A stretch of DNA of 32,093 nucleotides from Negativicutes bacterium (GCA_009929485.1 SAAJ01000035.1:1-32093), one strand, 5' to 3'; positions 1-32,093 are shown, counted from the first letter of the stretch. Translations and numbers: made by a program. The notes: generated by a model from the sequence alone, not told the origin.

Positions 1-96
1 CTTTCTGCTTTCATCGAAAAGCAACTATACAACTGGATGGCGGCCTTGCCCAATTACATCAAGGCTTATTTCCCAATTTCCTGCTGCGAAAGTTGA
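1..96 (+). CDS. Possible C-terminal end of an upstream gene (partial)
   Basis: An open frame enters from the left edge and ends at TGA 94-96, giving about 31 residues that end in ISCCES. I do not recognise a family. The other two plus-strand frames are also open over this short stretch, so the frame choice rests only on slightly more GC-rich third positions. A strong promoter starts two bases after the stop, which fits a gene end here. Confidence 0.25.
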   Translation, partial: LSAFIEKQLYNWMAALPNYIKAYFPISCCES

Positions 97-97
97 G

Positions 98-126
98 TTG
101 AAAAGAAAGCAAGAATGCTATATAAT
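98..126 (+). promoter_or_regulatory. Sigma-70-type promoter TTGAAA-17-TATAAT
   Basis: TTGAAA at 98-103 and TATAAT at 121-126 are separated by exactly 17 bases, close to the housekeeping consensus. Transcription would start near 133, only about 20 bases before the hairpin at 153-184. Confidence 0.6.
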
Positions 127-152
127 ACAATCAATCTTGTACATTTAACATG

Positions 153-191
153 AAGGAGGTTGTTCCTGGCAAAGGAGCAGCCTCTTTTTTT
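153..191 (+). terminator. Rho-independent terminator-like hairpin
   Basis: A 12-bp stem (156-167 with 173-184, including two G-U pairs) has a 5-base loop (GGCAA) and is followed by seven T. It could end the gene entering from the left. Because it lies just after the promoter at 98-126, it could instead end a short RNA of roughly 55-60 nt, or act as an attenuator for the yqeB operon. Confidence 0.65.
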
Positions 192-245
192 ACAGGCTGT
201 GAGACTGAAAAATCCAGCTGAATGCTAGCGTCTTTGCATAGATCG

Positions 246-470
246 GGCGGCACCCTTGGATTTGAGACAAGGTTTGCGCGCGCCTCGAAAAAGCTGTTTA
301 AGTCGGCAGTTTCTTAACTCGCTGCGCTCAAACAGGCGAAACTGTGATCCGCCTTAACCGGCTTTTTCGTCCTGCGGAGCGTCTTGCTCCAACAAAAGTC
401 TCAAATGCAATGGCCACCGCCGTAACCCTCATGCGGGTTCTCAGGTTCTCGCCGCGACTCTTGTTCAATC
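246..470. repeat. Intergenic repeat R1, copy A (full length)
   Basis: About 225 bp that recurs at 30419-30642 (copy C) and in part at 13080-13190 (copy B). The copies look roughly 80-85% alike by eye. It contains nested inverted repeats: ATTTGAGAC 260-268 with GTCTCAAAT 398-406, CGAAAAAGC 286-294 with GCTTTTTCG 361-369, and CAGTTTC 307-313 with GAAACTG 338-344. It has no convincing gene; an open frame at 344-535 lies mostly inside it and has no ribosome binding site. It occupies most of the gap before yqeB. Confidence 0.8.
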
Positions 471-545
471 TCTATCCTTCGCTCTATTTCATTCACTTTT
501 GTTCAAAACCTTATTCTTTGCGTCAGTGCAGTTAGGAGATACATC

Positions 546-1346
546 ATGAAAAAGCTAGTATTGGTAAAAGGTGGCGGCGATTTGGCCAGCGGCATCGCCC
601 ACCGGTTGTTACGCTGCGGTTTTTCCGTAGTGATCAGCGAGTTGCCCCAGCCTACTGTCATTCGGCGGACGGTGGCTTTTGCACAGGCTGTATATGAAGG
701 ACGCTGCACGGTAGAGGGCGTCGAAGCTGTTTTGAGCAGCGCTGCGGAGGCGACGGCGGTAGCTGCAAGAGGCATTATTCCAGTGGTAGTCGATGCGGAA
801 GGGGCATTGTGGCGTACCTTGCGCCCTTGGGCGTTGGTGGATGCGACCTTGGCAAAACGAAATACTGGTACCTATAGAGAGCAGGCGAAACTTGTCGTCG
901 GCGTAGGTCCAGGGTTCACCGCGCAGCAGGATGTGCATGTTGTAGTTGAAACAAACCGCGGCCATGATTTGGGCAGAGTGATCCTGAAGGGGGCGGCCGC
1001 TCCCAATACAGGCGTTCCAGGAGCGATTGGCGGCTATACGCAAGAACGGGTGCTGCGTGCGCCCGCGGCGGGACTGTTCCGCTGTGTACGGGCGATTGGT
1101 GATACGGTGTGCGTAGGGGAAGCGGTAGCCTATGCGGGGGAAGAGCCGGTTTGTACTCAAATTGCCGGAGTGCTGCGCGGCTTGCTGCATGAGGGGCTGC
1201 AGGTTGACGCAGGTATGAAGGTAGCGGATGTCGACCCTCGCTGTCGGAGGGAGCATTGTTTTAGCATTTCCGACAAAGCCCGCGCTGTGGGCGGCGGTGT
1301 AGTGGAAGCGTTGTTATATTTGGGGAAAAACGATGGGTTGTTATGA
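546..1346 (+). CDS. yqeB: YqeB/EF2563-family selenium-dependent molybdenum hydroxylase maturation protein
   Basis: A 266-residue protein starting at ATG 546, with AGGAGA 7 bases upstream. The N-terminus carries a nucleotide-binding-type glycine stretch (VKGGGDLASGIAHRL, residues 8-22) and a downstream VGVGPGF segment, both typical of the YqeB family. This family accompanies selenium-dependent molybdenum hydroxylases such as xanthine dehydrogenase-type enzymes; its exact reaction is not established. The length fits the family. Its last 14 bases overlap the following xdhC, so the two are probably translationally coupled. The hydroxylase itself is not in the window, so the maturation genes are detached from their target or continue a cluster off the left edge. 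Family assignment is confident; the biochemical role is inferred. Confidence 0.85.
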   Translation: MKKLVLVKGGGDLASGIAHRLLRCGFSVVISELPQPTVIRRTVAFAQAVYEGRCTVEGVEAVLSSAAEATAVAARGIIPVVVDAEGALWRTLRPWALVDATLAKRNTGTYREQAKLVVGVGPGFTAQQDVHVVVETNRGHDLGRVILKGAAAPNTGVPGAIGGYTQERVLRAPAAGLFRCVRAIGDTVCVGEAVAYAGEEPVCTQIAGVLRGLLHEGLQVDAGMKVADVDPRCRREHCFSISDKARAVGGGVVEALLYLGKNDGLL

Positions 1347-2136
1347 AATTTTGGCCCGAGCGGCGCAAAATGGCGAAGTGATTGACGTGTTAACGTTAGT
1401 GGCTTGTCCCGAAGATGCGGCTGGGGGGCGAATGCTGTTATTGCATCAAGATGGCCGGCAAGACGGAGTTCTTTGGCGCCAAGACTTTACAGAAAAAGCA
1501 GTAGCGTATATTCGAGAACAAAGCTGGCAGGGGCCGAAATTGTTGCATCTGGAGCATGATACCGGCGGCTGCGGTCAGATTTTCTGGGACCGTTTGCTGC
1601 CGGCTCGCAAGGCGATTATTTTTGGAGCCGGTCATATCAGTCGGGCTTTGGCGCAGATGCTGAGCCTATTAGATTTTGAGCTGATTGTTGTCGATGACCG
1701 CCCGGAGTTTGCCACGGCGGCCTGGTTCCCCGCTGGAACGGAAATCATGTGCCAGGATTTTGCCAAGGCAACGCTGCAACTGGCGGAGCGTATTGATGCG
1801 CAAACCGCTGTAGTTCTGGCTACGCGAGGACACCAGCATGATCTTTTGTGTTTGCAACTTTTGAAGGGGACGACGCCTGCTTATATGGGCATGCTGGGCA
1901 GCCGCCGTCGTGTAGCGGCTCTCTTTCGGCAATTGGCGGACGAAGGCGTCTCAGAGAAGTGGATGGCGAGGATTCAGGCGCCGATCGGCTTGGACTTGGG
2001 AGCGCAAACGCCTGGGGAAATCGCACTTAGCATTGCGGCGGAAATTTTGGGGGTCTTACAAAAGAAAAACGCTCAGTCGCTGCGATTGGCACAGGAGGTT
2101 TGGCATGGACGCAACGCTGCTGAAAAAAATTTGTGA
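1333..2136 (+). CDS. xdhC: XdhC-family molybdenum hydroxylase maturation protein, C-terminal Rossmann type
   Basis: A 267-residue protein; ATG 1333 lies inside the end of yqeB and follows a GGGG-rich binding site. The C-terminal part is the XdhC Rossmann domain: IIFGAGHISRAL near residue 97, acidic VVDDRPEF, VLATRGHQHD, and GMLGSRRR near residue 190. XdhC proteins bind molybdenum cofactor and help insert its sulfurated form into xanthine dehydrogenase-type enzymes. The N-terminal 85 residues look like a degenerate XdhC N-domain: RMLLLHQDGRQDGVL resembles the family's KMLVL-DG-GTI segment, but the GGG motif is missing. The next gene supplies a canonical N-domain as a separate protein and overlaps this one by 32 bases, so the two probably act together. 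Confidence 0.85.
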   Translation: MGCYEILARAAQNGEVIDVLTLVACPEDAAGGRMLLLHQDGRQDGVLWRQDFTEKAVAYIREQSWQGPKLLHLEHDTGGCGQIFWDRLLPARKAIIFGAGHISRALAQMLSLLDFELIVVDDRPEFATAAWFPAGTEIMCQDFAKATLQLAERIDAQTAVVLATRGHQHDLLCLQLLKGTTPAYMGMLGSRRRVAALFRQLADEGVSEKWMARIQAPIGLDLGAQTPGEIALSIAAEILGVLQKKNAQSLRLAQEVWHGRNAAEKNL

Positions 2137-2416
2137 GTTTCAAAAAAGAGGACAAGCGGTCGCTTTGGTGACAATTATCGAAACCAAAGGCTCGACGCCT
2201 CGCAAGGCCGGTAGTCAGATGCTGGTGCTGCCCGATGGCGCCGTGCAAGGAACTATTGGCGGCGGCTGCGCCGAAGCCGAGGCGAAACAGCAGGCGCTTT
2301 TGGCGTTGCAGACCGGGAAGTCGCATGTATATACGATAGAAATGCTGAATGCTGTGGCGGCTGATGAAGGCATGGTGTGCGGCGGGACGATGAGTTTGTT
2401 TGTACAGTTGCTTTGA
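2105..2416 (+). CDS. Stand-alone XdhC/CoxI N-terminal domain protein
   Basis: A 103-residue protein. The frame is open further upstream, but ATG 2105 follows a perfect AGGAGG 6 bases away, so I start it there. It holds the canonical XdhC_CoxI motifs: ETKGSTPRKAGSQML (about residues 25-40), GTIGGGCAEAEA (about 48-60) and GMVCGG near the end. The usual XdhC fuses this domain to the Rossmann domain; here it is separate and its start lies inside xdhC. Its job is presumably cofactor handling for a molybdenum hydroxylase together with XdhC. No terminator is obvious between its stop and manC at 2539. Confidence 0.85.
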   Translation: MDATLLKKICEFQKRGQAVALVTIIETKGSTPRKAGSQMLVLPDGAVQGTIGGGCAEAEAKQQALLALQTGKSHVYTIEMLNAVAADEGMVCGGTMSLFVQLL

Positions 2417-2538
2417 AATTTAGGCTCAGGAGCATGACTGGCAAATTGCGTGGCGGGAAGGAATTACCGCGGCTGGCGCAGAAAAGAATAAACTCAGATA
2501 CAATTATTGGACAATTGTGGAAGGAGACTTCTTGTTAT

Positions 2539-3921
2539 ATGAAAATGGTAATTCTAGCTGGTGGCGGCGGGACTCGGCTGTTTCCGTTATCCCGCAAAAC
2601 CATGCCCAAACAATTTTTATCGTTGGGCACGGACAAATCTTTGCTGTGCCAAGCTGTCGGAAGGCTAAAGGGGATTGTTAAGCAGGAAGACATTTTGGTA
2701 GTGACCAATCAAGAACAACTGCATCATGTTAAAACGGAATTGGCCATCTGCGGCGCGCCTAAGGCTCACATTGTGACTGAACCGGTGCCTCGCAATACCG
2801 CGCCAGCAATCGCGCTGGCGATGGCCTATTGCCGGGAAGAGTTGAACGCCGGAGACGATGAAGTGTTGCTTGTTTGTCCTGCGGATCACATTATTCGCCC
2901 GCCGGAGTCCTTTCAGCAGGCGGCGAAGGAGGGTGTGAAGGCGGCCAAACTGGGCCACCTGGTAACCTTTGGCGTTCGACCGGCCAAGGCGGAAACCGGC
3001 TATGGATATATTCAGGCGGGTACGCCTTGCGACGGCGGTTTTCGTGTAGAATCCTTCAAAGAAAAACCGGATGAAAAAACGGCCCAGGAGTATCTGGAAG
3101 CAGGAAATTACTATTGGAACTCCGGCATGTTTGCCTTTTCGATGGGTACGATGCGGCAAGAGCTTGCAGCGCATCAGCCGGATATTGCCGAGCTTTTAGC
3201 GCTTGATCTTGAGTCGCTGCGTGAACGCTTTGCAGAGATGCCGGATATCTCTATTGACTATGCCGTAGCGGAGAAATCAACGCAGGTGCTGACCATTCCG
3301 TTTGGCGGCTATTGGAATGATATTGGCTCATGGGATGCGATTTACGATGTGCTTCCGAAGGACGGCGACGGCAACGCCATAGCCGGAGACTGTATGGCGC
3401 TGGATTGTAAAAATTCGCTGCTTTTAGGACGCAGCCGTCTGATTGCCGGGATTGGCCTGGAGGATGTGTTGGTAGTAGAAACCGACGATGTGATCTTGGT
3501 GGCAGGCAAGGGCGAGTCGCAGAAGGTGAAGGACTTGGTGACGGAGCTCAAAAGCTTGGGCCGCAAGGAAGCGGAGGAGCATACCACCGTTTACCGTCCT
3601 TGGGGCAGCTATACGGTTTTAGGGGAAGGCCCCGGTTACAAAATGAAGCGAATTGTAGTCAATCCCGGCGGTTGCTTGAGTCTGCAAATGCATTATCACC
3701 GCAGCGAGCATTGGATTGTTACAGGAGGCACCGCCAGGGTCACGGTGGGTGAAGAGGTGCGCATGGTGCATGAGAATGAAAGTATTTTCGTGCCTCAAAG
3801 CACCAAACATCGTCTGGAGAATCCAGGGCGGATCCCGCTGGCAATTATTGAAGTGCAAAACGGCAGCTACTTGGGCGAGGATGATATTGTCCGTTTTGAA
3901 GACGTTTACGGCAGGGCCTGA
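2539..3921 (+). CDS. manC: Mannose-1-phosphate guanylyltransferase / mannose-6-phosphate isomerase (type II PMI-GMP)
   Basis: A 460-residue bifunctional enzyme. The start is ATG 2539 ([11 protein letters not shown]), with AAGGAG about 13 bases upstream; earlier in-frame starts would add residues outside the family. The N-terminal nucleotidyltransferase domain shows [12 protein letters not shown] (8-19), FKEKP and YYWNSGMF, and makes GDP-mannose from mannose-1-phosphate and GTP. The C-terminal cupin domain (from about residue 350) shows [19 protein letters not shown] and [13 protein letters not shown], typical of the isomerase that interconverts fructose-6-phosphate and mannose-6-phosphate. 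manB follows 32 bases downstream, so one operon can supply GDP-mannose for surface glycans. No glycosyltransferases lie nearby. Confidence 0.93.
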
Positions 3922-3953
3922 ACAAGGCTAACTATAAAAAAGGAGGACTAGGC

Positions 3954-5327
3954 ATGAATTTGACGAAAGCAGCCTTCAAGGCTTATGACATCCGGGGGCG
4001 GGTGCCGGAGGAATTGAACGAGGAGCTGGCGTACCGCGTGGGCCGAGTTTTTGCGCAAATGTATGCAGCGGAAAAAGTGGTAGTAGGGCGCGATGTGCGC
4101 TTGTCCAGCGAAAAACTGACGCAAGCTGTCTGCGAAGGACTCAGCGACGGCGGCTGCGAGGTGCTGAATATCGGTTTGTGCGGCACGGAAATGGTATATT
4201 TTGCGACGTCGCATCTTAAGGCGGACGGCGGCATCATGGTGACCGCCAGTCATAACCCGATGGACTACAATGGCCTGAAGCTGGTGCGCAAAGAATCGCG
4301 TCCCATTTCCGGCGATACGGGGCTTAAGGAAATTGCGCAGCGCGCTACCGAAGAAGAATGGAAGCATGAAGTGGAGCCGGGGAAAAGCAAAGGGTTTATT
4401 ATGCCCAGGCTGATTATGGAGTCGTATATCCGGCATCTTTTGACGTATATCAACCGCATGAAGCTAAAACCGCTCAAAGTGGTAGTGAATGCCGGCAACG
4501 GCTGCGCTGGTCCTGTTTTGGATGCGTTGGAGACTTGGCTGCCCTTGCAGTTCATCAAGGTAAACCATCGCCCGGACGGCAATTTTCCTAATGGTATTCC
4601 GAACCCTTTGTTGATAGAAAATCGTGAGGCGACGGCGGCGGTAGTACGGGAGCATAAGGCGGATTTGGGCGTTGCTTGGGACGGCGATTTTGACCGCTGC
4701 TTTTTATTTGACGAGACAGGCGCGTTTATTGAAGGCTACTATATGGTGGGCTTTTTGGCGGAAGCTTTCTTGCGCAAGAATCCAGGGGCTAAAATCATTC
4801 ATGACCCCCGCTTGACTTGGAACACTGTGGAAATGACGGAAGCTTTGGGCGGCGTGCCGGTGCTTTCCAAGAGCGGCCATGCTTTTATCAAAGAGCGCAT
4901 GCGCTCAGAAGACGCCGTCTATGGCGGTGAAATGTCAGCGCATCATTATTTCAGAGACTTTGCGTACTGCGACAGCGGCATGATTCCTTGGCTGCTGGTG
5001 GTGGAGAGTATGTGCCTCACAGGTAAGCCGTTATCCGCGCTGGTGGCGGAGCGAGTGGCAAAATTTCCCTGCAGCGGTGAAATCAATCGGCGAGTGGCGG
5101 ACGGCAAGGAAGTCATTAGTCGTATTGAAAGCGCCTATGCAGTTGGCGAAGCCCAAGTGGACTACACTGACGGCATTAGCATTGAATATGAGAAGTGGCG
5201 CTTCAATGTGCGCATGTCCAATACGGAGCCGGTGCTGCGTCTCAATGTGGAAACAAGAAGCGATGCGGCGCTGCTGGAAGCCAAGACCCAGGAACTGTTA
5301 GACTTAATTGGCGGCGAGCCTGCATAA
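3954..5327 (+). CDS. manB: Phosphomannomutase/phosphoglucomutase
   Basis: A 457-residue enzyme starting at ATG 3954, with AAGGAGG 8 bases upstream. It interconverts hexose-6-phosphate and hexose-1-phosphate. Visible landmarks of the alpha-D-phosphohexomutase family are the phosphoserine loop TASHNP (Ser99), the magnesium site DGDFDR (243-248), the sugar loop [10 protein letters not shown] and the C-terminal phosphate loop [11 protein letters not shown]. The length is normal. It bridges the two reactions of ManC, turning mannose-6-phosphate into mannose-1-phosphate, and may also act on glucose phosphates. A strong terminator at 5340-5378 closes the operon. Confidence 0.93.
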
Positions 5328-5339
5328 TAAAATGAAAAT

Positions 5340-5378
5340 GCCCTTGTCAGCTTTGAAGGCTGATAAGGGCATTTTTTT
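5340..5378 (+). terminator. Terminator of the manC-manB operon
   Basis: A 12-bp stem (5340-5351 with 5359-5370, one G-U pair) with a 7-base loop, followed by A and seven T. It lies 12 bases after the manB stop. Confidence 0.9.
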
Positions 5379-5396
5379 ACTATACTAGATTTATAA

Positions 5397-5432
5397 AACG
5401 AACCGCGAAATACACGAAAAACGTGAAAGGGG
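5397..5432. repeat. Intergenic repeat R2, copy 1
   Basis: A 36-bp element beginning AACGAACCGCGAAATACACG and ending GAAAGGGG. It matches 21297-21332 at 34 of 36 positions. Both copies lie between convergent genes, just past a terminator. Confidence 0.75.
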
Positions 5433-5472
5433 GGTTAAGATATTGTTCAATCTTTGCGCTCTGCCTTTCGTT

Positions 5473-6168
5473 TTAACCGAGGCTTTGCTCCTGGAGCGCC
5501 TGCTCCTGGGGAGCGTCGTCGGAGACTAGCGGTTCTACATGGCGTTCGACCCAGAGAGGACTGTGTTTTTCGGCTACCGCCAAAGGAATGGTGCCGTCGC
5601 CGAACATGGATTTAAATTCCGCCTGGTTATAAATCCCTAAACCAATGTGAGCCAGCGTAGAAACTCCCAAAAGCAGACCGATCCATTCGTGCCCTAAGCC
5701 CAGCCAATAAGCGATTTCGCGGGGGGTTATCGGCAAGAATGCATACAAAAGCCAGCCGCTGACCATGAGAAAAATGCCGCCGTGGAGCATGAGGGCGCCC
5801 ATGCTTTTTTGGCCGGAATTCATTTTATCCATAGGCGGGACAGGGATTTCCTTTTTAAAAACAATTTTGTGCATATAGCCGCCGCCTACCATCAGCCAGC
5901 GTACGTCATGCATCGTCCATTCGGAAATATGGCGAATGAAGGCAACGACACGGTCTGTCGCTAGAATGGTGAATAGAATAGAGGCGACTGTAAAAATGGT
6001 AGCGCCGATAATATGGATGCGCATGGCTAGATTGACAAAATCTTCGCCTTCCGGTTTCCACCAAATGACAAAGCCGCTCAAGGCCGCCGGGAGAAAACCG
6101 AGAATTAAAGACCAATGGAAGATACGAGACGCTAGGGGATGGCGTAAAATACGAGGTTCCTGTTGCAC
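5473..6168 (-). CDS. Hydrogenase-associated cytochrome b membrane subunit
   Basis: A di-haem cytochrome b of the formate dehydrogenase gamma/hydrogenase type, 231 residues. I start it at GTG 6168: AGGAGG lies 8 bases upstream, whereas the first in-frame GTG at 6177 overlaps that binding site. Four hydrophobic segments are visible (about residues 18-36, 48-70, 120-145 and 160-185). Histidines in the first region (RHPLASRIFHW), the second (RIHIIGATIF) and the fourth (LGHEWIGLL, LAHIGLGIY) are likely haem ligands. It is the last gene of the hydrogenase operon, 20 bases after the small subunit, and probably passes electrons between the periplasmic hydrogenase and membrane quinones. The final 30 residues are a polar tail rich in Q and E. 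Confidence 0.82.
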   Translation of the reverse strand: MQQEPRILRHPLASRIFHWSLILGFLPAALSGFVIWWKPEGEDFVNLAMRIHIIGATIFTVASILFTILATDRVVAFIRHISEWTMHDVRWLMVGGGYMHKIVFKKEIPVPPMDKMNSGQKSMGALMLHGGIFLMVSGWLLYAFLPITPREIAYWLGLGHEWIGLLLGVSTLAHIGLGIYNQAEFKSMFGDGTIPLAVAEKHSPLWVERHVEPLVSDDAPQEQALQEQSLG

Positions 6169-6188
6169 CAAAAGCACCTCCTAAAAAA

Positions 6189-6500
6189 TCAAGATAACCT
6201 GGTACGATCAATATAATGGGTGTGGAACAAATCTTCCGCCAAAGGACTGAGCGGTTTTTGCGCAAACCGTGCATACATATCCTGCAAAGCGGCATTGTTA
6301 TGGCTTTGCCGCACTGCGGCCTTGGCATCGTCTTTATAAAGACCTTGAGTACGCATTTTTATATATTTTGTGCGGTCTTGCACTAAGTCTGTGGTGATGT
6401 AGGCGCCTGTCCAGAGGACAGCGCCGGCTACGCCAGTAAGTTGTAAAAACTCCCGTCGTGTGATTTTTACGGCTTTTTCAACATAATTGTATTTGGCCAC
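6189..6500 (-). CDS. hydB: [FeFe] hydrogenase small subunit with Tat signal
   Basis: A 103-residue protein starting at GTG 6500, with GGAGGAG 6 bases upstream. Residues 13-34 form a Tat export signal (ITRREFLQLTGVAGAVLW, twin arginine at 15-16, then a hydrophobic stretch). The rest matches the iron hydrogenase small subunit family, ending in AQKPLSPLAEDLFHTHYIDR. In Desulfovibrio-type enzymes this subunit wraps the catalytic chain and its signal carries the folded dimer across the membrane. Here it lies between the large subunit (13-base gap) and cytochrome b (20-base gap), so the enzyme is probably extracytoplasmic and membrane-linked. Confidence 0.9.
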   Translation of the reverse strand: MAKYNYVEKAVKITRREFLQLTGVAGAVLWTGAYITTDLVQDRTKYIKMRTQGLYKDDAKAAVRQSHNNAALQDMYARFAQKPLSPLAEDLFHTHYIDRTRLS

Positions 6501-6513
6501 AGCTTACTCCTCC

Positions 6514-7773
6514 TTAATTCCAGGGCAGCATGGGCTTGTATTTGTCAATCCAAGACGTACCCATGGGATAAATAGGCTGGCCGCCGCCGTTAATGCAGCC
6601 GCCGGGACAGTTCATTACTTCGATAAAATGATAGGGAGATGTTCCGGCTTCTACCTGCGCTAAAAGCGGCTCAATGTTTTCTTTTAAGCCATGAACAACC
6701 GCCACGCGCAAGGTAAGCTCTTTACCAGTCTTGGCATCAGTTATGGTAATAGAGGCATCCTTGACGCCATTGAGTCCTCGTACAGGCGTTAAGGTCAAAT
6801 TCGCCAGTTCTTTGCCGGTGATAAGGTAGTAAGCGGAACGCAGGGCGGCTTCCATGACGCCGCCGGTGTTGCCGAAAATAGTACCGGCGCCGCTATACTG
6901 CGCTAACGGATTATCAGCATCGGTAAAGTCGGCGGTTTGGCGAAAGTCGATGTTCAGCTTGCGCAGCAGACGGGCCAAATCACGGGTTGTGAGCACGGTG
7001 TCAATATCCGGATAATCAGCGCTGCTGCCTTGCTTGCGCCAGTACGCAGCGGCGCTGTGAAATTCCGGTCGCGAAGCTTCAAACTTCTTCGCCGTGCAAG
7101 GCATGACGCCCACGACGTAAACTGATTCCGGCGCTGTCTTCCAAATTTCTTTAGCCCCGTAGGTTTTGGCTAGGGCGCCAGCCATCATCATAGGAGATTT
7201 GGCGCTGGAGAGATTGGGCAATAGTTTGGGGTGATTCAACTCTATGTAACGAATCCACGCGGGACAGCAGGAGGTGAACTGCGGCAGGGGCCCGAGATGG
7301 TGAGCGGCTGGTTCGCCTAATAGATAATGGCGGATTTTAGCCACTAATTCGCTTCCTTCTTCTAAAATGGTTTGATCGGCCGTAAAGTTAGTGTCTAAAA
7401 TTTTAAAGCCAGCTTTTTTGAGCGCTCCATAGAGCTTTTCTGTCAGCAAGGAGCCTGGCTCAAAGCCAAATTCTTCACCGATGGCTACGCGTACGGCGGG
7501 AGCGATCGTTGCCACAACCGTTGTGCGGCTATCTTTTAGCTTTTCAATGAGAGAATCTACGGGATCTATAGTGTCCTGAGGGGCTCCAAAAGGGCAATTA
7601 ACTAGGCATTGACCGCAAAAAATGCATTTTTCGGAATCGATACGATGAGCAGATCCATATTTTCCATCAATAGCCTGTGTGGGACAGAATTGTTTACAGG
7701 AATCACAGCCCTTGCATTTTTGCTTGTCAATAGCTATTATCCGGGTTTGCTCCTGTGATTGAAAGCTTTTCAC
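6514..7773 (-). CDS. hydA: [FeFe] hydrogenase large (catalytic) subunit
   Basis: A 419-residue protein starting at GTG 7773, with GAGGAGG about 8 bases upstream. Two [4Fe-4S] ferredoxin motifs are complete (Cys 20, 23, 26, 30 and Cys 50, 53, 56, 60). The three H-cluster signatures are present: FTSCCPAW (167-173), MPCTAKKFE (224-232) and MNCPGGC (387-393). This is the short two-cluster form that pairs with a separate small subunit, as in periplasmic Desulfovibrio enzymes. It has no signal of its own, so export depends on HydB. It interconverts hydrogen with protons and electrons; with cytochrome b as neighbour, hydrogen uptake into the quinone pool is the likely direction. H-cluster maturases HydE, HydF and HydG are not in the window. 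Confidence 0.93.
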   Translation of the reverse strand: MKSFQSQEQTRIIAIDKQKCKGCDSCKQFCPTQAIDGKYGSAHRIDSEKCIFCGQCLVNCPFGAPQDTIDPVDSLIEKLKDSRTTVVATIAPAVRVAIGEEFGFEPGSLLTEKLYGALKKAGFKILDTNFTADQTILEEGSELVAKIRHYLLGEPAAHHLGPLPQFTSCCPAWIRYIELNHPKLLPNLSSAKSPMMMAGALAKTYGAKEIWKTAPESVYVVGVMPCTAKKFEASRPEFHSAAAYWRKQGSSADYPDIDTVLTTRDLARLLRKLNIDFRQTADFTDADNPLAQYSGAGTIFGNTGGVMEAALRSAYYLITGKELANLTLTPVRGLNGVKDASITITDAKTGKELTLRVAVVHGLKENIEPLLAQVEAGTSPYHFIEVMNCPGGCINGGGQPIYPMGTSWIDKYKPMLPWN

Positions 7774-7850
7774 CGGGATACCTCCTCTGTCTTGCGAGCA
7801 ACGTTGCAGGTAAATATAAAACGAAGTAGTATTTTTTTAACTTTGCTTAC

Positions 7851-7880
7851 AGGATAGTGTATACAAAAAGAAAGTGTCAA
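7851..7880 (-). promoter_or_regulatory. Probable promoter of the hydrogenase operon
   Basis: On the minus strand TTGACA (7880-7875) is followed after 18 bases by TATCCT (7856-7851). The start would be near 7844, leaving a leader of about 70 bases before the hydA GTG. The -35 box is perfect; the -10 box is moderate. Confidence 0.5.
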
Positions 7881-8200
7881 CGATAACAAATAAAAATAAA
7901 TAAATAGAAAAATAAATAAAACCGAGAGAATTACAGAAAGGATGTAGTATAAGAAGAAAAATGAAGATACTGCAAGTGAAAAAACAAAGCTCTACTGTTT
8001 GAATACAAAAAGAAAACTAACGCAATAATATTGAGTATACTTGTAAAGTTACAGAAAAACAATAGTTTGCAAAGAAGTTTGAAAATAAATGTAAATTAAA
8101 TAAAGGCATACTTTATCCTGATAATTTGTTTGTATTTATCCAACTGGTTCCTATGGAGAATAATTTTCTGCGGAGGTTTTTCTAAGGTAAAAGTAAAAAG

Positions 8201-8273
8201 AGCTTCTTAAAGGCCCGCCCAACGTTTTCCAGTACAAGCTACTGTCTAACGTTGGGCGGGCCTTTAAGAAGCT
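8201..8273 (-). terminator. Long perfect hairpin after the MFS gene
   Basis: Two perfectly complementary 26-bp arms (8201-8226 and 8248-8273) enclose a 21-base loop, which can itself pair (CAGTA with TACTG). On the minus strand the hairpin follows the MFS stop by 17 bases and is followed by CTTTTTACTTTT, so it can act as its terminator. The arms are far longer than termination needs. Confidence 0.75.
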
Positions 8274-8290
8274 GTATTGTATGATGATGG

Positions 8291-9430
8291 TTATTCCGCA
8301 GGTTTTGGCAGTGAATAAGAGGCTAACGCGGCAATGACAGGCAGTACGGTCAAGATGGTGAAGGAAAACGCAAGACCGTACTGGTCAGCAAGCCATCCCA
8401 GCCCTGGCGCCGCTATGCCGCCGACGCTGACTGCAAGGCCTAAGGTGACGCCTGAGGCAAAGCCCATACGTCGGGGCAGATACTTTTGGCCGAGAACGAC
8501 CGTAGGGCTATAGGGCGCAAAAAGACTCAGGCCAATAGGGATGAGCAAGGCCATGGCTAGAGTGGGCTCTTCTGTAGAAACAAAGAGCAGGAGAACTGGA
8601 ATAAGCAGCAGATACCCTGTGCGGATAACCTTCAGATAACCATAGCGATCCGCCCAGCGGCCGCCAAAGAAAGTGCCGATTACGCCAATGCTGAAGAGGA
8701 CGGTCAAGGCGCTGCTGCCGGCGGTGTGGCTTTGAAGCAGCACATGAATCCAGTAAAGCGGGATGAATGTATTTAGGCCGGCGAAAAGAATGGAACGGCA
8801 AATGACGACAATAGACAAACGGCCGAAGGCCGGCCAGTTGTCTGGTGCGCTTTGCACGGCGGCAGCGGCGGCTTTGACGCTGAGGCTGCCGAATTGCCGC
8901 ATGCGCTGCTGTAGAAAAAAGCAGACGCAAAGGGCTGGAATCAAAAAAAAGACAGTACTTTTTAAGCCGCCAGCTAAGACCAGGAAGGTTCCAAGCAAAG
9001 GGCCGACGGCAAAGCCAGCGTTGCCACCGATGCCGAAAAGACCGATGCCGGTGGCTTTTTTGTCGCCCGCGGCCAGATTGGCTAGGCGCGCCGCTTCCGG
9101 ATGGAAGGCGGCCACGCCGATACCGCTTACGGCCACCGCTAAGAACATGGCAGCGTAAGAGTCTACCCACCCAAGGAGCGCTAAGCCTAGACCGGCCAAG
9201 AGGACGGCCCACGGCATGAGTCGGGGCCTGTCCAGGCGGTCAGCATAAAATCCGAAGAGCGGCTGGATAATCGAAGAAGTCAAGCTGTTGGCAAACATTA
9301 AACCAGCTGCCGCAGCGTAACTGAGTTGGTGTTCCGTCATGAGAAACGGCAGCAAGGCAGGCAAAGCGCCTTGGTTGAGGTCGGTAAAAAAATGGCCGCT
9401 AGTCAGCCAAGTAATGGAACGACGATTCAT
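8291..9430 (-). CDS. MFS efflux transporter, fosmidomycin-resistance (Fsr) type
   Basis: A 379-residue protein starting at ATG 9430, with AAGGAG 10 bases upstream. It has about twelve hydrophobic segments in two halves. The opening SGHFFTDLNQGALPALLPFL is characteristic of the Fsr branch of the major facilitator superfamily, followed by GFYADRLDRPRLMPW (the loop 2-3 motif) and FHPEAARLA. Fsr proteins export fosmidomycin and related small molecules using the proton gradient; the natural substrate here is unknown. It starts 14 bases after the FAD oxidoreductase and is probably co-transcribed with it, so it may handle a metabolite of that enzyme rather than a drug. Confidence 0.85.
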   Translation of the reverse strand: MNRRSITWLTSGHFFTDLNQGALPALLPFLMTEHQLSYAAAAGLMFANSLTSSIIQPLFGFYADRLDRPRLMPWAVLLAGLGLALLGWVDSYAAMFLAVAVSGIGVAAFHPEAARLANLAAGDKKATGIGLFGIGGNAGFAVGPLLGTFLVLAGGLKSTVFFLIPALCVCFFLQQRMRQFGSLSVKAAAAAVQSAPDNWPAFGRLSIVVICRSILFAGLNTFIPLYWIHVLLQSHTAGSSALTVLFSIGVIGTFFGGRWADRYGYLKVIRTGYLLLIPVLLLFVSTEEPTLAMALLIPIGLSLFAPYSPTVVLGQKYLPRRMGFASGVTLGLAVSVGGIAAPGLGWLADQYGLAFSFTILTVLPVIAALASYSLPKPAE

Positions 9431-9444
9431 GAATAAAAAACTCC

Positions 9445-10881
9445 TTACAATTTCTTCAATTGTGTTTTACGAGCTCGTTCCGCTAAAGTAGAAGAATGGC
9501 CGCGTTGGGGGATGTCTTCTTCTTTCATTTGCAGCTCCTGCGCTAGAAGCGCACGGACCCTGGGGCCGCAGAACGTTCCCTGGCAAAGGCCCATGCCTGC
9601 GCGGGTGCGGCGCTTAACGGCGTCGACGGAGAGAACCGGAAGGCCACGGCGGAAGCAGTCCAGGATTTCCGCTTCCGTAACATTTTCACAGCGACAGATG
9701 AGATGAAGCGCGGGGTCGCTATGTGTTGTAGTTCCCTGGAAGTCTTCACTTTTGGGGCGGATGATGGGGGCGCGTTGCGCCTGGAAGTGGGGGTTTGCTT
9801 CTAGATGCAGGCCGCTATCTTGGAGCAGCGTAACTACCTTTAAGGCGATGGCGGGGGAAGAGGTCAAGCCAGGAGAGTCAATGCCGATGAGGTTGATTAG
9901 GCCGGGAAGGCGAGAGGCATCAATTACCCAGTCCTTTTGATTTGATACCGGACGATTGCCGGCAAAGGATGTCAAGGCTTGGCGCATATCGAATCCAGGA
10001 ACCGATAGACGTGCTGTTTGGGCGATGAAACGCAGTGTTTCATCATCGGTGCTGACATCGTTTTTATCATCGATTTCCTCGGCGTTCGGACCCAGCATAA
10101 GATTGCCGTGGTACGTAGGCGTTACCAGGATGCCTTTACCAAGAGCGGTGGGGACTTGGAAGATGACGGAATTTGCTAAGTAGTTCTGGGCTTTAGATAA
10201 AAGAAGGTATTGGCCGCGGCGAGGGGTGATCTGGTAATCAGTTAGGCCAGCCATGGCGGCAATGTTGTCGCTGTGCGCGCCGGCGGCATTGATTACATAG
10301 CGGGAGCTTAGCGTTCCTTGGGTAGTGGTAATAAGGAAATGATCAGATCGTTTTTCCAACTGCCGCACTTCATGGCGGAGCTTGAGCTCTACGCCGTTAG
10401 CCACGGCGTTTTCCATTAAGGCAATGACAAATTCATAAGGAGAAGTAACGCCTGCTTGAGCGCAATATAATGCGCCGGTTACTTCGGCGCTGACATGGGG
10501 TTCGCGGCGGCGCATTTCTTCGCCGTCGATTAGTTCCAGACCGCCGACGCCGTTCTGCTGGCCCTGCTCGAAGAGACGCCGCAGCGTTGCTAAGCTTTCC
10601 TGATCAAAAGACAGGACATAGGAGCCGATTTCCCGGTACCCAAAATGCAGCTCTTCATCCAGCTGGGCATACATGCGGTTTCCCTTTACGCAAAGTTCGG
10701 CCTTCAACGTGCCTGGCTTATCGGAATACCCTCCATGTACGATGCCGCTGTTGGCTTTGGAACAACCGCAACTGACATCATCTTCACGGTCTAGGACGCA
10801 GATATTGAGTTGATAGCGAGATAATTCCCGGGCGATATTAGCGCCGACGACACCGGCGCCGATAATACAAACGTCATACAT
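9445..10881 (-). CDS. GlpA-like FAD-dependent oxidoreductase with C-terminal [2Fe-2S] domain
   Basis: A 478-residue protein. I start it at ATG 10881 ([20 protein letters not shown]), with AAGG 8 bases upstream; an in-frame ATG 8 codons earlier lies upstream of that site. The N-terminal FAD-binding GxGxxG motif is at about residues 8-13, and [10 protein letters not shown] matches the glycerol-3-phosphate dehydrogenase/DAO family. The C-terminal BFD-like domain has [11 protein letters not shown] and then CQGTFCG, the four cysteines expected for a [2Fe-2S] cluster. Relatives oxidise glycerol-3-phosphate or 2-hydroxyacids. The GlpB/GlpC-like partners usually found beside it are absent. It is the first gene of a two-gene operon with the MFS transporter and is divergent from the chemoreceptor. 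Confidence 0.85.
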
Positions 10882-11035
10882 GGTTGTCGCCTTCTTTCTT
10901 TGCAAAGAGTATTTTAATAAGAGTTCTCATTCGTTTGCGAAAATCCTTCTCCGCATAGTGAAGGGCGATTTTACTCTTGGCGATGTTAGAAAAGAGAATG
11001 GTTTTTCCGCTATTTCAGGGGGAGGCAGCAGGAAA

Positions 11036-11935
11036 ATGGAAGCATTGCTGCGAATAGGAAGAGAAGGAAACGAAGGCCCCGGTCTGGCCAGGAAGGTGCA
11101 AGATAAAATGGCGGATATATTGGAAAAGCTGGTTGCCTTATTGCCGACAATTAGGGAGGCAATGGCTGATACGGATGTGGGACTAAGCGTCAGTGATTGC
11201 GAAAAAGTTATTTATTATAACCCTGGGCGGACGTTGGATTTGAAGGTTCCGTCGGGGGCTCCTCTGCGCGAGGGCATGGTATTAATGGATGCGATTCGGC
11301 AGCAAAAGCGTATTGCCAGACGGCAGGAGAAAGATATATGGGGAATTCCTTTTATTGCTACGGCGCTGCCTGTGAAGGAAGAGGGCCGGGTGGTAGGGGC
11401 GATTTCTTTTCAGACTGCAGTAGCTCGGCAAGACGCCTTGAAGGATATGGCCAACAAATTGATGGATAACATTAATCTTTTAGCCAGCACCAGCGAAGAA
11501 GTGACGGCGCAGACCCAGGAGATGGCGGCGGTGACGCGTGGCTTGGCGGAAATGTCGCAAGAATCGCAGAAGCGAACCCAAGATACAGGCCAAGTATTGG
11601 CGTTGATTCGCAATGTGGCCGGGCAGACGAATTTGCTGGGGTTGAACGCGGCCATTGAAGCCGCTCGCGTTGGCGAAGCAGGGCGAGGCTTTGGCGTGGT
11701 GGCTGAGGAAATACGCAAATTGGCTACTAGCAGCTCCGAATCCATTCAAAAGATTGACGGGATTTTAAAAGCCGTTGCAACCGATAGCGACAGGACCTAT
11801 GAGGAAATTCAGCGCATTAGCGGCAATTTGGCGCAAGTGGCGCAGGCGGTATCCGGCATTGCGGAGGCGGTGCAGGAAGCCTTGGCAGTGGCCCAGGAAC
11901 TGGACGGCCTGGCCAATAAATTGGCGGGAGAATAA
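11036..11935 (+). CDS. Compact soluble methyl-accepting chemotaxis protein
   Basis: A 299-residue receptor with no membrane segment. The start is ATG 11036, after GGGGGAGG about 10 bases upstream; the frame is open further upstream but that stretch overlaps the divergent gene. Residues 45-130 resemble a small PAS-like sensor ([15 protein letters not shown] and [15 protein letters not shown]). Residues 140-299 form a short signalling coiled coil with the conserved hairpin tip [19 protein letters not shown] (193-211), then [18 protein letters not shown]. It should report a cytoplasmic cue to CheA/CheW. It heads an operon with a glyoxalase-fold protein (18-base gap) and an HD-GYP protein (64-base gap). 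Confidence 0.87.
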
Positions 11936-11953
11936 TCAGCAGGAGGAAGAACC

Positions 11954-12322
11954 ATGAAATTTAAATTTCTTCACAATAATATTAATGTCTTAGACCTAAA
12001 GCGTAGTATGGAGTTTTACCAGAAAGCATTAGGATTAAAGGAAAGCCGCCGCAAGGAGCGGCCGGGCTTTATCTTGGTATACTTGGGAGATGGCGGCCAA
12101 ACGCCGCATTTGCTGGAGCTTACTTGGTTGAAAGACCGTACGGAACCGTATAATTTGGGCGACAACGAGATCCACTTGGCCTTTGAAGCCGATGATTTTG
12201 AAGCGGCTCATGCTTTACATACGGAAATGGGTTGTATTTGCTACGAAAACAAAGAAATGGGGATCTACTTTATTCAAGATCCGGACGGCTATTGGCTGGA
12301 AGTTCTTCCGAAGCGAAGCTGA
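11954..12322 (+). CDS. Glyoxalase/VOC-family protein, probable lactoylglutathione lyase type
   Basis: A 122-residue protein starting at ATG 11954, with AGGAGG about 7 bases upstream. It has two beta-alpha-beta-beta-beta modules of the vicinal oxygen chelate fold. Candidate metal ligands sit in the expected order: His near the N-terminus (FLHNNINV), Glu in HLLELTW, His in IHLAFEADDF and Glu in GYWLEVLP. IQDPDGYWLEVL is typical of glyoxalase I. The enzyme may detoxify methylglyoxal, but VOC proteins vary widely and the thiol cofactor is unknown. Its position between a chemoreceptor and a c-di-GMP phosphodiesterase is unusual. Confidence 0.82.
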   Translation: MKFKFLHNNINVLDLKRSMEFYQKALGLKESRRKERPGFILVYLGDGGQTPHLLELTWLKDRTEPYNLGDNEIHLAFEADDFEAAHALHTEMGCICYENKEMGIYFIQDPDGYWLEVLPKRS

Positions 12323-12386
12323 GACGCTGCAAGACATTTGTGCCGGTCATATTTTAAAAGGTTTCCAGAGAGGAGCAGCTTTTTAT

Positions 12387-13043
12387 ATGCAAAAGGCAAA
12401 AGCCAAGCAGGCAGTTCGGCATGCAAGGCTGCTGGAACAAGTGAATATGGAAAAAATGGAAGCCTTTCGCCATCAAATCTACTATTGTGATCCCTATACG
12501 GAAATGCATGCGGAACATGTGGGGGAATTGATGGCCGGTTTGGCGACGCAGATGGGCTTAAATTCGGAAGAAATTACCTTAGCCTACTTGGTCGGGTTGG
12601 TACATGATGTGGGGAAGATTTCGGTCCCGGCGGAAGTTTTGACGAAAACGGGGCGTTTAAGCGACGAAGAGTTTGCGATTATGCGCCAGCATGCAGAAGC
12701 GGGAGAAACATTGCTGCTTCAAGTAGAAGGATCGCAATGCGTAGCCGATATTATTCGCCATCATCATGAGCGTTTTGACGGGCGCGGCTATCCAGACCAA
12801 ATGAAGGGTAAAGAAATTCCCTTATATAGCCGGATGCTGGCTTTATGCGATACCTTTGACGCGATGACTACCCATCGCTGCTATCGAAAACCAGTAGAAA
12901 TACCATCTTGTTTGCGAGAACTTCTTCGGTGCCGGGGCGGACAGTTTGATCCGGTACTGACGGATTGCTTTTTGGCATTTTTAGAGGAACGTTTTGGAAT
13001 TGTGGCAGTGGAAGAACCCAAAGAGAGCGCTCAGGCTTTTTAG
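12387..13043 (+). CDS. HD-GYP domain c-di-GMP phosphodiesterase
   Basis: A 218-residue protein. The frame overlaps the glyoxalase gene, but ATG 12387, with AGAGGAG about 11 bases upstream, gives a clean single-domain protein, so I use it. The HD pair is in LVHDVGKISVP (His73-Asp74), and HHHERFDGRGYP (125-136) holds the GYP signature. All metal-ligand motifs look intact, so it should hydrolyse c-di-GMP. The first 30 residues are a basic helix without a known sensor, so regulation may come from partners. It is the last gene of the chemoreceptor operon; the terminator stem contains its stop codon. Confidence 0.88.
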   Translation: MQKAKAKQAVRHARLLEQVNMEKMEAFRHQIYYCDPYTEMHAEHVGELMAGLATQMGLNSEEITLAYLVGLVHDVGKISVPAEVLTKTGRLSDEEFAIMRQHAEAGETLLLQVEGSQCVADIIRHHHERFDGRGYPDQMKGKEIPLYSRMLALCDTFDAMTTHRCYRKPVEIPSCLRELLRCRGGQFDPVLTDCFLAFLEERFGIVAVEEPKESAQAF

Positions 13044-13060
13044 CCGAGCGTTTTCTTTTT
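13028..13060 (+). terminator. Terminator of the MCP-glyoxalase-HD-GYP operon
   Basis: CGCTC (13028-13032) and GGCT pair with AGCC and GAGCG (13042-13050) around one bulged A, followed by TTTTCTTTTTTT. The HD-GYP stop codon TAG lies within the hairpin, starting in its loop. Confidence 0.8.
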
Positions 13061-13527
13061 TTACTACGCCAGAATTTATAAGCTTTTACGCCCTGCGGAC
13101 CGTCTTGCTCCAATAAAAGTCTCAAATACAATCGCGGCCGCCGCCGACTCAGTCGAACCCTCTCGCGACTCCGGTTCTCTTGTTCCATATTTTCACTGTT
13201 CTGTGTGAAGTTCCCCTCAAAGCGCCGCGCAGCGGTTTTTCTTAGTAAAAAAATAGTTGCAAGGGCTTTCTTGTGAAGACGGTATTTTTTTCTTTTGCAG
13301 AAGACGGTCTTTGCAAGAAAAAGGGAAAAATGAATGTTTTCGAAAAAGGCGAAGAAAAATGCATGCGCGTGACTGAAAAATGTCTTTTGTGGCAGGAATG
13401 TGTATGGAAATCAGCGGTTTTGCGGAAAAATAGCCTAAGAAGGAAATTTAGCAAGAACAGCGAATTTCCGAGAAAGTGCGTAAGCGGCAGGAGCGAAATA
13501 CTGAAATAAACAAGGAGGTTTTTATAC
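13044..13527. other. Long intergenic region before dcuC
   Basis: This stretch holds the operon terminator, repeat R1 copy B (13080-13190), a small GC hairpin with T run (about 13220-13240) and a duplicated GAAGACGGT at about 13275 and 13302. One open frame (GTG 13273 to TAA 13509, 78 residues, lysine-rich with five cysteines) follows AAGGG and stops 18 bases before dcuC. It matches no family I know and its composition looks like A-rich noncoding DNA. I do not call it a gene. Confidence 0.5.
13080..13190. repeat. Intergenic repeat R1, copy B (partial)
   Basis: Matches the right-hand half of copies A and C, starting at the GCTTTT segment and running through CCTGCGGACCGTCTTGCTCC and AAAAGTCTCAAAT to the GTTCTCTTGTTC region. 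The left half with the inner stem partners is missing, so it is a truncated copy. Confidence 0.75.
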
Positions 13528-14907
13528 GTGGTAATTATGGCATTGTTATTGGCGTTGGTCATGACCATTTGGGTCGGCTATATGATCGTCAAGAAGTACA
13601 AGCCGCAGCCGGTATTGTTTTTTGGCGGCATGGTATTAATGGCCGGGGCAGTGATGCTGGGGGTGGGGACCATTCTGCCGGCTAAAGAGGCAACTGGTTT
13701 TGTCCCCTTTGACATGTTTGAGTTTATCCGCAAAACTCTCAGCTCCCGAGCGGCGGGTCTGGGACTCAGCATTATGGCAGTAGGCGGCTTTGCCCGCTAT
13801 ATGGAACATATTGGAGCCAGCCGGGTGCTGGTGAAAATTGCGATTAAACCGTTAGGGGTTCTCAAGGCGCCGTATGTGGTATTGGCGGCGGCCTTTATTA
13901 TCGGGCAATTTTTGGGTTTGTTCATTAACAGCGCCTCCGGCTTAGGTATGCTGCTGATGGTAACGATGTTCCCTATTTTGGTCAGCTTAGGAGTCAGCCG
14001 CGTTTCCGCGACTGCGGTAATCGGCACGACGATGTGTTTGGATTGGAGTCCGGCGGATACGGGAAGTATTCTTTCCGCCACAACGGCGGGGCTGGATATT
14101 ACGACCTATTGGACGCAGTATCAGATACCGGTGGCGCTCTGCGTCATGGCGGTAGTGGCGGTGCTGCATTATTCCGTGCAGAAATGGCTGGATAAAAAGG
14201 AAGGCCATACGGCGGAAAGCGCGTCTTTATTGTCAAGTGCACGCCAGGAAGAAGAAAAACCCTTGCCGCCGCTGTATTATGCAGTATTGCCTACAGTACC
14301 TTTGATTTTGATTTTGGTATTTAGCGACTTGTTGATTAAAGGCGTCAAGATGGATATCGTCAAAGCGATGCTGATTAGCTTGTTTTTGACCATGGTTATT
14401 GAGTATTTGCGGTCCTGGGACGGCAAAAAAGTATTTCAGGATATTCAAGTGTTTTTTGACGGTATGGGGATGCAGCTGGCTAATGTAGTCACCTTGATTG
14501 TGGCGGGTGAAACTTTTGCTCATGGTCTGCGCACGGTTGGCGCTATTGACGCCATTATCAACGGCGCCCAAAGCAGCGGCATGGGCGCTGCCGGGATGAT
14601 TATCGTCATGGTGGGAATTATAGCGGTTTCCTCGGTTGTTATGGGCTCCGGCAATGCGCCGTTTTTCGCTTTTGCCTCGCTTACGCCGGTGGTAGCAGCT
14701 AAAATGTCCGTAGCGCCGGTGCTGATGCTGCTGCCTATGCATTTTGCCGCCAGTATCGCCCGAGCGGTTTCACCCATTACTGCGGTTATTGTCGTTGTGT
14801 CCGGCATGGCCAATTTGCCGCCTGTAGAGGTTGTGAAACGCACGGCCATTCCTATGGCGGGCGCGTTGATTGTTAATGTGGCGGCAACGTTCTTCTTCTT
14901 TTACTAA
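13528..14907 (+). CDS. dcuC: Anaerobic C4-dicarboxylate transporter, DcuC family
   Basis: A 459-residue inner-membrane protein starting at GTG 13528, with AAGGAGGT 8 bases upstream. It has about 11-12 hydrophobic segments in two halves separated by a polar loop (about residues 225-250). FINSASGLGMLLMVTMFPIL and DWSPADTGSILSATTAGLD in the first half, and VVMGSGNAPFFAFASLTPVV in the second, match the DcuC/DcuD group, and the length is typical. Members exchange or export succinate, fumarate or malate in anaerobes. The malic enzyme two genes downstream suits malate or succinate traffic. A terminator at 14948-14984 separates it from the next gene. Confidence 0.85.
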   Translation: MVIMALLLALVMTIWVGYMIVKKYKPQPVLFFGGMVLMAGAVMLGVGTILPAKEATGFVPFDMFEFIRKTLSSRAAGLGLSIMAVGGFARYMEHIGASRVLVKIAIKPLGVLKAPYVVLAAAFIIGQFLGLFINSASGLGMLLMVTMFPILVSLGVSRVSATAVIGTTMCLDWSPADTGSILSATTAGLDITTYWTQYQIPVALCVMAVVAVLHYSVQKWLDKKEGHTAESASLLSSARQEEEKPLPPLYYAVLPTVPLILILVFSDLLIKGVKMDIVKAMLISLFLTMVIEYLRSWDGKKVFQDIQVFFDGMGMQLANVVTLIVAGETFAHGLRTVGAIDAIINGAQSSGMGAAGMIIVMVGIIAVSSVVMGSGNAPFFAFASLTPVVAAKMSVAPVLMLLPMHFAASIARAVSPITAVIVVVSGMANLPPVEVVKRTAIPMAGALIVNVAATFFFFY

Positions 14908-14947
14908 GGATTTTATCGCATCGTAATAACGTGCTTTGATTAACTTG

Positions 14948-14990
14948 CAAATCCGGCAGGACGGCTAGCGTCTTGCCGGATTTGTTATGT
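14948..14990 (+). terminator. Terminator after dcuC
   Basis: A 16-bp stem (14948-14963 with 14969-14984, one G-U pair) with loop GCTAG. The following sequence is T-rich but interrupted (TTATGTTTTC). Confidence 0.75.
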
Positions 14991-15081
14991 TTTCTTTTGG
15001 TGTTTTTGTGATACCATAAGAAATATGAAGAAAGTATGAGTGACGAAAAGAAGTTACCGACTCTCGGAAGGAGGAAGAGGA

Positions 15082-16194
15082 ATGAGAAATAAAATTTTTT
15101 GTTTGGCGTTACTTTTCTGTGTCTTGTGGCAACTGCCGGCTTTGGCGGCGCCGGCTTTACCTACGGAGGATTTACAGCATGGCGTAGTCCGGCAGGCGGT
15201 AGACTTGCAGCCTACCGGCGAAAACAACAAATTAGTTTTGAAAAAAGGCCAAATGGTGCAGGTGGAAATCACTACCGGTCCGGAAAGCGGCAAAACGGTG
15301 GAAGTTTATAATGCCTTTTCGGGACAGACGCAGTTTGATATTCCGGTACATACCGGGGACAAGGTGCTTTTGTCAGTGGAAGAATTCCAGGGAAAGCGCA
15401 GCTATCATATCAGCGATTACGATCGCAGCCTGTTTCAGTACGTACTCTTAGGCTTGTTTGTGCTCAGCCTGGTTCTTTTGGCAGGCTGGGTGGGCGTTAA
15501 GTCGCTGGGTGTTATCGGCATTACGCTATATTTGCTCTGGGCGTGGTTGGTGCCCAATCTATTGTTGCCGGGAGTGAATATCTATTTACTGGTAATTGGG
15601 TTTTGCATAGCAGCCGGGGCGATTACCCTGTTATTTGTGAGCGGTTGGAATTTGAAGTCCTTAGCGGCTTTTTTTGGGACCCTTGGAGGCGTGTTAGTGG
15701 CAGCCTTATTGTCTTGGGGAGCTATCGATTGGCTCTATTTGACAGGCATGGAGACGGAAGAAGCGGTGGCTCTAAAACTGCATTTTGCCAAGCAGATCGA
15801 TATTCACGGCATTCTTTTTGCCGGCATGATTATTGGCGCCTTGGGGGCTGTGATTGACGTAGCTGTTTCGGTTGCGTCGGCGCAGTGGGAGATGGACAAA
15901 GCCTGTCCCGAACTTTCTTGGCAAGAGCTGTTTAAAAGCGGTATGAATGTGGGCAAAGATATTATGGGCGCCATGTCGAATACGCTGATTTTGGCCTATT
16001 TGGGAACGGGTTTGCCGTTGCTGTTGGTCGTGGCGGCGCAGCCTAAGCTGCTGGTGGAAAAGGTAATTAACTTTAATGGTGTTGTTACGGAATTTGCCAG
16101 GGCGATGACAGGCAGCGTCGGCTTGATTTGGGCCATTCCGCTGACCGCTTTGGCTTCGGCTTTATTATTGCGGTGGCGGCATCGGGGAGATTGA
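15082..16194 (+). CDS. YibE/F-family membrane protein
   Basis: A 370-residue protein starting at ATG 15082, with GGAAGGAGG about 7 bases upstream; the open frame begins 14 codons earlier but has no binding site there. Residues 1-22 are a signal peptide (KIFCLALLFCVLWQLPALA), followed by an extracytoplasmic beta-rich domain of about 100 residues and then seven or so membrane segments. The membrane part matches the YibE/F family: GILFAGMIIGALGAVIDVAV and GKDIMGAMSNTLILAYLG are its usual conserved blocks. The function is unknown; transport has been proposed. It is flanked by terminators, so it is probably a single-gene unit. Confidence 0.85.
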   Translation: MRNKIFCLALLFCVLWQLPALAAPALPTEDLQHGVVRQAVDLQPTGENNKLVLKKGQMVQVEITTGPESGKTVEVYNAFSGQTQFDIPVHTGDKVLLSVEEFQGKRSYHISDYDRSLFQYVLLGLFVLSLVLLAGWVGVKSLGVIGITLYLLWAWLVPNLLLPGVNIYLLVIGFCIAAGAITLLFVSGWNLKSLAAFFGTLGGVLVAALLSWGAIDWLYLTGMETEEAVALKLHFAKQIDIHGILFAGMIIGALGAVIDVAVSVASAQWEMDKACPELSWQELFKSGMNVGKDIMGAMSNTLILAYLGTGLPLLLVVAAQPKLLVEKVINFNGVVTEFARAMTGSVGLIWAIPLTALASALLLRWRHRGD

Positions 16195-16206
16195 GAAGAC
16201 GATTCT

Positions 16207-16236
16207 ACACTCTATAGAATAGAGGATGTTTTTTAA
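16207..16236 (+). terminator. Weak terminator after the YibE/F gene
   Basis: CTCTAT (16210-16215) pairs with ATAGAG (16219-16224), with possible outer pairs, and is followed by GATG and six T. The stem is short and A/T-rich. Confidence 0.4.
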
Positions 16237-16254
16237 AAATTCAGACAAATAAGG

Positions 16255-16283
16255 TTGTTTTATTTTGTGATGAGGCGTATACT
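16255..16283 (+). promoter_or_regulatory. Probable promoter of the malic enzyme gene
   Basis: TTGTTT (16255-16260) and TATACT (16278-16283) are 17 bases apart. The start would lie near 16290, inside the hairpin at 16284-16317, leaving a leader of about 80 bases. Confidence 0.5.
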
Positions 16284-16317
16284 AAAAACACGATGCAGCG
16301 ATGCAACGTGTTTTTTT
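16284..16317 (+). promoter_or_regulatory. Leader hairpin with T run before malic enzyme
   Basis: AAAAACACG and TGCA pair with TGCA and CGTGTTTTT around one A-A mismatch, and the structure ends in seven T. It looks like a bidirectional terminator but overlaps the predicted transcription start. A second hairpin (16327-16332 with 16338-16343) follows before the ribosome binding site. Confidence 0.5.
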
Positions 16318-16368
16318 AAAGTATTTCCGTATACAAGATACGGTGTGCAAAAACAAGGAGGAAACAAT

Positions 16369-17607
16369 ATGAGTTTGAGAGAAGAAGCTTTGCTTTTCCA
16401 TCGTGAAAATAATGGTAAATTGGAAATGACCAATAAAGTAGAATTGAAAGATGGTTATGATCTGAGCTTGGCCTATACTCCCGGAGTGGCGGAGCCCTGC
16501 AAGGAAATCAACGGCGACAAAGACTTGTCTTTTGAGTACACCTGTAGAGGCAACATGGTGGCGGTTGTCAGCGACGGCACTCGGGTGCTGGGCCTTGGTA
16601 ATATCGGTCCGGAAGCGGCGCTGCCGGTCATGGAAGGAAAAGCGGTCTTGTACAAGGTGTTTGGAGACGTGGATGCCGTGCCGGTTTGTCTGGGCACGAC
16701 CGATACGGAGCAGTTGGTGCAGACTGTCAAATATTTAGAGCCCTCTTTTGCGGGTATTAATTTAGAAGATATCGAATCGCCGAAATGCTATGAAGTGGAA
16801 GCGCGCTTGCAGGAAATGATGGATATTCCTGTATTTCATGACGATCAGCATGGGACGGCGATTGCTGCGGTTTCCGCAGTTGTCGGGGCGTTGCGCCTGG
16901 TAGGCAAGGAAATGGCGAAGGTTCGTGTTTTGGTTAATGGCGCCGGGGCGGCGGGAACAGCCATTGTCCGTCTGCTATTGCAAGCAGGGGCAACCGATGT
17001 AACCATGTTGAACTCAAAAGGCGCTATGTATCAAGGCATGGATAAAACCCGAGTAGATGCCATGCAGGAGACGCTCTTAGGGCGCACCAACAAAGAATGC
17101 CGCCAAGGTAAATTGGCGGAGGTCATTGAAGGGGCGGATGTATTGATCGGCGTATCGGCGCCTGGCGCTTTTACCCCGGAGCTGATTGCCCAAATGGCTA
17201 AAGACGCTATCGTTTTCTCCTTGTGCAATCCCCAGCCGGAAATCGGCTATGAGGAAGCCAAGGCTGCTGGGGTTAAAGTAGTCGGTACTGGCCGCTCGGA
17301 CGCGCCGAACCAAGTAAACAATGTCAGCGTATTCCCTGGCATTTTCCGCGGCGCTATTGATGTGCGCGCCCGCCGCATTAACGATGCGATGAAATTGGCC
17401 GCTGTATACGCGATTGCGGATTTGGTCAAAGAGGAAGAGCTGCGGGAAGATTATGTGGTTCCCAATGCGTTTGATAAACGGGTAGCGCCTGCGGTAGCTA
17501 GGGCGGTGGCTCAGGCGGCCATGGAAACCGGCGTAGCCAGAGTGAAAATGGATCCGGCAGAAGTGGAGCGACGGGCGGCCAAACGCATTGCCCATGGCAT
17601 TCAGTAA
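16369..17607 (+). CDS. NAD(P)-dependent malic enzyme (oxaloacetate-decarboxylating)
   Basis: A 412-residue enzyme. ATG 16369 follows AAGGAGG by 7 bases; the longer open frame upstream runs through the promoter and is not coding. It oxidatively decarboxylates malate to pyruvate and CO2. Visible family blocks are LAYTPGVAEPCKEI near residue 35, GLGNIGPEAALPVMEGKA (about 74-91), INLEDIESPKCYEVE, FHDDQHGTA (about 145-153) and the Rossmann motif VNGAGAAGTAIV (about 175-187). This is the short prokaryotic form without a phosphotransacetylase fusion. With DcuC nearby it fits C4-dicarboxylate fermentation. NAD versus NADP preference cannot be read with confidence. Confidence 0.92.
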   Translation: MSLREEALLFHRENNGKLEMTNKVELKDGYDLSLAYTPGVAEPCKEINGDKDLSFEYTCRGNMVAVVSDGTRVLGLGNIGPEAALPVMEGKAVLYKVFGDVDAVPVCLGTTDTEQLVQTVKYLEPSFAGINLEDIESPKCYEVEARLQEMMDIPVFHDDQHGTAIAAVSAVVGALRLVGKEMAKVRVLVNGAGAAGTAIVRLLLQAGATDVTMLNSKGAMYQGMDKTRVDAMQETLLGRTNKECRQGKLAEVIEGADVLIGVSAPGAFTPELIAQMAKDAIVFSLCNPQPEIGYEEAKAAGVKVVGTGRSDAPNQVNNVSVFPGIFRGAIDVRARRINDAMKLAAVYAIADLVKEEELREDYVVPNAFDKRVAPAVARAVAQAAMETGVARVKMDPAEVERRAAKRIAHGIQ

Positions 17608-17700
17608 GGCGAAGAGGGTACGACAGGTAAATATGTATTGAACAAGAGGACAGGAGTTACATGAGGGCTCGAATGAGTTTCTATTATTGTTTAAAAATCT

Positions 17701-17753
17701 CTCTTGTATAGCAGGAAACGAGCCTTTAAGGCTCGTTTCCTGCTATACAAGAG
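17701..17753. repeat. 53-bp near-perfect palindrome
   Basis: Arms 17701-17726 and 17728-17753 are perfectly complementary over 26 bp, with one unpaired central base. It lies between the convergent malic enzyme and GntR genes. No T run follows it on the plus strand; on the minus strand AGATTTTT follows. A separate terminator lies beside it at 17765-17789. Confidence 0.85.
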
Positions 17754-17764
17754 TAGAAGTTAAA

Positions 17765-17789
17765 AAAGCACGCCTTGCGGGCGTGCTTT
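17765..17789 (-). terminator. Terminator of the GntR gene
   Basis: AAAGCACGCC (17765-17774) pairs with GGCGTGCTTT (17780-17789) around a 5-base loop. Read on the minus strand it ends in six T and lies 12 bases past the GntR stop. Confidence 0.8.
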
Positions 17790-17801
17790 AAAAAGTTTTG
17801 T

Positions 17802-18476
17802 TTAGTTGCTGGATTTTTTATTGCCATGGATTTCTTGGGCAAAAGAAGCGGCGCTGTCTTGAATGTGTTCTTGCAAAAGGCGGGAAGCTTTTGCGCTGTC
17901 CTTTTCCTCCAGGGCATCGGCGATGGCGCTGTGCTGGCGATAAATCGAACCCTTGTACTCTGGATTATAGGCGGCCAATTGACGCCGGAAGCGAATGATG
18001 TCCTGTAAGGTATCCAATAAGAGAGTGAGCCGGCGATTTTGAGCGTACTCCAGAATCACCTGGTGGAATTCTTCGTTTAACTTAACTAACGCATCCCGGG
18101 ATTCTTCTTGTAATGTCCGGGCCAGGATGTCTCGCAGACGTTCAATGCCCTCGGCATCAATCGCTTTTGCAGCCGAGGCGCCAGCCAACCCTTCCAAAGC
18201 TTCCCGGCAGGCAAACGCTTCCAAGACCTCTTCGGGTTTAACAGAGCGAACAATAACGCCTTTATAAGGCTGCAGCTCCACCAGGCCATCGGCGTATAAG
18301 CGGCGCAAAGACTCGCGTACGGGAGTGGGACTGATACCTAGGTCTTGGGCCAGGGTTTTCTCAGTCAGGCGAGTTCCTTGTTCTAATTGCCCGGTGAGTA
18401 TCAATTTTTTAATTTGATGGTAAACCTGCTCGCTGAGCGGTTGGCGATTGATGGGCAGAGAAAGTTGACGAGCCAT
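17802..18476 (-). CDS. GntR-family transcriptional regulator, FCD (FadR) subgroup
   Basis: A 224-residue regulator starting at ATG 18476, with GAGGAGGT 4-5 bases upstream. Residues 12-75 form the winged helix-turn-helix (QVYHQIKKLILTGQLEQGTRL, then LAQDLGISPTPVRESLRRL). Residues 80-215 are an all-helical FCD ligand domain with the likely metal-site histidines in NEEFHQVIL, QHSAIADAL and LLQEHI. FCD regulators usually sense organic acids and often control carboxylate genes, so the malic enzyme/DcuC genes or the GntR gene itself are plausible targets. It is convergent with malic enzyme and separated from it by the palindrome and terminator. Confidence 0.88.
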   Translation of the reverse strand: MARQLSLPINRQPLSEQVYHQIKKLILTGQLEQGTRLTEKTLAQDLGISPTPVRESLRRLYADGLVELQPYKGVIVRSVKPEEVLEAFACREALEGLAGASAAKAIDAEGIERLRDILARTLQEESRDALVKLNEEFHQVILEYAQNRRLTLLLDTLQDIIRFRRQLAAYNPEYKGSIYRQHSAIADALEEKDSAKASRLLQEHIQDSAASFAQEIHGNKKSSN

Positions 18477-18577
18477 AGCGACCTCCTCGAAAAATCAGCA
18501 AAGAGATACTTACCCGATGCTGTCCAATCTATTTTGTTGCAGGTAAATCTGCAGCGAATCTCATTTAGTGTGGCTCC

Positions 18578-18607
18578 ATTATATACCCTTTTTAGGGAAA
18601 AACACAA
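18578..18607 (-). promoter_or_regulatory. Probable promoter of the GntR gene
   Basis: On the minus strand TTGTGT (18607-18602) and a perfect TATAAT (18583-18578) are 18 bases apart. The spacer holds a small inverted repeat (CCCT, AAAAA, GGG) that could be an operator, possibly for autoregulation. The leader to the ATG is about 95 bases. Confidence 0.5.
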
Positions 18608-18714
18608 ATGCCGTACCGCAAAATAGGGCGTATAGAAGGTATTTTCAGTAAAAAAAAGAATTTACCCTGTATAAGATTATAATAATAATGGGAATTGAGA
18701 AGGGAGGGCGGACT

Positions 18715-21192
18715 GTGCGGTTTGGAATGCAAAGAACCATTAGGCAGCAAATGGGATTGTTTGGTCTAATGCTGCTGCTGTGCAGTTCCCTTGCTTTGAC
18801 TGGGGTATTTATTTGGCATGAAGTCGATCATCTTCGTGAAAGCAGCGTGCGAAATTTACAACAAGCCGTAGTGTTGCAAAATCAATTTTTGAGGAATTGG
18901 CAACAGCATTACACAGAACTGGCAGCTTATTTGGCTTTGGGCAAGGCGGCTCAAACACAGAACTGGGCTTTGTTCAAAGAACAGGCCTTGGCGATCAAGG
19001 CTTCCTCGCAGGAGGAATTAGATGTTGTTTTTATTGGCGATGACGGCTTTGGAAAGTTTACTAGCGGCATAAAACCGGCACAACAGTTGTACGTTGGGGA
19101 GCGGGCCTATTTCCAGGAGGCGAGGAAAGGGCGGCCGTTTGTTTCCGGCTTATTGAGCAGTCAAGCATTGGAGCGGCAGGTAGTCGTGTTTTCTCATCCC
19201 GTGCAAGCGCAAGGGACCTTTGGCGGAATGGTGCTTGTAGTAGTGTATGCGGATTCCATCGTGTCTATGCTGAAGAAGGTTCAACCTGTTATGTCAGGCG
19301 ATTTATATCTAGTATCAGCTAACAATCTGGTTTTATCGAGCGCTATAGAGCCAGCGGAAGGTTGGAAAAACAGCAGCTTTTTTGAAACCATGCGGACCAG
19401 CGGGGAAGGCGTTCGGCGTTATCAACGGGGCGAGGAAGAGTATCTGCAAGCTTACCAGAAAGCAGAACCAGGCGGGTGGCTGGTTGTTAACGAAATCCCC
19501 TGGAGCGGCGTGGTAAAGCCAATAAACGAGTTTTTGCAATGGGTATTATTGGTGATAACAGGGGTGCTTTTTTTATCTGGATTTTTAATTTGGTACTTTT
19601 CCAAAACCCTGGAAAGACCAGTGCAAGCGCTAGTTCAAGGGGCAAAGCGAGTGCAGGCGGGAGAGTATACGCAGCCTGTGGAGCTGCAAGCAGGAGGCTT
19701 TGTGCCTAGGGAACTGCATTCTCTTTGCGATTCTTTTAACATTATGACTGGCGTGATTCAGCAGCAAATGGAGCTTTTGCAGGAATTTCACCGCCTTTCT
19801 TCGGAAGCGGAACAATTGCTGCAAAAATACCGTTTGTTGTCGGAGAATGCAACCGATATTATTTTGTTTGTACGGATGTCGGATCAGCAGATTATTGAAG
19901 TCAACAAAGCGGCGGAGGTGGCCTACGGCAAGACCCGGCAAGAGTTGCTGACCGGCAGTCTGCACGATTTGTATCCGGTGCGCCAGGACGTGTTGGCTTG
20001 GGACAAGATTCGGAGGAACTTGACGAAGCCGGTTGTTGAAGAGGTGCATCGTCGCAGTGATGACAGCCTCTTTTTTGTAGAAGTCAGCGTACAGCAATTA
20101 TCGGGAGAACTGCAGGATGTGGTAGCTTTTATTGTGCGCGATGTAAGCGAGCGCAAAGAATTTGAACAGAAGTTACGCCGCGCCAGCTTCCATGATCAAC
20201 TGACTGGTTTGTACAACCGTTTCTTCTTCGAATATGAAATGGAGCGCTTAAAGAAAGAAGGCAGAGGGCCCTTGGCCGTACTTGTGTGCGATGTGGATGG
20301 CCTAAAGCTGGTCAATGATACGCTGGGGCATGCGGCCGGCGACGATCTGCTGCGGGCGGCTGCCTGGGTGCTGCGGCGCAGTCTGCGTGAGCAGGATTTA
20401 TTGTTTCGCATCGGCGGTGATGAGTTTGTGGCTTTTCTGCCGGATATGGAAGAGAATGGCATTGCAGGCGTGCAACAGCGCATTGCTAGTGTTATTAAAG
20501 AGCATAACGAACGAGTTCTGGCGTTGCCGCTGTTCATTTCGTGCGGCTGGTCTTGGCGGCATGAGGCGTTCTTGCCATTGGAGACTATGTTTCGAGAAGC
20601 CGATGATGCGATGTACAGCTCGAAAAGCCGCCAACGCAATCAGACCCGGCAAGGGATGTTGCGGTTGTTCGAAAAAACATTACGTATCAGCGAACCTATC
20701 GCAGCAGAACATATGGAGGAAGTTGCGGTAAAACTGCAGAGGCTGGGAGCGGCCATAGGGTTGGCGGAACCGGAATTTGAACGCCTGCGACGCTTGGGAT
20801 GCTACCATGATCTGGGCAAAGTTGCTATTTCTATGGAAATCCTAAATAAGCGAGAGCTGCTTTCGCCTAGCGAATGGAAAGAAATCCGTAAACATGCCGA
20901 AATTGGAGGGCGTATGGCGCAGCAATTGCCGGAGTTGATGGATTTAGCGGAAGCGATTCGGCATCATCATGAATGCTGGGATGGGAGCGGCTATCCGGAC
21001 GGCCTTGCGGGAGAGGATATTCCGCTTTTAAGCCGAATGATTGCTATTGTTGACGCCTTTGACGCGATGCAGCGGCCGCGCAGTTATCGCGAGGGTAAGA
21101 GCAAGGCGGAAGCGATTGAAGAATTGCGGTCCTTGGCAGGCAGTCAGTTTGACCCGAAGCTGGTGGAAGTTTTTTTGCAAACCGAGACATAA
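18715..21192 (+). CDS. Membrane Cache-HAMP-PAS-GGDEF-HD-GYP protein (c-di-GMP synthesis and hydrolysis)
   Basis: An 825-residue sensor. I start it at GTG 18715 because GGGAGG lies 7 bases upstream; an ATG 9 codons earlier lacks a binding site. A membrane segment (about 13-36), an extracytoplasmic Cache-type domain (about 40-265), a second membrane segment (about 275-295) and a HAMP segment lead to a PAS domain (about 370-480). The GGDEF domain has an intact GGDEF (567-571) preceded by an RxxD inhibitory site (REQD, 558-561) at the right spacing. The HD-GYP domain has HDLGK (698-702) and HHHECWDGSGYP (750-761). Both catalytic halves look active, so net output is probably set by the outside ligand. 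A single-gene unit with its own terminator. Confidence 0.9.
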   Translation: MRFGMQRTIRQQMGLFGLMLLLCSSLALTGVFIWHEVDHLRESSVRNLQQAVVLQNQFLRNWQQHYTELAAYLALGKAAQTQNWALFKEQALAIKASSQEELDVVFIGDDGFGKFTSGIKPAQQLYVGERAYFQEARKGRPFVSGLLSSQALERQVVVFSHPVQAQGTFGGMVLVVVYADSIVSMLKKVQPVMSGDLYLVSANNLVLSSAIEPAEGWKNSSFFETMRTSGEGVRRYQRGEEEYLQAYQKAEPGGWLVVNEIPWSGVVKPINEFLQWVLLVITGVLFLSGFLIWYFSKTLERPVQALVQGAKRVQAGEYTQPVELQAGGFVPRELHSLCDSFNIMTGVIQQQMELLQEFHRLSSEAEQLLQKYRLLSENATDIILFVRMSDQQIIEVNKAAEVAYGKTRQELLTGSLHDLYPVRQDVLAWDKIRRNLTKPVVEEVHRRSDDSLFFVEVSVQQLSGELQDVVAFIVRDVSERKEFEQKLRRASFHDQLTGLYNRFFFEYEMERLKKEGRGPLAVLVCDVDGLKLVNDTLGHAAGDDLLRAAAWVLRRSLREQDLLFRIGGDEFVAFLPDMEENGIAGVQQRIASVIKEHNERVLALPLFISCGWSWRHEAFLPLETMFREADDAMYSSKSRQRNQTRQGMLRLFEKTLRISEPIAAEHMEEVAVKLQRLGAAIGLAEPEFERLRRLGCYHDLGKVAISMEILNKRELLSPSEWKEIRKHAEIGGRMAQQLPELMDLAEAIRHHHECWDGSGYPDGLAGEDIPLLSRMIAIVDAFDAMQRPRSYREGKSKAEAIEELRSLAGSQFDPKLVEVFLQTET

Positions 21193-21195
21193 GGA

Positions 21196-21232
21196 AACAG
21201 CGCTAAGGGCTAGCCTTTAGCGCTGTTTTTTC
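21196..21232 (+). terminator. Terminator of the GGDEF/HD-GYP gene
   Basis: AACAGCGCTAAGGGCT (21196-21211) pairs with the adjoining 21212-21227 (one G-U pair; CTAG forms the turn), followed by a run of T. It lies 4 bases past the stop. Confidence 0.9.
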
Positions 21233-21249
21233 GTGACACTAGGATTTGT

Positions 21250-21270
21250 AATTTCGTGCTTTTCGCGGTT
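21250..21270 (-). repeat. Intergenic repeat R2, inverted partial copy
   Basis: The reverse complement begins AACCGCGAAAAGCACGAAAT, closely matching the start of R2. With the direct copy 26 bases away (21297-21332) it can form an imperfect hairpin. Confidence 0.6.
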
Positions 21271-21296
21271 AGATAATAAATTGTAGGGACGTTGAT

Positions 21297-21332
21297 AACG
21301 AACCGCGAAATACACGAAAGACGCGAAAGGGG
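21297..21332. repeat. Intergenic repeat R2, copy 2
   Basis: Matches 5397-5432 at 34 of 36 positions. As there, it lies after a terminator between convergent genes. Confidence 0.75.
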
Positions 21333-21358
21333 TTTTCAAGAGATTGTGTCTTTTCTTC

Positions 21359-22675
21359 TTATTTTTTCGCGGCGATGTCTTCCCAAAACTTCACATAGCT
21401 TTCGCGAGTCATGGGTGGGGTGTAGTCGGCGAGAATCGCTTCTGCTTCGGCGGCATGATCGTAAAGTAAGTCAATAATGGTGTGAGCCATGGCTTGCGCG
21501 GAAACCAGATAAGCCATGTCAGGATCGGAGACGCAGAAGTCTCGGGTATGAGCGTTGCCGCTAACGCCGCCAACCCAAGGGTGGGTGACAGGCATGATAT
21601 GGGAAAGATCCCCCATATCGGTGCTGGCGGCGTGATGATCCAGTTCCTCCACCTTGTCGGAGCCAACCAAAGCGGCGGCATTTTCTCGCAGCAAGGCGCT
21701 GAGGGAGGCTTCATTGCTTAAAGGAAGGTACCCTGGCAGGTCGGTGATTTCTACATCGGCGCCGATGGCCAAGGCGCCAGCTTGCAAGGCTCGGTCAATT
21801 TTAACGTTGGCGTCGATAATGGCGGGAACGGTACGCGCGCGGACATAGCTTTCCAGGCGAACGTCCGAGGGCACGACATTGACTAAGTCGCCGCCTTTGG
21901 TGATGATGGGATGAAAGCGTACATGGTCTTCGTCACGGAAGGTTTCCCTTTGGGCGTGAACGGCCATCATCGCCAACATGGCTGCATTGAGGGCGTTTAC
22001 GCCTTCGTGAGGAGCGCCGGCGGCATGGGCTTCGCGTCCTTTGTAATGAATGAGCTTGCCGATAAAGCCGTTACTGGTGCCGCCTACTTGGATAAGGCGG
22101 TCTCCTTCGCCAGTCGTGGAGAGATGCATCATCATGGACATGTCGATATCGTCAAAAGCGCCGATGCGGATCAATTCCGCTTTGCCGGCCAGAAAGCCCA
22201 ATTTTCCTTCGGTGCGCAGGCGGTTGCGGTATTCGATTTCTACATATTCTTCGGCAGGTACGGCAAAAGGGACTACATCGCCGTCTAATTCCTGCATGAC
22301 GCCGGACTCGGCCAAGCCGATGGCGCAGGCGGCCATGGCTGCAAGCTGCGCATGATGACCGCAGGCGTGAGCGGCGCCGGTTTCCGAGGAAGCCGCCGGA
22401 TGCTCATGGCAGATGACCGCATCCAGCTCGCCAAGTACGGCAATGGTGCGGCCGCTGCTGCGGCCTTTGAGGCGGCCCTTAACACCTGTTAGGGCTAGGC
22501 CTTGTTCGGAGGGGATCTTGTGCTTTTCAAACACAGCGGCAATTTTAGCGGCAGTTTTAGTTTCTTTGAAGCCTAACTCCGGCTCGCAGAAGACCGACTC
22601 GGCTAGGGAGAATATTTCTTCCTTATGCGCCTGAATGGCGGCGGTGACTCGCTGTTTGCATTCCTCTTTAGTCAT
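21359..22675 (-). CDS. M20D-family amidohydrolase (AbgB-like)
   Basis: A 438-residue metallohydrolase. ATG 22675 follows AGGAG by 8 bases; an in-frame GTG three codons earlier is too close to that site. Family features are ELDAV (about 83-87), the zinc-site HACGHHAQL (103-111), AEE (141-143) with the likely catalytic Glu, and GREAHAAGAPHEGVNAL in the dimerisation domain. M20D enzymes cleave amide bonds of N-acyl amino acids, p-aminobenzoyl-glutamate or similar compounds; the substrate here cannot be told. It is divergent from the DUF3100 membrane pair across 243 bases carrying a palindrome, so they probably form one system in which the membrane pair moves the substrate and this enzyme hydrolyses it in the cytoplasm. 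Confidence 0.87.
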   Translation of the reverse strand: MTKEECKQRVTAAIQAHKEEIFSLAESVFCEPELGFKETKTAAKIAAVFEKHKIPSEQGLALTGVKGRLKGRSSGRTIAVLGELDAVICHEHPAASSETGAAHACGHHAQLAAMAACAIGLAESGVMQELDGDVVPFAVPAEEYVEIEYRNRLRTEGKLGFLAGKAELIRIGAFDDIDMSMMMHLSTTGEGDRLIQVGGTSNGFIGKLIHYKGREAHAAGAPHEGVNALNAAMLAMMAVHAQRETFRDEDHVRFHPIITKGGDLVNVVPSDVRLESYVRARTVPAIIDANVKIDRALQAGALAIGADVEITDLPGYLPLSNEASLSALLRENAAALVGSDKVEELDHHAASTDMGDLSHIMPVTHPWVGGVSGNAHTRDFCVSDPDMAYLVSAQAMAHTIIDLLYDHAAEAEAILADYTPPMTRESYVKFWEDIAAKK

Positions 22676-22707
22676 GGTGAACACTCCTTGCGTTGCTTCT
22701 TGGCCCT

Positions 22708-22726
22708 TTTTAACATCATGTTAAAA
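22708..22726. promoter_or_regulatory. Perfect palindrome, candidate operator
   Basis: TTTTAACAT, C, ATGTTAAAA: 9-bp arms around one base. It lies 33 bases upstream of the amidohydrolase start, in the divergent intergenic region. A second inverted repeat, GTTATT with AATAAC, lies at 22798-22813. Either could bind the LysR protein encoded at 24418 or another regulator. Confidence 0.5.
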
Positions 22727-22857
22727 GAAGTAGACGTAATTAATACTCCTTAAGTATAAAGCTCCTATGCAAGGAGAACAAGTGGCGAAAAAAGGTGGTT
22801 ATTGGCGAATAACAAACAAGAGAAGGGAAAATAGATGTATTTTCTTTCTTTCTCAGT

Positions 22858-22886
22858 TTGACGCGGTAAATAGATAGTGATACCAT
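22858..22886 (+). promoter_or_regulatory. Probable promoter of the DUF3100 pair
   Basis: TTGACG (22858-22863) and TACCAT (22881-22886) are 17 bases apart. The leader to the TTG start is about 25 bases. Confidence 0.55.
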
Positions 22887-22918
22887 AATTTGCAATACGT
22901 GAAAGGGGGCGGAGAATC

Positions 22919-23719
22919 TTGAAGGTTTTGACGTCTTGGAAAGTGCATGCGTTGGCGTTGCTTCTCGTTGTGGTCTGCGAGGGCATCGGAACGCACAAAA
23001 TTCCTCTGGGACCAGGGGTGCTCTTATTTTTACCTATGTTATACGCTATGATTCTAGGCGCGTTTATCAGCTGGCCTAAACTGAAGGTTATGAAATTGCC
23101 GGAAATGGGCGTAGCTTCGCAGGTGCTGACGGTTGTGACTTTGCTGTTAGTTACTAAACTGGGGGTTATTATTGGACCTTCTGTGGCGAAACTGGCTCAA
23201 TCCGGCTGGACTTTGTCCATTCAGGAACTGGGGCACTTCTTAGGGACGGTAGTGCTGGGCCTGCCGTTGGCGTTGTTCCTTGGTTTGGGACGTGAGGCCG
23301 TAGGCGCTACGTTTTCTATTGACCGCGAGCCTAATATCGCTATTATTGCTGAAAAATACGGTTTGGATTCACCGGAAGGCCGCGGCGTTATGTCTGTGTA
23401 CATTTGCGGCACCGTCTTCGGGGCGGTTTGGCTGGGCCTTTTAGCGGGCTATTTAGCTGCGTTGCAAATATTTCATCCCTTTGCGCTGGCTATGGGCGCG
23501 GGCGTTGGTTCGGGGAGCATGATGGCGGCTGCGTCGGGGGCGCTAAAAGCCGTGCATCCGGAAATGGCGAACGAAATTTTGATGTATGCCGGTGCTGCTA
23601 ACTTGTTAACGACCATCGTGGGCATTTACTTCTGTCTCTTCATTTCCTTGCCGGTGACAAACTATCTCTATCGCGTTTTGTCGCCTATCTTGTCTCCGAA
23701 GGGAGGAAAGTCCTCATGA
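22919..23719 (+). CDS. DUF3100-type membrane protein
   Basis: A 266-residue protein starting at TTG 22919 after AAGGGGGCGGAG. About seven hydrophobic segments are visible. Conserved-looking blocks are GTHKIPLGPGVLLFLPMLYA near the N-terminus, FLGLGREAVGATFSIDREPN in the middle and a glycine/serine-rich GAGVGSGSMMAAASGAL near residue 197 that resembles substrate-binding stretches of carboxylate permeases. I recognise it as DUF3100, a family of unknown function, from memory. It overlaps the next membrane gene by 4 bases (ATGA) and is divergent from the M20D amidohydrolase. A transporter subunit is the best guess. Confidence 0.75.
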   Translation: MKVLTSWKVHALALLLVVVCEGIGTHKIPLGPGVLLFLPMLYAMILGAFISWPKLKVMKLPEMGVASQVLTVVTLLLVTKLGVIIGPSVAKLAQSGWTLSIQELGHFLGTVVLGLPLALFLGLGREAVGATFSIDREPNIAIIAEKYGLDSPEGRGVMSVYICGTVFGAVWLGLLAGYLAALQIFHPFALAMGAGVGSGSMMAAASGALKAVHPEMANEILMYAGAANLLTTIVGIYFCLFISLPVTNYLYRVLSPILSPKGGKSS

Positions 23720-24165
23720 TGCGTTTGCAGGAAACAATTGCCGTTATGGTTCTGTTCGGTCTGATTACCGTTGTGGGAAACATGATCGGCTACAAGCAGC
23801 CCTTTGGGGATTCCTTGATTGGATATGGAATATTGCTGGTGATTACGGTAGCGGGTATGATTTTGGCTAAAGTGGTGCCGGGAAAACTGCCAATGGTTTT
23901 CTGGGTGTCCCTGGTGGCGCTGCTTTCGACTTCGCAGCTTTCCCCTGTGGCTAAAGAGGTGACTCTCTATACCGGAAAAATTGACTTTTTGGCTCTTTGT
24001 ACGCCCATCTTGGCTTATGCAGGCTTGGGTGTCGGCAAGGACTTGGAAATTTTCAAAAAGATGTCCTGGCGCATTATCATTGTAGCTTTGGCGGTTTATA
24101 CAGGCACCTTTGTCTTTTCTACGGCCATTGCTCAGTTCATGCTGCATTTGGAAGGCGTTATCTAA
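23716..24165 (+). CDS. Small membrane partner of the DUF3100 protein
   Basis: A 149-residue hydrophobic protein with about five membrane segments. Its ATG 23716 overlaps the preceding stop codon, with GGGAGG upstream, so translation is coupled. Conserved-looking parts are GYKQPFGDSLIGYGILLVIT (about 25-44) and LCTPILAYAGLGVGKDLEIF (about 95-114). I know no named domain for it. The two proteins together would have about twelve membrane segments, the size of a complete secondary carrier, so this pair may be a split transporter. A terminator follows at once. Confidence 0.7.
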   Translation: MMRLQETIAVMVLFGLITVVGNMIGYKQPFGDSLIGYGILLVITVAGMILAKVVPGKLPMVFWVSLVALLSTSQLSPVAKEVTLYTGKIDFLALCTPILAYAGLGVGKDLEIFKKMSWRIIIVALAVYTGTFVFSTAIAQFMLHLEGVI

Positions 24166-24175
24166 ATTAGGCTCT

Positions 24176-24215
24176 AAAAACAGGTCTGTATTCTTAGGAA
24201 TGCGGGCCTGTTTTT
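24176..24215 (+). terminator. Terminator of the DUF3100 pair
   Basis: AAAAACAGGTCTG (24176-24188) pairs with CGGGCCTGTTTTT (24203-24215) with two G-U pairs. The last five T belong to the stem. It begins 10 bases after the stop codon. Confidence 0.8.
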
Positions 24216-24238
24216 AATACGCGAAAAACGCGAAAGGG
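24216..24238. repeat. Intergenic repeat R2, short copy
   Basis: AATACGCGAAAAACGCGAAA and three G follow the terminator directly. This resembles the right half of R2. Like the other copies it lies just past a terminator. Confidence 0.5.
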
Positions 24239-24242
24239 CTTT

Positions 24243-24276
24243 ATGGTTCAGGGGGACGGTTCTCCTGAACCATTTT
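24243..24276. repeat. REP-like hairpin
   Basis: ATGGTTCAGG (24243-24252) pairs with CCTGAACCAT (24264-24273), with three further inner pairs and loop ACGGT. The core GGGGGACGGTTCTCCTG resembles hairpins associated with REP-type tyrosine transposases in Firmicutes; that link is from memory. Only four T follow, so termination is possible but weak. Confidence 0.5.
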
Positions 24277-24319
24277 AACTGCGGCATAATTAATCCCTCA
24301 CTTTACTCACTCTACTCCT

Positions 24320-24346
24320 GTTAAAGCCACTTTCTCTGGCTTTAAC
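24320..24346. repeat. Inverted repeat upstream of the LysR gene
   Basis: GTTAAAGCCA (24320-24329) and TGGCTTTAAC (24337-24346) are perfectly complementary around a 7-base loop. It lies about 70 bases before the LysR start and has no T run, so it may be an operator or a leader hairpin. Confidence 0.45.
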
Positions 24347-24417
24347 GCCCATGGCGAAGCGTTGCCATAGCTTGCCGCGGCGGCTACAATGAAAAGAGAA
24401 AGGGCGGCGGTGAGCGG

Positions 24418-25320
24418 ATGGAATTGCGATTGCTGAAGACTTTTTTGCTGGTAGCCCGGTTGCTGAACATCACTCAGGCAGCGGAACGCCTGAATTTTAC
24501 GCAGCCGGCTATTACGGCGCAAATTCATAATCTGGAAATCGCTGTAGGAGCGCGGCTTTTTACACGCAAGGGGAAGCGTTTGCTGCTAACCGAAGCGGGA
24601 CTGCGCCTGGTGGCGCACGCGGAGAGCATCTTGCTGCAGTGGGAGCAGGCTAAGGAAGAGCTGGCTGTGTACGCAGAAAATCGCGAGTCCTTGGTGTTAG
24701 GCGTATCCACGCAGCTGATTAATTATTTTTTACCGGATGTGCTGCGGCGGCTGCAAGAGAAAATGCCTCAACTGATTGTTAGTGTGGAAGTGTGCTCCAA
24801 TACGAAGACCGTACTGCAGGGCGTAGAAGACGGCCAGTTTGATTTGGGTCTGATTCACGGACGCAATTACTTGCGGCGCCTGAAGGAGCATGCTGTTTGG
24901 GGAGAAGATATTCTCTGGGTGATTGGCCAGAACTGTTCTTGGGAAAACGGGGACGTATTGCCCTTGGTTAATTTTAAGCAAGGCAGTGATTTTAGAGCCC
25001 AATGGGAGTTGGCGCGAGGCAGCCAGCCATATCATACGGTGGCTGAGTACAGTGATTCCGAAGCGGTCAAGCGGGCGGTGTTGAACGGCTTAGGGGCGGC
25101 CTATCTGCCCAAGACGCTGGTGCAGGAGGAGCTGCAGCAAGGAAAGCTGCGTTTAGCCGAGGGGCCGGCTTTACAGATGAAGATTTTTTTAGTACATCGT
25201 GTCAGGCAGACCTTTACTGCCGCTATGCAAGCGTTGCTTTGGCAGTTGAGTGAAAATTCCGCAGCCGAAGAAAGCTTGCTGACTCTTCTGGGGGAAATGG
25301 ATGCTTATAAAAATAAATGA
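24418..25320 (+). CDS. LysR-family transcriptional regulator
   Basis: A 300-residue regulator starting at ATG 24418 after a GGCGGTGAG site. Residues 1-60 form the winged helix-turn-helix (LLNITQAAERLNFTQPAITA, then GARLFTRKGKRLLLTEAG). Residues 88-285 are the periplasmic-binding-protein-like effector domain. The length is standard. It follows the DUF3100 pair in the same direction but behind a terminator and lies before an aspartate/glutamate racemase. It may control the amidohydrolase/DUF3100 system or the racemase. The effector is unknown. Confidence 0.9.
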   Translation: MELRLLKTFLLVARLLNITQAAERLNFTQPAITAQIHNLEIAVGARLFTRKGKRLLLTEAGLRLVAHAESILLQWEQAKEELAVYAENRESLVLGVSTQLINYFLPDVLRRLQEKMPQLIVSVEVCSNTKTVLQGVEDGQFDLGLIHGRNYLRRLKEHAVWGEDILWVIGQNCSWENGDVLPLVNFKQGSDFRAQWELARGSQPYHTVAEYSDSEAVKRAVLNGLGAAYLPKTLVQEELQQGKLRLAEGPALQMKIFLVHRVRQTFTAAMQALLWQLSENSAAEESLLTLLGEMDAYKNK

Positions 25321-25331
25321 TGGATGGCATA

Positions 25332-25364
25332 AAAAGCGCTGATTTTTCAGGGCTTTTCTTTTTG
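25332..25364 (+). terminator. Terminator of the LysR gene
   Basis: AAAAGC and CTGA pair with TCAG and GCTTTT around one G-G mismatch (25332-25357), followed by CTTTTTG. It lies 12 bases after the stop. Confidence 0.7.
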
Positions 25365-25405
25365 TGTAAGCTAAAAACAGAGATACGCAAAAGGAGGCGG
25401 AACCT

Positions 25406-26143
25406 ATGGCGATGATTGGAGTGCTCGGGGGTATGGGGCCCATGGCAACAGCGGATTTGTTTGTGAAGATGATTGAAAATACAAAAGCGCAGACCGACCA
25501 GGAACATCTTTCTATTTTGATTTATAACAATCCGCATATTCCTTCGCGCATTGACGCTATTTTACATGGGGCGCCCAGTCCGGAGGCGGAGCTGGTGCGT
25601 TCTGCGAAATTGTTGGAGCGTTCAGGGGCTAATTTTATTGTAATCCCTTGTAATACGGCGCATTTTTGGTTTGCAGCGGTGCAAAAGGCGGTGACTATTC
25701 CAGTATTGCATATTATTGATACCGTAGCGGAGCATTTGCTGCAGGCGCAAAAATATGAGGCGCAGGAAATCATGTTGTTTGCTACGGAGGCAACGATACG
25801 CACCGGGCTGTATCAACAGCGCTTGAGTCAAAAAGGCCTGGCCTTTTTGACGCCGCAGCCGGAAGAACAATGGCTTATTTCCCAGGCAATTGCCGAGGTG
25901 AAAAGCGGACACATAAATGGCAGTCCTTGCTTAGAACGGCTGAGAGAAATGATGGCGTGTTATAGTCGCAGCGGTGTGAAAGCGTTTATTGCCGGCTGTA
26001 CGGAAATTCCGTTGCTTTTTGCCAAAGTGCAGGGGGAGTTTAAAACGGTGGACCCTACGCTGCTTTTAGCGCAGCGGGCGGTTCAACTGGCGCGCAAGCT
26101 GGAGCGCAAAGAACAAGAACGTGCGGTGTGTATACGGGTATAA
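25406..26143 (+). CDS. Aspartate/glutamate racemase family protein (RacX/YgeA-like)
   Basis: A 245-residue protein starting at ATG 25406, with AAAAGGAGG about 8 bases upstream. GVLGGMGPMATADLF (5-19) is the family's N-terminal signature. The two catalytic cysteines are in IPCNTAH (Cys82) and AGCTEIPL (Cys198), so a cofactor-independent two-base racemase is expected. The substrate could be aspartate, glutamate or a broader set of amino acids, as in RacX and YgeA. It has its own ribosome binding site after the LysR terminator. With the M20D hydrolase upstream, conversion of D-amino acids released by hydrolysis is one reading. Confidence 0.88.
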   Translation: MAMIGVLGGMGPMATADLFVKMIENTKAQTDQEHLSILIYNNPHIPSRIDAILHGAPSPEAELVRSAKLLERSGANFIVIPCNTAHFWFAAVQKAVTIPVLHIIDTVAEHLLQAQKYEAQEIMLFATEATIRTGLYQQRLSQKGLAFLTPQPEEQWLISQAIAEVKSGHINGSPCLERLREMMACYSRSGVKAFIAGCTEIPLLFAKVQGEFKTVDPTLLLAQRAVQLARKLERKEQERAVCIRV

Positions 26144-26157
26144 CATAACACTTTAGC

Positions 26158-26186
26158 TTGCCAAGATACTATAGGCCGCTTATAAT
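26158..26186 (+). promoter_or_regulatory. Strong promoter of the C-terminal-Cache chemoreceptor gene
   Basis: TTGCCA (26158-26163) and a perfect TATAAT (26181-26186) are exactly 17 bases apart. The predicted start near 26193 leaves a leader of about 108 bases. Confidence 0.65.
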
Positions 26187-26239
26187 TGTATTCATAAAAC
26201 ATGTGCTCCAAAGACAGCCATGCTTTTAGAGGCAATGCA

Positions 26240-26269
26240 GCCGCTACTCCGTGAGGGGTGGCGGCTTTT
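26240..26269 (+). promoter_or_regulatory. Leader hairpin with GNRA tetraloop
   Basis: An 11-bp stem (26240-26250 with 26255-26265) is capped by GTGA, a GNRA tetraloop, and followed by four T. It lies between the promoter and the receptor's ribosome binding site and could be an attenuator or a structural part of a regulatory RNA. Confidence 0.55.
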
Positions 26270-26300
26270 CTGTGGTTTGTAAGCGAAGGAGGCGGTTGCT

Positions 26301-27776
26301 ATGTGGAATTTTGCAAGAGTAAATAAAGAAGTAGAGGATTTGAACCAATTCATCAAAAAACTTCTCCAAGGAGAGTGGAGCCGGAATTTGACAGTGTTAT
26401 CTTACCGCAAACTGCTTCCTGTAGCTGAGTCCGTTAATGCGTTAGTGAACGATGTTCGTCAATTTGTGCAGCAGTCGCAGATGGCGGCGGCTAAGGTCGC
26501 AGCGGCCGTGGGGCAGGCTCGAGAAGCGCTGGGGAAAACGGCGGCCGAGGGAGCTGTGGTATCGCAGGAAGCGAAGACTTGCAGGGAGTCGGCCTGGCAG
26601 CTAGAGCAACAGGCCAAAGAGGCGGAGCAGCTTATGGCCGGGGTGCATGCTTCGTCGCAGACGATGCTGCAGGTAGCGGAGGGAATTCACGAGAGCAGCG
26701 TGGATGCGCGCAAACGAGCGGAACAAGGCAGGCAGGCTGTGCAGGGCGTAGGCGAATCCATGGCGGGAATACGGCTGCAGTCGACAGAACTGGCAGATAA
26801 AATCAGCGCCTTGTCTCTGACGGCGCAGGCTATACAACAGTTGCTTACGTCGATTCACGGCATTGCTTCTCAGACGCAGTTGCTTTCTTTGAATGCCAGC
26901 ATTGAAGCGGCGCGCGCCGGAGAGCATGGGAGAGGCTTTGCGGTGGTGGCGGAAGAAATTCAGGTTTTATCCGAAGGAAGCAGTAAAGCGGCTCGTGAAG
27001 CGGCGGTGCTGCTGGCTCAGATTGAAGGCGGCGTGCGGGCGGCGGAGCAGGCTATGACGGAAGAAGAAAAAGCGGTGACCGAAGGACAATTGGCGGTCAG
27101 AGAGGCTCTCGAACATTTGGAAGCCATTCAAGATGCCAGCCGAACGACGGAACTAAAACTGGCGGAAGCGGGCGCCGTGCGCCAGGAGCAAGCGGCAACA
27201 GTACAGCAAATGGCTCAAGTCGCCAAACGGATTAATGAGTATTGTCAGCAGCTTCGTCACTGCGCAGAACGGACGGAGGAGGCGTTAGCTCGGCAGAAAG
27301 AGTCGCAAGAAGAGGCTTTAGCCATGGAAACGATCCTGCAGCAAGTGGCAGAGGGATTGCAAAAAGATACTTCACGGATACGCTTGGCGGAAGCGGACGG
27401 CGAGGTGAAAAAGCAGACGGCGCAAATTCTGCAAGAAGTAACGGCGTTGGCTGAGGAGATTTCTCGCTTGCCCGAAACGGCGCAGGAGAAGAAGCTGGAA
27501 CAATGGCTGCGGGAGCATAAAAACCTGGAAGCTGTCTGGTCCAATCGTGAAGACGGCAGTTTTATCGTTTCTTTACCGCCGGCAGGCTTGGCTAATGCTA
27601 ATGGCAGAGAATGGTTTCGCCGGGCTTTGGCGGAGGGGTCCTATGTATCGGAGGTATATGTTTCAGCCATTTCAGGCCATCCTTGCGTAACCGTTGCTGT
27701 TTCCTGCTGCGACCCGGCAGGAAGCAAGGTGATTCTTGGCGTAGACTTGTCCCTGAAGCCAAGAGAAACAGTCTAG
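26301..27776 (+). CDS. Soluble chemoreceptor with C-terminal Cache-like sensor
   Basis: A 491-residue protein starting at ATG 26301, with AAGGAGG about 6 bases upstream. No membrane segment is visible. Residues 8-60 resemble a HAMP segment, and residues 60-390 are a long signalling coiled coil with the tip [20 protein letters not shown] (186-205) and then [14 protein letters not shown]. Residues 395-485 look like a single Cache/PDC module: [17 protein letters not shown], then [27 protein letters not shown] and VILGVDLSL. Cache domains normally lie outside the cell at the N-terminus; here the module is C-terminal and apparently cytoplasmic. It probably senses an intracellular small molecule. 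A TRIC-type channel gene follows 97 bases downstream. Confidence 0.88.
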
Positions 27777-27813
27777 GTTGGCGCAAGTAAGGGCGGGTTT
27801 TAGCGAGGACTGC

Positions 27814-27843
27814 TTGACGAGACGCCTTGGTGTCAGATACGAT
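27814..27843 (+). promoter_or_regulatory. Probable promoter of the TRIC/UPF0126 gene
   Basis: TTGACG (27814-27819) and TACGAT (27838-27843) are 18 bases apart. The leader to the ATG is about 24 bases. Confidence 0.45.
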
Positions 27844-27873
27844 GAGAGGAGAGTTGTTAAATAAGGAGAGAGT

Positions 27874-28491
27874 ATGGTGCTGAGCGGCTTTGAATATTTG
27901 GGAACTGTGGCCTTTGCCATTTCCGGCGCAATGGTTGGCATTCGCAAGGAGATGGATGTTTTTGGCATTGCCGTTCTGGCGGTGACGACCGCGGTGGGCG
28001 GAGGAATTCTACGAGATGTGCTGGTAGGGCACACGCCGCCGACGGCATTTTTAGATCCGACCTTTACCTTGCTGGCGCTGGCTTCCGCTATTTTGACCTG
28101 CGTTGCTCATTCTTGGCTGGTGCGGATCACCAATGTGGTGCAACTATGCGATGCCGTGGGCTTGGGAGCCTTTACCGCTGTGGGCGCCAGCCTGGCGATT
28201 ACGTATGAATTGAATACGTTATATATCATGGTTTTTCTGGGAGCCGCAACCGGCATTGGCGGCGGCGTGTTGCGAGATGTTTTTGCCAGGGAGATTCCGT
28301 TGGTGTTTCAGCAAGAGATTTATGCGTTGGCGTCCATTGCCGGCGGCGTGGCTCTTTATTACGCCCAGTGGCAGCTGCCTCTCTGGCAGGCTATGTACCT
28401 GTGCTTTTTCCTGACCTTGGGTATTCGCTTGCTTTGCGTGCACTATAATGTCCATTTGCCTAAAGTGGGGCGCGTAACTCGGCATATATAA
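27874..28491 (+). CDS. TRIC-family cation channel (UPF0126)
   Basis: A 205-residue membrane protein starting at ATG 27874, with AAGGAG about 6 bases upstream. It shows the family's internal duplication: FAISGAMVGIRKEMDVFGIA and GGGILRDVLVG in the first half, FTAVGASLA and GGGVLRDVFAREIPLVF in the second. Seven hydrophobic segments fit the prokaryotic TRIC fold, a trimer of monovalent cation (mainly potassium) pores; some homologues are annotated as glycine transporters. It ends at a strong terminator and may be transcribed alone or with the preceding chemoreceptor. Confidence 0.87.
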   Translation: MVLSGFEYLGTVAFAISGAMVGIRKEMDVFGIAVLAVTTAVGGGILRDVLVGHTPPTAFLDPTFTLLALASAILTCVAHSWLVRITNVVQLCDAVGLGAFTAVGASLAITYELNTLYIMVFLGAATGIGGGVLRDVFAREIPLVFQQEIYALASIAGGVALYYAQWQLPLWQAMYLCFFLTLGIRLLCVHYNVHLPKVGRVTRHI

Positions 28492-28503
28492 GGGCGTATT
28501 ATT

Positions 28504-28543
28504 AAAAAAGCGTGTTGCAGCCTCGACTGCAAGGCGCTTTTTT
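28504..28543 (+). terminator. Terminator of the TRIC gene
   Basis: AAAAAAGCG (28504-28512) and TTGCAG pair with CTGCAA and CGCTTTTTT (ending 28543), with a two-base internal mismatch on each side and loop CCTCGA. Confidence 0.85.
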
Positions 28544-28708
28544 AGTGAGGGAATGGGAGATAAGCCCCGTTTTTTAGCAGCTGAGGGAAAAAGAATACAA
28601 AGGGGACATGCCTTTAGTCGCAATTTTTGAACATTAAAAGACGGGCTAAACGATTCGCGCTATAATATAAGAAAATGCTGCAAAGCGCCATGCCTGGAGG
28701 ATATGCTA

Positions 28709-28981
28709 ATGAAAGAAAAAAAGGTATTTAAGTATAATGAAGACGATATCTTAGAATTTATGACAGAATCGTTGGCTGCTCAGCTAGGGTTTGAAGAGTT
28801 TTCAGCAAAAGCAATTTTTATGGGGGAAGCAGGCAAAGACTTGCGGATGGTTTTGGTTTTGGGAGAAGCTGCTGATGAGACTATGGAAAAAGTGGATACA
28901 AACGCTCTGGATATAATGATTGACTATAATGGCTCGCATTCGTGCAATATAACAAGAAAGAACGCCTCTCTTTTGGGATAA
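28709..28981 (+). CDS. Hypothetical small protein
   Basis: A 90-residue protein. Two in-frame ATGs compete; the second, at 28709, has GGAGG 8 bases upstream, whereas the first (28703) is only 2 bases from it, so I use the second. It is acidic and soluble with no cysteine motif except one in SHSCNITRK near the end. The middle (FSAKAIFMGEAGKDLRMVLVLGE) suggests alternating helix and strand. I recognise no family. A perfect TATAAT lies about 40 bases upstream. The aspartate aminotransferase starts 107 bases after its stop, so the two may share a transcript. Confidence 0.6.
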   Translation: MKEKKVFKYNEDDILEFMTESLAAQLGFEEFSAKAIFMGEAGKDLRMVLVLGEAADETMEKVDTNALDIMIDYNGSHSCNITRKNASLLG

Positions 28982-29088
28982 AGTTAAAAGTATACAGGGA
29001 AGATCTTGGCAAATTGTTTGCGTTTGTGAAAATTATTTCGTACAATGATCTGAGGATTGGTATTTTAAATTTCAGGGGGTTGTTATCC

Positions 29089-30279
29089 ATGAACTTATCC
29101 CGTAAAGGTTTGTCGATTAGTCCGTCCGCAACGCTGGCGATTGATTCTAAGGCGAAAAAGCTGAAAGCGGAAGGCATCGATGTGGTTGGTTTCGGCGCTG
29201 GCGAGCCGGATTTTGATACGCCTGTACATATAAAGCAAGCAGCGATTGCTGCGATTGAAGCTGGTTTTACCAAGTATACGCCGGCTTCGGGGACAATGAC
29301 TTTGAAAGAAGCCATTTGCGCCAAATTCAAAAAAGACAATGGCTTAGACTATGCTCCGGCTAATATTGTCATCAGTAACGGTGCCAAGCATTCGCTGGTT
29401 AACGTGTTTCAGGCCATCTGCAATCCTGGGGATGAAGTCATTATTCCTGCGCCGTTTTGGGTCAGCTATCCGGAGATGGTTAAATTGGCCGACGGAGTGC
29501 CTGTCATTGTTTATACGACAGAAGAGCAGGGCTTTAAATTTACGGTAGACCAAATTCGCCAGGCGGTAACGGCGAAGACGAAAGCCATTATCCTCAATAG
29601 CCCCAGCAATCCTACCGGTATGGTTTACACTCGCGAAGAACTGGCGGAGTTGGCAGAACTGGCTGTAGAAAAAGGTTTTTATGTGGTTTCCGACGAAATT
29701 TACGAAAAGCTGATTTATGACGGTAAAACCCATGTCAGCATCGCCAGCATCAATGAGAAAATCAAAGCCCAGACGATCATTGTCAACGGCGTGTCCAAAA
29801 CCTATGCGATGACTGGCTGGCGTATTGGCTACACGGCTTCAACGCCGGAAATTGCCAAGATCATGAGCAATGTGCAAAGCCATGCGACGTCTAACCCGAA
29901 TTCCATCGCCCAAAAAGCGGCGGAAGCGGCAATCAGCGGCCCGCAGGATATGGTGGCGACCATGGTGGCGGCTTTTGCCAGCCGTCGTGACTACATGGTG
30001 AAACGGATTAACAGCATGCCTGGCTTGTCCTGTGTCAATCCGAACGGCGCTTTCTATGTAATGATGAATATTTCCCAGTTGATGGGCAAGGAACTGGCTG
30101 GCCTTAAAATTCAAAGCTCTGATGATTTTGCGAATGTTTTGCTGGAAAAAGCGAACGTTGCCTTGGTGCCTGGCTCCGGTTTTGGCATTGACACCCATGT
30201 GCGTTTGTCCTATGCCACCTCGCAGGAAAATATCACCAAAGGACTGGATCGGATTGAGCAGTTCTTAAAGCAAGGCTAA
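29089..30279 (+). CDS. Aspartate aminotransferase (class I/II, PLP-dependent)
   Basis: A 396-residue enzyme starting at ATG 29089, after a GGGGG site 8-9 bases upstream; the longer frame runs through noncoding DNA. The PLP-binding lysine is in NGVSKTYAMTGWRIGY (Lys237). Other family landmarks are FGAGEPDFDTP (35-45), NSPSNPTG (170-177) and SDEIYEKL (201-208). It is the bacterial subgroup Ib type that exchanges amino groups between aspartate and 2-oxoglutarate, linking oxaloacetate to the C4-dicarboxylate genes in the window. Prephenate may also be a substrate, as in some relatives. It has its own terminator at 30309-30343. Confidence 0.92.
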   Translation: MNLSRKGLSISPSATLAIDSKAKKLKAEGIDVVGFGAGEPDFDTPVHIKQAAIAAIEAGFTKYTPASGTMTLKEAICAKFKKDNGLDYAPANIVISNGAKHSLVNVFQAICNPGDEVIIPAPFWVSYPEMVKLADGVPVIVYTTEEQGFKFTVDQIRQAVTAKTKAIILNSPSNPTGMVYTREELAELAELAVEKGFYVVSDEIYEKLIYDGKTHVSIASINEKIKAQTIIVNGVSKTYAMTGWRIGYTASTPEIAKIMSNVQSHATSNPNSIAQKAAEAAISGPQDMVATMVAAFASRRDYMVKRINSMPGLSCVNPNGAFYVMMNISQLMGKELAGLKIQSSDDFANVLLEKANVALVPGSGFGIDTHVRLSYATSQENITKGLDRIEQFLKQG

Positions 30280-30308
30280 GAGATTGAACTGAAAATGATA
30301 TGAAAAAA

Positions 30309-30343
30309 CCTAGGAATCGCTTAGCGGCTCCTAGGCTTTTTTT
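30309..30343 (+). terminator. Terminator of the aspartate aminotransferase gene
   Basis: CCTAGGAATCGC (30309-30320) pairs with GCGGCTCCTAGG (30324-30335) with one mismatch and one wobble, loop TTA, followed by C and seven T. Confidence 0.9.
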
Positions 30344-30418
30344 CTATGCCTGATAGTAAAGGTTTTGACAGTTTGAAACTCGGCTGTCTCAAGTTCCAGG
30401 AGCCTTTGGATAAAACGG

Positions 30419-30642
30419 GAGGCAACCTTATATTTGAGACAAGATTTGCGCGCGCCTCGAAAAAACGGTCCAAGTCGGCAGTTCCTTAACTCGCTGCGCT
30501 CAAACAGGCGAAACTGTAATCCGCCTTAGCCAGTTTTTTCGTCCTGCGGACCGTCTTGCTCCAATAAAAGTCCCAAATAAAATTGTTGCCTCCGTAGCCC
30601 TCGTTCGAGCCCTCTGGTTCTCCGATTCTCCTCGTTCAATCC
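30419..30642. repeat. Intergenic repeat R1, copy C (full length)
   Basis: The best match to copy A (246-470). It keeps the outer ATTTGAGAC (30432-30440) and the long shared core around TTAACTCGCTGCGCTCAAAC. The middle stem is CGAAAAAAC (30458-30466) with GTTTTTTCG (30533-30541), a paired change relative to copy A. With the terminator before it, the repeat fills most of the 408-base gap between the aminotransferase and the acyltransferase; I see no gene there. Confidence 0.8.
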
Positions 30643-30687
30643 AACTAACTCGGTCATACCCACCTCTAATCCTTAAATTCGTGCTTT

Positions 30688-31815
30688 CTAGCCTTGTTTT
30701 GGCAGGCGGGCCAGCAGGCGGGTAGCTGCGTACCCGGCAGCGCAGCAGAGAAGAAGGCAAACGGCGCAAACTAAAAGGTATTTCGGTAGAACGGGGAAGT
30801 TCCATTTTTGTACGGTGTAGGCAACAGGCAGTACGATCAGTTGATGGAGGATGTAGATGACGTAAGAAGAGGCGGCTAAATTCCGCCAGATAACGCTGCT
30901 GCTATTCAAGTATCGTTGGAACAGGCAAAGCAGAGTCATGAATAGACTTAGACAGAAGATAGAGTGCAGCAAAGCGTGGCCGGCTTTAAAGAGAACTGTA
31001 GGCGCAGCAGGCAGGCCGAGGCGATACAACGTAAAGAGAAGCGTCGCCGGCACGGCAAGAAGCAGCCAGTTGCGCAGGCTGGGTCGGTAGGCGGAAGCGG
31101 GAGCAAACCAAGAATGGCGCCACCCATGAAGACCCAGCAAGAAGTAAAGAAAACAAATACCTAGGCGGGCTGGCTGGAAAGAAACTATATATAATTTGCT
31201 AAACCAGGTGTCGGCGGGCAGGAATAGAGTGGGCGTGAAAAAGGCTGCGCTACACAAAAGAGTGAAACAACAAAAAAAAGAGGCTGACGGAGGGACTGGA
31301 GTCGCCGCCTTTTGCAGCCAATTTGGCCGTAATGCTTGCAGAAGGCCTACAAAAAAGTAAAAGTAGAGCAAGAGTCCTAGAAACCAAAAATGAGCATGAT
31401 TAAACACCTGCGGCGTAAAAAATAGGTTTTGCCAAAAGTAAAGATACGGCGGCGTGTCGGACCGGCTAAACCAGATCATATAGGTAATGGCTGGCGCCAA
31501 CACGAGGACGCCTCCAACCCAGGGCAGGGCGATGCGGTACAATTTGTCCCGGAAGAAGGAACCGATGCCTTTGCGCTGCAGCACGGGCAGCGTAAAATAG
31601 CCTGCAATCCAGAACATAACCGGCATAATAAAAACATCTACCGTAACGATGAACGGAATAAAGGCGGCGCTTGTTTGACTGTCAACGACGTACCACCAGG
31701 CGAGAGGCGGAGCCATGTAACCCAGGGCGATATGAAAAACAATGACCAAGAGAATGACGGCGGCGCGCAGATTATCCAAGAAATATAAGCGCCTGGAGGC
31801 ATTGGCATGGGGCAT
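30688..31815 (-). CDS. Acyltransferase-3 family membrane protein
   Basis: A 375-residue protein with about ten hydrophobic segments. I prefer ATG 31815, about 10 bases after an AAAGG site; GTG 31824 lies only 2 bases from it. The opening FLDNLRAAVILLVIVFHIAL (from about residue 12) holds the Arg and His pattern of the acyltransferase-3 (OafA/YrhL-like) family, and VMFWIAGYF and HFWFLGLLLYFY follow as usual. These proteins move acyl groups onto sugars or other surface molecules. No glycan cluster surrounds it, so the acceptor is unknown. It is isolated: R1 copy C lies past its end and a divergent promoter past its start. Confidence 0.83.
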   Translation of the reverse strand: MPHANASRRLYFLDNLRAAVILLVIVFHIALGYMAPPLAWWYVVDSQTSAAFIPFIVTVDVFIMPVMFWIAGYFTLPVLQRKGIGSFFRDKLYRIALPWVGGVLVLAPAITYMIWFSRSDTPPYLYFWQNLFFTPQVFNHAHFWFLGLLLYFYFFVGLLQALRPNWLQKAATPVPPSASFFCCFTLLCSAAFFTPTLFLPADTWFSKLYIVSFQPARLGICFLYFLLGLHGWRHSWFAPASAYRPSLRNWLLLAVPATLLFTLYRLGLPAAPTVLFKAGHALLHSIFCLSLFMTLLCLFQRYLNSSSVIWRNLAASSYVIYILHQLIVLPVAYTVQKWNFPVLPKYLLVCAVCLLLCCAAGYAATRLLARLPKQG

Positions 31816-31868
31816 GCATTTCACAACCTTTCAAAAAAATAATTGCTTTCGTAAAATTTTCGGCTATA

Positions 31869-31897
31869 TTGACGAACACGCGTGCATTTGATAGCAT
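31869..31897 (+). promoter_or_regulatory. Promoter TTGACG-17-TAGCAT at the right edge
   Basis: TTGACG (31869-31874) and TAGCAT (31892-31897) are 17 bases apart. The start near 31904 would precede the small frame at 31947 by about 43 bases. It points away from the acyltransferase gene. Confidence 0.5.
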
Positions 31898-31946
31898 GAG
31901 TAAATGATGTGTAACGATTTCGTAAAAAGAAAAAGAGGCGAGAATC

Positions 31947-32093
31947 ATGGGCGAAGTTTTGGTGAAGGCAGCCGCGTTTGTCTTCATTATTTTTTGGTTC
32001 TATAATAAATGTTGGGGTAAGCACGCAAGAGCATGTTTACCTCAACATTTTTTTGCACAAAAAAATGAGCATAAAGTAAATAACTCACATACA
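31947..32093 (+). CDS. Possible small membrane peptide, open at the right edge
   Basis: ATG 31947 follows GAGG by 8 bases. The frame is open for 49 codons to the window end. Residues 5-20 (LVKAAAFVFIIFWFYN) form one hydrophobic segment, followed by a basic stretch with two cysteines. A terminator-like hairpin (32007-32054) lies inside the frame, so either transcription often stops within it or the frame is not a real gene. I know no matching family. Confidence 0.3.
   Translation, partial: MGEVLVKAAAFVFIIFWFYNKCWGKHARACLPQHFFAQKNEHKVNNSHT
32007..32054 (+). terminator. Terminator-like hairpin at the right edge
   Basis: ATGTTGGGGTAA (32009-32020) pairs with TTACCTCAACAT (32037-32048) with one G-U pair and a 16-base loop, followed by a run of T. 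With the promoter at 31869 it would define an RNA of about 150 nt. Confidence 0.7.

What the first reader, a model, noticed from the sequence alone, without database searches (positions are those of the whole stretch)
22675..24165. Candidate split transporter (DUF3100 pair) with a divergent M20D amidohydrolase
Two hydrophobic proteins (266 and 149 residues) overlap by ATGA and together give about twelve membrane segments. An M20D amidohydrolase is transcribed away from them across 243 bases containing a perfect 9-bp-arm palindrome (22708-22726), and a LysR gene and an amino-acid racemase follow. The layout recalls AbgAB/AbgT (import then amide cleavage) but with an uncharacterised membrane family. 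I infer a system taking up, or exporting, an N-acyl or amide-linked compound.
Basis: partly seen in the sequence, partly recalled or inferred. Interest (0 to 1): 0.65.

Follow-up and report, generated by a model that had tools for sequence, protein, structure and literature searches.

The report
Two-gene membrane carrier with amide-cutting enzyme
Two neighbouring genes most likely build one uncharacterised membrane carrier that travels through many bacteria, and some archaea, usually with an enzyme that cuts amide bonds, so the unit probably takes in amino-acid conjugates or small peptides and splits them, although nobody has yet tested what it carries.

Summary
A DUF3100 gene and a 149-codon partner (P149) overlap by ATGA, and an M20 hydrolase is divergent across 234 (not 243) bases. 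The linkage recurs: M20 is adjacent in 25/29 Negativicutes loci and 77/80 GTDB loci. After removing redundancy it is near 24/31 loci, against 1/40 control tiles (p ~1e-11). Close M20 and DUF3100 co-occur in 28 of 60 genomes (p ~1e-13). DUF3100 and P149 are naturally fused in several genera. AlphaFold2 of one fusion (pLDDT 82, pTM 0.77) matches NhaP, CitS, NapA and ASBT over both halves, so the pair is best read as one split, NhaA-fold/elevator-type carrier. DUF3100 holds both re-entrant segments, as in the lysine exporter LysO, so segment order appears permuted relative to CitS/NhaP and LysO. Conserved Arg/Glu pairs suggest a carboxylate substrate. I favour uptake of an N-acyl or peptide-linked amino acid followed by cytosolic cleavage; several distant loci carry serine/threonine catabolic genes. 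The palindrome is not conserved in congeners, and the adjacent LysR plus racemase are confined to this genus. AbgT is unrelated; the hydrolase's closest solved relative is PM20D2. Direction and substrate are unproven.

The parts
21359..22684 (-). M20 (M20D/PM20D2-like) amidohydrolase, 441 aa, GTG start, with all M20 metal-ligand positions (C108, H110, E145, E146, H187, H379)
   Evidence: PF01546 and PF07687; TIGR01891 over cut-off; best PDB 7yh4 'Xaa-Arg dipeptidase' E 7.3e-22; ligand positions kept in 101-104 of 104 linked homologues
22919..23719 (+). DUF3100 membrane protein, 266 aa, TTG start: larger half of the carrier, holding both re-entrant segments
   Evidence: PF11299 E 1.5e-95; AF2 pLDDT 83.1, pTM 0.74; CitS Z 11.3
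23294..23356 (+). codons of DUF3100 residues 126-146: first re-entrant segment (IR1) with E126, R136, E137; R125 just before it
   Evidence: helices 126-130/136-146; R136 and E137 in 143/143 loci, R125 138/143, E126 140/143
23477..23554 (+). codons of DUF3100 residues 187-212: second re-entrant segment (IR2), glycine/serine-rich, no conserved acid
   Evidence: helices 187-194/199-212; acids in at most 15/143 loci at any column
23716..24165 (+). P149, smaller half of the carrier, 149 aa, ATGA overlap with DUF3100
   Evidence: adjacent to DUF3100 in nearly every locus; naturally fused to it in several genera; weak Lys_export match, profile match to LysO
22798..22813 (.). GTTATT-GGCG-AATAAC inverted repeat; arms kept in all three genus members; candidate operator (inference)
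24175..24216 (+). imperfect 19-nt inverted repeat just after P149, terminator-like
   Evidence: repeat I1
24418..25320 (+). LysR regulator; neighbour conserved only within the genus
25406..26143 (+). Asp/Glu-racemase family gene (NCBIfam cysteate racemase CuyB, 233.6 bits over cut-off 190); neighbour conserved only within the genus

Best explanation
DUF3100 and P149 are two halves of a single secondary carrier of the NhaA/elevator type. DUF3100 supplies the mobile transport domain (helix - re-entrant segment 1 - helix - re-entrant segment 2 - helix) plus some scaffold, and P149 supplies the rest of the scaffold. The carrier takes up a carboxylate-bearing amide, that is an N-acyl amino acid or a small peptide, probably bound through the invariant Arg/Glu pairs of re-entrant segment 1 (R125-E126, R136-E137). 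The M20 enzyme, which begins without an obvious signal peptide, then cleaves the amide in the cytosol and frees the amino acid. Shown here: the genes, their conserved linkage, natural fusions, conserved catalytic residues. Predicted: fold and packing. Inferred: direction of transport, substrate class, role of the Arg/Glu pairs, and operator use.
For: Linkage: M20 adjacent in 25/29 Negativicutes loci and 77/80 named loci; 24/31 non-redundant loci against 1/40 control tiles. Co-occurrence of close M20 and DUF3100: 28 both, 2 DUF3100 only, 1 M20 only, 29 neither. The M20 partner belongs to two distinct sub-clades, PM20D2-like or YxeP/CpsA-like, yet the pairing persists. Natural fusions: G042, Megasphaera, Agrobacterium, Klebsiella, Psychrobacter, Arthrobacter, Variovorax. 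Fold: fusion model pLDDT 82.2, pTM 0.77; PaNhaP Z 14.7, CitS 14.5, NapA 13.4, ASBT 12.9, aligned across both halves. Catabolic neighbours favouring uptake: L-serine ammonia-lyase, threonine ammonia-lyase, Tdh + Kbl, Thr/Ser dehydratase + Rid, SHMT, threonine aldolase, TdcA regulator. R136, E137 and E103 in 143/143 loci.
Against: No transport or hydrolysis has been measured, and a fold does not give direction. The closest characterised relative hinted at by sequence, LysO, is an exporter. Two relatives (G007, G043) and Thalassobacillus (L112) keep the pair without an adjacent M20; in L112 a peptide-type ABC system sits next to it. Ser/Thr neighbours are absent around the window and only modestly enriched overall (8/31 against 2/40, p 0.015, with queries taken from the same loci). 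Foldseek alone gives only E 4.7e-3.
Confidence: 0.55

Rival explanations
1. The pair is an exporter. The M20 enzyme hydrolyses intracellular dipeptides or faulty amides (as PM20D2 does for beta-alanyl-lysine) and the carrier, LysO-like, expels the surplus or toxic product.
For: P149 resembles LysO. DUF3100 shares LysO's helix-IR1-helix-IR2-helix order, described in PMC8498466. The window's M20 has PM20D2 as best PDB match. In L112 a peptide-type ABC system sits beside the pair.
Against: LysO's essential acidic residue in IR2 has no counterpart. Neighbours include catabolic enzymes and TdcA, typical of uptake loci. Profile similarity is weak.
Confidence: 0.27
2. DUF3100 is a complete carrier by itself and P149 is a small accessory or regulatory subunit.
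For: DUF3100 alone gives a fairly confident model that aligns 229 residues to CitS with Z 11.3.
Against: P149 accompanies DUF3100 nearly always and is fused to it in several genera. The full-length model scores higher and aligns through P149 (Z 14.5 to CitS). P149 itself matches the CitS (2HCT) middle segment colinearly, though weakly.
Confidence: 0.1
3. The neighbourhood is accidental: two unrelated membrane proteins next to one of twelve M20 genes.
For: The genome holds 12 M20 genes, so adjacency in this genome alone could occur with probability about 0.8%.
Against: Linkage and co-occurrence statistics over many lineages.
Confidence: 0.01

Closest known systems
LysO (YbjE) L-lysine/thialysine exporter family, PF03956
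   Same: Contiguous helix-IR1-helix-IR2-helix transport domain (one search compared with PMC8498466); often also split into two genes; P149 profile columns 106-144 match the LysO repeat (hhalign prob 69-85) and DUF3100 38-118 matches the same stretch (prob 31).
   Different: PF03956 cut-off not reached (18.8 against 23.8 bits); no conserved acid in IR2 where LysO has essential D261; gene order reversed (large half first here, small half first in split LysO); M20 partner.
CitS / 2HCT sodium-citrate symporters, PF03390
   Same: Predicted fold over both halves, Z 14.5; DUF3100 alone Z 11.3; P149 aligns to the 2HCT middle segment.
   Different: No family-level sequence match; whole-pair alignments stop at CitS residue about 385 while DUF3100 alone reaches 446, so segment order seems permuted.
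NhaP/NapA sodium-proton antiporters and ASBT bile acid symporters (CPA/BART)
   Same: Predicted fold, Z 12.1-14.7.
   Different: About 6-13% identity; one broken helix in each half there, both in DUF3100 here; the ion site was not examined.
AbgT with AbgA/AbgB (p-aminobenzoyl-glutamate uptake)
   Same: Carrier plus M20 hydrolase plus LysR layout.
   Different: AbgT has no similarity to DUF3100; only one M20 protein here, 25% identical to AbgB.
PM20D2 (Xaa-Arg / beta-alanyl-lysine dipeptidase)
   Same: Best PDB match of the window M20, with the same metal-binding motifs.
   Different: Mammalian metabolite-proofreading enzyme (reference seen); no carrier partner known to me; substrate preference of the bacterial enzyme untested.

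Membership tests
DUF3100 (PF11299) | Score over the Pfam gathering cut-off | tested here: met
   319.6 bits against 27
NhaA-fold elevator carriers (CPA/2HCT/BART) | Overall predicted fold over most of the chain | tested here: met
   Z 11.5-14.7, 227-298 residues aligned, model range about 1-450; prediction only
NhaA-fold elevator carriers (CPA/2HCT/BART) | One broken/re-entrant helix in each of two inverted halves, in canonical order | tested here: inconclusive
   Both broken helices fall in DUF3100; the pair's alignments end before the last part of the targets, DUF3100 alone reaches it; residue alignments were not available
LysO family (PF03956) | Score over the Pfam gathering cut-off | tested here: not met
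   P149 18.8 bits against 23.8; DUF3100 no match
LysO family (PF03956) | TMS6-IR1-TMS7-IR2-TMS8 transport domain | tested here: met
   Predicted secondary structure of DUF3100 against the description in PMC8498466
LysO family (PF03956) | Essential acidic residue in IR2 (D261) | tested here: not met
   No acid at most IR2 columns in 143 loci; at most 15 at one column
M20D amidohydrolases (TIGR01891) | Score over cut-off and metal ligands | tested here: met
   171.7 bits against 153.75; ligands conserved
PM20D2-type dipeptidases | Hydrolysis of Xaa-basic dipeptides | not testable with these tools
   Needs an enzyme assay
AbgT/AbgAB system | AbgT-family carrier | tested here: not met
   BLASTP best 18.1 bits, E 0.34
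AbgT/AbgAB system | Two M20 subunits AbgA and AbgB | tested here: not met
   One M20 gene next to the pair; 25% to AbgB, only a local match to AbgA

The most novel reading that the evidence does not exclude
DUF3100-P149 is a separate family of elevator carriers in which the segment order of the NhaA/2HCT fold has been permuted: the segment that lies in the middle of CitS or NhaP has moved to the end and become its own gene. It is also a circular permutant of LysO. It works as a dedicated uptake-and-cleave unit with interchangeable M20 hydrolases for amide-linked amino acids, and is found on plasmids as well as chromosomes across bacteria and archaea.
Probability: 0.4. Interest if true: 0.72.

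Novelty: new variant of a known kind. Interest (0 to 1): 0.55.

Why it matters
DUF3100 is a widespread membrane family (30 of 60 relatives sampled, 19 of 249 genomes in a second sample, 70 plasmid records, archaea included) with no description found in the papers held here. Assigning it a fold and a hydrolase partner turns it into a testable carrier for conjugated amino acids or peptides. The natural split and fused states, and the apparent permutation relative to LysO and CitS, make it a useful case for how elevator carriers are built and rearranged.

Tried and rejected
Palindrome 22708-22726 as operator: rejected as a conserved feature. LysR and racemase as core parts: rejected, genus-only. 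AbgT relationship: rejected. Profile comparison with DUF819 and GltS: nothing beyond background. Direct sequence match of the DUF3100 C-terminal part to the 2HCT C-terminal part: none, and one weak full-length comparison placed DUF3100 162-235 on 2HCT 151-230 instead (prob 0.1), so the permutation rests on structure ranges and LysO-like order. A mixed alignment of separate DUF3100 and P149 rows put P149 on the wrong half, so in-frame neighbours with the stop codon read through were used. Literature: no paper with DUF3100 or PF11299. No PDB sequence relative of either membrane protein. LysO may be absent from the fold lists simply because no solved LysO structure is known to me. Other recurrent neighbours (radical SAM, adenosine deaminase, LarA racemase, aldehyde dehydrogenase) are lineage-bound.

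Full report
OBSERVATION. DUF3100 (22919-23719, TTG start, 266 aa) and P149 (23716-24165, 149 aa) overlap by ATGA; M20 (21359-22684, minus strand, GTG start) is divergent. The gap is 234 bases. DUF3100 scores 319.6 bits to PF11299; P149 has only weak, sub-threshold matches, one to Lys_export/LysO. The M20 protein passes TIGR01891, and its best solved relative is human PM20D2, annotated 'Xaa-Arg dipeptidase' (that this entry is PM20D2 is my own knowledge). Its metal-ligand positions are kept in 101-104 of 104 linked homologues.

REGULATORY SITE. The perfect palindrome at 22708-22726 exists, would arise in 0.65% of shuffles of this gap, and is one of five of that quality in the window. In two congeners the rest of the gap is highly conserved but the left arm is lost. 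A second repeat, GTTATT-N4-AATAAC at 22798-22813, keeps both arms in all three species and was found nowhere else in 1.45 Mb of fetched loci. It is the better candidate operator, but this is inference because the whole gap is conserved.

LINKAGE. DUF3100 occurs in 30 of 60 sampled relatives. In 29 fetched neighbourhoods besides the window, M20 is adjacent in 25, in several layouts: upstream in line, downstream in line, divergent or convergent. In 80 named GTDB loci from Negativicutes, Sutterellaceae, Morganellaceae, Orbaceae, Bacillaceae, Clostridium, Synergistaceae, Desulfovibrio and Neisseria, M20 is near in 77; two of the other three are cut by contig ends. Close M20 homologues and DUF3100 co-occur: 28 both, 2 and 1 alone, 29 neither, p 1e-13. 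In 31 non-redundant loci, 24 have M20 within 5.5 kb, against 1 of 40 control tiles from five genomes, p 1e-11. Two kinds of M20 are used: PM20D2-like, and a YxeP/CpsA-like kind in Bacillaceae, Synergistaceae, Neisseria and one Desulfovibrio. A few loci carry other hydrolases instead: an amidohydrolase/deaminase-type enzyme or a succinylglutamate desuccinylase/aspartoacylase family protein. This swapping of hydrolases around a constant carrier supports a functional unit more strongly than any single neighbourhood.

ONE CARRIER FROM TWO GENES. Natural fusions of DUF3100 with P149 occur in one relative of the window, three Megasphaera, and plasmid records of Agrobacterium, Klebsiella, Psychrobacter, Arthrobacter and Variovorax (the last five judged from annotated gene length, about 427-462 codons). 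AlphaFold2 of the Megasphaera paucivorans fusion, with 36 paired rows, gave pLDDT 82.2 and pTM 0.77. For the rows built from in-frame neighbours, the stop codon between the two genes was read through. VIA-align 2 put PaNhaP (Z 14.7), CitS (14.5), NapA (13.4), ASBT (12.9), NHE and SOS1 on top, essentially one superfamily, aligned from about residue 1-30 to 444-450. Foldseek's own E-values were weak, best 4.7e-3, and helical bundles can reach Z 13 without kinship, so the case rests on the list being one superfamily and on the DUF3100-alone result below.

SEGMENT ORDER. The window's own DUF3100 was modelled alone (pLDDT 83.1): it has helix - broken helix 126-146 - helix 152-182 - broken helix 187-212 - helix 214-258. 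This is the helix-IR1-helix-IR2-helix order described for the transport domain of LysO (PMC8498466). DUF3100 alone aligns 229 residues to CitS, from CitS 49 to its end at 446, Z 11.3; CitS entries hold the top five ranks (9.6-11.3), NhaP and NapA follow at 6.3-7.3, and the first unrelated row is at 4.4. The whole pair, however, aligns only up to CitS 385-387, NhaP 352, ASBT 244-251 and NapA 319, short of the end of these targets. Read together, the last segment of the canonical fold seems to lie in DUF3100, upstream of P149, and P149 takes the place of the middle segment. Sequence profiles agree weakly: P149 aligns along most of its length to 2HCT about 262-370 (prob 6, E 0.006) and to the LysO repeat (prob 69-85), and DUF3100 38-118 aligns to the same LysO stretch (prob 31). 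Split LysO genes run small-then-large; here the order is large-then-small. I therefore propose, with moderate confidence, that the pair is a permuted relative of LysO/CitS-like elevator carriers. It is not filed as a LysO member: it misses the Pfam cut-off and the essential IR2 acid.

FUNCTION. R136, E137 and E103 are invariant in 143 loci, and R125, E126 and E153 nearly so. Arginines in the transport domain bind substrate carboxylates in elevator carriers such as GltPh and CitS (established knowledge). The M20 protein starts without an obvious signal peptide (read from the sequence), so cleavage is presumably cytosolic. Around distant DUF3100 loci there are repeated serine/threonine catabolic genes: SdaAB and threonine ammonia-lyase (Clostridium thermopalmarium), L-serine ammonia-lyase (Agrobacterium, Klebsiella), Tdh and Kbl (Psychrobacter and G290), Thr/Ser dehydratase and Rid (Sulfitobacter), SHMT (Synergistaceae/Acetomicrobium), threonine aldolase (G247), and the TdcA regulator on E. 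coli, Salmonella and Hafnia plasmids (equivalog cut-off passed for the two tested). Aldehyde dehydrogenase with a 3-hydroxyisobutyrate-dehydrogenase-like enzyme recurs in Bacillaceae, and the same annotated pair of enzymes in Psychrobacter, Nitratireductor and Chelatococcus. This favours uptake and catabolism. The enrichment is modest and partly circular (8/31 against 2/40, p 0.015; query genes came from these loci), and none of it is seen around the window itself. The window's own substrate may differ, since its M20 is of the PM20D2-like kind.

VERDICT. My estimates: one carrier from two genes about 0.9; functional pairing with M20 about 0.9; uptake rather than export about 0.65; permuted order about 0.5; Ser/Thr-type substrate for the family about 0.35.

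Noticed in passing
window 24243-24273: Inverted repeat ATGGTTCAGGGGGACGGTTCTCCTGAACCAT belongs to a dispersed element: GGGGACGGTTCT-type units occur 34 times in the genome against 2 for the reversed control, often as facing pairs about 40 bases apart; it resembles REP-type palindromes.
   Followed up: partly
window 25406-26143: The racemase passes the NCBIfam cut-off for cysteate racemase CuyB (233.6 against 190 bits), which would point to sulfonate rather than aspartate metabolism in this genus.
   Followed up: no
L048:5268-6245 and L106:6270-7247: Veillonella seminalis carries a shortened M20 next to the carrier (325 aa) that lacks the stretch matching window M20 residues about 273-387, including one catalytic position.
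   Followed up: no
L221 and L222 (E. coli and Salmonella plasmids): The TdcA, DUF3100, P149 and M20 genes sit together on a conjugative IncF E. coli plasmid and on a Salmonella plasmid, the latter about 3 kb from a gene annotated as enterotoxin A family.
   Followed up: no
L148-L167: Several Negativicutes have LysO itself split into two adjacent genes, small half first, the reverse order of DUF3100-P149.
   Followed up: partly
L049, L054, L072, L073: A LarA-type nickel-dependent lactate racemase lies directly upstream of DUF3100 in four loci; the one tested passes the NCBIfam equivalog cut-off.
   Followed up: no
L051, L053, L056-L058, L105, L107, L108: A protein of about 440 residues without any Pfam match and with a helix-turn-helix-like C-terminal end precedes DUF3100 in Pelosinus and relatives, possibly its regulator.
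   Followed up: no
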